This document shows, piece by piece, positions 1 to 64,000 of a DNA stretch of 64,000 bases (its first letter is position 1; every line of letters begins with the position of its first letter). The position numbers were made by a program, and so were the translations under genes. The DNA comes from Bacteroidota bacterium (GTDB lineage: Bacteria > Bacteroidota > Bacteroidia > Cytophagales > Cyclobacteriaceae). The stretch spans positions 1-64,000 of the forward strand of contig JACOSO010000035.1 of the NCBI GenBank assembly GCA_016178785.1, read 5' to 3'. The notes under the pieces are model-generated. The model saw nothing but the letters and a program-made list of their open reading frames with translations, was not told the origin of the DNA and ran no database searches.

Positions 1-939
1 ACTTATGCTGCAGGGTACATTCCCATGCATGACTTCCGCTTCTCGCTGCCCGTGAAAGAAAGTTTTTTGTTCAGAAGAAAACCCCTGACGCAGGCAGAAA
101 TCAATCTGATGAGGAAAGTACTTGACAGAATCTCAAGAGAAGGGCCACTCATGGCCCGGGATTTTGAAAATGATCGTGTAACAAAAAGTTCGGGATGGTG
201 GGATTGGCGTCCTTCAAAGCTTGCACTTGAAAGGCTCCACCTCGAAGGAAGACTGATGACAAGTCGAAAAGAAAATTTTCAGAAAGTATATGATCTGCTT
301 GAGAATATACTTCCGCGAGACATCGATACGACTATGCCAACCGCTGAGGAATATGCAAAGCATGTGATCAGGCGCTCATTGAAAGCGCTGGGTATCGCGT
401 ATTTAAAGGAGATAGCATTTAGCACCCGATACGTAAAAAATTCGGTCAAGGAGGAAATTCAGAAGCTCGTTGATGACGGTGAAGTTTGCAACGTAAAGAT
501 TGCGGGTTTGAAAAGCTCGCCCCTCTTCATGCTTTCTGAATATAAAGACAAGAAGATTAGTTTATCAGGTGACGCTTTCATTCTCTCTCCATTTGATGTG
601 CTCAATGTGTACAGACATCGGTTAAGAGACTTCTTTGACTTCGACTATCAGGTAGAATGCTTTGTGCCACAGGCAAATCGAAAATATGGATATTTTTCGT
701 TACCGGTATTAATAGGCGATACGTTTGTTGCCAGAATGGATTCAAAGGCCGATCGTAAACAACGGATATTAACCATTCACAATCTTCACTTCGAGCCATC
801 TACGTTGACCAAAACTATGGTCGTGAAGATTTGTGATGCCATTATGGCGTTTGCGAAATTCAATCAATGCAAGGCGGTTGTCGTTAAAAAATCAAATGAT
901 AAACCGCTACTTAAAGCTATCAGGAAAATGTTGTCTTGA
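1..939 (+). CDS. YcaQ-like winged-helix DNA-binding protein (5' truncated by window edge)
   Basis: The frame is open from base 1 and runs 8 codons before the first internal ATG at 25. The residues before that ATG (TYAAGYIP) read as natural family sequence, so the true start lies outside the window. The visible 312 residues match the HTH_42/YcaQ family, DNA glycosylases of the AlkX/AZL type that act on interstrand crosslinks or bulky adducts. Support comes from the winged-helix segments around ISREGPLMARDF and KSSGWWDWRPSKLALERLHLEGRL, and from the later SPFDVLNVYRHRL and FVARMDSKADRK segments. The catalytic residues of this family lie near the N terminus and cannot be checked here. Function is inferred from family. 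Confidence 0.75.
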   Translation, partial: TYAAGYIPMHDFRFSLPVKESFLFRRKPLTQAEINLMRKVLDRISREGPLMARDFENDRVTKSSGWWDWRPSKLALERLHLEGRLMTSRKENFQKVYDLLENILPRDIDTTMPTAEEYAKHVIRRSLKALGIAYLKEIAFSTRYVKNSVKEEIQKLVDDGEVCNVKIAGLKSSPLFMLSEYKDKKISLSGDAFILSPFDVLNVYRHRLRDFFDFDYQVECFVPQANRKYGYFSLPVLIGDTFVARMDSKADRKQRILTIHNLHFEPSTLTKTMVVKICDAIMAFAKFNQCKAVVVKKSNDKPLLKAIRKMLS

Positions 940-1160
940 CTTCAAAATTAGGAAGAGTTGAAAGAACACAACGAAACAATGAACTGCTAGTCAAGTATCG
1001 TCCCACTCCGTTCGGGAGACCATGTCAGAACAAAAATAAGTAAATTCTATGTCGTGAAAAGAAAAAAGGTTCCGTTCAGCGTCTCCAAGTTTACTGCAAG
1101 AGATAAATCAGTTAAATTAACATCCATAATCGATCTCACCTCTGATCTTTTCTTGAACTT

Positions 1161-1523
1161 ATGGAAATGCTAAAAATCCCGAAGACCGATGATACCCCAG
1201 AGGTCATCCTTGATAAAACACGCAACATCTTTGAAATGTCTGGCCGCTCATTGCCCGAAGACTCTGTGACGTTTTACACACCCATTTTTCAATGGCTTAA
1301 ACAATATGCGAGTGAGCCTAGCGCTACAACAGAATTTGTATTTAAGCTGGAATATACCAACACAGCTTCTTCAAAAATGGTACAGGATATACTTTCTGCC
1401 CTGGAAAAGATCAAGGGAGTAAACATAACCTGGTATTATTACAAAGAGGACGAAGACATGGAAGCCATGGGGCACGAACTTTCGGAGCTTGTTGAAATTC
1501 CTTTCAAGTTCAAAACGTACTAG
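1161..1523 (+). CDS. SiaC-type regulatory phosphoprotein (DUF1987)
   Basis: A 120-residue soluble protein of the DUF1987/SiaC family. In Pseudomonas, SiaC is controlled by phosphorylation on a threonine (SiaB kinase, SiaA phosphatase) and binds the diguanylate cyclase SiaD. The segment LEYTNTASSKM puts a threonine at residue 68, the position I recall as the phosphosite in the Pseudomonas protein. The N terminus (IPKTDDTPEVILDKTRNIFEMSGRSLPED) and the PIFQWL and ITWYYYKEDEDM segments are also typical. No SiaA, SiaB or SiaD homologue is visible nearby, so the partners must be elsewhere. The gene stands alone with an AT-rich upstream region. Confidence 0.8.
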   Translation: MEMLKIPKTDDTPEVILDKTRNIFEMSGRSLPEDSVTFYTPIFQWLKQYASEPSATTEFVFKLEYTNTASSKMVQDILSALEKIKGVNITWYYYKEDEDMEAMGHELSELVEIPFKFKTY

Positions 1524-1559
1524 GCCCAACTTATTATACAATGGTTACAGATATTATCG

Positions 1560-1567
1560 TATCTTTG
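1560..1567 (+). promoter_or_regulatory. candidate -7 box of cold-shock gene promoter
   Basis: TATCTTTG matches the Bacteroidota -7 consensus TAnnTTTG. The -33 region is not a clear TTG. A start here would give the cold-shock gene a leader of roughly 170 nt, as is usual for csp mRNAs. The leader contains a small CAGGT/ACCTG hairpin about 40 nt before the start codon. Confidence 0.4.
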
Positions 1568-1744
1568 CATCGCATTTAAGAAAACAGTGCCTTCAGCGAG
1601 TTTCTGCTATTCCAATCAGCTTCTTCTGTCTACACCCTTCCTTAATTAAATAATTCTTTAGTTGCGTTAAGACCTAACAAGACTCTGGAATGTTGCCAGG
1701 TTTTATTACCTGTATGTGCGAATCAATTTTAATTTTAATAAACA

Positions 1745-1939
1745 ATGCAAGGAACAGTAAAGTTTTTTAATGAAACCAAAGGTTTTGGATTCATTACACC
1801 GTCAAACTCGGGCGCAGACATTTTTGTCCACACTTCGGGACTCGTAGACGAAATCCGTGAGAACGATAAAGTAGAGTATGAAGAAGAAATGGGAAGAAAA
1901 GGCAAGAATGCCGTGAATGTTACCCTCGTTAACGACTAA
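1745..1939 (+). CDS. cspA: cold-shock domain protein
   Basis: A 64-residue protein that is a single cold-shock (OB-fold) domain. RNP1 is KGFGFI at residues 12-17 and RNP2 is DIFVH at residues 25-29; these aromatic and basic patches bind single-stranded nucleic acid. Members act as RNA chaperones or antiterminators. The symbol is used at family level only, since a genome usually carries several paralogues. The gene has a long upstream leader (221 nt to the previous gene) and is closed by a perfect hairpin, so it is probably a monocistronic unit, possibly regulated through its 5' UTR. Confidence 0.92.
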   Translation: MQGTVKFFNETKGFGFITPSNSGADIFVHTSGLVDEIRENDKVEYEEEMGRKGKNAVNVTLVND

Positions 1940-1948
1940 ACCCCTACT

Positions 1949-1980
1949 GGCACAAGCGACCTTGCTTGTGCCTTTACTCT
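1949..1980 (+). terminator. intrinsic terminator after cold-shock gene
   Basis: A perfect 9-bp stem, GGCACAAGC (1949-1957) and GCTTGTGCC (1964-1972), with a 6-nt loop, followed by a T-rich run, 9 nt after the stop codon. Confidence 0.8.
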
Positions 1981-2339
1981 TTCCTCGGCTATCAACTCTT
2001 TTTACCTAAAATCCCCCATACAAAGGTGTTATCACATGACCATATCTTTCAAAGGTTCTCACAACCAAGGGCCTGATAAAATATTTTGCAAACAAGCGAC
2101 ATAGCCCCCGTCATATTAATAAAAATTCCTATCATCGTTGACTTCTGCGACCTTCGAACGCAGCAAAAAGAGGAACATAGACTCCTATATTGCCTTTCTC
2201 CTTTGGCAATCGTCACCCCTAAACTAGTGCCAACTCACCTTTCTCGTTGAAAAAGTAGAAGTGTTTCTCCGATAACCTAACCGACATGTTATCTTAAATT
2301 CACTAACCTTGTGCTTCTGAAATTTTTATTAACATACCC
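1981..2339. other. intergenic region with no recognised feature
   Basis: About 360 nt between the cold-shock terminator and the rhomboid gene. I see no convincing coding frame, RNA gene or strong dyad; only short ORFs without family resemblance. It presumably holds the rhomboid promoter, but no clear TAnnTTTG box was found. Confidence 0.4.
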
Positions 2340-2966
2340 GTGAGCATCACTGTCATTCTGATCGGCATTACCGTAGCCATAAGCTTTTATACATTCAACA
2401 AACACGAGCTACTCGGGCAGTTGATGATGAATCCTTACCTGATCAAAACGAAAGGTCAGTTCTATCGCTTCGTCAGCTCGGGCTTTATCCATAAAGATCA
2501 CACGCACCTGCTGTGGAATATGTTCTCCTTCTACTTTTTTGGCAATGCCGTGGAGCGTGACTTTAATTCCTTGTTTGGCGAAGTGGGTATGTATTATTTC
2601 ATTGTCTTATACCTGACAGCTATTGTCGTTTCTGATATTCCCACCTACTTCAAAGAAAGAAATAATGTCAACTACAATGCACTGGGCGCTTCGGGTGGTG
2701 TTGGTTCGGTGATTTTTGTATTCATCATTCTTCAACCACTGCAGTCTATTTGTCTCTACTTTGCACTGTGCATGCCCGGGTTTGTATTTGGAGCAGGGTA
2801 TATGGCGTACACCTATTACCAGGGAAGAAAATCAAACGACAACATCAGCCACGATGCGCATTTGTATGGAGCGGTGTATGGGTTGCTATTTTGTGCGATT
2901 ATTTATCCTGCTTCGCTCCTGCTGTTTTATGAACAGGTGAGGTACTGGGTGGGAACATTGTTTTAG
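2340..2966 (+). CDS. rhomboid family intramembrane serine protease
   Basis: A 208-residue multi-span membrane protein beginning at a GTG codon. The rhomboid signature is complete: HLLWNMFSFYFFGNAVE in the second membrane segment (Asn60 of the HxxxN oxyanion motif), the nucleophile Ser118 in NALGASGGVGS, and the general base His174 in HDAHLYGAVYG. The protein is therefore expected to be an active protease cleaving within membranes. About six hydrophobic segments and no extra soluble domain make it a minimal bacterial rhomboid. It converges on the CDGSH gene; the short gap holds only a weak CCAGT/ACTGG dyad. Substrate unknown. Confidence 0.88.
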   Translation: MSITVILIGITVAISFYTFNKHELLGQLMMNPYLIKTKGQFYRFVSSGFIHKDHTHLLWNMFSFYFFGNAVERDFNSLFGEVGMYYFIVLYLTAIVVSDIPTYFKERNNVNYNALGASGGVGSVIFVFIILQPLQSICLYFALCMPGFVFGAGYMAYTYYQGRKSNDNISHDAHLYGAVYGLLFCAIIYPASLLLFYEQVRYWVGTLF

Positions 2967-3012
2967 TTTAAGCCAGTCCAAAAAACAATTTACTGGATCG
3001 CAACCATCAGCT

Positions 3013-3267
3013 TCAACCTTTCTTCAATTTATTGTGCGACCCATCGCAGTAAGGAACAAGCTTGGTTTGCTTGCACATGCAGAGCCATACTTTTCTCTTC
3101 GATGATACCGTGAACTCTTTAGGCTCCAAGCCTGTGCCTATGTGTGATCCTTTATCGCAAAACGGTTGGTTTTTAGACCGTCCACATCGGCACCACGAAT
3201 ATACAATGCCGGGCTCCAGTTCGAGTTCGGCCGGCCCGTCATTGCTGCTGGTTTTTTCTCTTAGCAT
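3013..3267 (-). CDS. two-motif CDGSH iron-sulfur protein
   Basis: An 84-residue protein with two CDGSH-type 2Fe-2S motifs. The first is [17 protein letters not shown] (from residue 26) and the second is [16 protein letters not shown]. Each site supplies three Cys and one His, typical of the small two-motif CDGSH class. The first motif has an extra Lys between CD and GSH, so Cys and His are separated by four residues instead of three. The start overlaps the end of the upstream ECF sigma gene by 7 nt, implying co-transcription and translational coupling. Likely redox or electron transfer; partner unknown. Confidence 0.88.
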
Positions 3268-3920
3268 GCGGTCGGTGGTGTGTGCAGGATTTGATTCATT
3301 ACAAAGTTCACTACCCGGTCACAACGGCTGAGATGGAAATCATAAATCTGCGATTTGTAGTGTTTGCCCAGATCATTGCGAAGCATTTCTTTAGCGCGAT
3401 TCAACCGGATCTTCACATTCGACTCGCTGAGTTGAAGCACTTCCATGGTTTCACTAGTGCTAATCTCTTCTATTTCGCGCATCACAAAGACCAGCCGGTA
3501 TTTCTCTGGCAAATCAGCAACAGATTTTTCGAGTATGGTTTTCAATTCTATGTTCATAAGACCATTTAAAGGTGTTTCATGATGAGCGATTTCGAGGTTG
3601 TCGATGGCGGTAAGATTTTTTTTCCTTCGTCTTTTAACAAACAACAAACTCTCATTGATTAATATCCGTGTGAGCCACGTGCCGAAACTCGATTTCTGTT
3701 GAAAGTCGGCCAGGTGCAAGTAAGCATTGATGTACGTAGTTTGCATTACGTCTTCCACTTCCTGGTCGTCATTGATGATGGCCATCCCGATGCGGTACAG
3801 GCGCAGATTAAATTTGCGTATCAGCTGTTCAAACCAATGCTTTTCTCCTTTGAGCACACGCTGCACAATTTCCTCATCACTGAGGCGTAAAATGGGTTCA
3901 ACTGATCTCTGTTTCATCAT
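3261..3920 (-). CDS. ECF RNA polymerase sigma factor
   Basis: A 219-residue sigma-70 family ECF factor. Region 2 is around residues 28-95 ([49 protein letters not shown]), and region 4 is around 125-185 ([44 protein letters not shown]). After region 4 it has a tail of about 30 residues with [10 protein letters not shown], which I recall from other Bacteroidota ECF factors. There is no adjacent anti-sigma gene. The gene overlaps the CDGSH gene downstream and is divergent from the DoxX-like gene, which may be its target. Confidence 0.88.
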
Positions 3921-3993
3921 GCAGAACTGGTGTGGTTAGCCATTAGAGTAAAGGAACTCTGAAACGTTACAAATAATTTGAGAAAAAAGTTTT

Positions 3994-4021
3994 GTGACCC
4001 TTTGGCAATGTTCATCTCTAA
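3994..4021 (+). promoter_or_regulatory. candidate ECF-type promoter of the DoxX-like gene
   Basis: GTGACC (3994-3999), a 16-nt spacer, then CTCTAA (4016-4021), 23 nt before the ATG at 4045. The shape (a GTAAC-like -35 box and short C/T-rich -10 box) fits ECF promoters. The site lies in the divergent spacer next to the sigma gene. The assignment is inferred. Confidence 0.35.
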
Positions 4022-4044
4022 TGTGAAACATAAAAAAAAATACT

Positions 4045-4443
4045 ATGGATATCATCGAAACAAAACTGAGAGACATTCAACTCTTCATGAAATTGACTTA
4101 CGGCATTGTGCCCATCGTGGCTGGAGCCGATAAGTTCACCAACTTATTAGCTAACTGGCCTGAATACCTCAACCCTACCCTAGCGGGCTTGCTCCCTTTT
4201 AGCGGAAATACTTTTATGATGATCGTAGGTGTAATCGAAATCGTTGCAGGCATACTTGTATTAGTAAGACCGAAGTATGGTGCATTGGTAGTAAGTGCCT
4301 GGTTAGTATTAATTGCGCTGACCTTGCTTGCCAGCGGCCGTTTTCTGGATGTGGCTGTTCGTGATGTGGTGATAGCCGTAGGCGCATTTATGTTGGTCAA
4401 GCTTACCGGGCTTGTCGAAAGCCTGCATTCAAAGCAGGCTTGA
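4045..4443 (+). CDS. DoxX-like four-TM membrane protein
   Basis: A 132-residue inner-membrane protein with about four hydrophobic segments: LTYGIVPIVAGADKF, GNTFMMIVGVIEIVAGILVLV, ALVVSAWLVLIALTLLAS and VAVRDVVIAVGAFMLVKL. The arrangement resembles the DoxX/DoxD superfamily, whose biochemical role is mostly unclear. The gene is divergent from the ECF sigma/CDGSH operon, with a candidate ECF promoter just upstream, suggesting one regulon. A perfect hairpin overlaps its stop codon. The family call is by topology and general resemblance, not by a decisive motif. Confidence 0.6.
   Translation: MDIIETKLRDIQLFMKLTYGIVPIVAGADKFTNLLANWPEYLNPTLAGLLPFSGNTFMMIVGVIEIVAGILVLVRPKYGALVVSAWLVLIALTLLASGRFLDVAVRDVVIAVGAFMLVKLTGLVESLHSKQA
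4419..4441. terminator. hairpin at the end of the DoxX-like gene
   Basis: A perfect 8-bp stem AAGCCTGC/GCAGGCTT with a 7-nt loop runs into the stop codon, between two convergent genes. There is no strong T tract, so terminator function is uncertain. Confidence 0.35.
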
Positions 4444-4462
4444 TAAATACATAAGCGGATCA

Positions 4463-4954
4463 TCAGCTAATCAACCCGAATTCTTTCATCGCTTTAGGAA
4501 AATTTCGGTTTTCGTGCCCAGGGCGTGTGAGTTTGAGTAAGGCGTAGCGTTGCAGCACACTAAGGTTTTTCCATTGACCGGTCGAGATATTCATTTTCAA
4601 CTCGGATAGCTTTTCCTGCAGTTGTGAAGGCAAGCGATCGGTCATTGACCATAATGTGTTCCGTTGGTCATCGGCAAGGTAGGTTGGCTTCTCTTTGGTA
4701 TACTGCAAAATCAGCTTTTCGAGATACTCCCGGTAGGCATTCAGCTCGTCTACAGAGTCTGTGGAAAAGTTAGCGAGGTTCTCTCGCTCCTCTACTGTCA
4801 TCTTATTCCACTCCTTTAATTTTAATTTGATGCCACACCCATCTAATTTGAAACGGGCAATCATCGGAATACACCTGATATTGTCTTCCATAAAATCCTG
4901 CTCAAAATTGAAATACTCAATCTTCACTTTTAGATTATCAGTCACCGAATTCAT
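4463..4954 (-). CDS. nitrate reductase associated protein
   Basis: A 163-residue soluble protein resembling the conserved nitrate-reductase-associated family (TIGR02664). Typical features are the opening FNFEQDFMEDNIRCIPMIARFKLD, the middle KLKLKEWNKMTVEER, and the C-terminal WKNLSVLQRYALLKLTRPGHENRNFPKAMKEFGL. The molecular role is not established; genes of this family tend to lie beside molybdoenzyme genes. Here it is divergent from fdhD and the YdeP-like oxidoreductase, which supports that link. Length is normal for the family. Confidence 0.75.
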   Translation of the reverse strand: MNSVTDNLKVKIEYFNFEQDFMEDNIRCIPMIARFKLDGCGIKLKLKEWNKMTVEERENLANFSTDSVDELNAYREYLEKLILQYTKEKPTYLADDQRNTLWSMTDRLPSQLQEKLSELKMNISTGQWKNLSVLQRYALLKLTRPGHENRNFPKAMKEFGLIS

Positions 4955-5057
4955 AGCGCAAATTTAATAGTTATTATGGCCGCAAGCATAATTGATTTAA
5001 TTGTTCGTCATTTGGTGCCATCACAAATTGCTAACTTCGTATCAAAATTCAGTATTG

Positions 5058-5927
5058 ATGAATGAGAGCAGTAACAAAATTGCGTATGTCAATATCAGGA
5101 AAGTAGACCTCACACAATGTGACGACACCGGTGATGCCCTGGCGATCGAAGAGCCTCTCGAAATTCAATTGCAGTTTGGGAAGCAAGGAGAGTTCACAAA
5201 CTCTATCGCGGTGACGATGCGAACACCCGGAAATGATCTTGAACTGGCCGTTGGCTTTTTGTTTACCGAGGGAATCATTAAAAGTCATCACCAGCTTAAA
5301 AGTAATCGCCTTGATGAATCGGACAATAAAATCCGGATCACACTCCAAGAAAACGAAGTACCCTCACTCAAAAATATCGAACGGAATTTCTATACCACCT
5401 CCAGCTGTGGAGTCTGTGGCAAGGCAAGCATCGAAGCGATAAAAACCATCTCCGCTTTTAACATTCACGGTGATCACGCGCACATCGAGGCAAGAATAAT
5501 TCAGCAGCTGGAGAAAGAACTGATTCAACAGCAAACCGTCTTTTCAAAGACCGGAGGTTTACACGCCTCTGCCCTATTCGATGACCACGGACAATTCATC
5601 TTACTGCGCGAAGATGTGGGCCGGCATAACGCACTCGATAAATTGATCGGGGCTGCTCTTCAGAAAAACAGCCTGCCGCTGTCAAATAAAATTTTGCTGC
5701 TCAGTGGCCGCGCAAGTTTCGAACTTATTCAGAAAGCATCGATGGCGGGCATTCCGGTGGTGGCAGCTGTCGGTGCGCCATCAAGCCTCGCGGTAAGCCT
5801 GGCCAAGGAAGCGGGCATGACGCTGATCGGTTTCTTGCGAAATGATCGATTCAACATTTATTGCGGTGACGAACGACTTGCCCTCCATAATTCTGGCGAG
5901 GGAATTCATACTCATGCATTGGCTTAA
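5058..5927 (+). CDS. fdhD: FdhD formate dehydrogenase accessory sulfurtransferase
   Basis: FdhD transfers sulfur from a cysteine desulfurase to the bis-MGD molybdenum cofactor of formate-dehydrogenase-type enzymes. The active-site CxxC is in SSCGVCGKAS (Cys117 and Cys120 from the chosen start). Other family segments are RTPGNDLELAVGFLFTEG, GGLHASALFD, EDVGRHNALDKLIG and SGRASFELIQKA. I chose the ATG at 5058 (289 aa); the frame extends upstream to 5001, but those 19 residues (MFVIWCHHKLL...) are not family-like. The YdeP-like oxidoreductase starts 29 nt downstream, so enzyme and maturation factor form one operon. Confidence 0.93.
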   Translation: MNESSNKIAYVNIRKVDLTQCDDTGDALAIEEPLEIQLQFGKQGEFTNSIAVTMRTPGNDLELAVGFLFTEGIIKSHHQLKSNRLDESDNKIRITLQENEVPSLKNIERNFYTTSSCGVCGKASIEAIKTISAFNIHGDHAHIEARIIQQLEKELIQQQTVFSKTGGLHASALFDDHGQFILLREDVGRHNALDKLIGAALQKNSLPLSNKILLLSGRASFELIQKASMAGIPVVAAVGAPSSLAVSLAKEAGMTLIGFLRNDRFNIYCGDERLALHNSGEGIHTHALA

Positions 5928-5956
5928 GAAAAAAAATTTAATCACGCGCTGACAAC

Positions 5957-8260
5957 ATGTCAAACGAAAAAATTTCAACAGATGGAACTGAAAACCCCGA
6001 GGAACACACTGGGCTCAAACGCGGAAAAATAAAAGAGGCTGCTGCAGGCTTTGAAGCTATTGCTGTTGCGGGAAAACATATACTTAATGAAGCAGGGTTA
6101 TTCCGCGGCCTCAAAGCATTGAACAAACTCAACAAGAAAGATGGTTTTGATTGCCCAAGCTGCGCCTGGCCCGATCCCGATGACGAGCGTTCGGCACTGG
6201 GCGAGTATTGCGAAAATGGAGCAAAGGCAATTGCCGAAGAAGCCACCACAAAAAAACTTACGGCAGAATTCTTTGCTACGCATTCAGTTCAGGAGTTAGC
6301 CTCGTTGAGCGATTTTGAAATAGGAAGGAAAGGCAGAATTGCGGAACCACTTTATTTGCCCAAAGGTGCAACCCACTATCAGCCTATATCATGGGACGAG
6401 GCTTTCAAAAAAATTGCATTGCAACTGAATCAACTTTCTTCCCCTGACGAAGCCCTCTTTTATACATCCGGCAGAACAAGCAACGAGGCAGCCTTTTTAT
6501 ACCAACTTTTTGTGCGCGAGTTCGGCACCAACAATCTGCCCGACTGCAGTAATATGTGCCATGAAAGTAGTGGTGTGGCATTGAATGAATCACTGGGCAT
6601 CGGCAAAGGTTCGGTGAAGCTTGAAGATTTTTATGAAGCCGAGGTGATCATTATTCTTGGGCAAAATCCCGGAACAAACCATCCGCGCATGCTCACTGCC
6701 TTGCAGAAAGCTAAGAAGAAGGGTGCCTTAATTATTGCCATAAATCCACTACCTGAAACCGGGCTTATGGGTTTTAAAAACCCGCAACAACTAAATGGTA
6801 TCATTGGCGCTGGCACTCCGCTAACCGATATCTTCTTACCGGTGACCATCAATGGCGACATGCCTTTGTTGCAAGCAATAGAAAAACTTTTGCTGGAAGA
6901 AGAAAGGCTAGGCCCCGGTGTTCTTGACACCACGTTCATCGAAAAGAATACTGAAGGTTTTAGCGATTTTGTAAAACATCTCGCCACGCTGGATACGGAT
7001 ACGATGATCAAGCAAAGCGGAGTTGAGAAATCGTTGGTAATACAAACTGCGCAAGCCCTGAAGCACCGAAAGAAAATCATTGCGTGCTGGGCCATGGGAC
7101 TAACGCAACACAAGAACGCAGTTGATACCATTAAAGAAATCGTAAACCTACTGCTGATGAAGGGAAGCATTGGAAAGCCGGGAGCAGGAACTTGTCCGGT
7201 GCGGGGACATAGCAATGTGCAAGGCGACAGAACCATGGGCATCTATGAAAAGCCTTCGAAGAAATTATTAGAGTCGCTGCAGAAGAATTTTGGTTTCACT
7301 CCACCTCAACATCACGGCTATGATGTAGTGGATAGCATCAACGCCATGCATGAAGGTAAAGCCAAAGTATTTATTGCGATGGGCGGTAACTTTCTGTCAG
7401 CCACACCCGACACACAATTCACAGCGGAGGCGTTGCGAAAATGTAGTCTTACGGTCCATGTTTCTACCAAATTAAATCGAAGTCACCTTGTACATGGTGA
7501 AGAAGCCATCATTCTTCCAACACTGGGCCGAAGCGATAAGGACATGACCGGTGGTGAGGTGCAGTTTGTTTCGTGTGAAAATTCAATGGGCGTAGTACAA
7601 TCATCCAAAGGTGTGCTTGATCCAATATCGGATAAGTTGCTGAGTGAGCCCGCCATCGTCTGCCGACTGGCAAAGGCTGTATTAGGATCGCGAACGAAGA
7701 TCAACTGGGATAACTATGAAAAACATTACGACAATATCAGAGATGATATTGAGCGCACCATTCCCGGTTTTGAAAGTTACAATCAGCGCGTGCGCAAGCC
7801 GGGAGGGTTTTATCTTCCCAACTGCAATCGCGAGGGCAGCTTCGACACCGCTTCATTAAAAGCGCATTTTAATTTAGCTACGTTCGTTGATCCAAAGTTA
7901 CAGGAAGGTGAACTCCTAATGATGACCATTCGTAGTCATGATCAATTTAACACGACCATCTACGGACTTGACGACCGATACAGGGGAATCTATAACGAAA
8001 GGCGAGTGATCCTCATGAACGGTGATGACATCTGTGAGCACAACCTGCAGGACGGAGATACTGTAGACCTATTTAATAATGACAACGGAAGAGAGCGAGT
8101 AGCCCACAATTTTATAGTCGTTGAATATCCTATTCCTAAAAAATGTGCTGCAACTTATTTTCCTGAAACAAATGTTTTGGTTCCGGTTACCAGTGTGGCC
8201 GATAAGAGCAATACTCCGGTTTCAAAAGCAGTGAGGATCAGGTTGAAAAGAACTGCTTAG
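5957..8260 (+). CDS. YdeP/FdhF-like molybdopterin oxidoreductase alpha subunit
   Basis: A 767-residue cytoplasmic molybdopterin enzyme of the FdhF/YdeP family. Near the N terminus, FDCPSCAWPDP and YCENGAKAIAEEAT supply Cys66, Cys69 and Cys85, the reduced cysteine set of the YdeP type. DCSNMCHESSGVALNESLGIGKGS (residues 196-219) is the cofactor-proximal segment with a Cys rather than selenocysteine. ILGQNPGTNHPRML and CPVRGHSNVQGDRTMGI are MGD-binding segments, and TIRSHDQFNTTIYGLDDRYRGI begins the C-terminal dinucleotide-binding domain. Co-transcribed with fdhD. The substrate is unknown; YdeP of E. coli is linked to acid resistance, and formate oxidation is not assured. Confidence 0.88.
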   Translation: MSNEKISTDGTENPEEHTGLKRGKIKEAAAGFEAIAVAGKHILNEAGLFRGLKALNKLNKKDGFDCPSCAWPDPDDERSALGEYCENGAKAIAEEATTKKLTAEFFATHSVQELASLSDFEIGRKGRIAEPLYLPKGATHYQPISWDEAFKKIALQLNQLSSPDEALFYTSGRTSNEAAFLYQLFVREFGTNNLPDCSNMCHESSGVALNESLGIGKGSVKLEDFYEAEVIIILGQNPGTNHPRMLTALQKAKKKGALIIAINPLPETGLMGFKNPQQLNGIIGAGTPLTDIFLPVTINGDMPLLQAIEKLLLEEERLGPGVLDTTFIEKNTEGFSDFVKHLATLDTDTMIKQSGVEKSLVIQTAQALKHRKKIIACWAMGLTQHKNAVDTIKEIVNLLLMKGSIGKPGAGTCPVRGHSNVQGDRTMGIYEKPSKKLLESLQKNFGFTPPQHHGYDVVDSINAMHEGKAKVFIAMGGNFLSATPDTQFTAEALRKCSLTVHVSTKLNRSHLVHGEEAIILPTLGRSDKDMTGGEVQFVSCENSMGVVQSSKGVLDPISDKLLSEPAIVCRLAKAVLGSRTKINWDNYEKHYDNIRDDIERTIPGFESYNQRVRKPGGFYLPNCNREGSFDTASLKAHFNLATFVDPKLQEGELLMMTIRSHDQFNTTIYGLDDRYRGIYNERRVILMNGDDICEHNLQDGDTVDLFNNDNGRERVAHNFIVVEYPIPKKCAATYFPETNVLVPVTSVADKSNTPVSKAVRIRLKRTA

Positions 8261-8392
8261 AATCGTAAATTTTAGCATCGTCTTTCAATGGGGCTATGCA
8301 CTACCCGAAGTATGGCTTTACCTCGCATCCAAGTTTAAATCCCCATCTCACATGTCTTGTGTGGCAGCTCAGGGTGAAGCGACTCAAAAAAT

Positions 8393-8410
8393 TTAGAGCG
8401 TCAGCTCTAA
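8393..8410. terminator. hairpin between the oxidoreductase and a histidine kinase
   Basis: A perfect 7-bp stem TTAGAGC/GCTCTAA with loop GTCA, followed by an AT-rich tail. It could end the fdhD operon or act as an operator for the kinase gene starting 30 nt later. Confidence 0.35.
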
Positions 8411-8439
8411 TTATTGTAACTTTTAGTTAAGGAAGCTTG

Positions 8440-9810
8440 ATGGACGTAAGAACTCTATTTCACTTGTTTGCCATTAGCAATGTCTTTATGGGCCTGCTCC
8501 TTTTGGTATTCAACTATAAGAATAAAAACCAAAAGGAAATCACCTACATCTATTCGTCAGGCAAATTCATTGTGGCCATTTTCTGGTTTGCTTTTGCCTA
8601 CCGCCAGCAATGGAACATTTACGTCACTTATGTGTTAGCAAATACACTTGCATTGACAGGCACCTATCTTGAATTTTATTGCTTTTATTTTCTAGGCAGA
8701 AAACCAGATTATAAAGTTTTACTCTCGAACGTCCTGCTCATCCTGCTGGTCTCTTCTTCCTTATTCTTTTTTATTCCCTCCTCACCTGCGGTTAAAGTGA
8801 TTCACATGTCTGTATTATTTATTGTGCTCTATGCTGTGGGAGGACTGGCATTAATTTTCAATCACCGCGGTTTTAATACTATGAAGCTCATAGCCATTAT
8901 GGCCCTTCTGATGTGCTTTACATTTGTAGCCAAATTTTTTATACCCGCAAACAACAATGGTCTGTTATCTCCCAACGCGGTGATCGTTTTCAATTACATC
9001 ATCTCCTACTTGCTGGGATTCTGTTGGACTATCCTTTATTTGTCGATCCTTAATAAACTTGCACAAAAGGAAATACTTCTAAAAAACCTGGCTATTGAAT
9101 CTGATAACCTGAAGCTGAAAGAACTTAATGCAACGAAGGACAAACTCTTTTCGATCATCGCTCACGATTTGCGAAACCCCATCAGCGCCATCATGCAGTT
9201 GGGTGAAATGTTAGCAGGTAAAATGGGCCCTTTATCAGATGCTGATAAACAGGAGGCAATAAGAGCGATTACGAAAAGCGCAAGCACCACAAACAGCCTG
9301 CTAGCTAACTTACTCCAATGGGGGCATTCAATGTCCGGATCATTAACCATTCAGCCCGAGCGAATTTTTCTCAAACAAATTGCTACAGATTGTGAACAAG
9401 TATTGGCTGAAATGATCTCACAAAAAGAAATTCATTTTAAAAATCAAATAGCGGATGATGCGCATGCAATGGCCGACTACAACATGATTTCTACGGTGCT
9501 CAGAAATTTAATGGCCAATGCGATCAAGTTTACGCGCAAAGGGGGCAGCGTTACTGTATCCTGTAACGTTAATGATGGCAACGCACGGATTGAAGTAACC
9601 GACACCGGTGTGGGAATTCCTGCGGATATACTTCACCAATTGTTTGATAATCATTTTCAATATTATACAAGAGGCACTAATAACGAACCGGGTACCGGTC
9701 TTGGCCTAAAGTTGTGTAAAGATTTTGTTGAACAGAACGGAGGCTCCATTGGAGTAGAAAGCGAGGAGGGTAAAGGCAGTACTTTTTGGTTTACTCTACC
9801 TTTAGCTTAA
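8440..9810 (+). CDS. membrane sensor histidine kinase
   Basis: A 456-residue histidine kinase. The N-terminal about 200 residues hold six or seven hydrophobic helices with no large periplasmic loop. A short coiled linker (EILLKNLAIESDNLKLKELNATKDKL) follows. The HisKA domain has phospho-acceptor His242 in FSIIAHDLRNPIS. The HATPase_c domain shows the N box NLMANAIKF, the G1 box VTDTGVGIP and the G2 segment GTGLGLKL. No response regulator is adjacent, so it is an orphan. I used the ATG at 8440; a TTG lies one codon upstream. Confidence 0.88.
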   Translation: MDVRTLFHLFAISNVFMGLLLLVFNYKNKNQKEITYIYSSGKFIVAIFWFAFAYRQQWNIYVTYVLANTLALTGTYLEFYCFYFLGRKPDYKVLLSNVLLILLVSSSLFFFIPSSPAVKVIHMSVLFIVLYAVGGLALIFNHRGFNTMKLIAIMALLMCFTFVAKFFIPANNNGLLSPNAVIVFNYIISYLLGFCWTILYLSILNKLAQKEILLKNLAIESDNLKLKELNATKDKLFSIIAHDLRNPISAIMQLGEMLAGKMGPLSDADKQEAIRAITKSASTTNSLLANLLQWGHSMSGSLTIQPERIFLKQIATDCEQVLAEMISQKEIHFKNQIADDAHAMADYNMISTVLRNLMANAIKFTRKGGSVTVSCNVNDGNARIEVTDTGVGIPADILHQLFDNHFQYYTRGTNNEPGTGLGLKLCKDFVEQNGGSIGVESEEGKGSTFWFTLPLA

Positions 9811-10047
9811 CCGGCACTTTTAAGACTAAGCATGACCAAACATCATTTATCAAACAAAAAATCGGAATTTAGAAACCAGTGCCCGCATCTTTTCATTTAC
9901 ACGAGTCGGTTCAGTGCCCTGTGCAAGTAAAACATACGTGCAGGCATCAAAGCTTTTTGCAAACTGGTTGTGCTCCGTCTGACTTCGATCTATTGCTCCA
10001 TAGCTAAGCAAGCACAAGACACCCGCCTTCCCTCCGCGCTTTCCTAA

Positions 10048-10212
10048 GTCTTGCGCCAGTTCGTGGGCTCTGACGTAATGGTGCTCGATAAAAAAACAGT
10101 CAAGCGTATGGAAGAGATTGAGAGCCTGCCCATCAAAGAGAAGGAAAAAATATTTGAGTACATCGACCTCATTATCCGGGATACGAAAATCAAAAAAGCA
10201 CACGCGGCCTAA
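10048..10212 (+). pseudogene. C-terminal remnant of an XRE-type regulator
   Basis: An open stretch whose translation from the ATG at 10078 contains VLDKKTVKRMEEIESLP and KEKIFEYIDLIIRDTKIKKA before TAA at 10210. This is the characteristic C-terminal tail of many Bacteroidota XRE/HTH_3 repressors. The helix-turn-helix that should precede it is absent: the frame is closed by a TAA at 10045, and none of the other upstream frames shows an HTH. It is best read as a decayed gene fragment next to the end of the RHS locus. The minus-strand ORF covering the same bases is probably a shadow. Confidence 0.5.
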
Positions 10213-10247
10213 AACAAAAAACCCAGCGCATAGCTGGGCTCTAGTTT
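10211..10247. terminator. bidirectional terminator at the end of the RHS locus
   Basis: A perfect 6-bp stem CCCAGC (10222-10227) and GCTGGG (10233-10238) with loop GCATA. On the minus strand it is followed by a run of six T then GTTTT, a strong intrinsic terminator for the putative immunity gene. On the plus strand a weaker T-rich tail follows. Confidence 0.75.
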
Positions 10248-10265
10248 TCATTTCCACTCAAAAGA

Positions 10266-10769
10266 CTAGTAAACAATTATCGAAGTTATTTTTACATCAT
10301 CAGGTATATCTTTAAGGGTAGCCTTATTAAAATCAAGAGATTGAATACGTTTATCATTCTCAAACAGAATGGACATCTCTAATTCTTTAATTGCAGCGCT
10401 CAAATTTCCTTCGTTAGTTTTAAGCGTCACATTTTGTTTGACTTTTTTCAGTTGCCCAAAATTTGATCCTACACAAATCCCAAATGATGTTTTATATCTT
10501 GGGCTATAAATCTCAAATGAACTAATCGTCTTACAATTAATATTCGCTACAAATAAAACTTCTCCTTCTCTGGTGACTTGCATACCAGGACTGAAAGCTG
10601 TTTCATAATAGCTATCAATTAGCTTAGTCTCTTTATCCTTGTCAAAGTAACGGTAAATCTCCTCTACATAGCTTCCTATCTTTAGAGGGCCAACACTTTT
10701 CTTCTTTATAACAAAGTCATCCTGCTGAATCAGAAGAGTAGTCAACCAAATTAAAATGTAAGATTTCAT
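10266..10769 (-). CDS. small exported protein, putative immunity protein of the RHS/M15 toxin
   Basis: A 167-residue protein I do not recognise as a named family. It begins with a short hydrophobic N terminus (MKSYILIWLTTLLI) that could export it. Next come GPLKIGSYVEEIYRYFDKD, a type of opening common in small secreted proteins, and a predicted beta-rich body. It starts 9 nt after the stop of the 2063-residue RHS gene and is followed by a strong terminator, so it is the last gene of that unit. The position is the usual place for a cognate immunity gene, and an exported immunity protein would suit a cell-wall-directed toxin. The role is inferred from context only. Confidence 0.5.
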   Translation of the reverse strand: MKSYILIWLTTLLIQQDDFVIKKKSVGPLKIGSYVEEIYRYFDKDKETKLIDSYYETAFSPGMQVTREGEVLFVANINCKTISSFEIYSPRYKTSFGICVGSNFGQLKKVKQNVTLKTNEGNLSAAIKELEMSILFENDKRIQSLDFNKATLKDIPDDVKITSIIVY

Positions 10770-10778
10770 AAATTTTAA

Positions 10779-13700
10779 TTAGTTCAATTTTTTGTAAGTT
10801 CCACTCCCTGGGTTAGTTGTTGAAGTATGTCCGGTATACTCTTGCGCGTATAATTTAGACGGACCATTATCAACATGACAGTGCGGGCCGTTGCTTTGAA
10901 AATTTAAGACTTGGGTTGTTGTAGGTTTTCCAGCAGCATCTACCCCTTGAACTGCGTGGGTTGCAAAGCCTCCAGTATTTCCCCAATTAGGATAATAAAT
11001 TGACTTACTAAATAACCCGGATGCATCCGCTGCTGTAGTCAAATCTTTATTAGTCATCCCTGCAACGGTAATGTCTGCTGCATCTCCGAAAGTGTGTCTA
11101 CTTCCAGTTGCGCCACTTACACCAGCATTGGAAGCCCCATCTCTATCACCTCCCGTGACAGTAATTGTTGCATAATCATCAGTCGTTCCTTCATTTTTCA
11201 TATTTATGGACAGACCAATTAGGTTATTTTTTGTCTCATCAGAGGTTATCTCATAGCCATTCATATCAAGAAAATCATCTCTTACTCCAATTTCCTCAGG
11301 CCCGCCAAGTTCACCCTGATTAACAACAATATTACCTTCCGAGTTTGAGGATACTGAAGCGACATTGGCAACCTCGTAGACTTTCTTATCATCAATCCCA
11401 TCCGATCCAAGGTACTCGCCTTGTTGTGTGAAATAGTCTCCCGGTGCCATCCCATCGGGATCGATGTACCTGATCGGATTATCAAACGCATAATTGTAAG
11501 GAGAGAATCTTCTCATCTGATCAGCAAGCGGATCAACAGTCATCCAACGTGCAATAGCAGGATCATACATTCTAGCCCCAAAATCTAACCATCCAAGATT
11601 TAATTCGTCCTGTATTTCCTTTCCGTTGTATAGATACTTCTGATTAATACTATTTTCTCTTGAATAGCTATTGAAGGCGAGACCGAAGGGATAGTAATTA
11701 TCCATCTGTATAACAGGACTTGGCGTATAAGTAACGGTCACATCATCAAAATACACATCGGTCTGATAAGGGTGCTCGTTACTTATATAGAGGTAGGCAT
11801 AGCCCGGCTCTTTTACGGTATAGTTTGCGCTCGCCAATTCCCCCGAAGATGTTACCGCTTGGTAAGAAACATCAATGAAGTTGTAGTTCCTGTCGAAAAG
11901 AATGATCGTGACAAAAATCTTCATTGGATCGTTCTTGCTGTCATCTCCACTCGGGCCGATCTCCCAGTTTCCAAACGTGTTTACCCCTGAGGCTGCAGTG
12001 CCTGTTTCACCCGGTGCCGGAGCTGACAGGTTGAAGGCAGTCAGTAATGAAGCCACAAAGTTAGTGTAATTGGTAGGTGTGCCTGATGGTGTGCCATACT
12101 TGGCATAACCTTGTATTTGCACAAAGTCTCCAGGCATCACACTAAAGGTCTTGGTTGTGCCTACTTGTCCCACATAGCCGCCATCGAGTTTGTAGGAGTT
12201 GGCACCTGTAGTTGCATTTGAGGGAACGGTATTGATGTGTGAAGTCTGGTAGTTGGAAAAATTACTTTGCTCGGTTGCCTGGTTTGCTGTCTCAAAGCCC
12301 GCAGTATAGTTTGTTGCTGTTAGCGTCTTGGCAGTGAACGTTAAATGCACGTTGCCTAAGTGATCTTTAAGATTATACTGATATTCGGGTGTTGTGTTTG
12401 TCGTAAGCTTGGTGATCTCAAATTCGTTAAGGTAAATAACTTCTCCTGCAAGCACGGTATTCCAGACTACACCTGCCTGCAATGTAGTGGCACCAACTGG
12501 TACGGTAATAATCTGCTCTATCCATGATTCTGTCTGAGCTGTGGTTAAGCTTACAGGAAGTGCAGCCCCGGGCCATCCAAGATCTGCACCATTAGTTTGA
12601 ACAAGAATGTATGCTTGGCTGCTGCTTGCGGCCGTGCCTTTATCGCGATAGCCTTTTGCGCGGATGCGGTATCTTTCTCCGGGTTGCACGGGATAGGTAT
12701 TTCCTATCGGGAACATGCCGGTTCGCACCACTGTACCGTTGGAAATAGCTTTAACGTAAGTCTCGTTTCCGTTTTGTTTAAGAGTTGTCAGGGTTGTGTT
12801 TGAAGCATTGAAATCGGTCACATTATCTCCTGCATTACTGTAGATCACTTGTGAACCTGACACAACAGCACGACCTTCTTCATGACTAATGAATTGCAGT
12901 GCATCGTTTTCATACTGAAACTCTCCCACATAATCCGTTTGTTTTTGTGCTCCGCTGAAAGTAGCTACTTGCGATAGCTTCCTGCCACCGGCATCATATA
13001 TGTATCGCACGATATTGCCTCCAGTACCCCCACGAGTAACAAGTTCTGGCAGGTTCATGAAATTATACGTAATTGCTGTAGTGATGCCTTTATTTTGATC
13101 AGTAATCATATTGCCGTTGACATCATACGTATAATCGTTGCCGGTATTGGTGCCATCAATAAAACCTGCAAACTTATCACCGGTGTCCGAGACTTTAAGC
13201 AGCTTGTTACTGAGCGTTGCTCCTGCTCCATAATTATAAACCAGATTATCCACGGCAGCAGTAGAACCCCTTTTATCATAGCGGAGTAGCCCCATTATAT
13301 TTCCATTCAGATCGTAGCTGTATCCACTCTCCGAATATCCCGAATTGGCCGCTGCATTCCAACTGGTAGTATTCTCTTTGAAGCTTGCAGCGGTTATTCT
13401 GTTAAGTGCATCGTAGCTATAATTGTAGGCTTTCTCTTTCGAAGTTCCCAAACCAAGATTGTTGCTCCACTTCATAGCCGAAATGTTGCCATTGAACAGC
13501 TGGGAATTACCAGTGCCAATGTCTGCATTGTAGCCAAGCTCCATTCCAAACAAGTCGCGTGCCTCACCTGCATTTGAGGGGTCATTAAATCCGGTTTGTA
13601 TATCACTTTCATTCATCTTGGTGAGCCAACCTCGGATATTATAGCGATAATCAACGGATTGTTTAGCGTCAGTAGCATTGCTGTTTGTACTGTGTAATTT

Positions 13701-16700
13701 CTTATCCACCAACTGGCCCAATTCATTATACTTGTTAGTGGTAAGAAATACTTCCGGCTCCGCATCAATCTGATGCCTGGTTTTCAACAAACGGCCTGCG
13801 TGATCGTACTCAAGCGTGCGACTGACGCTTTTACTAGTTGTACTGAAAGATGTTTTCACGCCAACGAGTGTTGAATTGTTAGTCGCAAAGGAAACATCAA
13901 CCATCAGTAAAGAAGAAGATGCTGTGCTGGCCGGAGAAAGCGTTATCTGCCCACCGTTGCGATAATATTTTACAGCCGTGCCGGTGCGTTCGATACGTAG
14001 CACATCACCAGATTTTATTCCGGCAACGGTTGCCTTTGTAACATTATTCTCAACTACCGTTAAGGTCGCGCTGGTAAGCTTGAACGAATAATCAATATTA
14101 GTTCCATTTACGTCAGGATTGGTGTCGTTGAGTCCGAGATAACGTGTTGTATTTATTTCTGAAACAATAAACTCGACCCATCCATCTTGACCAGCTGCAA
14201 GTTGTTGTTGAGAGGCTACGCCTGCTGTTGCAACAGAACTACGCGTGAGCTTGTTGCCCACTATCAATGTACCAACCTGATCTTTCCAGGTTACATCACG
14301 TTCGATATGAGTGGTTTTGGTCTTTAAAATCTTTCCAGTAAAATCATAAAGATTAGATACACGATCCTCTCCTCCTTTTAAGTTTTCTGTTATGGTTTGA
14401 ATGACATGGCGCTGGTCGTCATAATAAGAGATTGCTTTGAGCCATGTATAGCCTCCGGTAGTTCCTCCATCGAGAACTTTTACTTTTGATGCAGTGACCA
14501 GCCCTCTTACCCACGCAAATTCTGCTGAAGGCTGATTGTACGTTATACCATTGGTTACGGAAGTGAACGCATCGTTTACGTAATTGTAGTTGGATCCCCA
14601 GCCAGCTTTTATAGAATAGTTATCGTAATAGGTTGAAGATAAACAAGCATAGGGATCAGTAACAATAGGATAAGATTTGTTGTCATAACCGTGAACGTTG
14701 CCGGTGGCCGCTCCGATATAACTTTCATACCATGCCCCACCGTTACTCGGTAGGTTTGCGTAGAACAGGTCGATCCTTCGCTGCATCTTGCCTTGAACCA
14801 AGGTAGAGTCACACGTATAGATGCCGGTCAGAACAGGTCGGTTGAACGCATCATATTTTGTAAAGGACCAGTATTTAGGAGTGCGCTGATTTCCATCCTG
14901 GGTAAGAACCAACCTGTCGCGGTTATCATAGACCAGGTAGACTGGTGACGCACCGGGCACCTGTTTTTCAATCATTCGCTTGCGCGAATCATATTTATAT
15001 CGGAAGGCCCATCTTGATAAGAAGCCATCTTGATTAGTTGTGGTAGCGTTGTGATATTCGGTGTCCAGCCTTGCTGAAGCTTCGGGAGGAAGGACAACTC
15101 TCAGGTTTCCAAAATCATCATAAATGTAGTACGTTGAAGTATACGTTACAGGACTATCACCTGCCTGGACTCTTTTTAGAACAGTCTTTCCCAATTTCTC
15201 AGTGTATTCTATAACCGAGCGGTTATTTTCATCAATAGTTCTGCTAATGCTGAGCTCGCTAGACGAATAATAAACCAGGTTAGTCCCATTTTTGGCACTT
15301 ATTCTGTGGGTAGGATAATCGTAAACCCAGAATAGCACATCAGTTCCCTGATTAAGTTCAAACCTTTGTTTTATGCTTTTGTCTAAAATAGAATAAGGAT
15401 CGGAATCGGGTTGCCAGGCCTGGCCGGGTGCACCTTTCTTCAAAACTCTATTCAGGGGCGAGGGCTCAAATAAGGAAACCTGGTAGGGCGCAATATCCTT
15501 GGCAATAGCAACTGTGTTCCCAGCCGGATCGTAAAAAGCAGATTGGTCAGCAACAGCGGATGACTTAAAGAAGCCATTGGTTTCATCGCTGCTATACTCA
15601 AGATAATTCTTTGAATTCCGACCAAACTGGTCGTACTCTTCTATAATTACTAGATCCTTATGAGTATTGGAGTTTCTCCACTTTACCGTCTGCACAGTTC
15701 GGCCTAATCCATCAAAATAAGCAGTTGTTTTATTTCTTTCATTTTCACTTAGCTGATCGACCCCGGAAGCATTCGTCACGTTGGGAATTAAAACTGACTC
15801 TTCGATGATGTAGTTTAGCCCGTCTTTTACCAAAAGACTTGATGTTGATCCCTGCCCGCACAAAGCATTGGACGTTGTAACAGAGAGTGTGCCTCCTCCG
15901 GAGTAAAACTTTGCGTTTATCGTGAGTGACCCCTGACCTGAAATAATTTCTCCGTTAGTAATATTCCATACAAACGATTCTGAATAACTCGGATTCAAAA
16001 GAGAATATGCATACTGTTTTCCTGGAGTGACCAGAGATGGCCCGCTAATTAGGCCTGGATTTGCCGGCCCATCCACAATTACATCCACGTATGGACTTGG
16101 AGGACATGTGCCATAGCAATACCCGCAGGAATTTTGGTTGCGCAGCATGTAACGGTATGTTCCGGGTGCTGGCGGTGTATGTGAAAACGAAGTCTGCCCT
16201 GCATAGGATTCGCTGAAAATATTCCATGTTATTCCGCCATTAGAGCTACACCAATAGTAAGGAGTGCCTATTCCACCTGAACTAGAAATAACTATGCTTT
16301 GGCCTATACATATTCTGTTCGAATTTGTTTGAATGGCACCGTCCTGGGCTGTGACTACAGAGAAGTTCTGAGTAGAGGAGGTTGCGTTAGGTGCGGTAGT
16401 ACAGGTAAGAGAACTCCACATCACAACATATACTGAATGCGCACCTAGTGCGAGAGAAGTGGTTGAATAAGTAGTGGACAGACCGGAAGAGACTTGTTGT
16501 CCGTCAATGTAGAAAGCGTATGTTGGTGAGCTTCCACCGTTGATTGGTGTTGCTGTCAATGTTAATGCATTATTCAAACACACATTTGAATTGTTCAAGG
16601 ATAGGGATAGGGATACTGATGGCGTAACCCGATTCAAAATATTTAAACTAAGCATTTGGCTGCCTGCGCTACCGCTTGAGCAACCATAAGAAACAGTGAT

Positions 16701-16970
16701 AGTAGCTGACGCTGCTGAAGTCCAGGTTGCCCTTATTCTTAAATAATTTCCACCTGTTTGAATGTAACTTATGGAAGAAGGTGCCGGGCTTACCGACCAG
16801 CTAGTCGTAGATGAGACCGTAGGGCTGGCACAAGAAGCCCCTCCCATCAAGTAGACATCAATCGAATTGCCGGCACACAATCCGCCACTATACCCAAGGG
16901 ATTGGCTAAATAATGGTTGCAGGCTTAACAAGACAACTGCAAAGGTCGAGAGGTAAAACTTTCTGCTCAT
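10779..16970 (-). CDS. giant secreted RHS/DUF6443 protein with C-terminal M15-like peptidase domain
   Basis: A 2063-residue protein. In order: a signal peptide (about 1-22, MSRKFYLSTFAVVLLSLQ); Ig/PKD-like beta repeats (about 25-380); a DUF6443-type region (about 385-520, TAYFDGLGRTVQTVKW); many YD/RHS repeats (about 590-1370); a galactose-binding-like beta sandwich (about 1382-1520); LKDHLGNVHLTF; and the conserved RHS core (about 1775-1840, GARMYDPAIARWMTVDPLAD to YIDPDGM). The variable tail (about 1840-2063) holds SRHTFGDAAD, which fits the M15 zinc-peptidase pattern SxHxxGxAxD (Ser1957, His1959, Asp1966), and HCH at 2030-2032 as the remaining ligand. The tail is thus a likely peptidoglycan peptidase toxin carried in an RHS shell. 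The gene lies 35 nt after its YD-repeat partner. Confidence 0.85.
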   Translation of the reverse strand: MSRKFYLSTFAVVLLSLQPLFSQSLGYSGGLCAGNSIDVYLMGGASCASPTVSSTTSWSVSPAPSSISYIQTGGNYLRIRATWTSAASATITVSYGCSSGSAGSQMLSLNILNRVTPSVSLSLSLNNSNVCLNNALTLTATPINGGSSPTYAFYIDGQQVSSGLSTTYSTTSLALGAHSVYVVMWSSLTCTTAPNATSSTQNFSVVTAQDGAIQTNSNRICIGQSIVISSSGGIGTPYYWCSSNGGITWNIFSESYAGQTSFSHTPPAPGTYRYMLRNQNSCGYCYGTCPPSPYVDVIVDGPANPGLISGPSLVTPGKQYAYSLLNPSYSESFVWNITNGEIISGQGSLTINAKFYSGGGTLSVTTSNALCGQGSTSSLLVKDGLNYIIEESVLIPNVTNASGVDQLSENERNKTTAYFDGLGRTVQTVKWRNSNTHKDLVIIEEYDQFGRNSKNYLEYSSDETNGFFKSSAVADQSAFYDPAGNTVAIAKDIAPYQVSLFEPSPLNRVLKKGAPGQAWQPDSDPYSILDKSIKQRFELNQGTDVLFWVYDYPTHRISAKNGTNLVYYSSSELSISRTIDENNRSVIEYTEKLGKTVLKRVQAGDSPVTYTSTYYIYDDFGNLRVVLPPEASARLDTEYHNATTTNQDGFLSRWAFRYKYDSRKRMIEKQVPGASPVYLVYDNRDRLVLTQDGNQRTPKYWSFTKYDAFNRPVLTGIYTCDSTLVQGKMQRRIDLFYANLPSNGGAWYESYIGAATGNVHGYDNKSYPIVTDPYACLSSTYYDNYSIKAGWGSNYNYVNDAFTSVTNGITYNQPSAEFAWVRGLVTASKVKVLDGGTTGGYTWLKAISYYDDQRHVIQTITENLKGGEDRVSNLYDFTGKILKTKTTHIERDVTWKDQVGTLIVGNKLTRSSVATAGVASQQQLAAGQDGWVEFIVSEINTTRYLGLNDTNPDVNGTNIDYSFKLTSATLTVVENNVTKATVAGIKSGDVLRIERTGTAVKYYRNGGQITLSPASTASSSLLMVDVSFATNNSTLVGVKTSFSTTSKSVSRTLEYDHAGRLLKTRHQIDAEPEVFLTTNKYNELGQLVDKKLHSTNSNATDAKQSVDYRYNIRGWLTKMNESDIQTGFNDPSNAGEARDLFGMELGYNADIGTGNSQLFNGNISAMKWSNNLGLGTSKEKAYNYSYDALNRITAASFKENTTSWNAAANSGYSESGYSYDLNGNIMGLLRYDKRGSTAAVDNLVYNYGAGATLSNKLLKVSDTGDKFAGFIDGTNTGNDYTYDVNGNMITDQNKGITTAITYNFMNLPELVTRGGTGGNIVRYIYDAGGRKLSQVATFSGAQKQTDYVGEFQYENDALQFISHEEGRAVVSGSQVIYSNAGDNVTDFNASNTTLTTLKQNGNETYVKAISNGTVVRTGMFPIGNTYPVQPGERYRIRAKGYRDKGTAASSSQAYILVQTNGADLGWPGAALPVSLTTAQTESWIEQIITVPVGATTLQAGVVWNTVLAGEVIYLNEFEITKLTTNTTPEYQYNLKDHLGNVHLTFTAKTLTATNYTAGFETANQATEQSNFSNYQTSHINTVPSNATTGANSYKLDGGYVGQVGTTKTFSVMPGDFVQIQGYAKYGTPSGTPTNYTNFVASLLTAFNLSAPAPGETGTAASGVNTFGNWEIGPSGDDSKNDPMKIFVTIILFDRNYNFIDVSYQAVTSSGELASANYTVKEPGYAYLYISNEHPYQTDVYFDDVTVTYTPSPVIQMDNYYPFGLAFNSYSRENSINQKYLYNGKEIQDELNLGWLDFGARMYDPAIARWMTVDPLADQMRRFSPYNYAFDNPIRYIDPDGMAPGDYFTQQGEYLGSDGIDDKKVYEVANVASVSSNSEGNIVVNQGELGGPEEIGVRDDFLDMNGYEITSDETKNNLIGLSINMKNEGTTDDYATITVTGGDRDGASNAGVSGATGSRHTFGDAADITVAGMTNKDLTTAADASGLFSKSIYYPNWGNTGGFATHAVQGVDAAGKPTTTQVLNFQSNGPHCHVDNGPSKLYAQEYTGHTSTTNPGSGTYKKLN

Positions 16971-17005
16971 TATATGGTCAGTTACTTCTTTTAAGTATCC
17001 TTTAA

Positions 17006-20000
17006 TTATTCTCCGGAGTAATGGTATTTAAGCCTTTTGATCACATTCTTCTCCTGATCTTTTATTACCCACAACCTCCCCAAACCATCATATTCGTATC
17101 GTGTCGTATGGCTATCAACATCTGTTGCAGAAATAACTCCTACTAAGGGATCATAGGCATAGGTTGTCATTCGACCGCCAACCGGATATAATCTTACTTC
17201 ATCAATCAAGAGCCCACTGCCACCAATGGTTTGGTTGCTCGCGATGGTGGATTCTACATATTCCCATTGTCCGCCAAGAGGTTTTTTCCAATAACTGAGA
17301 ATGTACGATTCGGCTGAAGGCAGAGTTATTGATAGTGAGTTGCTGTAACTTTGTTGTCCGCTAAATGCGTCACTCGAAACACCAGTTGAATAATCTTCAA
17401 AACCTGTATAAAAGACTTTGCTTACAGGTGCATTTGTAATCTCAGCTATAGGTAATTCATCAAAGTAGCCCCACAGGTAAGAAGTAGTGACATTGTCCGG
17501 CCTGAAATATTGCTTGATGTTTCCGGACGCAGTGTAGTCAAACACAATCTTTGTCTTAAACTTATTCTGGTCATACGGGAAGGCTGGACGATACGACTCA
17601 ACGTCAGCTGGAAGCAATGGAACATCGGATTCCAGTGCCACTATTTGCTTTGGCAGAATATGAGTCTGAGCATTAAAAAAATCATACACAGTAAAATCCC
17701 TGGCGATTACTTTGGGTCCTGATGCAAAATTCTTTTGAACTGTTTTTTGTAGGACTGCACTATGCATAAACCGATTAGTTTTCATCTCCAGCGTAGCTGG
17801 AGTGAGATCGGAATCCGGATAATCGGCCGGGTATTTCAAATACGTTGAAACCGATTCACCATTGTTTATCGTTTCATCAATTTGAGTGGTTTGCAAGTGA
17901 TCAGGATTACCATAGGTGTTGGTTTTTACTTTCTCCGTGTAAGCTGTGCCGGCCTGTGAATAATTCCTTTCCGTCACAGCACGTTGGTAGAGGAAAAAAG
18001 ATTGAGTTACCGGATACAAGTAAATATTGAGATTACCCGAGGCACAAGGTGGGGATCCATTGGGCACGTCCCGAACATTCCTAATTTCAAATCCTGGAAA
18101 AACCGAGTTGGCTAATGAAGAGAGAAACTGGTAATCAATAATAGACTCATTGACCAGGTTATAATTGTTATTTGAAAATGAATAGACGCTTTCCCTTTTT
18201 AGTAGACCATTTTTAGTGAATGGCAAGGAAGGGAAAACCGGAGGCTTGCGTGGCACATTTTCAATGGAATTGCTGACAAATGTGGTTTGCGTATAGTTCC
18301 ATATTTCGTCTGCCTGATTTTCATACTCGAAAATTGTTTTACCGTTTTCACCGTTCTCGCCCTGAAGTTCGATGACTTTATCATACGTTACTGGACTCCC
18401 TCCTCCAGAGCCTAATAAAGGGTAAGCACTCTCGGAAGATCTTACCAGGCTTTCAAATATTCTATCGCCACAATATTTTGATCCAGAGGGAAACGTTACA
18501 CATTCTTCATGCAACTTCCTTTCAAAGAAGCTATATTCAGGAGCAACCATTCTTTTACCGTAGCTATAGGTCTCAGGCGTTCCATTATTATCACGGTCTT
18601 CCTCAAAGTGATAATTATATTTTCTGATTTTTTTCTTTGTGGGGTCCGAATTATCCCACTCAGTAATTTTTGATATTCTTAAACCACCCGCGTATTTAAC
18701 AGGGTTCTTGTTCAGGGCTGTGTATTGGAGTGAGACGGAAACATCCGCCAAAAAGACTGCGTCAGTACCGATGTGCAGTTTCCACTGTACCTTTCTGGCA
18801 GATAACAAATAGGAATTTGTGAAAGTCATCCCGTAAAAAGTTCCATTTCCTGTACATACAGCTTTTGGATCGCTTGACTGATTTAAAAAAGCATAAGGAT
18901 TAGTTGGTCCTGATATAATAGAGCCGTCATCGTACTGTTGAGTTACCGAGATATCAGGTGCACCAGAACAGCTTGATTGAGGTTGTCGGAATCGGAAAAA
19001 AATTGTAACTGGAACCATAGAAGTGCTCGAGAATTCATCGATGTACAAGTCTGAAAGATCAATTTCCTGAATCTGATCTCCAGATCCGGCTACTGGAAAC
19101 ACCAATGGAGACGGATACTTTCTGAAAGTTTCAGCGTAATTCTTAAAAAAAGAATGATCATGGATATTTGATTGTTCAAAGTCGTAGTCATGAGATTCGT
19201 AAATAAACTCCGACTTACCTCCTGTCGGATATTGAATATCCTTTAATGAGAACAAAGAAGCATAGACTGGGTTTGTATTTCTTTCATCCCCCATCTTTTG
19301 CAAATAATAATGCACTACATTGGATGACTGAACAGGATAATAAGTTGGGATTAAACTGCTATTGCCAGTCTTACCATTATAAAAACCCCAATGATCACGT
19401 GCGAATGAAGTTTTCGCAGGAATAGAATACATATTATCTCCTTCGTTGAAATATGAAAACCGGTATGGCGATTTCCTGGCGCCATTAATACCGACCTCCG
19501 TGATGCCTGTCAATTTTAGTCTTTTGCTTTCGTATTGTACAAAAGTAGCGGTGTAATCACGGTCGCCAATTCCTTCGAAATATCCATATTCAAAATCCCA
19601 GCTCCTGAGAAGTTGCTGGGCACCTGAGGGGTTTTTTACATCTTTAACATACAATTCGATTTTATCAATTTTTTTATCGTTGGGAATATCTTCTCTGTCA
19701 CTATAGCTTAATCGTAGACTTCCCGCTTTAAAATTGATTTGGCTAAGCATGACTACCGAGTAGTTTGTGCCAGGGTTAACGTTGCGGTATAGAGGTGGAG
19801 ATGAGGGACAGGATGCTTGCCCGATAGGTGTATTTGGTGCGGTGTATGAAAAGCAATTATCGTATCTGGTCTCCGTAAAAGATCCTACGGTTTGAATATA
19901 AACGCTATTTAACGTAGTGTAGTCGAATGTAACCTGGTCTCCTTTTGGAGAAGTAATTTTCGTTAAGTACCAGGAAGATTTATGGTTAAATGCCGATTCA

Positions 20001-20680
20001 TTGTCTTGCGAAGTTTCAAATATTCCAAACTCATAAATGAACCCATCTGCAGCAGTAACCTCCCACTGGTCGCAATTATTATTAAGGCAGCGGATCCTGA
20101 TCTTCTCTTGTTTATTGAGAACTGCTACCTTATCTCTTCTGAGCACAAAAGTGCCGGAATAGTTAAGAAAATTGTAAGAATAACGGTCGGGTTGAAAATC
20201 GAATTGTTCCTGTATTGCGTCAGATACACCAGACCCAAGATATGAATTATTACACCCTTCCTGTATTAGTGACTGTGGCCCTGGGTCTCCGGGATTTATC
20301 ATGGGCAGTTCAGGTAAAGACGAACTGTGATAGTTTCCGGTAAGCCCATCTAAATCATCTTTTCCCAAAATCGTTCTCGAAATAACCCCACCAGCGTTTA
20401 ATGCCCATCCTAGACCAACTCGCCCTGATTCTTCACTTATTTTTATACCTGAAGCATGATAGCTAACCGAAACTGGAACACTTATATCGCCCGATTTGAT
20501 TTCGTAAATCGGAATACTAATGTTAGGCACACCTGTATACGCGCTCACTGGTATGTCACCGAATTTGCCTAAAGACGCAGCGTTAGGAGACGGAGGAATA
20601 ATCTTAGGGTTTGCGGGTTGGTTAGTTTGGGCAAAACATACTGACGATAGCAGTAATAGTGGTAACAAAATAAATTTCAT
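17006..20680 (-). CDS. secreted YD-repeat partner of the RHS protein
   Basis: A 1224-residue exported protein with signal peptide MKFILLPLLLLSSVCFAQ. The N-terminal region (about 25-110) reads PPSPNAASLGKFGDIPVSAYTGVPNISIPIYEI and VSVSYHASGIKISEESGRVGLGWALNAGG, the usual opening of Bacteroidota RHS-associated shell proteins, somewhat like SpvB. A long beta-rich middle follows. The C terminus carries YD-type repeats (MTTYAYDPLVGVISATD, TRYEYDGLGRLWVIKD). It is directly upstream of, and co-oriented with, the DUF6443 RHS gene. By analogy with TcB/TcC shells, the pair may enclose or deliver the toxin tail; that is inference. Confidence 0.75.
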   Translation of the reverse strand: MKFILLPLLLLSSVCFAQTNQPANPKIIPPSPNAASLGKFGDIPVSAYTGVPNISIPIYEIKSGDISVPVSVSYHASGIKISEESGRVGLGWALNAGGVISRTILGKDDLDGLTGNYHSSSLPELPMINPGDPGPQSLIQEGCNNSYLGSGVSDAIQEQFDFQPDRYSYNFLNYSGTFVLRRDKVAVLNKQEKIRIRCLNNNCDQWEVTAADGFIYEFGIFETSQDNESAFNHKSSWYLTKITSPKGDQVTFDYTTLNSVYIQTVGSFTETRYDNCFSYTAPNTPIGQASCPSSPPLYRNVNPGTNYSVVMLSQINFKAGSLRLSYSDREDIPNDKKIDKIELYVKDVKNPSGAQQLLRSWDFEYGYFEGIGDRDYTATFVQYESKRLKLTGITEVGINGARKSPYRFSYFNEGDNMYSIPAKTSFARDHWGFYNGKTGNSSLIPTYYPVQSSNVVHYYLQKMGDERNTNPVYASLFSLKDIQYPTGGKSEFIYESHDYDFEQSNIHDHSFFKNYAETFRKYPSPLVFPVAGSGDQIQEIDLSDLYIDEFSSTSMVPVTIFFRFRQPQSSCSGAPDISVTQQYDDGSIISGPTNPYAFLNQSSDPKAVCTGNGTFYGMTFTNSYLLSARKVQWKLHIGTDAVFLADVSVSLQYTALNKNPVKYAGGLRISKITEWDNSDPTKKKIRKYNYHFEEDRDNNGTPETYSYGKRMVAPEYSFFERKLHEECVTFPSGSKYCGDRIFESLVRSSESAYPLLGSGGGSPVTYDKVIELQGENGENGKTIFEYENQADEIWNYTQTTFVSNSIENVPRKPPVFPSLPFTKNGLLKRESVYSFSNNNYNLVNESIIDYQFLSSLANSVFPGFEIRNVRDVPNGSPPCASGNLNIYLYPVTQSFFLYQRAVTERNYSQAGTAYTEKVKTNTYGNPDHLQTTQIDETINNGESVSTYLKYPADYPDSDLTPATLEMKTNRFMHSAVLQKTVQKNFASGPKVIARDFTVYDFFNAQTHILPKQIVALESDVPLLPADVESYRPAFPYDQNKFKTKIVFDYTASGNIKQYFRPDNVTTSYLWGYFDELPIAEITNAPVSKVFYTGFEDYSTGVSSDAFSGQQSYSNSLSITLPSAESYILSYWKKPLGGQWEYVESTIASNQTIGGSGLLIDEVRLYPVGGRMTTYAYDPLVGVISATDVDSHTTRYEYDGLGRLWVIKDQEKNVIKRLKYHYSGE

Positions 20681-20921
20681 GTCTATTGTTTTATAATTTC
20701 AATGATTGGCAAATGCTATTGGAAAGTTCAATATTTCCTGATAAGGGTCTTTATGTGGACGATCTGCTAGTTTCAGCAAATTGAATATAACCAGGAATCT
20801 AAGTGTAGATTTCTGGTTTTGAGAAGGGGAATAATAATTTAAAAGCTCAAGTGCTGACAATCCATAGGGGCTTAACTGGCTCAAAGATGAATGAACTGGA
20901 ACAGCACGACAACCCAGACGG

Positions 20922-20939
20922 TTAGTACTATTGTACTAA
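20922..20939. promoter_or_regulatory. dyad upstream of the RHS locus, candidate operator
   Basis: A perfect inverted repeat TTAGTAC/GTACTAA with a 4-nt centre, in the 340-nt gap between the NarL-type regulator gene and the RHS partner gene. A 13-nt direct duplication TGTAAAAGGAAAA follows at 20976-21001. A helix-turn-helix dimer such as the adjacent response regulator could bind it; this is inferred. Nothing else recognisable was seen in the gap. Confidence 0.35.
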
Positions 20940-21020
20940 TCTCCAACAATTAAGTTAGCGTGCAGTTAAGGAGGCTGTAAAAGGAAAATGTAAAAGGAAA
21001 ATGATCAGAAAAATATGCCT

Positions 21021-21671
21021 TCAGGCAGACAATCCGTTTTCAAAAGCAAACTTCACCAAACCTTGCGTGTTTTTAGCACCGGTCTTCCGCATCATTCTTA
21101 CCCGATGATTACGAACCGTATGTTCACTCAAAAAAAGTGCTTCGGCAATCTCACGATTGGTCAACTGTTTACAGATTAATTTCATAATGGCTTTTTCCCT
21201 TTCAGTCAGGTCTGCCTTTGTGTATTGCTGAGATGATTTGCCCTTATCGATAGTATCGCTGTATAGAAGGGCTTCTTCCATAACTTTGTTGGTATACGGT
21301 TTCCCATCGATGACAGCATACAACGCTTTTTCGAATTCGGTAAGCTTGGCCACTTTGGGTAAAAAAGCATGAACGCCTGCTTGCAATGCCTGGCAAATTG
21401 TTAATTTATTGTCATGCATTGATACTACTATGATCTTGATTTCCGGATAATCAATGGCTAGCTTTTCACATGCCTTGATACCATCCATAACGGGCATTTC
21501 AATATCTACTATAATCACGTCAGGGATATCCTCAGCGATCAGGTTTAGTAACTCCTTTCCATCCTCAGCTTCTTTGATCTCCCCTATCCTTTCAAGTTCT
21601 CTGAGAACTTTAACAAAAGCTTTCCGAAATAAAGTATGATCATCTGCGATGTAAACCTTGATATTGCCCAT
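21021..21671 (-). CDS. NarL/LuxR-type response regulator
   Basis: A 216-residue two-domain regulator. The receiver domain (1-125) has the acidic pair Asp10-Asp11, phospho-acceptor Asp56 in DVIIVDIEMPVMDG, and Lys in FLPKVAKL. The C-terminal LuxR-type HTH (about 150-212) reads LTEREKAIMKLICKQLTNREIAEALFLSEHTVRNHR. It lies 135 nt downstream of the hybrid propeller kinase on the same strand, the natural partner because that kinase has a HisKA_3 domain. The next genes downstream are the RHS pair, so the two-component system may control them. Confidence 0.92.
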   Translation of the reverse strand: MGNIKVYIADDHTLFRKAFVKVLRELERIGEIKEAEDGKELLNLIAEDIPDVIIVDIEMPVMDGIKACEKLAIDYPEIKIIVVSMHDNKLTICQALQAGVHAFLPKVAKLTEFEKALYAVIDGKPYTNKVMEEALLYSDTIDKGKSSQQYTKADLTEREKAIMKLICKQLTNREIAEALFLSEHTVRNHRVRMMRKTGAKNTQGLVKFAFENGLSA

Positions 21672-21806
21672 AGCATTACTTTGCGGTCAAAGCAGAAATA
21701 TTGAACCTTAAATCTACCAATTTGCTATACAAGTCTTGGCAAAGCAATCTGGATTTAATTTTCTGGCCTAGTAAAAGTATTGCGCGATAGAACGCAACCC
21801 TTAGGT

Positions 21807-24656
21807 TTAATTCAAAGGGATATTTATGACATAAGAAGAGCCCGAAATCCCGGATGTTTTTGATTCAAATTTCAGGCTCCCGTTCACGGATTCTATTCTG
21901 GATTCTATATTTGCCAAACCTAGTCCACTTTTTTCAGGATCATACGAAAAACCAATTCCATCATCGCGAAACACGATGTTCAATTGAGCTGGCTGTGCAT
22001 TTAATTCTATGGAAATGTTTTTGGCAAAGGAGTGTCTTACGGCATTGGACAATAATTCCTGGATAATCCGGAAAGTCAATATACCCAACTCGGATTTATG
22101 AATATCCTTTCCCGTAGTATCCAGACGTATTTTAATCGGAATCGTTTTATTTAGTTTTTCAACATAATTTTTCAACCCGACAAACAGGCCATGGCGCTCC
22201 AAGCCAGGAGGTGCCAACCCATAAATAATATCCTTTATTTCCATGATAGTGGTCAGGAACTGTTCGTCCAAATCCTCAGCCAACGGTTCACTGTGCGTTC
22301 GCAAGAGCTGACTGACCATGAGCTTAATGGCGCTTAGATTTGTGGCTACTCCATCATGCAATTCTTTGGCGATCCGGTTTCGCTCGCGTTCCAAAGTTTC
22401 AATCTCAGCCTGAATTAATTTTTGCTGATGTCTTTTAAGTATTCTGTAATGATTTCTAAAATACAGATAAAGCAAACACCCGATGATCGATACCGCCAGT
22501 ACCTGAATATACCACAGCTGCCACCAGGGAGGAGTAACGATAAAGCTGAGTGAAGCATCGGCATGACGCCAATGAAGATTATCTGTAGAGAGCTCAAACT
22601 CGAGTTGATATTTTCCCGGAGCCAAAGAAGAAAATTGCAGTTTCCTTTCGGTGATATAAATCCATGGATCATTTTTTGTTAACCGATATCGGCATGCAAT
22701 ATTCTGATTCTTCAGAGACAAAAAGCCAAAGGAAAGTGCAATGTCAATTTCATCATAAGTTAACATCAGAGGCTGATCGAATTCAACCTGTTTCTTATTA
22801 ATAAAAAGCTTTTTAAAGTAAAATTCGGGCGTCCTTTTCGAATGAACAGAGACATATGGTATCGTTGAAATTCCCTCATCCGAGAAAGCCCATGCTGATT
22901 GTTTGGTGAAAGCAAGAAAATTTGTTTTATCAGCTATAAGTCCGTTGCTCTTAGTAAGCTGGATAAAGTGAGGATCTTTTGCCAGCAAGGAATTAATGCT
23001 CGTTATTAAAATACCCCTTTCTGTCCCCATCCAAAATGCGGTGTCGGTTTTTACAACGGCATAAATATTATCAGCAATAAACCGTTTTTGTGCACTGAAT
23101 TGATCAAAGGTCCAAATGCGCTTGTTCACCACGAGAAAACCATTCCCTATCGTAGCCACCAAAAGCAGGGAATCATTGAGGTTAAGTAATTTTGAGATTT
23201 TAAACTTTGCTAATGATGGCGGAGCCTTGATAAAATTCATGCTCGTATCATACACGTGTACGCCAAGTCTTTCTGCTATGTATAAAACTGAGTCTGCAAA
23301 AAGCATACTTCTAAATCTTCCGTTATGAGGTTTTCTGGATAGCGTTTTTCCGCTCTGATTAAATTTAACGAGTCCCCCGGACGAAATAGTCCAGACATTT
23401 CCCTTTTTGTCTTCTGCAAAATCTTGTACTGCAGACGATAAAAATGGCCTTGGGTTTATGTCTAAGTTTTTGTCACAGAAGAACAAGTTACCTGCTGACA
23501 CCCAAATATTTCCCCTACTATCCTTGAACGCGCTTGCCAATGCTTGTCCTAACTCAATCCTTCGCTTAAGAACAGTTCTCTTAGTCTTTGCATCCATTAT
23601 TGTTACTGTGCCATTGTAAGTGCCTGAAATCACTTCTTCATCTGAAGCCAGCACCGACATTACCTTTGATGAATCTGAACGGGCTTGGAGCTCAAGGTTC
23701 ATATCCGGCACATAAAAAACGCCATTCTCAAGAGTTGTTACCCAAAGACCTCCTTCAGTATCGAATAAGATTTGAGAAACTGATTTTTTTTTGAGAAAAT
23801 CAGGCTTCCATGGGTTTTTAAACTCTTGGGTCTTATAGCGATAGGCCCCTATATTATAATAACCGACCCATAGGTTGTCCTCGCAGTCCTTAGATATGCT
23901 TATGATGGGAGCAGGTCCGCTCGATACCTTTTTCAAACTGATTCCATCGTACTCAAAAATCAGATTATTACTCGTTATATAAAGTTTTTCCCTCCAGATT
24001 ACAGATCGGTTTACTGTGGAGTGATGACTATTAAGATCAACATCTAAAGGAAAGACTTTGCCATCAATGATAAAATTCGGGAATTCATCTTTTTTTGGCC
24101 ATAAGCTGTTACCTAAAATGTATCCTTTTTCAATGGTCTTATAATATATCTTTTGGTAAGAGACACTATCTGCAAAAAAATTACCTTTTCGGTCTATTCG
24201 GCCGAAAAGCCTGCTTGATGCAAACCAAAGCTGCTCTTTAGTGTCCATAAACATAGAAGACATTATAGTTTTTGAGCAAGCCTTAACCAGTAGATCATTG
24301 CATTTATAACGAACTATTTTCCCATTTTCATAAAAAAACAACCGACCGGAGTAAGTCCTGAACCAAATTCTTCCACGGTGATCTTCCATAATGCCGAATA
24401 CTACCGGATCTTCCAATCCATCTGCAGTGCCAAAGACTGTCATGTCATACCCATCAAATCTTACAACACCGTTATCTGTAGCAAACCACATGAATCCTTT
24501 TGAGTCCTGAAACACATCATACGTTTCAGAACTTGGCAAACCTTCGGGAACAGAATAATTTCGCACCATGAATGATTGCGCTAAACTCTGGAAGAACAGC
24601 ATCGAAAAAAAAATAAACGCTGATAGTTTTTGCATCACAGAATGTATAATACTCAC
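21807..24656 (-). CDS. propeller/Y_Y_Y sensor histidine kinase (HisKA_3)
   Basis: A 949-residue sensor. A signal peptide (MQKLSAFIFFSMLFFQSLAQ, from the internal Met at 24635) is followed by about 570 residues of Reg_prop beta-propeller repeats (GLPSSETYDVFQDSKGFMWFATDNGVVRFDG and similar). Then come a Y_Y_Y-type beta domain ending in LAPGKYQLEFELS, a single membrane segment (YIQVLAVSIIGCLLYLYF), a coiled linker, and HisKA_3 with His767 in RIAKELHDGVATNLS. The HATPase_c domain shows ELLSNAVRHS and FRDDGIGF. This is the periplasmic-sensing architecture common in Bacteroidota. The cognate regulator is the next gene. The ligand is unknown, and it lacks the DNA-binding tail of hybrid two-component systems. 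Confidence 0.92.
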   Translation of the reverse strand: MSIIHSVMQKLSAFIFFSMLFFQSLAQSFMVRNYSVPEGLPSSETYDVFQDSKGFMWFATDNGVVRFDGYDMTVFGTADGLEDPVVFGIMEDHRGRIWFRTYSGRLFFYENGKIVRYKCNDLLVKACSKTIMSSMFMDTKEQLWFASSRLFGRIDRKGNFFADSVSYQKIYYKTIEKGYILGNSLWPKKDEFPNFIIDGKVFPLDVDLNSHHSTVNRSVIWREKLYITSNNLIFEYDGISLKKVSSGPAPIISISKDCEDNLWVGYYNIGAYRYKTQEFKNPWKPDFLKKKSVSQILFDTEGGLWVTTLENGVFYVPDMNLELQARSDSSKVMSVLASDEEVISGTYNGTVTIMDAKTKRTVLKRRIELGQALASAFKDSRGNIWVSAGNLFFCDKNLDINPRPFLSSAVQDFAEDKKGNVWTISSGGLVKFNQSGKTLSRKPHNGRFRSMLFADSVLYIAERLGVHVYDTSMNFIKAPPSLAKFKISKLLNLNDSLLLVATIGNGFLVVNKRIWTFDQFSAQKRFIADNIYAVVKTDTAFWMGTERGILITSINSLLAKDPHFIQLTKSNGLIADKTNFLAFTKQSAWAFSDEGISTIPYVSVHSKRTPEFYFKKLFINKKQVEFDQPLMLTYDEIDIALSFGFLSLKNQNIACRYRLTKNDPWIYITERKLQFSSLAPGKYQLEFELSTDNLHWRHADASLSFIVTPPWWQLWYIQVLAVSIIGCLLYLYFRNHYRILKRHQQKLIQAEIETLERERNRIAKELHDGVATNLSAIKLMVSQLLRTHSEPLAEDLDEQFLTTIMEIKDIIYGLAPPGLERHGLFVGLKNYVEKLNKTIPIKIRLDTTGKDIHKSELGILTFRIIQELLSNAVRHSFAKNISIELNAQPAQLNIVFRDDGIGFSYDPEKSGLGLANIESRIESVNGSLKFESKTSGISGSSYVINIPLN

Positions 24657-24674
24657 TATTGCCGGTAGTTTACA

Positions 24675-25016
24675 TTAAATACTTGTGATATTAAAGAAGC
24701 TTACTCCCATCGAAAAACCTCGACAGCAAAATCGTAAATCAACACAAGTCAAAACGCCCATGCCAATTAAATCCACGGGGAGATCGGCAAGGCTTACTCC
24801 TTCGTTTGCAATTTTACGAAGACTGTGGCTTACATAAGTCAAGGGAAAATAATCAGTGATTGTTTTGAGCCATGAAGGAAACCCATCTCTTGAGGAAAAT
24901 ATTCCTGAAGAAGCCAAATCCCTTTGCGACCGTGTAGCTATTATGCCCTTCTTTGCAGATATTAAATGCACCATCGTGGTTGATGAAACGGCCACCTTAA
25001 CTATCGCGACTGCCAA
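24675..25016 (-). pseudogene. remnant of an ABC-2 type transporter permease
   Basis: The translation SSGIFSSRDGFPSWLKTITD and FPLTYVSHSLRKIANEGVS matches the C-terminal end of ABC-2 permeases: the SGIFFP-type loop, the PLTY segment before the last helices, and a LRxI amphipathic stretch. The upstream membrane helices are missing, the final helix is poorly preserved (MGVLTCVDLRFCCRGFS), and no ATPase gene is adjacent. It is best read as a decaying 3' fragment upstream of the propeller kinase. Frame integrity at the very end is unclear. Confidence 0.55.
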
Positions 25017-25226
25017 GTGTCATTGTTAACTTTTGAGAATGGATTGATAGTATTCTTTGCCATAGCTGTAGGTGTTGATGTGCAAAACTATCGGTTTTAA
25101 GATCAACTGATAAACAAGTAAAAGTGTGATGAAACCTAAGAGACGGTTTACCTCCCGAAGTCAGCAGTTCGATCGCAATTTATGGGCGTTTAACGGAAGT
25201 TGATTTAATGAATAAATGCCCTGTAT

Positions 25227-25305
25227 TATATTTGAATCAGATTAAAGCCAACTATAGACAAGATAAATCCCCTGAGGTCTAGGACTTTGGGGGATTTTCT
25301 TTTTA
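25227..25305 (+). ncRNA. candidate small RNA: isolated promoter box and terminator
   Basis: TATATTTG (25227-25234) fits the TAnnTTTG -7 box. Thirty nt further is a terminator-like hairpin AAATCCCC (25265-25272) and GGGGATTT (25290-25297), with partly paired interior and tail TCTTTTT. No open reading frame of use lies between, and the next gene begins 160 nt later. A transcript of about 65 nt is predicted. It could instead be a leftover from the decayed region. Inferred from signals alone. Confidence 0.3.
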
Positions 25306-25465
25306 AAGTTGTTCTTGCTACTGTGGTATGTGATCACCTACAAATCCATATCTTCATCGCAGCGTGCCTCTGTAGTCAAAGTCAGCTAAGGCTACGAGAA
25401 AAATAAACAGAAACAAGATTCACCCATTCCCATTTTGCAACATATCGCTAACTTAGGGATAAGTT

Positions 25466-27427
25466 ATGCTTGCCAAAAGGATATATGTTTTCTTCCTTAT
25501 TCTGACATTATATACCCGGGTTTCACACGCTCAGGTTGACCAAGTTGATTTGGAGAAGAAACTGCAACAGCAATTACATGACACTGCATACGTAAACGCG
25601 CTCAATGAATTGGCCATTCTGGCTTTCTCAGCTCATCCCGAGAAAACCTTAACCTATGCAGCCACTGCAAAAAAAATTGCCGATTCACTTAGGTATGATA
25701 AAGGAGTAGCTGACTCTTATTTTGCCAGCAGTCTTATAAGCAAATTAAAAGGCAACTACAACGATGAGCTGGATTTTCATCTGAGATCTCTCAAGATCTA
25801 CCAATCATTAAACAACCTCAATCGCATTGCGCGTACCTACGATGCCATGGGTGCGCTATATACCCAGGAGGCCGATTTTCAATCCGCACGTGAGGTTCAC
25901 ATGAAAGCAATTGAGCTTTTTAAGAAAACAAATGACCGTTTAGGCTTAGCTTCATCTTTGCGCAGAATTGGAAATATAGAATTAGATACTCGCAACTTCG
26001 GCACTGCTCTTCAGTACTATCGCCAGGCGCTCGAGAATGAGCGAACCATGAATAATGAACAAGGCATAGCTAACTGCCTTAACAATATAGGTGTGGTCTA
26101 TTTTGAGTTAAAAAAATATGATAGTGCGCTGGTCTATCATAACGAATCCCTGGCCATCATGACAAGGATAAATTTTGTCAGTCGGTTGCCTGCAGCTTAT
26201 CACAACATTTCTCGTGTTTACCTGGGCAAGGGAAGACCGGATGAGGCCCTTCCATTTGCAGAGAAAGGGTTACCTATTGCACTGCGAATCGGCTCGCGAC
26301 CGGCTCAGCGTGAATCTTACAAACTGCATTCAGATATTTATCAAAAGAAAGGAGATTATACAGAGGCGTACCGATACTTATTGCTCTATAACGCTCTTAA
26401 GGACTCCATCATCAACCAGGAAAATAACCTGCACTTCGCACAACGGCAATCTATTTACAAGGTTCAGGAAAAAGAGCAGGAGATCGAGCTTCTGAAAAAA
26501 GATCAACAACTGGCAAGATTTACTCAACAGGTGACCATTACCGGCTTGGTATTTTTCATAAGCATTGGCGGGTATGTCATTTATCTCCAATGGAAAAGAA
26601 TAAGGGAAAAGAAAAAGTCGTATGAATTAGTTCAGCAGCACGGTGAATTTGTTCACCAGGTGAATGAAGAATTAAAAGCCAACCTTGAAGAAATTGAGGC
26701 GAAAAATAAAGAGATCAGCGAAATGGCAAGCCACCTTCAACAAGTCAATTCCACCAAAGACAAATTGTTTTCAGTAATCAGTCACGATCTCAAAAATCCC
26801 ATTCACTCCTTGCAAGGGTTACTTTCGCTCTTGACTGCGGATGCTATCAGTAAGGAAGAGTTTTTGCAATTCTCTGCAAAGCTAAAAGAAGGTGTGGGTC
26901 ACTTTGAGTTTACACTTCATAATTTATTACAGTGGGCCCAGAGTCAAATGCAGGGAATCGAAACTAATCCTCAACGGGTCACATTGCATGCATTGGTAGA
27001 TTCAACTCTTAAGTTCCTCGCGAAAATTGCGGCCGATAAAAATATTTTACTTTACAACGAAGTTATGCCACATGCACACGTATTGGCAGACAAGGATCAG
27101 CTCGACTTAGTGATTCGAAACCTGGTGACCAATGCAATAAAGTTTACCAAGAGTGGCGGGAAAGTTACCATTAGTTGCACCAATGCAACTGATCATTTAG
27201 CTGTTATTTCAGTGGTTGATACCGGCATTGGCATGAACCAGGAAACAGTAGATAAACTCTTTAAAAAAAACGTGCATTTTAGAACCGCAGGTACGCGAGG
27301 TGAGCATGGATCAGGGCTTGGGCTTATGCTTTGCCATGAAATGGCGGTAAGAAATCAGGGAAAACTTTGGGTAGAAAGTAAGCCTGACCAGGGAACAACA
27401 TTCTTTATTGAATTACCCTTAGCTTAA
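25466..27427 (+). CDS. TPR-containing sensor histidine kinase
   Basis: A 653-residue exported sensor kinase. A signal peptide (MLAKRIYVFFLILTLYTRVSHA) is followed by about seven TPR units (residues 40-320), for example ARTYDAMGALYTQEADFQSA and ANCLNNIGVVYFELKKYDSA. A transmembrane helix (about 350-372, VTITGLVFFISIGGYVIYL) and a coiled coil come next, then HisKA with His440 in LFSVISHDLKNPIHS. HATPase_c shows NLVTNAIKF, VVDTGIGM and GSGLGLML. The sequence pattern is close to the kinase at 8440, including the sharp TKDKLFS linker. No regulator is adjacent; it converges on ilvA. Confidence 0.92.
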   Translation: MLAKRIYVFFLILTLYTRVSHAQVDQVDLEKKLQQQLHDTAYVNALNELAILAFSAHPEKTLTYAATAKKIADSLRYDKGVADSYFASSLISKLKGNYNDELDFHLRSLKIYQSLNNLNRIARTYDAMGALYTQEADFQSAREVHMKAIELFKKTNDRLGLASSLRRIGNIELDTRNFGTALQYYRQALENERTMNNEQGIANCLNNIGVVYFELKKYDSALVYHNESLAIMTRINFVSRLPAAYHNISRVYLGKGRPDEALPFAEKGLPIALRIGSRPAQRESYKLHSDIYQKKGDYTEAYRYLLLYNALKDSIINQENNLHFAQRQSIYKVQEKEQEIELLKKDQQLARFTQQVTITGLVFFISIGGYVIYLQWKRIREKKKSYELVQQHGEFVHQVNEELKANLEEIEAKNKEISEMASHLQQVNSTKDKLFSVISHDLKNPIHSLQGLLSLLTADAISKEEFLQFSAKLKEGVGHFEFTLHNLLQWAQSQMQGIETNPQRVTLHALVDSTLKFLAKIAADKNILLYNEVMPHAHVLADKDQLDLVIRNLVTNAIKFTKSGGKVTISCTNATDHLAVISVVDTGIGMNQETVDKLFKKNVHFRTAGTRGEHGSGLGLMLCHEMAVRNQGKLWVESKPDQGTTFFIELPLA

Positions 27428-27485
27428 AGAATTTAGAGCTCCAAAAATTGGATGCAGTTGGATTACTTCACCCTAACGCTATTCG

Positions 27486-28736
27486 TCAAACCAGGTACTC
27501 GAAGAGGTTTTCATTTTGATTGACGACCGTATAATTAAGATGATGCGTATCCATTCGATCAACCAGCGAGTTAAAATCACCTTGCGACTTGACTTCAATT
27601 CCTATTAATGCCGGCCCCGTTTCCTTATTGTGTTTTTGAATGAACTCAAAGCGAACAATATCATCGGTAGGGCCAAGAATATGATTGACAAATTCTTTTA
27701 GCGCACCCGGCCTTTGAGCAAAACGAACGATAAAATAATGTTTGAGGCCTTCATATAAAAGAGAACGTTCTTTGATCTCTTGCATCCTGTCGATGTCGTT
27801 GTTGCCACCACTTAAAATGCAAACCACTTTCTTGCCCTTGATCTGATTGGCATATTGATCAAGTGCCGCGACAGATAATGCGCCTGCCGGTTCAGCAACG
27901 ATTGCATCTTCATTGTAGAGTTGAAGAATGGTAGAACTGACCTTTCCTTCAGGAACTAAAAGCATATCTGCAATGGTGTCCTTGCACATCGAAAAAGTTA
28001 GATCACCAACCTTTTGAACCGATGCACCATCAACGAAACGCTGGATTTTTTCAAGTTTCACCGGATGCCCCAAACGCAAGGCTTCAGTCATCGATGGCGC
28101 ACCCGCAGGTTCAACTCCGATGATTTTTGTGTTTGGGGAGTAGGTTTGCAAATACTGAGCAATACCGGAGCACAAGCCACCACCTCCAATAGGCACAAGA
28201 AAGAAATCGATATGCGATTGTTCCTCGAAAATCTCTTTCGCAACGGTGCCTTGTCCTTCGATCACTTTAATATGATCAAATGGTGGAATAAACACTTTAT
28301 TATTTCGCGAAGTGTACTCCAGTGCATGAGTTTGACATTCATCGAATGTATCTCCAGTCAATACAATTTCAATGTGATCACCGCCAAACATTCTCACCTG
28401 GTTGATCTTTTGCTTGGGAGTAATAGCAGGCATGTAAATCACTCCATGAATGTTCAATGCTTTGCATGAATAAGCCACACCTTGTGCGTGGTTACCTGCA
28501 CTTGCACAAACTACTCCGCGACTTCGTTGTTCATCAGTCAAACTATGAATGAGATTATAAGCTCCACGAATTTTATAGGAACGCACCACTTGCAGATCTT
28601 CGCGCTTCAAATAAATCTCAGCACCAAATTTCTCCGACAGCTTGCGGTGAAACTGCAACGGAGTTTTGAGCACGATGCCCTTTAGGAGTTCGTGGGCTTT
28701 GTTAATGTCTATGTTTTGTTTGATTGTCTCAGTCAT
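27486..28736 (-). CDS. ilvA: threonine dehydratase (threonine ammonia-lyase), biosynthetic
   Basis: Converts L-threonine to 2-oxobutanoate, the first step committed to isoleucine, using PLP. From the ATG at 28736 it is 416 residues. The PLP lysine is Lys55 in VRSYKIRGAYN, the glycine loop is PIGGGGLCSG, and SAGNHAQG is present. The C-terminal regulatory ACT-like region (about 330-416, LKHYFIVRFAQRPGALKEFVNHIL) is the short single type. The frame extends 20 codons further upstream, but that part comes from the ggcagt-type intergenic repeat and is not family-like. It is the last gene of the ilv operon, 75 nt after ilvC. Confidence 0.93.
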   Translation of the reverse strand: MTETIKQNIDINKAHELLKGIVLKTPLQFHRKLSEKFGAEIYLKREDLQVVRSYKIRGAYNLIHSLTDEQRSRGVVCASAGNHAQGVAYSCKALNIHGVIYMPAITPKQKINQVRMFGGDHIEIVLTGDTFDECQTHALEYTSRNNKVFIPPFDHIKVIEGQGTVAKEIFEEQSHIDFFLVPIGGGGLCSGIAQYLQTYSPNTKIIGVEPAGAPSMTEALRLGHPVKLEKIQRFVDGASVQKVGDLTFSMCKDTIADMLLVPEGKVSSTILQLYNEDAIVAEPAGALSVAALDQYANQIKGKKVVCILSGGNNDIDRMQEIKERSLLYEGLKHYFIVRFAQRPGALKEFVNHILGPTDDIVRFEFIQKHNKETGPALIGIEVKSQGDFNSLVDRMDTHHLNYTVVNQNENLFEYLV

Positions 28737-28742
28737 GTCTTT

Positions 28743-28800
28743 AAAAGTCGGCAGGAGGCAGTCGGCAGTCTTACTTCTGCCTACTGTATTCTGCAAACTG
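28743..28800. repeat. degenerate ggcagt-type intergenic tract
   Basis: Between ilvC and ilvA: repeated GGCAG units (ggcaggaggcagtcggcag) facing ctgcctactg and ctgcaaactgctt units, so the tract is roughly self-complementary. It is similar in style to the tract at 29913-29997. Confidence 0.55.
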
Positions 28801-28811
28801 CTTACTACTAG

Positions 28812-29879
28812 TTAAATCATACTCGCCTCCACTTGTTGCTTCTCCGGTCTCAATGACCTCACAGCTGCCCCGGCTTGCCACAATTCGCTTTCACGAACTT
28901 CTTTTAATTCTTCAGCCAGTTTTTCGCGGTAGTCAGGTTTACTGCAAGTATCGATCGTGCGCTTTGCTTCTGCACCGCTTGCAACACTCTCATAGAGCTC
29001 TTTGAAAACAGGAAGAGTAGCAGCTTTGAATTTCTTTTTCCAATCGAGAGCACCTCGCTGTGCTGTGGTCGAACAGTTGGCATACATCCAGTCCATTCCA
29101 TTCTCGGCAACAAGGGGCATCAGGCTTTGCGTGAGTTCTTCCACCGTTTCATTGAATGCTTCAGAAGGAGAATGACCTTTTGAGCGAAGCACCTCATACT
29201 GCGCTTCAAAAATTCCGGCAATCGCACCCATCAATGTTCCGCGCTCGCCAGTTAAATCAGAATAAACTTCTTTCTTGAAATCCGTTTCGAATAAATACCC
29301 CGAGCCAACACCAATACCCAGCGCAATTGCTTTTTCACGCGCATGACCTGTTGCATTTTGAAATACTGCAAAACTCGAATTGATGCCTTTGCCTTGAAGG
29401 AAAAGCCTTCTCACCGAAGTGCCCGAACCTTTAGGCGCAGCTAACACTACATCAACATCGGCAGGAGGAACAATCCCTGTCTGCTCTTTGAAAGTGATAC
29501 CAAAGCCGTGAGAGAAATACAACGTTTTTCCTTTCGTAAGAAACGGTTTGATCGTTGGCCACAAGGCAATCTGGCCTGCATCAGATAGAAGGAATTCGAT
29601 AACCGTTCCGCGCTTTGCTGCTTCTTCTATTTCAAACAAAGTTTCGCCCGCTACCCAGCCGTGTTCAACTGCTTTGTCCCACGTCTTCGATCCTTTGCGT
29701 TGACCAACGATTACATTAAATCCATTGTCGCGCAAGTTGAGCGCCTGCGCTGGTCCTTGCACTCCATACCCGATGATTGCAATCGTTTCATTGCGTAAAA
29801 TGTCAACCGCTTTTTCCATCGGAAATTCCTCACGTGTCACTACCTCTTCTATAGTTCCACCAAAATTGATCTTTGCCAT
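28812..29879 (-). CDS. ilvC: ketol-acid reductoisomerase
   Basis: Isomerises and reduces 2-acetolactate or 2-aceto-2-hydroxybutyrate with NAD(P)H and Mg2+ (valine and isoleucine pathways). The 355-residue protein has the Rossmann loop IGYGVQGPAQALNLRDNG, followed by GQRKGSKTW, where the basic loop suggests NADPH preference. LLSDAGQIALWP, AAPKGSGTSVRR and the metal-binding YSDLTGERGTLMGAIAGIFEAQYE are present. Its length is slightly above the usual 330-residue class I form, with a C-terminal extension typical of Bacteroidota enzymes. It lies between ilvN and ilvA, separated by repeat-filled gaps of 118 and 75 nt. Confidence 0.95.
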   Translation of the reverse strand: MAKINFGGTIEEVVTREEFPMEKAVDILRNETIAIIGYGVQGPAQALNLRDNGFNVIVGQRKGSKTWDKAVEHGWVAGETLFEIEEAAKRGTVIEFLLSDAGQIALWPTIKPFLTKGKTLYFSHGFGITFKEQTGIVPPADVDVVLAAPKGSGTSVRRLFLQGKGINSSFAVFQNATGHAREKAIALGIGVGSGYLFETDFKKEVYSDLTGERGTLMGAIAGIFEAQYEVLRSKGHSPSEAFNETVEELTQSLMPLVAENGMDWMYANCSTTAQRGALDWKKKFKAATLPVFKELYESVASGAEAKRTIDTCSKPDYREKLAEELKEVRESELWQAGAAVRSLRPEKQQVEASMI

Positions 29880-29912
29880 TTTATTAAGTGTTTAATTGTT
29901 TAATTTATTATA

Positions 29913-29997
29913 TATGGAAGTCAGGAGTCAGGAGTTAGAATTTAGGAGTCAGTCCCGATAGCTATCAGGATTATACTGCCTACTGCCTACTGTTAAA
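29913..29997. repeat. intergenic repeat tract with GATAGCTATC palindrome
   Basis: Between ilvN and ilvC: agtcaggagtcaggag units, then the near-perfect palindrome TCCCGATAGCTATCAGGA (29953-29970, one mismatched pair), then actgcctactgcctactg units complementary in style to the left part. I recall the CCCGATAGCTATCGGG word as widespread in Bacteroidota intergenic DNA. Confidence 0.6.
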
Positions 29998-30288
29998 TCA
30001 AGCTACCTTCACCAACTTTTCATTCAATTCAAAGTACTGCGAACTCCCTTCGTGCACATTGACCTCATCTACTTCAATCAGTTTTTCCAGTTGGAGTTTT
30101 ACTTTCTCAATCATTTCTGAAGTGGTATGCAACAGCAGCACAGCTCCGCCTCTTCGAAAGTCCCCTTCGTTTTCATGCGCTAGTAATTTTTTGATGCGCA
30201 CTCTTCTGCGGTTTAATACATTCACAATCCTGTTGAGGATCGAGAAGTTATTGTCGGCCGCTATCTCTATGGTGAATTCTTTTTTCAT
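29998..30288 (-). CDS. ilvN: acetolactate synthase small (regulatory) subunit
   Basis: A 96-residue ACT-domain protein from the ATG at 30288: KKEFTIEIAADNNFSILNRIVNVLNRRRVRIKKLLAHE, then GGAVLLLHTTSEMIEKVKLQLEKLIEVDEVNVHE. It binds valine or other branched-chain amino acids and regulates the IlvB catalytic subunit. It is shorter than E. coli IlvH because it has only the ACT domain. The frame continues upstream for 24 codons through an intergenic tract (NTSTREHVNTLTNN), which I exclude. It follows ilvB by 98 nt. Confidence 0.9.
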   Translation of the reverse strand: MKKEFTIEIAADNNFSILNRIVNVLNRRRVRIKKLLAHENEGDFRRGGAVLLLHTTSEMIEKVKLQLEKLIEVDEVNVHEGSSQYFELNEKLVKVA

Positions 30289-30295
30289 CTCATTA

Positions 30296-30386
30296 TTTGT
30301 TAAAGTGTTGACATGCTCACGTGTTGATGTATTTACAAGTTCAATATCCCAAATGTCCAATGCCTTAATGCCTATTATCTCACCAC
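30296..30386. repeat. low-complexity spacer between ilvB and ilvN
   Basis: Contains gttgacatgctcacgtgttgatg, a word series of the acacgtgaacatgt style, followed by tccaatgccttaatgcc. It belongs to the same class of degenerate intergenic tracts seen elsewhere in the window and creates a false N-terminal extension for ilvN. Confidence 0.4.
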
Positions 30387-32141
30387 TTATTTACTAACCG
30401 GCTCTTCCAACAGTACCTCCGCCACTCCGGCACCCGCAGGCACCATAGGGAAAACATTGTCTTCTTTACCAACTACTACTTCCAGGAAATAAGCGCTCTT
30501 TGACTCAAGCATTTCTTGAATCGCTTCTTTCACCTCTTCTCTCTTTTCCACTTTGCGCGCTTTGATTTTATAGGCTTCGGCAAGCTTTATGAAATCAGGG
30601 TTCGACATCTCAGTGAATGAATATCTTTTTCCATGAAAGAGTTGCTGCCATTGTCTTACCATCCCCAAAAAATTATTGTTGAGGATAAGAACTTTAACCG
30701 GAATTTCGTATTGCATGATCGTACCTAACTCTTGCAGCGTCATTTGAAAGCCCCCATCGCCAATTACAGCTACTACTTGCTCATGAGGTTTGGCCAACTT
30801 CGCCCCTATTGCTGCAGGTAATGCGAAGCCCATTGTGCCGGCACCACCTGAAGTAACATTCGTGTTTGGGTTTTTATATTTATAGTAGCGTGATGTTACC
30901 ATTTGATGTTGTCCTACATCAGTTACTACAATCGCTTTTCCATTGGTAGCATCACTTAACTCGTGAATCACTTCCGCCATTTTCAGTTCTTGCTGTTGCG
31001 GATAGAATTCACTATCAATAACTTTTTCCTGTTCTACTTTATTAAATCTCCTGAAAGAGGCAATCCAGTCTGTATGATTGTTCGCATCACAAAGCGCAAG
31101 CAGACTTTGTAACGCTTCTTTTGCATCGGCATGAACTGGCGCATCTGCCTTGACAATCTTGTGGATTTCGGCTTTGTCAATATCGATGTGAATCACTTTA
31201 GCTTGCTTCGCATACTTGCTCACATTGCCAGTTACACGATCATCGAAGCGCATGCCAATTCCTACCAGCACATCACATTCATTGGTCAACACATTCGGTC
31301 CGTAGTTGCCATGCATGCCAAGGAAGCCAACATAGTTTGGATGATCTGTTGGAAAACAGCCCAGCCCAAGGAGAGTACATGCCACTGGAATTCCAGTCTT
31401 CTCAGAAAATGAAACCAATTCTTTCGAAGCATTTGAAAGCAATACACCCTGACCTGCAAGTATGTATGGCTTCTTCGCATGATTAATTAAATCAGCGGCA
31501 GCTTGCAGTTGGCTCCATTGTAAAACTGGTGTTGGTTTGTACGTTCTTATTCCTTCACATTTTTTGTATCCCTCAAACTCGATAAGTTCATTCTGCGCAT
31601 TTTTTGTAATGTCGATGAGGACAGGTCCAGGCCTACCGGTTCTTGCAATGTAAAATGCTTTCGCAACAGCGGGCGCGATGTCTTTCGCTTCAGCCACCTG
31701 TATGTTCCACTTTGTAACCGGAAGCGTAGTGTTAATCACATCGGTTTCCTGAAATGCATCTGTGCCTAACAAATGCGCAAACACCTGACCCGTGATACAA
31801 ACCACCGGATTAGAATCGATCAACGCATCTGCTAAGCCCGTAACCAAATTTGTCGCACCAGGGCCTGAGGTAGCCATTGCTACACCTACTCTTCCGCTCA
31901 CGCGAGCGTACCCTTGAGCAGCGTGAATCGCACCCTGCTCGTGGCGAACAAGAATATGAGTGAGTTGATCGGCAAAATGATATAGTGCATCATACACCGG
32001 CATGATTGCTCCGCCAGGATAGCCAAACAAAATATCAACTCCTTCGGCCACAAGAGACCGTAATAAAATTTCCGATCCGGTGATCGTTGTTTTCGGAGTA
32101 AAGTCGGCACCCGATTCAGTCTTCGTCAGTAACGCATCCAT
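30387..32141 (-). CDS. ilvB: acetolactate synthase large (catalytic) subunit
   Basis: A ThDP-dependent enzyme making 2-acetolactate from two pyruvates, or 2-aceto-2-hydroxybutyrate from pyruvate and 2-oxobutanoate. The 584 residues show the N-terminal ThDP pyrimidine domain with [15 protein letters not shown] and catalytic Glu68 in [16 protein letters not shown]. The central FAD-binding domain includes [11 protein letters not shown]. The C-terminal ThDP-binding motif is [17 protein letters not shown] to [12 protein letters not shown]. Its start lies inside the 3' end of ilvD (26-nt overlap), suggesting translational coupling. Confidence 0.95.
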
Positions 32142-33789
32142 CGGCAGCTGATTTTACTTGTTTAGAATATTTGTAGAGCACACCATTTTTAACTGTTTTT
32201 TGCGGAGGAGTGTAATTCGATCTTCGAACAACTAGTTTTTTCTCTTCCACTAACAAATTGATCTGATGTTTCTTAACATCGATCTCGATCCAATCACCAT
32301 CCTCTACTAAGGCGAGCAAACCTCCTTCACTTGCTTCAGGTGTGATGTGGCCGATGACAAACCCGTGCGACCCGCCACTAAATCTGCCATCGGTTATCAG
32401 CGCTACACTTTTACCTAATCCAGCGCCCATGATCAATGATGTAGGCTTGAGCATCTCAGGCATGCCGGGAGCTCCTTTCGGTCCTACATATCGAATCACT
32501 ACCACATCTCCTTCTTTTATTTTTCCTGAACGAATTCCATCTACTAATTCAAATTCGCCATTGAATACGCGGGCAGTTCCTTTAAACTTCTCTCCTTCTT
32601 TGCCCGTAATCTTCGCCACTGAGCCTTTCTCTGCGAGGTTGCCGTATAGAATTTGTATGTGTCCCGTTTTCTTGATCGGTTTTTCTATTGGGGAAATCAC
32701 GTCCTGCTTTTCAAAATCAAGATCAATTGCATTGGCCACATTTTCTGCGATTGTTTTTCCCGTTACAGTCAAACATTCACCATGAAGAAATCCCTTCTTC
32801 AACAAATATTTCATCACTGCAGGAACTCCACCTTTGCGATGAAGTTCTTCCATCAAATATTTTCCGCTCGGTTTCAAATCAGCGAGCATAGGAGTTTTAT
32901 CTGAGATGCGTTGAAAATCTTCTTGTGTAATTTTTATACCAACACTCTTTGCCATCGCGATGAAATGAAGCACCGCATTGGTTGATCCACCCAATGCCAT
33001 TACGATCGTAATTGCATTTTCGAATGCATTGATCGTCATGATGTCGTGAGGCTTGATGTCTTTTTCAAGAAGAAGTCGAATTGCCTTAGCAGCCTCTGCG
33101 CACTCTAGTGATTTCTCCTTGCTCAATGCAGGATTGGAGGAGGAATAGGGCAACGACATCCCAAGTGCCTCAATGGCTGATGCCATCGTATTGGCCGTGT
33201 ACATGCCCCCGCACGCACCTGCGCCCGGACAGGAGTTTTGAATAATGCCTTTGTAGTCTTCGTCTGAAAGTTTGTTTGAAAGTTTTTCACCCAGCGCTTC
33301 GAATGCGGAAACAATATTCAGCTCTTTGCCTTTGTAATGACCACCTGCAATCGTTCCACCATAAACCATGATTGAAGGGCGATTCAGTCTGCCCATCGCG
33401 ATCAATGAGCCGGGCATATTCTTATCACAACCAACTACAGCAATCAATCCGTCATAATACTGCGCACCACAAACAGTCTCGATCGAATCAGCAATCACCT
33501 CACGGCTCACCAAAGAGTAACGCATTCCCTCGGTGCCGTTTGAAATACCATCGCTCACTCCTATCGTATGAAAAATTAACCCTACCAGTTCCTGATCCCA
33601 CACGGCTTGCTTCACTTCGCCTGCCAATGCATTCAAGTGCATGTTGCACGTGTTGCCGTCAAAGCCGGTACTTACAATCCCAACCTGCGCTTTCTTTAGA
33701 TCGTGTTCAGTCAGGCCGATGCCATACAACATCGCCTGTGATGCAGGTAGTGTCGGGTCCTGGGTGATAGTCTTGCTGTACTTATTCAT
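32116..33789 (-). CDS. ilvD: dihydroxy-acid dehydratase
   Basis: An iron-sulfur dehydratase forming 2-oxoisovalerate and 3-methyl-2-oxopentanoate from the dihydroxy acids made by IlvC. About 557 residues from MNKYSKTI. The three cluster cysteines are in [20 protein letters not shown] and [52 protein letters not shown] is the family C-terminal signature. A second start (MEM) lies two codons upstream at 33795. The 80-nt gap to ilvE holds gttaatcgttattagttaat-style repeats. Oxygen-sensitive Fe-S enzyme; cytoplasmic. Confidence 0.95.
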
Positions 33790-33875
33790 TTCCATTTTGA
33801 ATCGATATCAGTTAATCGTTATTAGTTAATTGTGATGTATTTACGATTAACGGATAACTATTAATCATTAACCTT

Positions 33876-34763
33876 CTACACAATTACATACGAATAACTC
33901 TTATCAAGCACCAGGTTCCAATACGCCTCTTGTACTTGATAGCTCAATGTTTTTTTCCACGGTCTGCGGAATGAATTTCCTTCGATAGACTCTATCGGGG
34001 TGATCTCCGCAGCTGTGCCACAGAAGAAAGCGCCATCGACTTCTTTCAATTCTTCAGGCAGAAATAATTTTTCCTTAACGGGGATATCCAACTCGTAGCA
34101 AATCTCAAAAACAGTTTTGCGCGTGATGCCCGGCAATATATTTCCGAGAGGTGCCGTGTAAAGTGTGCCATCCTTTTCGTAAAAGAAATTAGCAGCAGGG
34201 CCGCAAGCCACAAAGCCATTCATATCAAGCAGTAACCCTTCGTCAAACCCGCGCTCCTTTGCTTCAGTGGTAGCAAGAATGGAGTTGACAAAATTGCCAC
34301 ACACCTTTGCCTCTGCTTTACCTGAGTTGGGGTTAGATCGCTCATACGCACTGATACCTACTTTCACTGATCTGTCTCCGAAATACCTGTCCCATTCCCA
34401 TGCAGCAATCATTACCGAAGCTTTCTGTGGAGTAGTTAAAGACATGTTAGGATTACCCAACACCAATGGCCTGATGTAGGCGCTGCTCAGGTTATTTTTC
34501 TCGAGCACTTTATAACTGAATTGAGCTAACTCATCTACGGAATAAGAAAGAGGAATCCCCAGCAACTCACAGCTTCGCTTCATGCGCTCGAAGTGATCGC
34601 GTACTCTGAAAATCTTTACCCCATGCACAGAGTCATATGATCGCAAACCCTCGAATACTCCATAACCATAATGAAGCGTTTGACTGAAAGGATCAATGAA
34701 TGCATCTTTTGCCTTTACAAATTTTCCATCGAGAAAGAGAACCGTTTTGTTGTTATAATACAT
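33876..34763 (-). CDS. ilvE: branched-chain amino acid aminotransferase
   Basis: A class IV PLP aminotransferase interconverting Leu/Ile/Val and their 2-oxoacids; 295 residues. The opening DGKFVKAKDAFIDPFSQTLHYGYGVFEGLR, the PLP Lys153 in EAKVCGNFVNSILATTEAKE, and GNILPGITRKTV are all typical. Oddly, the segment normally reading VAEGxGxN is FVACGPAANFF. Cys187 replaces the conserved Glu that contacts PLP N1 in E. coli IlvE, and Ala replaces a Gly. First structural gene of the ilv operon, 46 nt after an attenuator terminator, so its expression should track branched-chain aminoacyl-tRNA supply. Confidence 0.88.
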   Translation of the reverse strand: MYYNNKTVLFLDGKFVKAKDAFIDPFSQTLHYGYGVFEGLRSYDSVHGVKIFRVRDHFERMKRSCELLGIPLSYSVDELAQFSYKVLEKNNLSSAYIRPLVLGNPNMSLTTPQKASVMIAAWEWDRYFGDRSVKVGISAYERSNPNSGKAEAKVCGNFVNSILATTEAKERGFDEGLLLDMNGFVACGPAANFFYEKDGTLYTAPLGNILPGITRKTVFEICYELDIPVKEKLFLPEELKEVDGAFFCGTAAEITPIESIEGNSFRRPWKKTLSYQVQEAYWNLVLDKSYSYVIV

Positions 34764-34800
34764 ATCGTTGAAACAAGTGTTAGTTTGTTGTTGGGTCTAT

Positions 34801-34831
34801 AAAACAAAACCGCCCCGAAGGTCGGGGCGGT
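34801..34831 (-). terminator. attenuator terminator of the ilv operon
   Basis: A perfect 10-bp stem: on the minus strand ACCGCCCCGA (34831-34822), loop CCT, TCGGGGCGGT (34818-34809), then TTTGTTTT. It sits between the leader peptide and ilvE. Its 5' arm can instead pair with the end of the leader-peptide codons at 34859-34867. Confidence 0.9.
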
Positions 34832-34867
34832 TGTTCAATTTTTTCGAATTAAATCATTACCACCCCG
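34823..34867 (-). promoter_or_regulatory. antiterminator helix of the ilv attenuator
   Basis: On the minus strand CGGGGTGGT (34867-34859, overlapping the Pro-Gly-Trp-stop codons of the leader) is complementary over 9 bp, with one G-U pair, to ACCGCCCCG (34831-34823), the 5' arm of the terminator. The two helices exclude each other. A ribosome stalled at codons 17-25 leaves the upstream strand free; a ribosome reaching the stop codon covers it. Confidence 0.8.
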
Positions 34868-34949
34868 GTTTAGAGAGAATGATAATAATCACGACAAGCA
34901 AGTTCGCGCTCACCACATTTTCAAAAAGAACTTTTACTGCTGTCTTCAT
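34857..34949 (-). CDS. ilv operon leader peptide
   Basis: A 30-codon ORF starting at ATG (34949) and ending with TAA (34857-34859). It carries LLVVIIIIL at residues 17-25 and ends SKPGW; 14 of its 30 residues are Leu, Val or Ile. It lies between a candidate promoter and a strong terminator, ahead of six branched-chain amino acid genes. Its role is to be translated as a sensor of charged tRNA-Ile/Val/Leu, as with E. coli IlvL, which is analogous rather than a recognisable homologue. The peptide itself probably has no function. Confidence 0.88.
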   Translation of the reverse strand: MKTAVKVLFENVVSANLLVVIIIILSKPGW

Positions 34950-34993
34950 GATACAACGTTGAGAATTTTTTATCTCTTGATCAAAAGATTCCT

Positions 34994-35001
34994 CAAAAAT
35001 A
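34994..35001 (-). promoter_or_regulatory. candidate -7 box of the ilv operon promoter
   Basis: On the minus strand TATTTTTG matches TAnnTTTG, about 45 nt before the leader-peptide ATG. The best upstream TTG is 24 nt away, longer than the usual 19-21, so the assignment is tentative. Confidence 0.35.
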
Positions 35002-35134
35002 TTTTTATGAACGAGTGTTTGGTAGCAACGTGTTGCAGCACTTTTGCCTCAGTTATTTGCTATCATAACAATAGCTTCTTGAGCCGGTTGTCGATCTATT
35101 GATCACTAAAATAACTTATTGATTATTTTTATCT

Positions 35135-35527
35135 ATGGAACCTACTTTAAAATTCATTGGTAAAGTTCATTCCGATTTAAAGAGGCTTGAAGATTGCCCT
35201 TTGCAGGAAAACGAACTCGCACCAGAAGCCTCGATTGAAATTTTTTCGGAGTTTGCTGAGGGAATCAAAAATGTTAAGAAAGGCTCGGAGCTTCTGTTGT
35301 TCACCTGGCTGCATAAAAGTGACAGAACCGAAATCAAAACTAAGCCTCGCAACAATCCAGAAGCTCCGCTCACGGGAGTTTTCTCCACGCGCTCTCCTAA
35401 TAGACCCAACCCCATTGGCATTCACGAAGTAAAAGTTCTCTCCATCTCAAAAGAAGGTATGATCAAAATTTCCGGCCTCGAAGTTCTTGATCAAACACCG
35501 TTGATCGACATCAAACCTAAATTCTGA
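35135..35527 (+). CDS. trmO: TrmO (TsaA-like) tRNA methyltransferase
   Basis: A 130-residue protein made of the UPF0066/TsaA domain, which N6-methylates t6A37 in certain tRNAs using S-adenosylmethionine. The signature GVFSTRSPNRPNPIGIHEVKV and the end GLEVLDQTPLIDIKPKF are diagnostic. LLLFTWLHKSDRTEIKTKPR is the preceding family segment. It is smaller than E. coli TrmO because it lacks the C-terminal domain, as is common in Bacteroidota. It is divergent from the ilv leader, sharing the spacer. Confidence 0.88.
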   Translation: MEPTLKFIGKVHSDLKRLEDCPLQENELAPEASIEIFSEFAEGIKNVKKGSELLLFTWLHKSDRTEIKTKPRNNPEAPLTGVFSTRSPNRPNPIGIHEVKVLSISKEGMIKISGLEVLDQTPLIDIKPKF

Positions 35528-35543
35528 AATGTATGATTTGTGT

Positions 35544-35579
35544 CAATGCTCATTCTAAAGAATGCATCTGTGAGCATTG
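35544..35579 (+). terminator. inverted repeat after trmO
   Basis: Perfect 9-nt arms CAATGCTCA and TGAGCATTG enclose an inner ATTC/GAAT hairpin. It begins 17 nt after the trmO stop and is followed by a weak T-rich tail; a probable terminator. Confidence 0.5.
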
Positions 35580-35650
35580 TTATCTTATCGCATGATCAAA
35601 GTCATGACAAATATTATTTGTGATGATTAAACTTTGCTAAAACATATATT

Positions 35651-36094
35651 ATGGCAAAGTCACATAAAATTGGAGCTCAGATTTACGGCTATTCCGTTTG
35701 TCTGGTGTCTGTGATCAGTTTTTTGATTGCAGTGGCGTCATTGGTAAATTCAATGATTGACTTGCGTGATCCGTTGCATTCGGGTTGGAATCCGGTCGGA
35801 TCTCCAAGTTTGGCATCCTTCGAAAATTATAAAATGGATGTCTTGAAATCATCACCCAAAAACGAGGGTGCTGCGATCGCATATATGCCCAGTGATCAGA
35901 CACTGCGTGCAATGTATGAAGCAGCCAAGTCGGATAAGATTCAGTCCGTTCGGCATCAGGCCGATCGCGCATTTACCCTCGGTGGAATTATGATCTTGAT
36001 ATGCGGGGTTTTGTTCTTCACCCACTGGAGATGGATGCAACGATTGGACGGCCCCGTTGTGATTCAGGAAAGTAATCTGAGTTACGCAGACTAG
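35651..36094 (+). CDS. hypothetical two-TM membrane protein
   Basis: 147 residues, not recognised. Two hydrophobic helices are visible: about 14-36 (YSVCLVSVISFLIAVASLV) and about 108-126 (LGGIMILICGVLFFTHW). Between them lies a soluble loop of about 70 residues with polar, helical content (AMYEAAKSDKIQSVRHQADRAF). There are no catalytic motifs. Both termini are predicted cytoplasmic, or both outside, given two spans. It stands alone between trmO and the converging exbD-like gene. Composition matches its neighbours. Confidence 0.65.
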   Translation: MAKSHKIGAQIYGYSVCLVSVISFLIAVASLVNSMIDLRDPLHSGWNPVGSPSLASFENYKMDVLKSSPKNEGAAIAYMPSDQTLRAMYEAAKSDKIQSVRHQADRAFTLGGIMILICGVLFFTHWRWMQRLDGPVVIQESNLSYAD

Positions 36095-36111
36095 ACAATT
36101 CCTCGAAATAC

Positions 36112-36645
36112 TTATTTTCCTGTTCTGGCTATTGGGGCCGAAATTTTTTTGACGTGGGAAAGTAGGGCTTCATCTTTCGGCTCAATATCTACAATGCAAT
36201 AGCGTTCAATTTTAGTATTCATGATCTCGTCAATAATATCGACCAAGTTTTGATACCTGGATTTATCTGTTGCCTTGATCAACACTAGCATCCGATCAAT
36301 TTCTGCATTCTTATTAGTCAGCAATTTGCTTAGCTGTTCGTGTGATGAGGAAACAAATTCTAACGGATCACTTAGTCCTTTGCGCCAATAGATTTTATCT
36401 CCTTCGTCAAGGATAAAAGTCAAAACTCGACTTGCGGGAATAGGCGGCTGAGGCCGCCCGTTTGGTTGCTCTGGAACAGCAATCTCCATCACATTTAACT
36501 TGTTTAATGTAGTTGTCAGAATGAAGAAAGTGAGCAACAAAAAAGCAAGATCGACCATGGGTGTCATGTCGATCCGTGTAGAAAACTTCTTGCATCTGAT
36601 CCTTGCGGGCTTGTTAGCTCCTTGCGGTTGACTTATCTCAGCCAT
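36112..36645 (-). CDS. ExbD/TolR-type biopolymer transport protein
   Basis: A 177-residue inner-membrane protein: short cytoplasmic N terminus, one TM helix (about 27-47, MTPMVDLAFLLLTFFILTT) carrying the proton-path Asp32, and a periplasmic C-terminal domain. ExbD works with ExbB to power TonB, or as a TolR-like or gliding-motor-like subunit. No exbB or tonB gene is in the window, so its partner is elsewhere. It lies 80 nt downstream of the second permease of the PadR cluster on the same strand, possibly by read-through only. Confidence 0.85.
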   Translation of the reverse strand: MAEISQPQGANKPARIRCKKFSTRIDMTPMVDLAFLLLTFFILTTTLNKLNVMEIAVPEQPNGRPQPPIPASRVLTFILDEGDKIYWRKGLSDPLEFVSSSHEQLSKLLTNKNAEIDRMLVLIKATDKSRYQNLVDIIDEIMNTKIERYCIVDIEPKDEALLSHVKKISAPIARTGK

Positions 36646-36725
36646 AGTGTTTGGGTTTTACCCCATAATCAATTCTGGAGAAATAAGTCACAACAAAAGA
36701 TGAAGAAAATGTGAAACTACATCAC

Positions 36726-39329
36726 TCACTCCGACTTCAAGCTCACTACTGGATTAGCTGCTGCGGCTTTCACTGCCTGAGCGCTAACCGTAAGCAAAGC
36801 GATAATAATTGCCACCAATCCGCTCTCGACAAAAATCCAAACACTAATGGGTGCACGGTAGTTAAAAGATTTCAGCCAATTGCTCACCACAAGCCACGCC
36901 AAAGGTGATGCAACTAAAATAGAGATGATCACCAACTTTAAGAAGTCCTTTGAAAGTAAGGTAGCGATGGTTGTTGTAGATGCACCCAGCACTTTGCGTA
37001 CACCTACTTCTTTTGTTCTGCTTTCGGCCATGTAAGCTGCAAGACCAAATAAGCCAAGGCAAGAGATGACGATGGTCAAGCCGGCAAACAACGAAGCAAG
37101 GGTTCCCGTCTGTTTTTCGTTTCCAAATTTTCGATTGTAATATTCCTCAGCAAAAAAGTACTCAAAAGGATATTCGGGATTGTACTTTTTAAAAACTTTC
37201 TCGGTTTCTGCAAGATTCTTCACTTGATCGTTAGCAGGGTTCAACCGAAAGTTAACAACGCCATAGCGGTCTCTCCATCCATTGATGATCATAGGACTTA
37301 TTCGTTCGTAAGGCGACTCAATAATAAAATCCTTAACCACGCCTACCACGTGCCAACTGGTTCCATTGCTGTCTTTAATGATTTCACCAATCGGATCCTT
37401 AAGTCGCATAATATCTACTGCTGCTTCATTCAGAATAACAGCTGCAGTATCTGTTGGGAAAGTTTTGATGTCTATGTCACGGCCAAGTTTCACCCTCATA
37501 CCAAATGTTTTTGTCATATCAGCGTCTGCACCATAGAGTAGAAAATTGGTCTTCCTATCTGACTCACCACTACCCTGCCAGGTCAGTTCGTTTATTGTGT
37601 TCCATATTCTCGTAATGGGCGAATACGTGCGCGTAACTGAAACGGCTGCGCCACGCGCTAAAAGTTCGTTTTTGATTAAATCATAGTGCGTTGGGATTTC
37701 GCCTTGCATAAAATTGTAAGCGATGTTCGACTTATTGTACCCGGAATCCCGGTCTTGTGCGAATTGAATCTGTCGTTGCACCATGATCGCGCAGATGCTT
37801 AAAACAATAGCAAAAGTGAACTGTGCTACAACCAGAACTTTTCGGGGTGTAACCAAAGCATTTATTTTTTTATAAGTGCCTTTTAAAACCTTAATTGGCC
37901 GCGAGGACGAAAGGTAGAATGCCGGGTAGCTCCCTGCGAGAAGCCCGGTGAAGATGATCAGCCCAATTGCATAAAGCCAAAATTGTGCGTTAGTGAACTG
38001 AATATGCAATGGCGCTCCCACAATTTGCGTAAATAAGCCCAGCGAAAGTTGCACCAGGGCAAGAGCTACAACAAAAGCAATCGTCACTAACAAAATGCTC
38101 TCGCTTATAAATTGAGTGATGAGAGAACTCTTATAGGCTCCTACTATTTTTCTCACACCCACTTCTCGCGCTCGCTTCTCACTCCGTGCCGTACTGAGGT
38201 TCATGAAATTGATGCAGGCAATGAGTATGATGAGGCCAGCGATTACCGAAAACAATCGTACCGTTTCAATCTTGCCTCCCGTCAGTTTCCCATTTTCTGC
38301 TTTGGAGTAGAGATGCGTTTTTGTAAGAGGATGTGCCAAAACTTCGCGCGTTGATCCATCTCCTTCTTTGATGTGATTCTTGACGATACCTGTCATCTTC
38401 GAATCAAATGCCCCCGGTGATGATGCTTCTTTCAATAAAACATACGTTGCTGCATTTGTGTAAGCCCAGGTCTGACCTCTATCCCAGCCAAGCCTCGTTA
38501 CATAGTTCCATGGAAGCAGATATTCAAATTCAAATTCAGTATTTAAGGGCAGGTCGTCAAGAACACCGGTGACGGTAAAGTTATCCGTATCATTAACCAT
38601 CACAGTTTTCCCCAGGCACTCAATAGTCCCAAATAATTTAATTGCTAACTTCTTAGATAGAACTGCACCAAAGTCATTGCTCAGCGCATCCGTTTTACCT
38701 TTCAATAATTTGAAACCAAACACAGAAAGAAAACCGGGATCTGCAAATGCTCCCATCTCATTAAAATGGTCGTGACCTACTTTCACTAAAAAGTAAACAA
38801 TCCTGTGACGTACCGCGTCTTCTACTTCGGCATAAGATTGTTTTAGTTCGGGCGCCATCAACGCAGGGGTATTTCCCCACACATCTATTCTTCCGTTGTT
38901 CTCATCGCGGCTGTACATTTTGTAAATCCGATCAGCTTTCGGGTGAAAACTTTCGTAGCTGATTTCATTCTGTACCCACAAGAGAATGAGCATAGCTGCA
39001 GCCATGCCAATAGCCAAACCCGAGATATTAATAAATGAGTATCCCTTATTCCTGACAAGAATTCGGAAAGCAATTTTGATGTAGTTGGCAAACATGTCAG
39101 ATTGATTTAAAGTGTTGATTTGTTTTACTGATTTGATAATACCTGGGCGGAAGAGAAGCAATACATCGAAAATAAACTTCATGTCAGCCGTCCTCTTCCC
39201 CATCCCTCTGGCTCGCTCGCTGTGGAGTTCCATCAAATCGCCTTCGATGCTATTCCTTAATTCGGGATGGCAAAACCACCGAAAAAATTTTAGAAACAGT
39301 CGGGGCGGCTTATTTTTGTTTATTTCCAT
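36726..39329 (-). CDS. FtsX/MacB-like ABC permease with N-terminal prefix domain
   Basis: 867 residues. Residues 1-75 are the permease prefix domain (PPRLFLKFFRWFCHPELR, EGDLMELHSERA, LLLFRPGII). Two MacB_PCD/FtsX repeats follow. The first TM is at about 95-118 (FINISGLAIGMAAAMLILLWV), with a large periplasmic loop, then three TMs after VGVRKIVGAYKSSL; the pattern repeats ending with VGVRKVLGASTTTIATLLSKDFLKLV. No ATPase gene is adjacent, so it is an orphan permease needing a separately encoded partner. It follows the paralogous permease by 12 nt in a PadR-led operon. Role (export or envelope signalling) unknown. Confidence 0.88.
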   Translation of the reverse strand: MEINKNKPPRLFLKFFRWFCHPELRNSIEGDLMELHSERARGMGKRTADMKFIFDVLLLFRPGIIKSVKQINTLNQSDMFANYIKIAFRILVRNKGYSFINISGLAIGMAAAMLILLWVQNEISYESFHPKADRIYKMYSRDENNGRIDVWGNTPALMAPELKQSYAEVEDAVRHRIVYFLVKVGHDHFNEMGAFADPGFLSVFGFKLLKGKTDALSNDFGAVLSKKLAIKLFGTIECLGKTVMVNDTDNFTVTGVLDDLPLNTEFEFEYLLPWNYVTRLGWDRGQTWAYTNAATYVLLKEASSPGAFDSKMTGIVKNHIKEGDGSTREVLAHPLTKTHLYSKAENGKLTGGKIETVRLFSVIAGLIILIACINFMNLSTARSEKRAREVGVRKIVGAYKSSLITQFISESILLVTIAFVVALALVQLSLGLFTQIVGAPLHIQFTNAQFWLYAIGLIIFTGLLAGSYPAFYLSSSRPIKVLKGTYKKINALVTPRKVLVVAQFTFAIVLSICAIMVQRQIQFAQDRDSGYNKSNIAYNFMQGEIPTHYDLIKNELLARGAAVSVTRTYSPITRIWNTINELTWQGSGESDRKTNFLLYGADADMTKTFGMRVKLGRDIDIKTFPTDTAAVILNEAAVDIMRLKDPIGEIIKDSNGTSWHVVGVVKDFIIESPYERISPMIINGWRDRYGVVNFRLNPANDQVKNLAETEKVFKKYNPEYPFEYFFAEEYYNRKFGNEKQTGTLASLFAGLTIVISCLGLFGLAAYMAESRTKEVGVRKVLGASTTTIATLLSKDFLKLVIISILVASPLAWLVVSNWLKSFNYRAPISVWIFVESGLVAIIIALLTVSAQAVKAAAANPVVSLKSE

Positions 39330-39341
39330 TTATCTATTCAA

Positions 39342-42011
39342 TTATTCCGACCTCAGATTAGAGACAGGGTTCATCAACGCTGCACGCACCGACTGATAAC
39401 TGATTGTTAGAACAGCTATCACAACAGAAAGTATTCCTGTTGTTAAGAAAATATCCCAGCCAATCTCTGTCTTGTAGGCAAAATCCTGCAACCATTGATT
39501 CATGATATACCATGCCAATGGAGTAGCAATCACAAATGCAATCAGCACAAGTTTAACAAAGTTGAACGTAAGCAAACGGAAGACATTCTTTACTGATGCA
39601 CCCAACACGAGTCGCACGCTGATCTCTTTGCCTCGTTGCTCCACCATGAAGGCGGAGAGCGCGAACAAACCGAGACAAGCAATTACTACAGCCAGTACTG
39701 CAAAGCTTGTAAAGATACGGCCAGAGCGTTCCACATCCTGATACATCATGGCATAGTTCTGATCAAGAAACGAGTAGCGGATCGGTTGATGCATGGAGAA
39801 TTTTTTCCAAACATCAGTAATTGAATTAATGGCTTCGTGCATATCAGCATTATTCACTTTGACAGAAACGATGTTCGGACTGAAGCTGAGCCGCAGCATC
39901 AGTGGGCCAATCGTTTCCTTCATTGATTCAAAATGAAAATCTTCAACTACGCCAATGACCGTATATTGCTTGCCATCCCCATTGTTGTTTGTGATTTCAT
40001 TTCCAACAGGTTCTTTCAGCCCGAGTGCTTTTGCCATAGACTGATTAATGATCACTCCAAGCGAGTCTGTTGATTTATTAGAAATGAAATCGCGTCCGTC
40101 TGCAATTTTCATCCCCATTGTTTTGATGTAATCTACATCTACTTCCCAATTTTGCCCCGTTACTCCGCGGTCGATTTTGACTTTTCCTTTATTCCAAAAT
40201 GTATTTCCATTTCTCTTAGTGCCGCGAACAGGCAGGAAATCGCTGATCGAAGCGCTTTTCACTTGCGGCAGCCTGAGCAATTCATCTTTCAACGTGAACA
40301 CTTTCTTGTCGAGCGTGTTTGCACCGTGAAGTAATAAAACCTGGTCTTTGTCGAACCCGATTTTTTTGTTGAGGATGAAATTCATTTGACGGTAGGTGAC
40401 GAACGTACCCACAATGAGGACAATGGAGACGGTGAACTGAAATACAACCAAAAAGCTCCGCATCTGCGAACTTCTGCTTCCTCTCGCCACATTGCCCTTG
40501 ATCACTTCGATAGGCTTAAAACCTGAGAGATAAAACGCAGGATACAATCCTGCAAAAAATCCAACCACAATGGCAGCAGCTAAAAAGACAGGGAGAAGCC
40601 ACCAATCACTCCATGGCACGGTCAATGATTTTCCTGCGAGACTATTGAAGAACGGAAGCAGCGCTGCAGCGAGCGCCACTGCTAAGACAAAAGAAAGAAT
40701 ACTGAAAAAGATTGACTCCGTCAGAAACTGGTTGATCAAATTACTGCGTAAAGAACCTGTTACCTTTCGAAGACCAACTTCTTTGGCACGATTGGCCGAC
40801 CGTGCCGTATAAAGATTAATAAAGTTGATGCAGGCAATGATCAAGATGAAGACCGCGATGCCACCGAACAACCAAAGAGTATTTCGGTTGCCGTGACTCA
40901 ATCCGTCTTTGATCTCAGAATCCAAATGGATATTGCTGACAGGCTGAAACTCGAGATGTGCATTTTTTAAAATCTCCCGCGCGTTCGGTACACCGTCTTC
41001 CAGCATTTTCGGGAGATAGTATTTCTCAATAGAGCTGGCTGTGACCTTTGAAGCAAGAACTTTCGGATCGGCTCCTTCACTTAGTAAAAGATACGTTTGA
41101 TAGTTGTCGCAGCACCAACTGGTTTGCTCACCCGGCCAAAATTCCTTGCCTTTTAATGTAATCAAAAAGTCAAATTGAAAATGCGTATTCGAAGGATAAT
41201 CCTGCATCACTCCCCCAACGGTCAAAGGGTTTTTTTCATCGTTATTCAGGATGACAAGCTTGCCTACCGGGTCTTCATTCGGGAAATATTTTTCTGCTTT
41301 GCGCTTGGACAGAACGATGGTATTGGGCGCATCAAGTGCTTTGCTTGCATTCCCGAACACCATCGGTATCTGGAAAATTTCAAGCAGAGTCGGATCAGCG
41401 TAAGCGAAACCTTCATCGTATGAATTATCTTCTACATCGGCCCGCCTGAACTCTTTGTTGCCTGCCCCAAAAAGTTCTACCGCATTGAGACGGCCTACCT
41501 GTTCTATTTCCGGATAATCGTCCTTTACTGATTTTGCAAAAGGAGCCTGGAAAGTTGAGAACGCCATCACCTCGCCTTTATTCTTAACCACTCCGACCAC
41601 TCTGAAGATACGCTTCCCGTTTAGATACTGTTGATCGTAGCTCAACTCATCTTTTATAAACAAAGAAATGAGCAGACAGGCTGCGATGCCCATAGCCAAA
41701 CCACCGACCTTAATAAAGGAATACATTTTCTGCCTCAACAAATTCCTCCACACTATTTTGAAATAACTTTTGTACATACCGTAAGTGTTTAAATTTTTAT
41801 ATCCTTCAGCGGGCTTGATGATGCCTGGCCTGAAAAGCAAGAGCACATCAGTAATGAATTTTAGATCAGCATTTCTTTTTCCAGATTCTTTCGCTCGCTC
41901 GTCATACAGCTCCATCAAATCTCCTTCAATGTGATTCCGCAGCTTCGGATGACAGAACCACCGGAAGAACCGCAAAAAAAATTTAGGGGGATTTGTTCTA
42001 TTTTTTTTCAC
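39342..42011 (-). CDS. FtsX/MacB-like ABC permease with N-terminal prefix domain (paralogue)
   Basis: About 889 residues, a paralogue of the following permease. The prefix is NPPKFFLRFFRWFCHPKLRN, EGDLMELYDERAKESGKR, LLLFRPGIIKPAEG, and then two FtsX-like halves (VGLRKVTGSLRSNLINQFLTES; SVRLVLGASVKNVFRLLTFNF). I favour the GTG at 42011, because the 27 residues upstream to an ATG at 42092 look like translated spacer (ctgctgctttctgtgcactgccg style) and are not family-like. With the ATG start it would overlap padR by 14 nt. No ATPase nearby. Confidence 0.85.
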   Translation of the reverse strand: MKKNRTNPPKFFLRFFRWFCHPKLRNHIEGDLMELYDERAKESGKRNADLKFITDVLLLFRPGIIKPAEGYKNLNTYGMYKSYFKIVWRNLLRQKMYSFIKVGGLAMGIAACLLISLFIKDELSYDQQYLNGKRIFRVVGVVKNKGEVMAFSTFQAPFAKSVKDDYPEIEQVGRLNAVELFGAGNKEFRRADVEDNSYDEGFAYADPTLLEIFQIPMVFGNASKALDAPNTIVLSKRKAEKYFPNEDPVGKLVILNNDEKNPLTVGGVMQDYPSNTHFQFDFLITLKGKEFWPGEQTSWCCDNYQTYLLLSEGADPKVLASKVTASSIEKYYLPKMLEDGVPNAREILKNAHLEFQPVSNIHLDSEIKDGLSHGNRNTLWLFGGIAVFILIIACINFINLYTARSANRAKEVGLRKVTGSLRSNLINQFLTESIFFSILSFVLAVALAAALLPFFNSLAGKSLTVPWSDWWLLPVFLAAAIVVGFFAGLYPAFYLSGFKPIEVIKGNVARGSRSSQMRSFLVVFQFTVSIVLIVGTFVTYRQMNFILNKKIGFDKDQVLLLHGANTLDKKVFTLKDELLRLPQVKSASISDFLPVRGTKRNGNTFWNKGKVKIDRGVTGQNWEVDVDYIKTMGMKIADGRDFISNKSTDSLGVIINQSMAKALGLKEPVGNEITNNNGDGKQYTVIGVVEDFHFESMKETIGPLMLRLSFSPNIVSVKVNNADMHEAINSITDVWKKFSMHQPIRYSFLDQNYAMMYQDVERSGRIFTSFAVLAVVIACLGLFALSAFMVEQRGKEISVRLVLGASVKNVFRLLTFNFVKLVLIAFVIATPLAWYIMNQWLQDFAYKTEIGWDIFLTTGILSVVIAVLTISYQSVRAALMNPVSNLRSE

Positions 42012-42078
42012 GTGACATTTAGTTAAAGTATGCAGTCGATTGAATACCGCCTGCTGCTTTCTGTGCACTGCCGACCTT

Positions 42079-42423
42079 TCACTCCTCAACAAATTTCGGG
42101 TTCAATGCCATATTCGGAATAGCACTCCACAACTCATCTCTTGTGTCTTTAGTGTATTCCATGGCTCTTTTTCCAAGCGCTGTTATCTGAAAATATTTCT
42201 TAGGTCGGCCCGCGCGTTCTTCGGTAGCTTCGCCTTCACGTGATTTGAGATAACCTTTATCCTCCAGTCTCTTTAGTGCTGTCTGGAGGGCTCCTACGCT
42301 GACGTTGCGGGTCAGCCTTGTTTCGATTTCCTTTTTGATAGAAACGCCATACGCTTCATCATAAAGTACTCCTACCGTGAGAAGTACCACTTCTTCAAAT
42401 TCACCGAGTTGATATTTTTTCAT
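42079..42423 (-). CDS. PadR-family transcriptional regulator
   Basis: 114 residues with the PadR winged-helix N-terminal domain: GEFEEVVLLTVGVLYDEAYGVSIKKEIETR, VSVGALQTALKRLEDKGYLKSREGE and the wing AGRPKKYFQITALGKRAM. PadR proteins usually repress the adjacent operon in response to a small ligand. It heads a PadR-permease-permease unit, an arrangement often seen for stress- or drug-responsive transporters. A perfect dyad GCCAAT/ATTGGC lies 42 nt upstream of its start, a plausible operator. Confidence 0.92.
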   Translation of the reverse strand: MKKYQLGEFEEVVLLTVGVLYDEAYGVSIKKEIETRLTRNVSVGALQTALKRLEDKGYLKSREGEATEERAGRPKKYFQITALGKRAMEYTKDTRDELWSAIPNMALNPKFVEE

Positions 42424-42464
42424 GAGCGAAAAAATTATTTCCTAATTGTAGTATTAAAAATCAT

Positions 42465-42481
42465 GCCAATAGGGAATTGGC
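42465..42481. promoter_or_regulatory. candidate PadR operator
   Basis: A perfect inverted repeat GCCAAT-AGGGA-ATTGGC upstream of padR. Closer to the gene, CTAATTGTAGTATTA (42442-42456) is also partly dyadic. Autoregulation is inferred from position. Confidence 0.35.
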
Positions 42482-42703
42482 AATCGTTTCCATGTTTTTA
42501 AGAAGTTGATTGATCAATTACAGACACAAAACGTTCGAACTCGGTCAGTGAATAATGGCTCGGTCAAACAACGGGGTCTTGTTTTTTGAAAACGACTAGA
42601 ATTTTAACGGTCATTTCTGCCATTAGAAGGCAAAAGATGCCCTTGATGGGGAATTACAGATTCACAAGTAAACTATTAGCCCCAAAACTCGTCCTACTAT
42701 TGT

Positions 42704-42817
42704 ATGACACACGGTTTAATACATACGATAAAGAAAAGAATGGGAATGCCAATCTTCATTCTCTTTGTGATCATCTTGCTATTGCTTCTGTTTATTGGAT
42801 TTGGCAAGGCATTCTAA
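42704..42817 (+). CDS. possible small single-TM protein
   Basis: A 37-codon ORF starting ATG at 42704. It has a basic N-terminal part (MTHGLIHTIKKRMGM) and one hydrophobic helix (PIFILFVIILLLLLFIGFG), ending KAF. The N-in, positive-inside layout is that of a real small membrane protein. It sits in the 430-nt gap between padR and lepB, with no strong ribosome-binding signal visible. The longer ORF overlapping lepB in another frame is not convincing. No family is recognised. Confidence 0.35.
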   Translation: MTHGLIHTIKKRMGMPIFILFVIILLLLLFIGFGKAF

Positions 42818-42857
42818 ATCCCTTTTCATCATCCCTCCATATCCAATTGCATGTCGA

Positions 42858-43973
42858 TTATTCTATTACATTAAACAATCGACTCCATCTTATTTTGTTC
42901 AACAGACGCGCTTCATTGTCAATCGAAAACCAGATGAACAAAGGTTTTCCTAAAATATGATCTTCAGGAACAAAACCCCAGTAACGCGAATCGAGTGAGT
43001 TGTCGCGATTGTCGCCCATCATGAAATAATAATTTTGGGCAAATTTATAGTCAGAAATTTCCTTCCCATCAATAATTAGCCTGCCTCTTTCAATCGCCAC
43101 CTTTTCATGCCTCTCATACAGCTTAATGATCTCACCATATATATTAAGTGTTGAATCATTTACAATCATTTTCATTCCTTTTTCAGGAATAATCAAAGGG
43201 CCGTAGTTATCACGGCTCCATGTTTCTTTTTTCAATGAGGGAAAAATGGGAAAAGCAGAGCTTTGATCAGCGCTGTTTTCTACTGAGCGAATGAATGATA
43301 GAGATTTTATCTGCACCATTTGGTCGTGCGTGAGAGACATATTGTAAGCCGCTGATGCATCAGGAGTTCTACCCAAATAGGTATAATCATCGCTATTGAG
43401 TTCAAGGTTATCCAAATGCCGCTTATGGATTTCATCTTTGGCAATTACCAAGTAGCTAAACTTCATGTTTACTGGATTCGTCAGGGCCTTTCCATTGATG
43501 AAAACCTGTTTATTCCTGATCTCTAATTTATCGCCATGAACACCGACACAACGCTTCACTAAGTACGTTTTTAGATCAACGGGCCTTTCGGTTTTATCGA
43601 GCAAATCTTTAGGAACGTTAAATACAACAGGTTCACCTCGCCTCACTTCTCTCAATCCCGGCAAACGGTAAGGGGGCAACTGAATCCATGTGAGATAAGA
43701 TGGTATTTCGGTTCCCCATATTTTTTGATGAGTTAGCGGGATTTGCAGGGGAGTACGCGGAGTTCGCGTACCATAATGAAACTTGCTTACAAAAAGAAAA
43801 TCGCCAACAAGTAAAGAGTTTTCCATCGATGGCGTAGGGATCACAAAAGCTTCCACCAATGACCATCTAAAAAGTGTAGCAACTACTACCGCAAAAACAA
43901 TTGAATCGCGCCACTCTTGCAGCCAGGGCTTTGGTTTCTGCTTAACCAATTTTTTAAAGGGATTCCATTTCAT
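42858..43973 (-). CDS. lepB: signal peptidase I
   Basis: Cleaves Sec and Tat signal peptides at the outer face of the inner membrane. 371 residues from the ATG at 43973. One TM helix (about 24-45) precedes the nucleophile Ser49 in IPTPSMENSLLVGDFLFVSK; the general base is Lys140 in TYLVKRCVGVHGD. The C-terminal box is FMMGDNRDNSLDSRYWGFVPEDHILG. Like other Bacteroidota LepB it has a long insertion (about residues 185-290) between the catalytic boxes. An alternative ATG at 44042 overlaps the upstream gene as ATGA, adding 23 residues that are not LepB-like; coupling to the upstream gene is possible. Confidence 0.93.
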   Translation of the reverse strand: MKWNPFKKLVKQKPKPWLQEWRDSIVFAVVVATLFRWSLVEAFVIPTPSMENSLLVGDFLFVSKFHYGTRTPRTPLQIPLTHQKIWGTEIPSYLTWIQLPPYRLPGLREVRRGEPVVFNVPKDLLDKTERPVDLKTYLVKRCVGVHGDKLEIRNKQVFINGKALTNPVNMKFSYLVIAKDEIHKRHLDNLELNSDDYTYLGRTPDASAAYNMSLTHDQMVQIKSLSFIRSVENSADQSSAFPIFPSLKKETWSRDNYGPLIIPEKGMKMIVNDSTLNIYGEIIKLYERHEKVAIERGRLIIDGKEISDYKFAQNYYFMMGDNRDNSLDSRYWGFVPEDHILGKPLFIWFSIDNEARLLNKIRWSRLFNVIE

Positions 43974-44038
43974 AGTTGATGCTTGAAAGGAATAGAAACG
44001 CGAGACTGTGTTAAAAAGTTTTTGGCGCCCTTTCAAAA

Positions 44039-44515
44039 TCATCTTTGCATTTCGGCCGAGTCGACAGTTAAAACGCTATTGGTATAATCGATAGTGACCA
44101 TCTTAGTCAGATTTCCTTTGTCGATGGTTATAATGGTCTCCTTTTCGAACCGTGAGCCGTAGCCCTGATGTTCGTATAATGTCATTCTGCCTTTGGGAAC
44201 CCGCAGTCTGCCTGAGAACCAAGTGGCTTTTACGGGCCTGTCTTTGGCTTGTGGCATGAATGTTTTTAACGTGTACAGCGTTCCTTGATACCCAGAAAGA
44301 ACGTTCCATTTTTCGTACGTGCCACCAATGGCTTTCAATAAAAACTGATTGTCTTTGATTTCCCAGTGAGCCACATATCCTCGCTGACAGTTTGGCGCTG
44401 ACAGAAATCGAGGGCGCTTCTTGTCATTGCGGATCCAGTACTGCTCAAGCGGGTTGGAATAGAGATCGAATTGCTGACCATCGAGCGATATTTTGTCTGG
44501 GAGTTGGGCTGCCAT
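44039..44515 (-). CDS. conserved hypothetical protein upstream of lepB
   Basis: 158 residues, no signal peptide or TM helix, beta-rich. Recognisable features are only compositional: an opening LPDKISLDGQQFDLYSNPLEQYW, an internal GYVAHWEIKDNQFLLKAIGGTYE, and a basic KGRMTLYEHQGYGSRFEKE. I do not know the family. It ends at the ATGA where the longer lepB frame begins, so the two are probably co-transcribed. A dyad AATCACAC/GTGTGATT (44528-44535, 44552-44559) lies just upstream of its start. Confidence 0.65.
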   Translation of the reverse strand: MAAQLPDKISLDGQQFDLYSNPLEQYWIRNDKKRPRFLSAPNCQRGYVAHWEIKDNQFLLKAIGGTYEKWNVLSGYQGTLYTLKTFMPQAKDRPVKATWFSGRLRVPKGRMTLYEHQGYGSRFEKETIITIDKGNLTKMVTIDYTNSVLTVDSAEMQR

Positions 44516-44527
44516 AACCTAAAATTG

Positions 44528-44559
44528 AATCACACAATTTTGCCGAGTTAAGTGTGATT
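44528..44559. promoter_or_regulatory. dyad upstream of the lepB unit
   Basis: Perfect 8-nt arms AATCACAC and GTGTGATT separated by 16 nt, 13 nt upstream of the start of the 158-residue gene. It could be an operator or an mRNA leader hairpin. Nothing else is recognised in the gap up to 44800. Confidence 0.3.
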
Positions 44560-44823
44560 ACGAAAAGAAAATCGTTGACCCAACAGTTTGTTCTTCAAAC
44601 GATAATTTGATTTTGCTGCTTATCGAGAAAAATTGGCCGCTCTATTAAAAAAAAATGAGATACTCGGTCAGCGGGGTGCCCGTCTGCACTCAAGACCTGG
44701 GAAACGATACTTGACTCAAATCGGAAAAAATAGATAATAGCTTACTTGCCTACTCACATCATCGTGTGAGCCCTTGTAATCAGCCAAGTCGATATGTTTG
44801 TAAAAACAAACCAACCCAAACCA

Positions 44824-45531
44824 ATGAACAGATTAAAAACTATGTCTACTGTAACTACTCGAATCGCTTTAGTTCTAGTCTTTATCATCAGCTTGCAAAG
44901 TTGCCATGAAACCATTGAGCCAATGGCAACCGGCTCTAACACCATTAGCGCAAGTAATTTGAACCAAGCTGCCATTTCTATTAGGCCTTCTACCCTATCA
45001 ACCACCACAGGTTTTCAAGGCAGAGTGTTCAATGGCAGTTTCCAGACAATACCGAATGCGGTGATCACTTTCAGCAACGCCAGCGGAATTTACGTTGCTA
45101 TATGCGATGCTTACGGAACGTTTAAAATTGCTCTCGATGCCGGAAGCTATTATTCAAGCTGTACTGCAAACGGCTATCAGTCGTATTTCAGTTCACCTGG
45201 TGTTGGTGTAGTGACAGGAAATGATGGCTTTCGGACCTATAATTTCTTTTTGAGCAACCCACAAGTGATGGGCTTCGGTGGTGGCGTTTACAATGCTTCG
45301 ACTTTTGCCCATGTACAGAATGCTACAATCAGCTACATTAAGTCGAACGACCCTACTCTGGTATTCAGTACTTTCAGCCCGAACGGATTTTACAGCGTTG
45401 ACCTTCCGCAGCTCGGAGGTTATTATGCCAAAGTATCTGCTCTCGGTTATACTTCGTATGATTCAACACCTGGCACTTACGTACTCAATAGCTCAGGTTT
45501 TCACACAGCAAATTTCTTTCTGAATCCCTGA
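44824..45531 (+). CDS. lipoprotein with duplicated carboxypeptidase-regulatory-like domain
   Basis: A surface or periplasmic lipoprotein of 235 residues from MNRLKTMS (44824), or 229 from the next ATG. The signal ends in lipobox LQSC. The mature part is two tandem copies of a beta-sandwich unit of about 80 residues: GFQGRVFNGSFQTIPNAVITF to GFRTYNFFLSNP, then GFGGGVYNASTFAHVQNATISY to GFHTANFFLNP. These resemble CarboxypepD_reg/transthyretin-like domains. Probable adhesion or structural role, unknown. The longer frame from 44794 is less likely because it adds a polar extension before the signal peptide. Confidence 0.75.
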   Translation: MNRLKTMSTVTTRIALVLVFIISLQSCHETIEPMATGSNTISASNLNQAAISIRPSTLSTTTGFQGRVFNGSFQTIPNAVITFSNASGIYVAICDAYGTFKIALDAGSYYSSCTANGYQSYFSSPGVGVVTGNDGFRTYNFFLSNPQVMGFGGGVYNASTFAHVQNATISYIKSNDPTLVFSTFSPNGFYSVDLPQLGGYYAKVSALGYTSYDSTPGTYVLNSSGFHTANFFLNP

Positions 45532-45567
45532 GTGTAGACGCTGCTTTCTTTCACACAAACCAAATTA

Positions 45568-45597
45568 GTGCACTGTTTATCGGTGCGCTTTTTTTTC
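45568..45597 (+). terminator. intrinsic terminator after the lipoprotein gene
   Basis: An 8-bp stem GTGCACTG/CGGTGCGC, with wobble pairs and a 5-nt loop, followed by eight T residues. It starts 37 nt after the stop codon. Confidence 0.75.
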
Positions 45598-45646
45598 GAT
45601 GCCAAGCATCTTTCTGTTCGCTTAAGTCGCTCTTTTATCTCGATGT

Positions 45647-45680
45647 AATTAAGACTTGATCCGACAGTCGGGTCTTAATT
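45647..45680 (-). terminator. hairpin after the LytTR regulator gene
   Basis: Arms AATTAAGAC and GTCTTAATT enclose an inner CCGA/TCGG pair with a 5-nt bulge, 26 nt beyond the stop of the minus-strand regulator. Likely the terminator of the kinase-kinase-regulator operon. Confidence 0.5.
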
Positions 45681-45705
45681 ATTACAAATAAACAAATCGC
45701 AAGTA

Positions 45706-46482
45706 TCAATGACTTCCATCAAACCAGTTCTTGAACTCGTTTACTTTTTCGCGGCTTACAATGACTTCTTGCTCCCACTTGATGCTTGGCAAGATCTTAA
45801 GGCGGCTGTTGGAGTACACCACCACATCTTGTATGAATTGAATGCTGACTATGTATGAGCGGTTGGCGCGGAAGAAGTGTTTTGGGTCGAGCAGGTCTTC
45901 GAGGTTTTCGAGCGTGTAGTCAATGATGAATTTTTTGTTGTCGGAGGTAAAGAGGTATACATCGCGGCCATCGGCAAAGAGCAGCGCGATCTGGTCGGCT
46001 GTGATGGAGCGGATATGGTCTCCAAGTTTGACCATGAAGCGCGTTTTGTAACTCTTCTGGGGCAGGGCGCCAACGGTCTCGCGAATGGTTTCCAATTTCT
46101 TATCCCAGGATAACTTTATCGATAAATCCTTTAATTTATCGAGACTCGCACTCAGGTCGGCAAAAGACACGGGTTTCAACAAATAGTCAATGCCTTTGAC
46201 TTTGAATGCTTCGAGCGCATAATCGTTGAAGGCGGTGATGAAGATGACGGGCTTCTCTACGTTCACTTGCGGAAAGATCTCGAAGCTTTTTCCATCGAGC
46301 AATTGTATGTCCATGAAGATAAGATCAACCTGCGATTGGTTGGCACGCAACCACTGCACGGCTTCACTCACAGAAGGAATTTTGGCGGCCACGCTGATGC
46401 CTCCACTGTATTTGCGCAGGTGACGCTCCAGCTTGTCTGCTGCAGGGATTTCGTCTTCGATGATAAGTACACGTATGTTCAA
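45706..46482 (-). CDS. LytTR-family response regulator
   Basis: 258 residues. The receiver domain has IIEDE (Glu9-Asp10), phospho-acceptor Asp58 in LIFMDIQLLDG, Thr in FITAFNDYAL and Lys in DYLLKPV. The LytTR DNA-binding domain (about 150-255) includes FMVKLGDHIRSI, YLFTSDNKKFIIDYTLENLEDLLDPKHFFRANRSYIVS and LPSIKWEQEVIVSREKVNEFKNW. It is the last gene of an operon with two LytS-like membrane proteins. A repeat-filled gap of 150 nt separates it from the pseudokinase gene. Confidence 0.92.
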   Translation of the reverse strand: MNIRVLIIEDEIPAADKLERHLRKYSGGISVAAKIPSVSEAVQWLRANQSQVDLIFMDIQLLDGKSFEIFPQVNVEKPVIFITAFNDYALEAFKVKGIDYLLKPVSFADLSASLDKLKDLSIKLSWDKKLETIRETVGALPQKSYKTRFMVKLGDHIRSITADQIALLFADGRDVYLFTSDNKKFIIDYTLENLEDLLDPKHFFRANRSYIVSIQFIQDVVVYSNSRLKILPSIKWEQEVIVSREKVNEFKNWFDGSH

Positions 46483-46483
46483 G

Positions 46484-46610
46484 GTTTAAAATTTCAAAGT
46501 TCAAAATTTATTGTTGCTCCTCTGCGTTATTCTTTGCGACCTCTGCATGCTCTGCGGTTTCTTTTCACCGCAAAGAAAATACACGCAGAGTTGCGCAGAG
46601 AGATTCGGAG
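46484..46610. repeat. intergenic inverted repeat of the CGCAGAG type
   Basis: Left part CTCTGCG, CTTTGCG, CTCTGC, CTCTGCGGTTTCTTTT (46520-46565) faces right part ACCGCAAAGAAAA, ACGCAGAG, GCGCAGAG (46567-46600), which is its approximate reverse complement. It is preceded by a ttcaaagttcaaaattt tract. Words of this style are known to me from intergenic DNA of many bacteria. Confidence 0.7.
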
Positions 46611-46634
46611 AAGGTTTTTCATTACAGTTCATGA

Positions 46635-47687
46635 TTAAGAAACTACGGCAGCGCTTTCCGCAATTTTTACAGCTGGAAATTTAATGTAATTCTCTCCATA
46701 GGCCTTCACTTGTACGAAGGGAACATCGCTGAAGAAGGAATACACTCTTTGAATACGCGCAAAAGCGAGCAAGCTTTCCTCATGCAAGATAAGTTTGTCG
46801 TTGAGCCTATGCTGCATCACAATGTAACCGTCATCTTCTTCATACAACGTGATGCTAAAAGCCGACTCTCGCGATAGCAACGTGTTGCGGATGATGGTAT
46901 CAACTGCGATCAACAAAGAGCCGGGCACAACATGTGCATCAAACATCGACTCGAGTTTTGAAATAAGCCGAAGCTGGCCGTTGTGACGGAAGTTGAAAAG
47001 CGAAATCATGTTATTTAAGGCATTGAGTTCATCGGCTAAATTCACGAGTTCCTTGTCGCGGTTCATGAGTTGGTAACGGTAGATGCTGGCCAGCAAGTCG
47101 ACCTGGTCTTCGGCATCGTTTACGTCCACATAAAGGCTCTGCAAAATTGACTCGAGGCTTTCATAGAGGAGCTCGGGATTGATGTCGTTCTTGAAGGCGG
47201 TGAAGTCAGCTTCGACTTTCTCGCGGAGTTTGGCCTCGAGGTTGATCTGAGTGGTGTTCTCGCGAAGCAAATATTCGTTACTTGAGTACAGAATATTATA
47301 AAGTAAGGCAGTAAAGCCAAATATCACGAAGAATAGTCGCAGTTCGTACCAGCCTACCGAGTAACCTTCTACCCACTTGAAGTAAGAGAAGACGCCCAGG
47401 TAAACGACAAGCAAAGAGACCGAAAGGCTGATCAACGTCTGGATGCCAACCCTGTACTTCCTAGGTATTCGCTCAAGCGAATTTGCCAACAGAATGATGG
47501 TTACTCTAAGACTCTCCATGGACAGGTAACTGAGGGCCAGGCAGACGTAGAGTTCCTTGTTGCTATAGATTTTGAGCAGATCATTTAGGTTATTATTTAC
47601 CAGCAAAATGAGCAGGTAAACCAGGATGCCGTAGAGCATCGGAGCGCAGATGCGGAAGAGGGTGTTATGGATGAACAGCTTCTTCAT
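46635..47687 (-). CDS. degenerate LytS-type histidine kinase (pseudokinase)
   Basis: 350 residues: an N-terminal membrane region of about five hydrophobic helices (residues 10-140), then a region aligning with the His_kinase domain. Where the intact upstream protein reads QISPHFLFNCLNTI, this one reads DINPELLYESLESI, so Glu172 replaces the phospho-acceptor His. The ATPase N box is also lost (LLIAVDTIIRNTLL against LLVENAVKHNKV), and no G box is visible. It still keeps the helical bundle and the HATPase-like C-terminal fold pattern. The gene overlaps the intact kinase by 4 nt (ATGA). Likely a non-catalytic partner that modulates or dimerises with the intact kinase. Confidence 0.8.
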   Translation of the reverse strand: MKKLFIHNTLFRICAPMLYGILVYLLILLVNNNLNDLLKIYSNKELYVCLALSYLSMESLRVTIILLANSLERIPRKYRVGIQTLISLSVSLLVVYLGVFSYFKWVEGYSVGWYELRLFFVIFGFTALLYNILYSSNEYLLRENTTQINLEAKLREKVEADFTAFKNDINPELLYESLESILQSLYVDVNDAEDQVDLLASIYRYQLMNRDKELVNLADELNALNNMISLFNFRHNGQLRLISKLESMFDAHVVPGSLLIAVDTIIRNTLLSRESAFSITLYEEDDGYIVMQHRLNDKLILHEESLLAFARIQRVYSFFSDVPFVQVKAYGENYIKFPAVKIAESAAVVS

Positions 47688-48724
47688 GCTTGGGCGGCCT
47701 TTAGGATGGGAAGCTGGACTGAGAACTGCTCCTCGTTTTTTACAACCACTTGTTCTTTGGTGAAAAATGCGTAGCGTCTTTTGATGTTATCCAAACCGAT
47801 AGAGAAGCCCGATTTGTCTGGTGTGGTTTCAGTTTTGGTGTTGGTAACGATCAGTTGATTGCTTTCGAGTGATGAGATCGTAACGGTGAGCGGGCTCTCT
47901 CTTGAAACTTTGTTGTGTTTCACTGCATTTTCAACCAGCAACTGAAGTGTAAGTGGCGGCACAGGACTACCCATCAATTCTTTGGACACATTAATTTCGA
48001 GTTTGAAGTTGTCTTCGAATCGCACGCGCAGTAAGTAGTGAAATGATTTTACAAAATCGATCTCTTCTTTGAGCGAAACGAATTTCTGTTTGTGATTTTT
48101 CAGCACGTAGCGGAATGTGTCGGCCATTCTGCGAATAAATTCTTCAGTGAGCGCCACATCTTTATAGAGTAAAGAAGAGATGGTATTGAGACAGTTGAAC
48201 AAAAAGTGAGGGCTGATCTGATTTTTCAGAGATTCAAATTGCAATTCAAGCTGCCATCTTTCGAGTCTTAATCGTTCAACTTGCGTGTGAGCGTAGTACC
48301 GGAATGAGTAAAACCAGCCATAGGCGATCTCATAGATGAAGAGCGAAATAATCAGCAAAACGGCTATTTTGACGGAATCAGGTTTAAATATAGAGTCATC
48401 TGAAGTGAAGTTGATCGCTAGAATAACTGCAGTCGGAACGATAATAATTACATTGGCAGCGAGTCCGCAAATCAGCCGGGAAAGAAATGATTCGCGCCAT
48501 GAAATTTTACCATCAAGGAAGCCATCGATGAAATAAACGATGGCGCCAAACACGTTCATGATGAGAATACTTGCTGCATAATGCTCAATCAGGTAAGGCA
48601 ATCTGCCCGATGCGCTGAAGTGCAGGTACATCAAAAAAAGCACACCCAGCGGGGTACAGATGGCTATGATTAGGAGAATTTTTCTCACGCGATTATTTTG
48701 TAGGTTTTCCGCCATGCTGAACAT
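47684..48724 (-). CDS. LytS-type sensor histidine kinase
   Basis: 346 residues (or 343 from the Met at 48715). Four hydrophobic helices in residues 15-140 are followed by a linker (HTQVERLRLERWQLELQFESLKNQ). The His_kinase domain has His173 in ISPHFLFNCLNTISSLLYKD, and the HATPase_c-like domain has LLVENAVKHN and GFSIGLDNIKRRY. This is the classic Bacteroidota partner of LytTR regulators. First gene of an operon with a pseudokinase and a LytTR regulator; the stop overlaps the next start by 4 nt. Confidence 0.92.
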   Translation of the reverse strand: MFSMAENLQNNRVRKILLIIAICTPLGVLFLMYLHFSASGRLPYLIEHYAASILIMNVFGAIVYFIDGFLDGKISWRESFLSRLICGLAANVIIIVPTAVILAINFTSDDSIFKPDSVKIAVLLIISLFIYEIAYGWFYSFRYYAHTQVERLRLERWQLELQFESLKNQISPHFLFNCLNTISSLLYKDVALTEEFIRRMADTFRYVLKNHKQKFVSLKEEIDFVKSFHYLLRVRFEDNFKLEINVSKELMGSPVPPLTLQLLVENAVKHNKVSRESPLTVTISSLESNQLIVTNTKTETTPDKSGFSIGLDNIKRRYAFFTKEQVVVKNEEQFSVQLPILKAAQA

Positions 48725-48758
48725 GGAACGAAGCTAGCTAATTTCATGCTAATTGGGG

Positions 48759-48855
48759 ATTAGACTTTAGGCATTAGGGCTTAGGCATTTGGCAGTCTGG
48801 AATCGAGTGTTATCAAGCGCTGAGAATACCCAATGCCTAATGCCGAATGCCTAAT
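48759..48855. repeat. taggcat-type intergenic inverted repeat
   Basis: Left arm ttaggcattagggcttaggcatt units (about 48759-48792) and right arm caatgcctaatgccgaatgcc units (48831-48855) form a long imperfect hairpin with a loop of about 38 nt. The right arm supplies the TAG stop of the adjacent SDHY-repeat gene. Confidence 0.65.
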
Positions 48856-50272
48856 CAATTGCTCGGAGAGCTTGTCCGTAATATGTCTCGGAGTTGATTT
48901 TCTTCGCTGCCTTGCGGTATGCTTCCATGAGAGTTACATCGCCCTTTACTTTTGGTGCTGCCTTCAACAAAACCTGGGTGAGATAGTGGTCGGAGTTGAT
49001 ATTACCGGCAACGTCTAGTATAGCTTGTACCCTTGCATTAGTAACAGAAGATCCTTGCAAGGCTGCCATAAGAATCTGAGTTGAATAATGATCGCTTGAG
49101 CATTGACTTGCACGTGTTACGAGTTTCTTGTAGACATCGTCAGTCAATGTTTGGCTCTTGAGCATATCCGTAAGAACAACCGCTTCATAGTGATCGCTAT
49201 TGATGGCGCTGCTTAAGTCGATCAGTTGGGCATTTAACTCATTGGAGAGTTTGTTGTCCATAAGTGTGGTGAGTACCTGAGTTTTATAGTGATCTGAATC
49301 AATGTCTTTCACAGATTCAAGCACTCGTTGAAATGAGGTAGCTGAAAGTCCTTGCTTGGCAAGTGCTTTGGTCAAAACGATTGTGCGATAATGATCTGAC
49401 TCTATATTTTTAGTTGAATTGATCATCTCTGATATCACTGCATCACTGAGATCGTTCTTGCGCAATAGCGAAGTGAGTACTTCCGTCTTGTAATGATCGG
49501 ATTCCATTTTGTTGGACGCAGCAAGAATTGATTTTATGGCTTCAAGCGATGGAGCTTGCGATTCCAAAGCTTCCTTGATGACTACGGTTTTGTAATGATC
49601 AGATTCCATCTTCGTGCTTGCTGCAAACACGGCATCCGTACCTTCTTTTGTAGTCAGGAATTTGTCGAGACCACTCTTGAGGAATTCGGTGCGATAATGA
49701 TCAGATGAAACAGACGAAACAAAACGTGAGATGATCGTGGGATAGTCTTTGGAAGAAACATTTTTCTTCATCAGCAAGTTAGCGTAAGCAGTTTTCACGT
49801 GATCGCTGTCAAGCTTGTCGATTTCATTCAATACCGCATTGGCACCACCTTGTTTGAAGAATCGTTCTACTCGTGTTTCTGCACCAATTGTTGTACTGCG
49901 AACCAGTTCGGGAAGGATTTCCCCCAGCCACTGACGACCTCCGTCTTTTTCAAAGTCTTTTTTGTCAAAACCTTCATAATATTCACGCTTAATGCCAGTG
50001 GCTGAAGGTGTGATGACAACCGTCCGCTTGCCACCAAACGTAGTTTTCGTGATCTCGAGGTATCCATCAGATGAAATGCTTTTTACGTCCTTATCATCAT
50101 CAGTTAATTCGATTTTGCCACGCATCTCCACATTGAAACTGTTGATGCCTCCGCGGTTGAATACGATGTGTGTACCATTCTTCGAAGACGAGCTGCTGTA
50201 AGTCTCTCTTTGTGCTGAAGCAACCAGGGACACCAGCATCAAAAAATAAATGAGTAGTGATTTTCTGTTCAT
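48851..50272 (-). CDS. secreted protein with ten 34-residue SDHY repeats
   Basis: 473 residues from MNRKSLLIYFLMLVSLVASAQ, a signal peptide; a frame extension to 50302 is not signal-like. An N-terminal beta region of about 100 residues follows (FNVEMRGKIELTDDDKDVKSI). Then ten helical repeats, each carrying S-D-H-Y-(K/R)-T-x-(V/I)-L. Measured from the longer frame, the Ser of each repeat is at residues 166, 200, 234, 268, 302, 336, 369, 403, 437 and 471, so the period is 34, with one 33. The period equals that of TPR, but the consensus differs. Probably a periplasmic alpha-solenoid; function not known. Confidence 0.8.
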   Translation of the reverse strand: MNRKSLLIYFLMLVSLVASAQRETYSSSSSKNGTHIVFNRGGINSFNVEMRGKIELTDDDKDVKSISSDGYLEITKTTFGGKRTVVITPSATGIKREYYEGFDKKDFEKDGGRQWLGEILPELVRSTTIGAETRVERFFKQGGANAVLNEIDKLDSDHVKTAYANLLMKKNVSSKDYPTIISRFVSSVSSDHYRTEFLKSGLDKFLTTKEGTDAVFAASTKMESDHYKTVVIKEALESQAPSLEAIKSILAASNKMESDHYKTEVLTSLLRKNDLSDAVISEMINSTKNIESDHYRTIVLTKALAKQGLSATSFQRVLESVKDIDSDHYKTQVLTTLMDNKLSNELNAQLIDLSSAINSDHYEAVVLTDMLKSQTLTDDVYKKLVTRASQCSSDHYSTQILMAALQGSSVTNARVQAILDVAGNINSDHYLTQVLLKAAPKVKGDVTLMEAYRKAAKKINSETYYGQALRAID

Positions 50273-50369
50273 AAAAGTGAATTTGTCAATACAACGGCAC
50301 AAAGGTGGGTCAAGGATTCGCCCTCAACAAGGAGTTTGGAATGAAGTGTAGGATTGGTGTAGTGGAGTG

Positions 50370-50515
50370 TTTGTTGGGGCTTGGGTCTTAGGCATTAGGA
50401 CTTAGGCATTGGAGATGCAAGATGAGAATGGTGGCCGAGAATCAGGTATCCAGAATCGAGTATCAAAGGTAAATCATCTAGTATCTGGCGGGAAGCATCT
50501 AATACTATTTCCATT
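50370..50515. repeat. degenerate intergenic repeat tract upstream of the receptor gene
   Basis: gggcttgggtcttaggcattaggacttaggcattgg, then agaatcaggtatccagaatcgagtatc and atctagtatctgg units: the same taggcat and gaatc word families as elsewhere in the window. No promoter was identified with confidence. Confidence 0.5.
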
Positions 50516-50595
50516 CATCATTTAGACAGAATTTCTTCAAAATTGGCTGATTTATTTGCGGTCAGATTTAAAGTAGCATGATGAGAGAGTCAGTA

Positions 50596-52992
50596 ATGAA
50601 AAAAGTATTATTTATTCTATTCGCTTGCGTATCAGGTTCACTGATGGCGCAGAAAGGAAGTGTTTCCGGAACGGTCATTGATTCCCTTACACAGAAGCCG
50701 GTTGAGTATGCTACCATAGCTATTCTCAATCTATCGAATAAACCGATCAATGGTACGATCTGCGATGAAAGCGGAAAATTTTTGGTAGATAAAGTTGATA
50801 AGGGCAGTTATATGCTTGTTGTTTCATTTGTCGGATACACTACCCAAAAAATCAGTATCGGGATAAAGGACAAAAATGAAATCAACATGGGAACAATCAC
50901 TTTGGCTCCTTCCGTAAAAATGTTGCACGAAGTAGTAGTGCAAGGCCAGAGGACCCTGGTTGAAGAAAAGCCAGACCGCACGATTTATAATGCCGAGCAG
51001 GATGCCACAACCAAAGGGGGCGATGCCACCGATGTGCTCAAGCGTGTGCCTATGCTTACGGTAGATGTGGATGGCAACGTTTCATTGCGCGGCAGTGCCA
51101 ATGTAAAAGTACTCATCAATAATAAGCCGTCAACGATCTCAGCCAATAGTGTTGCCGATGCACTTAAGCAAATTCCAGCCGATATGATCAAGACGGTTGA
51201 GGTTATCACTTCGCCTTCAGCTAAATACGATGCAGAAGGCTCCGGAGGAATCATCAACATTGTGCTTAAAAAAAATACGCTGGAAGGAACTTTCTTAAAT
51301 ACCGATGTCACTGCAGGTTCTCGCGGATCGAACATGGGAGTAAACACAGCCTATCGCAAAGGCAAGATGGGATTTTCGTTGGGTGCCTTCTTCCGCCCTA
51401 CCTATAATGTAGTTGGAGATTTTTCTAACGAACAGGTAACCCGATCGAACCAAACAACCTACAATACCCAATCGGCTCATAATAGAAATGATGGTGCGCA
51501 AGGAACGTACACACTTGTGTGGGACTACGACATCAACAAAAACAATTCGCTCAGTACATCCCTTCGGTACGGAACGAGGAATCAAAATTCCTATCAAGAC
51601 CAGCTATTTACTACCACACAATATCCAGATTCACTCAAAACCTCATTGCAAAATATAAGGTCGACTAATGTAGGAGAGAACGTTGATGCATCTCTATCCT
51701 ACACTAAGAAATTCGCAAAGAAAGATCGCGAGCTCAACTTCCTGGGCATCTTCAGTCACAATAATCAAACGAATGGTTATGTGATTAATACATTGCAGCA
51801 AACAGATCAGACTCTTTTGCAAAGAAATAAAAATGAAAACCCAGGCTATACGCAAGAGAATATCCTTCAGCTCGATTATCAAGAGCCATTGCACGAGAAT
51901 CATCTCCTTGAATTCGGAGGAAAAACCACCATGCGGAATGTGCAGAGTGATTATACTTATTATATCGCGAGCGACCCCTTTGGCTCATATCTGGTCGATA
52001 ATTCGCGCGCATCAACTGGGTTCAATTATAATCAATCGATCTCAGCTGCTTATGCCTCATACACTCTTTCTGTAAATGAGTACACCTTAAAAGCGGGGAG
52101 TAGATATGAATACACCAACATTCAAGCGCATTTTAAAGGGCAACCGAATATAACGATTCCCTCCTACGGGGTGCTAGTGCCAAGCGTCAATCTTTCACGA
52201 AAGCTGAAGAACGGAAATCTGCTCAAAGTGTCGTACAACAAACGTATCCAGCGCCCAAATTTGCGCGACCTCAATCCTAACCTGCAAGCATCGAATCCGA
52301 AAAGCGCTACCCAAGGCAATCCAAACCTAAAACCTGAATACACTCATCTGGCTGAAATCGCTTATAAAACAAATCTCAAAGAAGCTACGATCAATCTTTC
52401 AGCCTTTATGCGTTACAACACCAACGACATTCAGCCTGCGAGGATCATAAGAAACGATACGATCATTTCGATAGCACAAAATATCGGAACGGAGGCAAAC
52501 TACGGAATATCGATTTTTGTGAACGTTCCTGTTTCAGAGAAGTTTACAATTAACGGTGGAACAGATACATTTTATCGCGTCTTGAAAAATAACTCCAACG
52601 ATCTCAACCTCAATTCAACCAAGCAAGGCCTCACTCCTAACTTCAGGCTGTTTGGTACCTATAATTTTTCAAACAACTGGAGCTTTCAATTCTTCGGTTC
52701 GTATCAGGGGCGGTCGTACAACTTGCAAGGCTATCGTACCAGCCCGATCAATCATAGTGTAAGTGTGAAGAAAAGCATCTGGGGAAAGAATGGCTCCATA
52801 AGTTTAGGGTTGGATAATTTTGCAGCACCTGCTTATCAAGTACGTTCGCAATTGAGCTCAGCAGTTCTTGACCAAACCACAAAGAACACGCTTCATAATT
52901 TCATTGTGAAAGCAAGTTTCAGTTACAAATTCGGACGAGTAACCCAAGCCAAGAAAAAAGAACTTGTGGAAGACGATTCCAGAGAGAATTAA
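50596..52992 (+). CDS. outer-membrane TonB-dependent-receptor-like barrel (OMP_b-brl_3)
   Basis: 798 residues from MKKVLFILFACVSGSLMAQ (signal peptide). An N-terminal CarboxypepD_reg domain (about 25-105, GSVSGTVIDSLTQKPVEYATIAI and GSYMLVVSFVGYTTQKI) is followed by a plug-like domain (about 120-225, VEEKPDRTIYNAEQ, ATDVLKRVPMLTVDVDGNVSLRGSANVKVLINNKP, EVITSPSAKYDAEGSGGIINIVLKK). The rest is a beta barrel of the Outer_membrane_beta-barrel_3 type. It probably imports or binds a substrate, but no SusD-like or metal-uptake neighbour indicates which. Two codons upstream of the signal are possible starts (MMRESVMKK). Converges on the next permease with a 3-nt gap. Confidence 0.88.
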   Translation: MKKVLFILFACVSGSLMAQKGSVSGTVIDSLTQKPVEYATIAILNLSNKPINGTICDESGKFLVDKVDKGSYMLVVSFVGYTTQKISIGIKDKNEINMGTITLAPSVKMLHEVVVQGQRTLVEEKPDRTIYNAEQDATTKGGDATDVLKRVPMLTVDVDGNVSLRGSANVKVLINNKPSTISANSVADALKQIPADMIKTVEVITSPSAKYDAEGSGGIINIVLKKNTLEGTFLNTDVTAGSRGSNMGVNTAYRKGKMGFSLGAFFRPTYNVVGDFSNEQVTRSNQTTYNTQSAHNRNDGAQGTYTLVWDYDINKNNSLSTSLRYGTRNQNSYQDQLFTTTQYPDSLKTSLQNIRSTNVGENVDASLSYTKKFAKKDRELNFLGIFSHNNQTNGYVINTLQQTDQTLLQRNKNENPGYTQENILQLDYQEPLHENHLLEFGGKTTMRNVQSDYTYYIASDPFGSYLVDNSRASTGFNYNQSISAAYASYTLSVNEYTLKAGSRYEYTNIQAHFKGQPNITIPSYGVLVPSVNLSRKLKNGNLLKVSYNKRIQRPNLRDLNPNLQASNPKSATQGNPNLKPEYTHLAEIAYKTNLKEATINLSAFMRYNTNDIQPARIIRNDTIISIAQNIGTEANYGISIFVNVPVSEKFTINGGTDTFYRVLKNNSNDLNLNSTKQGLTPNFRLFGTYNFSNNWSFQFFGSYQGRSYNLQGYRTSPINHSVSVKKSIWGKNGSISLGLDNFAAPAYQVRSQLSSAVLDQTTKNTLHNFIVKASFSYKFGRVTQAKKKELVEDDSREN

Positions 52993-52995
52993 TCG

Positions 52996-55410
52996 CTATT
53001 CGTATCTCAAAGAATTTACGGGATTTGTGCGCGCCACTCTAAGAATGTGAATGCTTACGGTAAGAAAGGCGATCATCATCACCACTAAACTTGGTAAAGT
53101 AAACAGCCACCACGTCAACGGAATCCTGTTGGCAAACCCTTGAAGCCAGTTAGTTATTATCCACCATGTCAAAGGTATTGCCAAGGCAATTGACGCACTC
53201 ATGAGCAGCAAATATTCCTTGCTCACCAGCGTGAGAATACTGCCGATTGATGCTCCCAAAACTTTCCGCACTCCTATTTCTTTGGTTCGCTGAATAGCTG
53301 TTAATGAAGAGAGCCCGAAAAGCCCAAGGCAAGCGATGAAAATGGCCAGCCCTGAGAACAACCCAAACACTTTTCCGAATTGCTGATCTGCCTGATACTG
53401 TTTATTGTAATGCTCGTCCAGGAAAAAATAGTTGAATGGATTTCCGGGGAAAAATTGCTTCCAATCATTTTCAAACTTGGCCAGCGATTCTTTTACGTTA
53501 GAAGTATTGAATTTAATCGAGTAAAAACCAAAAGGCGCTTTGTTGTATCGGAAGATGAGCGGCTCAAAATCCTTCTTCAGTGATTCCTGGCGAAAGTTCT
53601 TCACTACGCCCACAATGCGGAACGTATCTCCCCAAAAATTTATTTGATCGCCAAGGGCATCTTCTATTTTTGAAAAGCCCATGTGACGCGCTCCGGACTC
53701 ATTAAGTAAAACAGTTTTATCCTCATTCGATACATCCGCTGAAAATTTCCTTCCGGCCATAACCTCCAGGCCATACAAAGGAATGAAATCATGATCCATC
53801 ATGATAACTCGATATTGCTTTTGTTCATCTTCACGTTGGCTCAATCTTCGAATGCCGCCCGCATTCCAGTCGGGTGAAGCCCCGGGAATGGAAGATGAGC
53901 CACTCACGGAAGTCACTTCAGAATATTGCGTTAACCTGTTCTTCAGAACTTCAAACTTATTTCCGTAAGTCGAGTCGGTGATGTTGGGCGACCTTAGCAC
54001 CACAGTCTGTTCGATGTTGATCCCCAGCTTCTGACTGCGCATGTAATTGATCTGGTTGTAAACGGTGTATGTACCTACAATCAAAATCACCGATGACATG
54101 AATTGCAACACCACCATCCCTTTGCGAAAGAAAACCCCTTGGCCTGTGTTTTTAAATCTTCCTTTCAACACTTCAACCGGCTTAAATGCTGACAAAACAA
54201 AAGCAGGATATAGTCCGGATAATAGAGTCCCTCCCGCTATCAATAATGCGGCCCACACCCAGAACAATTTTTGCCTGAGCAACAAGTGGTCAATCTCACG
54301 ACCGGTAAGCTCATTAAACCATGGAGTTAAAAGAATCACAGCAACGATCGCCAGGATCACAGCCGTGGCATTGAGAATAAATGACTCAACCAAAAACTGT
54401 TGAACCAATTGCCAGCGGAATCCGCCCATTACTTTTCGGACGCCTACTTCGCGAGCACGCTCAATCGACTTAGCGGTGGAAAGGTTTACGTAATTGATCC
54501 ACGCGATTACGATTATTAATACAGCGATTACCAAAATGAAGTAAGTAGTATCACGACTACCGTTAGGTTTGAACTCCCCAATAAAATCGGAATCCAGGTG
54601 AATATCTTTCAATTTCATCAGGTGAAATGTCATGCCTGAATTGAAACGTTTAAGTTCTTCACCCTCCCGCTTCTGTACATATGCAGGAAGTTTCCTTTCA
54701 AGGGCTTTGGCACCGGTATTTTCACGAAGAAGAACGTAAGTAAGGAAGCCATCCCATTGCCATTCATTTAATTCGGCTTCGTTTTTCTTGCCCACTAATT
54801 TGGCGTAGGTGGCAAACGACAACATTGCGTCAATTGCCATGTGAGAATTTTCTGGCAGATCTTCAAAAACGCCCGTCACTTGATATTCGGTGCGGCCATT
54901 ATTGTGCATGGTTTTGCCGATGGGGTTTTCATTTCCGAAATATTTCTTCGCCATTGTCTTTGAGAGCACAATTTTGTGGAGGCCTTTCAGAGCCGTGGAG
55001 TCAACACCTGAAACCAGGTGCATACCAAATACATTAAAGAAATCCTGGCTTGCATAATAGACGCTTTCCTCTTTGAAAAAAGTGTCACCGTTAGAAAGAA
55101 GGGCATTGCTCTTGGTAAGCCGAACATAATGTTCAACTTCTGGAAAGTTAGTTTTCAGATCTGGGCCAATGCCTGCGCAACCGGACGCCCATCGGGTAGA
55201 GAGCTCCCCTTTATCGTACCGGTCAAGCTTCACGCGATAAACGCGATCAGTGTTTGCCCAAAAGTTGTCATAGCTTAATTCATGCAGAGCATATTGTACA
55301 ATCAGCATGAAAGCAGTCATGCCAATTACAAGGCCTAATAGATTAATGCCGGTGAACGCTTTATTCTTAGAAATATAGCGCCATACGGAAGTAAGGTAAT
55401 TTTTGATCAT
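52996..55410 (-). CDS. FtsX/MacB-like ABC permease (no prefix domain)
   Basis: 804 residues with two MacB_PCD/FtsX halves. First TM about 15-38 (AFTGINLLGLVIGMTAFMLIVQYAL), then a periplasmic domain, then TMs after EVGVRKVMGGFRWQLVQQFLVESF. The second half ends with KEIGVRKVLGASIGSILTLVSKEYLLLMS and two final TMs. Unlike the two permeases at 36.7-42 kb it lacks the FFRWFCHP prefix. No ATPase or PadR gene is adjacent; it is a single-gene unit. Substrate unknown; related permeases act in peptide, lipoprotein or antibiotic export, or as mechanotransmitters. Confidence 0.87.
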   Translation of the reverse strand: MIKNYLTSVWRYISKNKAFTGINLLGLVIGMTAFMLIVQYALHELSYDNFWANTDRVYRVKLDRYDKGELSTRWASGCAGIGPDLKTNFPEVEHYVRLTKSNALLSNGDTFFKEESVYYASQDFFNVFGMHLVSGVDSTALKGLHKIVLSKTMAKKYFGNENPIGKTMHNNGRTEYQVTGVFEDLPENSHMAIDAMLSFATYAKLVGKKNEAELNEWQWDGFLTYVLLRENTGAKALERKLPAYVQKREGEELKRFNSGMTFHLMKLKDIHLDSDFIGEFKPNGSRDTTYFILVIAVLIIVIAWINYVNLSTAKSIERAREVGVRKVMGGFRWQLVQQFLVESFILNATAVILAIVAVILLTPWFNELTGREIDHLLLRQKLFWVWAALLIAGGTLLSGLYPAFVLSAFKPVEVLKGRFKNTGQGVFFRKGMVVLQFMSSVILIVGTYTVYNQINYMRSQKLGINIEQTVVLRSPNITDSTYGNKFEVLKNRLTQYSEVTSVSGSSSIPGASPDWNAGGIRRLSQREDEQKQYRVIMMDHDFIPLYGLEVMAGRKFSADVSNEDKTVLLNESGARHMGFSKIEDALGDQINFWGDTFRIVGVVKNFRQESLKKDFEPLIFRYNKAPFGFYSIKFNTSNVKESLAKFENDWKQFFPGNPFNYFFLDEHYNKQYQADQQFGKVFGLFSGLAIFIACLGLFGLSSLTAIQRTKEIGVRKVLGASIGSILTLVSKEYLLLMSASIALAIPLTWWIITNWLQGFANRIPLTWWLFTLPSLVVMMIAFLTVSIHILRVARTNPVNSLRYE

Positions 55411-55519
55411 GGGGTTTCAACTTATATAGGGTCAATACCTTGATTTTAGCCAAAGGTTACTTAGCAATGATGCATGAACTGAATAAATAGTTTGGTGTTC
55501 ATTGTCTTTTAGTTAGCGA

Positions 55520-55605
55520 GGCAATTCAAAGTTCCAGATTCAAGATTCAAAATTCGCTTAGCCCAACAATGTTGAATTTTTGAATCTGGAATCTGGAATC
55601 AATGT
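55520..55605. repeat. gaatctg-type intergenic inverted repeat
   Basis: Left arm (55532-55555, ttccagattcaagattcaaa) and right arm (55574-55598, tgaatctggaatctggaa) are reverse complements with few mismatches around an 18-nt loop. A taggcc/ttagg tract follows to about 55695. Confidence 0.6.
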
Positions 55606-55697
55606 CGTTAACAGGGAATCCTGTACTTGTAAGCCCCTTAACTTAACAATATTGGTTTGGGATTAGTGATTAAAATTGGCATTAGGCCCTTGGAGTA

Positions 55698-55727
55698 TTG
55701 GCTGACGATCGAGAATAATTACCTTTG
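55698..55727 (+). promoter_or_regulatory. candidate Bacteroidota promoter
   Basis: TTG (55698-55700), a 19-nt spacer, then TACCTTTG (55720-55727): a good match to TTG-N19-TAnnTTTG. Transcription would begin near 55734, at or after the GTG at 55732, favouring the ATG at 55765 as the start of the next gene. Confidence 0.5.
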
Positions 55728-55731
55728 AATT

Positions 55732-56082
55732 GTGATTGTAAACTTGAGGAAACTTGCAAAGTTGATGATGGGCGTTTTACTGCTCGTCACCTTTTCCTTT
55801 TCCATCCCTTCAGTTTCTCAGCAAAGGAGTTGCACGCAAACAGAATTGGTGCAAATCAAAAAAGCAGAAAATCAACAAAGTTGTTTTTATCAACGAACCT
55901 TCAAGCGTAAACTTTCACAGTATCGCGATCAAGATGACGAATTCAATTGCAGGGTTGCCTATTATAAAATAATTGTTTTAGTTCAGCTGAGGCAAAACAA
56001 GTCGCGACAATTTGATATTACTATTCGGGAGAGAATTATCCCAAAAATCATCACCTCTGAAAAGAGCGATTCCCTCTCTTAA
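55732..56082 (+). CDS. small exported hypothetical protein
   Basis: 116 residues if begun at GTG 55732, 105 from the ATG at 55765. It has an N-terminal signal-like stretch (RKLAKLMMGVLLLVTFSFSIPSVSQQ), then a polar mature part of about 85 residues with three Cys (RSCTQTE, QSCFYQ, FNCRVAYY), so disulfide formation is possible. The basic residues before the hydrophobic stretch favour the GTG start, whereas the candidate promoter favours the ATG. No family is recognised. The next small membrane protein follows on the same strand. Confidence 0.5.
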   Translation: MIVNLRKLAKLMMGVLLLVTFSFSIPSVSQQRSCTQTELVQIKKAENQQSCFYQRTFKRKLSQYRDQDDEFNCRVAYYKIIVLVQLRQNKSRQFDITIRERIIPKIITSEKSDSLS

Positions 56083-56166
56083 ATAGGGATCGTTGGCCAA
56101 TCGGCCGCAAAATCAGTAATCATTAATTCATCTATTTTATTCACTAAGAAAGTGGATTTCTATTTT

Positions 56167-56340
56167 ATGAAAAAACTTAAAAAGCTTTTCAGACTTTTGT
56201 TCCTTATTTTATTTCTACTGATGGCACTGGCTGGTGGCGCTATGGCAATTTTGCCCCGCAGACCTGATCATGATAATGACAACGAGATAAAAACCGAATT
56301 GGTCGAAGGAAGCGAAAACGACTTGGGAATTAGGGATTAG
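56167..56340 (+). CDS. small single-TM envelope protein
   Basis: 57 residues from MKKLKKLFRL (56167); the frame could start 5 codons earlier. A basic N terminus, one hydrophobic helix (LFLILFLLMALAGGAMAIL), then a charged tail (PRRPDHDNDNEIKTELVEGSEND). It could be an anchored peptide or be cleaved. The last codons and the TAG stop come from a gggaattagggattaggcat tract, the taggcat word family, so the original stop may have been displaced by repeat insertion. No family is recognised. Confidence 0.5.
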   Translation: MKKLKKLFRLLFLILFLLMALAGGAMAILPRRPDHDNDNEIKTELVEGSENDLGIRD

Positions 56341-56352
56341 GCATTACGTGGC

Positions 56353-57981
56353 TCACTCTAAATCCTCTTCCTGGATTTTATTTGTGTTAAGATTGAAGTA
56401 AAAGTCGCCCGTAATGTTTGAGTTGTCCCAGGTGTATTGCCTTTCCCCAGATAGGCGGAGAACATTTATTCGCACTTCTTTGAAGACCTGCTCTAATGAG
56501 CGATTGGGTTTTTGAATTGCTTTCAATAGTTCCTGAGTATAAAGTCCGTTACGACCGATGCCATCAGATGCTGTTGAACCGGGCGAGGTAGAGAAGGCAA
56601 TGAATGAACCTCTTGCCTTTCTCATCTCCGCCAAACCGTTTCCGGGTGCTCGTGATATCTGAGGAAAAGTATTATTCCTGCAAGCATCCAGAATCAGTAT
56701 ATTCATCCGGGTGTTTGAACGTTCCATATTTTCAAGAATGATTTTTTGCACCGGAAAGCATTGCCGTGGAATGTCATCTTGGTATTCAATACGGGCGTCA
56801 ACCGGCACGAGGTAATTCTCGCCATCATTTTGTAAGCCATGCCCTGAAAAATAAAATAATCCGATGGTCTGATCTTTTGGCCCGTTCACTAACTTCTCGT
56901 GAAACTTGAGAAACGCGCTTCGAATTTCAATGTAGGTGGCATCGGTTAAGCTTATCACTTCAAAATTTAATTGCTTCAATACTGAAGAGAGATCACTAGC
57001 ATCATGAACGGGGTTTCTTAAAACCGGAACATTCTTGTAAGTTGAATTTCCTATAACAAGTGCGTAGCGCTTTTCATTTTTGTACATCGCCATCATATCT
57101 TCATCCAGTTTGGGAGGCGGAGATGCTTCTTTTCGCAGAGGCACCATATTCATTTCAGCAGGCATTATACTCTTGCTCTTAGTCTCTTTCCACTCCACAA
57201 TATTCCTGACTTTCTCCACTTCTTTACTGATGGAACCTCTTTTCACAAAGGTGTAACGCTCGATGCCCATCGTGTTGAACCACTCCTCCCAGGTATTCAT
57301 AATATGATCCCACTCCAGATCCAATTCACGAGGAGCTGCCTCGAGCAAAACTATTTCGAGATCGGGAAATTCATTTTTAACAAGCCATAACTTATTCTGA
57401 TGCCCAACAATCGGGTAGCCATCAGTGAGAATAAATAGATAATTTTTAGTCAGGCTATCACGTGAATAATCATTCTTTAAGTCTTCGTGAAAGTATTTCC
57501 AGATGTCTGCTCCATTATAATCGGTGGGTTTTCTGCTGAACACTGCACGCCTGTAGAGCGTATCGAGGTTGGCAAAGAATTTTTTCCTACGCTGATCTTC
57601 CTGCGCTTTGCGGGCTACATTATTCAGGTTTTGCATGTTGATGTAGAGACGGTCTTCAAACACATCGCGTTTTACGCCTGAGCCAACTTGCGGAGCGATA
57701 ACGACCTTTATTTCGTCTCTGGATTTGATGTACAAATCTTTCCTGACCTTCTCCTCAAACAGTCCGTACAGGCTTTTAATGATTTCTTTATCTCTCTCAG
57801 GTTGATTTTGTTGTACGATCAACCGATCTGAGAGATCGAGCAAAACAATATAATTGTGTTTGATGCGAGGCACTTTTTTTTTCTCCGGAGATGGCAGCTT
57901 GCACGCTGCGAAAACCAGACACAAGAGAAGCCAGCAGACTGACCACTGAAAGTGGCGAAACAAACGTTTTGAAATAGCCAT
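56353..57981 (-). CDS. VWA-caspase lipoprotein (C14 family peptidase)
   Basis: 542 residues. The signal ends in LLCLVFAAC with Cys27 as lipid anchor. Residues 40-260 form a von Willebrand A-like domain: NYIVLLDLSDRL gives a MIDAS-type DxSx (Asp49, Ser51), and FILTDGYP gives the later Asp187. Residues 303-540 form a caspase/metacaspase p20-like domain: KRYALVIGNSTYKNVPVLRNPVHDA, catalytic His381 in FYFSGHGLQNDGENYLVPVDA, and catalytic Cys434 in ILILDACRNN. The catalytic pair is intact, so cleavage activity is expected. It abuts the upstream coiled-coil membrane protein with no gap. Possible envelope-stress or cell-fate effector; inferred. Confidence 0.85.
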   Translation of the reverse strand: MAISKRLFRHFQWSVCWLLLCLVFAACKLPSPEKKKVPRIKHNYIVLLDLSDRLIVQQNQPERDKEIIKSLYGLFEEKVRKDLYIKSRDEIKVVIAPQVGSGVKRDVFEDRLYINMQNLNNVARKAQEDQRRKKFFANLDTLYRRAVFSRKPTDYNGADIWKYFHEDLKNDYSRDSLTKNYLFILTDGYPIVGHQNKLWLVKNEFPDLEIVLLEAAPRELDLEWDHIMNTWEEWFNTMGIERYTFVKRGSISKEVEKVRNIVEWKETKSKSIMPAEMNMVPLRKEASPPPKLDEDMMAMYKNEKRYALVIGNSTYKNVPVLRNPVHDASDLSSVLKQLNFEVISLTDATYIEIRSAFLKFHEKLVNGPKDQTIGLFYFSGHGLQNDGENYLVPVDARIEYQDDIPRQCFPVQKIILENMERSNTRMNILILDACRNNTFPQISRAPGNGLAEMRKARGSFIAFSTSPGSTASDGIGRNGLYTQELLKAIQKPNRSLEQVFKEVRINVLRLSGERQYTWDNSNITGDFYFNLNTNKIQEEDLE

Positions 57982-59190
57982 TTAAAATAGATTTAAGAAA
58001 CGCTTTGCTACTACCCTCACGATCCCATTTTTGATGTTGTTCTTTACTTCGAAATCCTTTTTCAGAGCAAGGCATTTTTCTTTTACTTCTTTCATGTTGG
58101 CCGGAGCGAGATAAGCGATCCAACCTGTGGAAAACTGATCGATGTATTTCTTCAGGTTACCATACATCAGCGTGCTGGCATCCTCGCGATATTCGGCAAT
58201 TTTATTTTTGAGATACGCTACATCTATCAACCTCGATTTCAAAATCTTCAATTCGCTATGTAAATGACGAAGTATCTTTTTTAGGTTGTCAGTAATTTGA
58301 CGCTTGTCCCATTCGCGCAAGAGCGAGTCAAAGAGGATACTCCAGATGATATACACAAGAAAGCCGAGGAACAGAATTATGTAGAACGTAGGGCTTTGAC
58401 TCCAGGGAGTTGCCTGAAGCCCCATCAGCGCTTTTGCACTTTCTGTGTTGTTGGTGATGATCATTGCTAACAGAAAGTCAACGGTAAAAGTCACAGCAAT
58501 CAATAACGATAAGAAGACCAGTTTAGCCCTATGTTTTATTTCCAAAAGAATATGAAATGCCCAACCGAAAGCATAGAATACAAATGGAACAACGAACAAG
58601 AGATAATTGTATTGAAGTGCTTCAGCCAACTCACGAGCTCCAGGCATGATGCTTCCGGTTCCTTCGCCTTGCGAAATCCGCTCGGCTATCCCTTGAAAGT
58701 CAACATAGAGCGCTTTGAATGTGGCCGAGACGTAAAAGAAGAAAAGATAAATCGACAGCATTACCAGAATGAAAAGATTGAGAGAGAATTTGAGTGGGCT
58801 GAAGGTCTCCCCTTTTAGCTTCTCTTTGTCTTTCGATCTTGCTTCCCAGTTCTGAAGCAATTCTTTTTTGTATTTATCTATCTCTCTCTCCTTCGTTTTT
58901 ATTTCACTCTCCACTTTCTCGTTGGCGTCTTCTTTTTCTTTCAACTTGGCTTCAAGCTCTTTGATCTGTTCGATGCGCGCTCTCCTATCTTCATCACTGA
59001 ATCCGCTATAATTGCTCTCCACCAAATCACCGTTTAAAATTCGATGAAGGTATGAGGCATATACATCGGGATCGCCTTTCGCGCTGCCCGAGCGCTCATA
59101 GCCGAAATCGTAAAGTCGAACACGGTCTACGTGAGGGATGACTTTTACGTCATCTTTTTCCATTGTTTCCATAGCTGTTGCGGCATTCAT
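57982..59190 (-). CDS. coiled-coil four-TM membrane protein, partner of the VWA-caspase
   Basis: 402 residues, no known family. A soluble N-terminal 60 residues (VRLYDFGYERSGSAKGDPDVYASYLHRILNGDL) precede a strongly charged coiled coil (about 66-128, EQIKELEAKLKEKEDANEKV). Four hydrophobic helices lie at about 136-158, 196-215, 223-246 and 268-287, followed by a C-terminal helical cytoplasmic region of about 110 residues (LREWDKRQITDNLKKILRHLH). The stop is immediately followed by the start of the caspase gene, so the two are one operon. It may be a membrane sensor or scaffold for the caspase lipoprotein. Confidence 0.7.
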   Translation of the reverse strand: MNAATAMETMEKDDVKVIPHVDRVRLYDFGYERSGSAKGDPDVYASYLHRILNGDLVESNYSGFSDEDRRARIEQIKELEAKLKEKEDANEKVESEIKTKEREIDKYKKELLQNWEARSKDKEKLKGETFSPLKFSLNLFILVMLSIYLFFFYVSATFKALYVDFQGIAERISQGEGTGSIMPGARELAEALQYNYLLFVVPFVFYAFGWAFHILLEIKHRAKLVFLSLLIAVTFTVDFLLAMIITNNTESAKALMGLQATPWSQSPTFYIILFLGFLVYIIWSILFDSLLREWDKRQITDNLKKILRHLHSELKILKSRLIDVAYLKNKIAEYREDASTLMYGNLKKYIDQFSTGWIAYLAPANMKEVKEKCLALKKDFEVKNNIKNGIVRVVAKRFLNLF

Positions 59191-59653
59191 AAATCTAATT
59201 TACTTGACACTTTTCGCATCGGAAACGCATTCTCTTTAATGTGGTTTATTTTGCCACAGTCAACACCTAATTGCCAACGAAGTGTATTTATGGTCGAGCA
59301 GTGTAGATTGAAATCAACAGCCGATTTCAGGATTTCAATACTGCAAAAAAACCTGTGGAAATGAAATGCTCAGAGTTGAAAAAATGAAGAATGGCGTTTA
59401 CTACCAAGTTATAACTGAATTTGATTTTGGCACTCTCGATAACGATAAATATCCATCGCGGTTATGCTAAAGAGAATTATGCAAGTCAAGGTGAACCCAG
59501 GCCATACCAGCATTCGATGCTGATGCGCGACTGAACGTTCGCATTTCATTGTTGTTGGGTGCTCGCGCGAACTTAAACTCAGGGATTAAACCCATGGTTA
59601 TTAAAATTCCATCACTTTGTATTTTTTATCACAGCGGTGATTTGATTTTCAGG
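59191..59653. other. intergenic region, no firm feature
   Basis: About 460 nt. The only coding-like stretch is a 34-codon plus-strand ORF at 59366-59470 (MKNGVYYQVITEFDFGTLDN within it), too short and unsupported to call. No terminator, dyad or RNA gene stands out. It presumably holds the promoter of the coiled-coil/caspase operon. Confidence 0.35.
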
Positions 59654-60924
59654 CTAAGAACAAAGCTTTTGGCACAATTCGAGTTTGCGCTTTAGCAATT
59701 CAATTTCAGTAGTTGATTGAGTGTAGGTAATGGCTTCGGTGAAATATTTTTCTGCGATTAGTTTCTCTCCATTCATGATATAAAAATCTCCAATTGCAGA
59801 CAGATAGAGATGATAACCATTAAGACCTTTAATTTTTTCCAACGCAGAAAGTCCCTCCATGGGCGTTTTCGCATATCCAATGGCAATGGCTTTATTAAAC
59901 TCAACCATTGGCCCCGGTTTCATTTCGGAAAGTGTTTCGTATAATTTGAGTAGTTCTTTCCAGTTGGTATTCTTAAAATCGGAAGCAACTGTGTGGACAG
60001 AAGCAATCGCTGCTTCAACGTGATATTCGGTCAGTTGACTTCCCAGAAATGATTCAAGGAGAAAAGTCATCCCACTCTCGATCAAAGGTCTGTTCCATTT
60101 CGTGCGATCTTGTTCTTGCAACAATATGATCAATCCCTTGTCGCTAAGTCGTGAAGGGAATCGAGCTACTTGGAGACACATCAGCGCAATTAGCGCTTTT
60201 ACTTTCGGTAGATTTGTCTCCTGGTTTTGAATTAAAAGATACGTGAGGCGCATGGCTTCTTCGCACAAATCTTCTCGCACCAGCATATCCGGATGACTGG
60301 AATTATAGCCTTCGTTGAACAAGAGATAAAGCACTTTTAATACGTTATCCAGTCTTGAAATCAGCTCTGATTTCGCAAGTACATCAAGACTGATCTGCTC
60401 CTCTTTTATTTTCTCTTTTGCCCGATAGATACGCTTTGTAATGGTGTCTTCTGAAGCCAGAAAAGCATGCGCGATTTCGAGTGAAGTGAGACCTCCTAAT
60501 GTTTTAAGCGTCAGTGCAATTTGCGATTCTGACGGGATCGATGGCAACAAACAAACATCATTCGAAGCACGCTATCCTGAATCTCTTCGTCACGAAACAA
60601 TTGGTTCACTGTGCTCGACATCCCCCACTCGGATTTCAATTCTTCTTGTAATTCTGCCTGAATTTTCGTTCGTGTTTGATTCGTTCTGATATAATCGATG
60701 GCTTTATTTTTAGCAACCTTATAAAGCCATGCCGATGGATTTTGTGGAATGCCATGATAAGGCCAAACTTCCATGGCCTTTATAAGTGAGTCTTGAACGA
60801 TATCTTGAGCAACGTCAAGCTGATCGGTGCCAAGCAGGCGTGTAAGTACTGAAGCCATCCTTCCCGACTCGTGACGGAAAAGATGGCTGATCAGTTGACG
60901 AACAGGAGTTTGCTCTTCTATCAT
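59654..60924 (-). pseudogene. SigJ-like ECF sigma factor broken by a 4-nt deletion
   Basis: The N-terminal frame (60924 down to 60511) gives sigma region 2 (LTRLLGTDQLDVAQDIVQDSLIKAMEVWP, PSAWLYKVAKNKAIDYIR) up to LRMMFVCCH and then runs out of frame. The C-terminal frame (to 59654) continues with PSIPSESQIALTLKTLGGLTS and the DUF6596-type tail (LFNEGYNSSHPD, EFNKAIAIGYAKTPMEGL). Intact homologues read CCHPSIPSESQ across this point. On the minus strand the DNA is TGCCATCGATCCC where TGCCATCCATCGATCCC is expected: one copy of a CCAT tandem is missing (site 60541-60544). Both halves look otherwise intact, so the lesion is recent, or a sequencing error. Paired with the upstream YCII gene. Confidence 0.85.
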
Positions 60925-60939
60925 CAGGCATGCGCGACT

Positions 60940-61284
60940 TTACATAGGTAGCTTCATCACCGGGCGCACTTCTACACGGCTGTTGTGCCTGAGGTCCGGG
61001 CAATCCTTGGCGAGAATAACGGCCTCATCAATATCCTTTGCTTTTACAATAAAATATCCACCCACTATTTCCTTCCCTTCTGCAAACGGCCCGTCAGTTA
61101 CTAACTTTTTAGAGCCGCTCACTCCTTTTCCGGTTGGCTCAAGAGGCTCGCCACCTTCATAGCGTCCTTCTTTCTTCAATTTTTCAATCCATCCAAACCA
61201 TTCTTGCATGTTTTGTTGCATGGCTTCGGGTGAACTCTGCGCAAGGTCGATGCCGCCTTTAAAAATGAACATAAACTTTTCCAT
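60940..61284 (-). CDS. YCII-related (DGPF-motif) protein
   Basis: 114 residues, a single YCII domain with the signature TDGPFAEGKEIVGGYFIV (DGPF at 64-67) and the C-terminal EVRPVMKLP. Homologues are dimeric alpha-beta barrel proteins of unclear function that are very often encoded just before SigJ-type ECF sigma factors, as here (15 nt upstream of the broken sigma gene). It may act as a regulator or partner of that sigma factor, which is now disrupted. Confidence 0.88.
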   Translation of the reverse strand: MEKFMFIFKGGIDLAQSSPEAMQQNMQEWFGWIEKLKKEGRYEGGEPLEPTGKGVSGSKKLVTDGPFAEGKEIVGGYFIVKAKDIDEAVILAKDCPDLRHNSRVEVRPVMKLPM

Positions 61285-61418
61285 AAATGTTTTCGATTTA
61301 AGTTAAACAAAATTTACCCTATGACGGACGGGAATACCTGTAGCGGACAAAGCCTGAAAAAATATTTACTATTTAAGTCCATGTGAATCCTATTGGACGG
61401 CCGTTTGCGTCTAAAATG

Positions 61419-61426
61419 TAGCTTTG
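61419..61426 (+). promoter_or_regulatory. candidate -7 box of the AraC-type gene
   Basis: TAGCTTTG matches TAnnTTTG, 27 nt upstream of the proposed TTG start. A TTG at 61393 is 23 nt further up, somewhat too far for the -33 element. Confidence 0.45.
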
Positions 61427-61453
61427 CACTTCGTTTAATAAATAAACAACGGC

Positions 61454-62578
61454 TTGAAGGATTTTATAGATCAGATTTTAGAGGTTATAATCTATGGCGG
61501 TATTGCTATCGGCTTATTTGTGTCATTGCTCCTTAATAATAGGAACGCAAAGAGAAGCCGCGCGAACATTTTCCTTTCTGTACTATTGATTTCGCTTTCT
61601 TTCAGTATTACACATATTCTATTTGCAGGCCGGATTTTGGACAATCTTTCGGTCGAAGCTTATCCGGTAGGTGATCCCACTTTTTTACTCATTGCACCTC
61701 TCCTTTGGTTTTACATTCAGGAATTAACGGGCAACAAAGTGAAACTGTCGATTGCGTCAATTCTTCATTTTCTGCCGTTCTTATTTGTCATCTTTTGCTC
61801 TCTTTATTTTAGAAGCCGCCCTGATCAATCTATTCTTCATATAGTGCAGGCCCAGCAAAAACTCGTTGTCATTGTCTTTTGGGTTTTCACATTGGCTCAG
61901 TTTACCGTTTATCAGGTTATCATTCGAAAGGGTTGGGTTAGCTATCAGAGCATAATTCAGCAGGAAGTTTCCAACACGGAAGATGTAAATATTGAATGGG
62001 TAAGATTCTTCTTGGGCGTATTCTGGCTGATCAACTTCTTCTTCCTATTCAGTTTATTTGCCGTTATTCACCTCGATTACATGAGGTGGCTGGGCAAAGT
62101 AATTGCACTGTTATTTTCGTTATCGATTTTTGCTCTGGGTTATAAGGGAATCCTGCAAAAGGAAGTATTTCACACAAGCGTTGGTGAGAGTACTTCAAAC
62201 ACCGATTCTTCTCTTGTCGAATCCGAAACAAGAAAAATCGACATCGATCTTAAGAATCGATTGCTCGATTACATGGATGCCAAAAAGCCTTATCTCGATC
62301 CGGAACTCACGCTGAGCTGGCTTGCAAAAGAATTAAATATCAGCAGAAGTCAGCTTTCACAATTGATCAATGATGGCGTGGGCGATAACTTTTACAACTT
62401 CGTTAATAAATATCGGGTTGAGCAAGTCAAGAAATTCATGAACGACTCTTCCATGAATAATTTGAATATGCTCGGGCTGGCTCTCGAAGCAGGATTTAAA
62501 TCCAAATCGACATTCAACCTTATTTTCAAACGCTTCACGGGGCTCACTCCCACGGAGTTCAGAAAGAATCTTTCTTAA
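61454..62578 (+). CDS. membrane-anchored AraC-family transcriptional regulator
   Basis: 374 residues. The N-terminal about 240 residues hold seven hydrophobic helices (VIIYGGIAIGLFVSLLL, FLLIAPLLWFYIQEL, FFLFSLFAVI and others), as in 7TM-AraC proteins. The C-terminal about 100 residues form the AraC DNA-binding domain: LTLSWLAKELNISRSQLSQLIND (first HTH) and MLGLALEAGFKSKSTFNLIFKRFTGLTPTEFRK (second HTH and signature). The start is a TTG at 61454, since no in-frame ATG occurs near the beginning and the candidate promoter lies just upstream. It probably senses a membrane or extracellular signal and may control the ABC exporter downstream. Confidence 0.87.
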   Translation: MKDFIDQILEVIIYGGIAIGLFVSLLLNNRNAKRSRANIFLSVLLISLSFSITHILFAGRILDNLSVEAYPVGDPTFLLIAPLLWFYIQELTGNKVKLSIASILHFLPFLFVIFCSLYFRSRPDQSILHIVQAQQKLVVIVFWVFTLAQFTVYQVIIRKGWVSYQSIIQQEVSNTEDVNIEWVRFFLGVFWLINFFFLFSLFAVIHLDYMRWLGKVIALLFSLSIFALGYKGILQKEVFHTSVGESTSNTDSSLVESETRKIDIDLKNRLLDYMDAKKPYLDPELTLSWLAKELNISRSQLSQLINDGVGDNFYNFVNKYRVEQVKKFMNDSSMNNLNMLGLALEAGFKSKSTFNLIFKRFTGLTPTEFRKNLS

Positions 62579-62640
62579 AAATTCGATTATGGGTTGACCA
62601 AACCGAGTGGTTGTCAATTCTGGCCAATCCCATATGCGTA

Positions 62641-62686
62641 AGGTGTCCTACGCCTATCTGCTTCGATATATAGGAGTAGGACACCT
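62641..62686. terminator. long hairpin between the AraC gene and the ABC operon
   Basis: Arms AGGTGTCCTACGCCTAT and ATAGGAGTAGGACACCT pair over 17 bp with one mismatch and a 12-nt loop. The following sequence (gctttcctcc) is only weakly T-rich. It could be a terminator, a transcript-stabilising structure or an operator for the AraC-type regulator. Confidence 0.5.
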
Positions 62687-62804
62687 GCTTTCCTCCTTAA
62701 TCCTGCAAATCATTTAATCCTGATAAAAAAGGAGTCCAACAGGATATTGGTAGACGACTGCCCTTCTCTAAGTAAGTAATGTTGCATCAAACATTATAAA
62801 CCTT

Positions 62805-63500
62805 ATGGAAAAATCACTAATCGAGCTAAGTCATGTGACTAAATCCTTCCCGGTAGCTGCGGGTATTTTTCAGGCATTGAAAGATGTCAACATTGAGATC
62901 GGACAAAATGAAATGATCGCCATTACGGGGAAATCCGGAAGTGGCAAATCTACTTTACTCAACATCCTAACCGGCATAGATAAGCCGACCAGTGGATCGG
63001 TCATCATCAATGGCGTACGCGTGGATAAACTTTCGGAAAGCGAGCTTGCCTCCTGGCGCGGGAAGAACATTGGAGTGGTGTTTCAGTTCTTTCAACTGCT
63101 TCCCACATTGACCATTGCAGAAAATGTCATGCTACCAATGGATTTCTGCAACACGTATCCCAAAAAAGAAAGAAGAGAACGGGCTCTTGCATTGCTTGAT
63201 CTAGTTGAGATTAAAGAGCAGGCCGATAAATTTCCTTCAGCCCTGTCAGGAGGTCAACAACAGCGAGCAGCGATAGCCCGCGCTTTGGCTAACGACCCTC
63301 CGATTATTGTGGCCGATGAACCTACCGGCAACCTTGATTCGCAAACGGCACTTTCAATCATAAAGCTTTTCGCAACACTGGCTGCATCAGGAAAAACAGT
63401 AATTGTTGTTACCCATGAAAAAGAATTCTCGACCTGGTTTCATAATTCAATCGCTATTTCAGATGGAGTTATTGTTACCGAAAAAGAAGTTTTGGTTTAA
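62805..63500 (+). CDS. MacB/LolD-type ABC transporter ATPase
   Basis: A 231-residue ATP-binding subunit. Walker A GKSGSGKST (residues 42-50), Q loop FQFFQLLPTLTIAENVMLP, signature LSGGQQQRAAIARAL (from 147), Walker B IIVADEPTGNLD (Asp171, Glu172) and H-loop VVTHEKE. The LPTLT and DEPTGNLD style places it with the LolD/MacB/FtsE group, which pairs with FtsX-fold permeases. Such a permease begins 17 nt downstream. Role may be lipoprotein, peptide or drug export; the outer-membrane or periplasmic partner is outside the window. Confidence 0.93.
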   Translation: MEKSLIELSHVTKSFPVAAGIFQALKDVNIEIGQNEMIAITGKSGSGKSTLLNILTGIDKPTSGSVIINGVRVDKLSESELASWRGKNIGVVFQFFQLLPTLTIAENVMLPMDFCNTYPKKERRERALALLDLVEIKEQADKFPSALSGGQQQRAAIARALANDPPIIVADEPTGNLDSQTALSIIKLFATLAASGKTVIVVTHEKEFSTWFHNSIAISDGVIVTEKEVLV

Positions 63501-63517
63501 CCATAAAAAGAGAAATT

Positions 63518-64000
63518 ATGCGAATCAGATATTTAAAAGTATTGCGCGACCTGACTTCCGATTACGGCAAGAATTTTATGCTCGTATTGGCTATCGCCAT
63601 CGGAGTGTTTGGCATTGGAGTAATCCTTGGTGGCTACAGTGTTATCACCCGGGAAATGAAGAAGAATTACATGGGAACGATCCCCGCTTCAGCTACGCTC
63701 GAAATGAGGGACTCTATCCCCAAAGAACTGATGGAGAGTGTCAGATCGTTTCCGGGAATTAAAGACGCAGAACGACACGCTACCATTGTTGCCAGAATGA
63801 AAGTGGGAGAAAAATGGTATCCCCTGCTCCTCTTTGTTGTTGATGACTTTAACGACATGCGAACGAATAAATTCAATCGCATTTCAGGCGCTTTGGAGCC
63901 TCCTTCAAAAACAATGCTTGTTGAACGAACAGCGCTGGTCATGATGCAAGCGAAAGAAGGCGACAACATCGTAATCAAAACACCAAATGGCAATCCGGCA
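63518..64000 (+). CDS. ABC transporter permease (3' end outside window)
   Basis: Begins ATG at 63518, 17 nt after the ATPase stop, and stays open to the window end (161 codons). It opens MRIRYLKVLRDLTSDYGKN with a first TM helix at about 20-42 (FMLVLAIAIGVFGIGVILGGY). A MacB_PCD-like periplasmic domain follows (PASATLEMRDSIPKELMESV, GIKDAERHATIVARMKVGEKW). This is an FtsX-fold exporter permease and the direct partner of the preceding ATPase. Confidence 0.85.
   Translation, partial: MRIRYLKVLRDLTSDYGKNFMLVLAIAIGVFGIGVILGGYSVITREMKKNYMGTIPASATLEMRDSIPKELMESVRSFPGIKDAERHATIVARMKVGEKWYPLLLFVVDDFNDMRTNKFNRISGALEPPSKTMLVERTALVMMQAKEGDNIVIKTPNGNPA

Follow-up and report, generated by a model that had tools for sequence, protein, structure and literature searches.

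A predicted three-hairpin attenuator, flanked by conserved palindromic boxes, before the ilvE-D-B-N-C-A operon of a Bacteroidota bacterium

Introduction

The window studied here, a 64,000-nucleotide stretch of a Bacteroidota genome, holds an ilvE-D-B-N-C-A operon (27486-34763) preceded by a short reading frame rich in codons for branched-chain amino acids (BCAA) and by a terminator. The locus raises the question of whether this leader is a ribosome-mediated attenuator following the logic of the E. coli ilv operon, as a sequence-only reading had proposed, which hairpins it employs, and whether the ribosome is the only agent that acts on the terminator.

Some attenuators in Bacteroidetes/Chlorobi were reportedly predicted in a comparative study of 2004 by Vitreschak and colleagues. 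Leader attenuators are already suspected in Bacteroidota, judging by excerpts of PMC9723704 and PMC6414381 and, for RF01692, of PMC2864571. The consulted part of PMC7366714 describes sORFs of B. thetaiotaomicron that resemble leader peptides, and that of PMC3766115 holds that amino-acid attenuators may have a gammaproteobacterial origin, with very few transfers. A paper on uORFs (PMC6429828) has, in the text consulted, nothing on ilv of this group, and the literature searched, with subscription papers mostly outside reach, yielded none on ilv attenuators in the phylum Bacteroidota.

The leader region and its alternative hairpins

The leader region is made up of the following features, given in order of transcription:

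34954..34986, minus strand: predicted promoter, TTTTG (34986-34982), 20 nt, CAACGTTG (34961-34954)
34857..34949, minus strand: leader peptide ORF of 30 codons, reading MKTAVKVLFENVVSANLLVVIIIILSKPGW and stop
34876..34890, minus strand: segment 1, consisting of the last base of the Val20 codon, four Ile codons and two bases of the Leu25 codon; pairs with segment 2
34852..34867, minus strand: segment 2, whose bases 34867-34859 form the antiterminator with segment 3 and whose bases 34866-34852 form a hairpin with segment 1
34822..34832, minus strand: segment 3, the 5' arm of the terminator, AACCGCCCCGA
34808..34818, minus strand: segment 4, the 3' arm of the terminator
34801..34809, minus strand: U-tract, TTTTGTTTT, the first two bases of which also close the stem
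33876..34763, minus strand: ilvE, first gene of ilvE-D-B-N-C-A

The leader described by the sequence-only reading, 30 codons with LLVVIIIIL at codons 17-25, is found at 34949-34857 on the minus strand, and all nine codons of this run are BCAA codons. The antiterminator claimed there is likewise present: 9 bp, including one G-U, can form between CGGGGTGGT (34867-34859) and ACCGCCCCG in the 5' arm of the terminator, with an energy of -19.6 kcal/mol. The terminator exists as well, its stem having 11 bp (34832-34822 with 34818-34808) rather than the perfect 10 bp first reported; it has a 3-nt loop and a stability of -20.5 kcal/mol and is followed by TTTTGTTTT. The gene order ilvE-D-B-N-C-A agrees with NCBIfam matches, the ilvN match lying below cut-off (best E 1.4e-7).

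One element of the earlier interpretation, a "much more compact two-hairpin design", does not survive. In the minimum free energy (MFE) fold of the leader, a helix of 15 bp, with 6 G-U pairs among them, joins 34890-34876 to 34866-34852, and the whole-leader fold has a z of -2.75, with none of 200 shuffles equally stable. Because the control codons can thus also pair with the antiterminator strand, the region contains the usual set of 1:2, 2:3 and 3:4 hairpins. Segment 2 also pairs with upstream leader codons, over at least 5 pairs, in each of the 19 genus loci whose MFE folds were computed, and the two-hairpin design is rejected on this ground.

On sequence-based prediction, transcription would start at or adjoining the leader ATG. 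The promoter pattern TTG-spacer-nAAnNTTG occurs at 26 of 35 loci, in a different register at two of these (L016, L083), and the window holds a second candidate -7 box, TATTTTTG, at 35001-34994. According to an excerpt of PMC9723704, the sigmaA consensus in Bacteroidota is TAnnTTTG at -12 to -5, and translation initiation in the phylum uses signals other than Shine-Dalgarno.

Conservation and covariation within the genus

An IlvE search of 39 relatives gave an orthologue in 20 of the 24 genus relatives; G006, G012, G014 and G019 had weak matches only, and loci L002 and L028-L031, with weak IlvE, were left out. Twenty-one genus loci, including that of the genome under study, were read upstream (L001, L003-L021, L027), and 20 of them have the leader and the terminator. 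The exception, L021 from genome G016 of the same genus, has ilvE, both palindromic boxes described below and a terminator-like hairpin, and the leader is absent. Another 15 genus genomes were selected by the upstream box, not by the leader, and all 15 have the leader; 12 of the 27 loci found by this box belonged to genomes already counted. Taken together, a leader with at least 6 of 9 residues I, L or V and a terminator are present at 35 of 36 genus ilvE loci (34 of 35, plus L027).

The N-terminal part of the leader differs widely among loci, and the BCAA run and the stop codon lie on segments 1 and 2. A common C-terminal ending in the genus is VIILRKPGL and stop. The identity of the stop codon varies (TGA in 22, TAA in 6 and TAG in 6 of 34 loci), and its position is steady, 48-55 nt before the U-tract in the same 34 loci. 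The antiterminator strand ends at one offset from the stop codon (-1) in 12 of 19 loci.

The comparison of related ilvE upstream regions that had been suggested as a check shows that both alternative pairings, which are mutually exclusive, are retained and covary. Among the 19 aligned loci of the 36, the 3:4 helix has 99.4% standard pairs, compared with 36-53% for slid partners. The corresponding values for the 2:3 helix are 88.9% and 30-52%; three of its pairs are changed on both sides, and one position of the nine lacks a pair at 11 of the 19 loci. At L015, three strands are altered in step (CAGGGCGGT / ACCGCCCTG / CAGGGCGGT), and at L018 and L020 an altered segment 2 is matched by segment 3. 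Some antiterminators are weak. That of L004, whose leader has 6 of 9 BCAA codons, reaches -7.8 kcal/mol, and those of L093, L083 and L072 reach -8.3, -9.6 and -10.1 kcal/mol, respectively, these last three energies coming from a triplet table over a wider region, which may mix registers and was used for weak pairings only.

Candidate attenuators beyond the genus

Of 118 genomes of the order, 74 yielded an IlvD. The 58 ilvD-upstream regions taken from them represent 43 other genera, once each, and 15 more regions, one of which is from the same genus; a repeat of genome G087 (L137, repeating L079) is still among the 58. An automatic scan for a BCAA leader with a terminator and an antiterminator was passed by 26 of the 58 regions on the forward strand (25 of 57 outside the genus) and by none on the reverse strand, compared with 2 of 348 dinucleotide shuffles (six sets of 58: 0, 0, 0, 1, 1, 0). 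When the threshold on antiterminator pairing was dropped, 28 forward and 3 reverse regions passed. Among 149 genomes at class level, 30 had an IlvD, and 3 of 20 upstream regions passed the strict scan, again with none on the reverse strand. The strict scan was failed by 32 of the 58 order regions and 17 of the 20 class regions.

The leaders found in the order are diverse in sequence (for example, MLFNIVVLVIILLPIVG and MLRSLVLLIIVVVIPQTG, each followed by a stop). In other families, leaders of unrelated sequence stand in the same place and retain the BCAA run and the pairing. In a swap test, for which 22 lineages were entered and one (L129) was dropped for want of a hit, pairing with a lineage's own terminator arm gave -17.7 kcal/mol, compared with -12.3 kcal/mol for swapped arms (21 lineages; 0 of 20,000 permutations); this value is indicative, since the set had been pre-filtered on pairing energy (threshold -9; -12 for L001) and used relaxed leaders. 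The own arm ranked first in 8 of the 21 lineages and below tenth in 3 (L104, L110, L120). The 1:2 signal across families is modest, with a mean z of -1.5 and 10 of 21 values below -1.5.

Two side observations concern the arrangement and ending of these leaders. Candidate tandem attenuators stand before the ilv operon at L118 and L149, and relaxed scans suggest further ones at L097, where the leaders have Thr codons too, at L185 and L190, and in Bizionia paragorgiae (L036), where two near-identical Ile-rich leaders lie in tandem. Pro...Gly near the stop codon is frequent in unrelated leaders (L098, L128, L142, L146) and in those of the genus; perhaps it slows release.

Palindromic boxes at ilv and leuC

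The attenuator is flanked by two nearly palindromic boxes with the pattern CTAAC-N4-GTT, one upstream of the predicted promoter and one between the terminator and ilvE:

35009..35022, minus strand: upstream palindromic box (op1), CCAAACACTCGTTC; commonest form in the genus, CCTAACATTCGTTA
34772..34783, minus strand: downstream palindromic box (op2), CTAACACTTGTT, at a distance of 26 nt from the first U; commonest form, CTAACGATTGTT

The distance from the first U to op2 is 26 nt at 36 of 37 ilv loci (35 of the genus and 2 with the label g16) and at 15 of 17 leuC loci, and the spacer over which it is measured has only 36% identity between ilv and leu. Exact sites of the op2 14-mer number 75, spread over 44 of 58 genus genomes, compared with 2 for a reversed control. 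Of these sites 48 were placed, 29 before ilvE, 16 before leuC, 2 before an acyl-CoA dehydrogenase gene (L163, L165) and 1 unassigned (L166); a wide regulon for the box is not borne out among these 48. The op1 14-mer occurs once each in 27 of the 58 genomes, and although the count is weak when set against the 13 matches of its reversed control alone, all 27 sites lie before ilvE.

At the leuC loci, which were named by a family search for L153 only and otherwise by similar N-termini, a terminator precedes the box, and an upstream box is recognized by pattern at 14 of 16. A leader with at least 7 of 9 BCAA codons is absent from all 17 leuC loci. Weak ORFs with 5-6 of 9 BCAA codons, dissimilar overall, occur at 9 of the 17, and a terminator follows 6 of these ORFs. 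In the genome under study, leuC (C12, L192) has a terminator-like hairpin and the box CGAACACTTGTT, which is close to that genome's own ilv variant CTAACACTTGTT, and no strong BCAA leader.

It should also be mentioned that several of the regions upstream of leuC at L152-L156, L158 and L161 share AATGATTACCCAATAACCTAACCTAAACCT with a 4-codon ORF (MITQ and stop). The box before the acyl-CoA dehydrogenase gene is seen at L163, L165 and, with one mismatch, at L168 of the genome under study; no terminator was seen between box and gene at these loci. At L079/L137 (G087), about 190 additional nt separate the downstream box from ilvE. An RNA hairpin around op2 (ACAA/TTGT), judged by eye only, was rejected, being broken in some loci.

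Conservation of the two flanking boxes makes a DNA-binding regulator a likely second layer of control, one that may act, through DNA, at the terminator. Attenuation is probably not the sole control, given the conserved boxes on either side of the attenuator and the reappearance of the downstream one before leuC.

Proposed mechanism and rival explanations

In our opinion, the ilvE-D-B-N-C-A operon is very probably controlled by a classical three-hairpin ribosome-mediated transcription attenuator, and the attenuation proposed by the sequence-only reading gains strong comparative support from the leader frame, the position of its stop codon and the alternative pairings. Transcription would start just ahead of the leader ATG. 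When tRNA charged with Ile (or Val or Leu) is short, the ribosome would stall in LLVVIIIIL and cover segment 1, allowing 2:3 to form and RNA polymerase to continue into ilvE. When amino acids are plentiful, the ribosome would reach the stop codon inside segment 2 and mask that segment, so that 3:4 forms and transcription terminates. With no translation, 1:2 would form, followed by 3:4, and termination would be expected too. The ribosome footprint would suit this scheme: with its A site on Ile21 a ribosome would occlude segment 1 but keep clear of segment 2, and on reaching the stop codon it would occlude segment 2. Since segment 1 consists mostly of four Ile codons, the main sensitivity would be to Ile; were the ribosome to stall at Leu17-18, much of segment 1 would stay uncovered, and Ile and Val should therefore be sensed best.

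A rival explanation would make the terminator chiefly the target of the DNA-binding regulator, a dimer on op2 blocking RNA polymerase at the U-tract and promoting termination in both ilv and leu, with the leader a refinement in ilv. We regard it as possible and hold it tentatively. The constant box distance in the face of dissimilar spacers speaks for it, as do the leuC loci, devoid of leaders with at least 7 of 9 BCAA codons, the leaderless L021 with its hairpin and boxes, and the excess of exact op2 sites over the reversed control together with their placement at ilvE and leuC. The two placed sites at an acyl-CoA dehydrogenase gene, where no terminator is present, count against it, as do the weak, dissimilar ORFs before the terminator at 6 of the 17 leuC loci. 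It also leaves the conserved leader frame and the antiterminator unexplained, and a regulator would therefore add to attenuation rather than replace it. A combined form, to which we give slightly less credence and which remains speculative, is a terminator with two inputs, the ribosome on the leader peptide and a putative DNA-binding regulator that sits 26 nt past the first U and would meet the front of a polymerase paused at the U-tract; both inputs would operate in ilv, and the protein input alone in leu and at L021.

Two further proposals reinterpret op2 or the leader itself. That op2 provides the -10 element for an internal promoter driving unattenuated ilv and leu expression is improbable: an ATG lies 2-12 nt after op2 in ilv loci, and op2 contains TTG as Bacteroidota -7 elements do (PMC9723704, in the excerpt consulted), but the TTG that would serve at -33 in the U-tract varies between loci (TTTTA, TTTCA and TTTCG occur), the spacing is unlike that of the leader promoter, and op2 is nearly palindromic and has a similar motif upstream in op1. 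A promoter with its -33 element in the U-tract is accordingly disfavoured on account of the unconserved TTG; op2 could conceivably be a promoter of another sigma factor. The hydrophobic run of the peptide might, finally, suggest a small membrane protein with a function of its own, a reading to which we attach very little probability, given the variable N-terminus, the coincidence of the BCAA run and the stop codon with segments 1 and 2, and the unrelated leaders of other families that keep the run and the pairing.

Comparison with known systems

Within Bacteroidota, a close counterpart is Bacteroid-trp RNA (RF01692), likewise a predicted leader attenuator (excerpts of PMC2864571 and PMC6414381); it differs in belonging to trp operons, before which it stands according to the consulted part of PMC6414381. 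RF01692 has no match in the genome under study or in the window, and Bacteroides ihuae, among 14 control genomes, was positive. For Flavobacterium psychrophilum, PMC9723704 reports strong indications of attenuation by leader peptides upstream of amino-acid operons in Bacteroidota, the operons being unnamed in the text consulted.

Rfam attenuator families and the T-box have no match in the window at gathering score, and the idea of a T-box or a known Rfam leader was dropped; the 12 sub-threshold matches in the region have a best E of 0.04, and Phe_leader scores 19.3 bits where 55 are needed.

The comparative evidence is strong and points to classical ribosome-mediated BCAA attenuation in many genera of one Bacteroidota order. 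The attenuator would be a conserved one of a known type, to which comparison lends good support. The box at a fixed distance is the feature most worth testing. The terminator-to-box distance common to ilv and leu would make protein-assisted intrinsic termination directly testable.

The E. coli ilvGMEDA, ilvBN, leu and trp attenuators are alike in having a leader peptide with control codons, 1:2, 2:3 and 3:4 hairpins, a U-tract and a cognate operon downstream. Further traits set the present leader apart from them. Its stop codon lies inside segment 2, it is probably nearly leaderless in the window, and it is accompanied by a flanking box that also stands before leuC.
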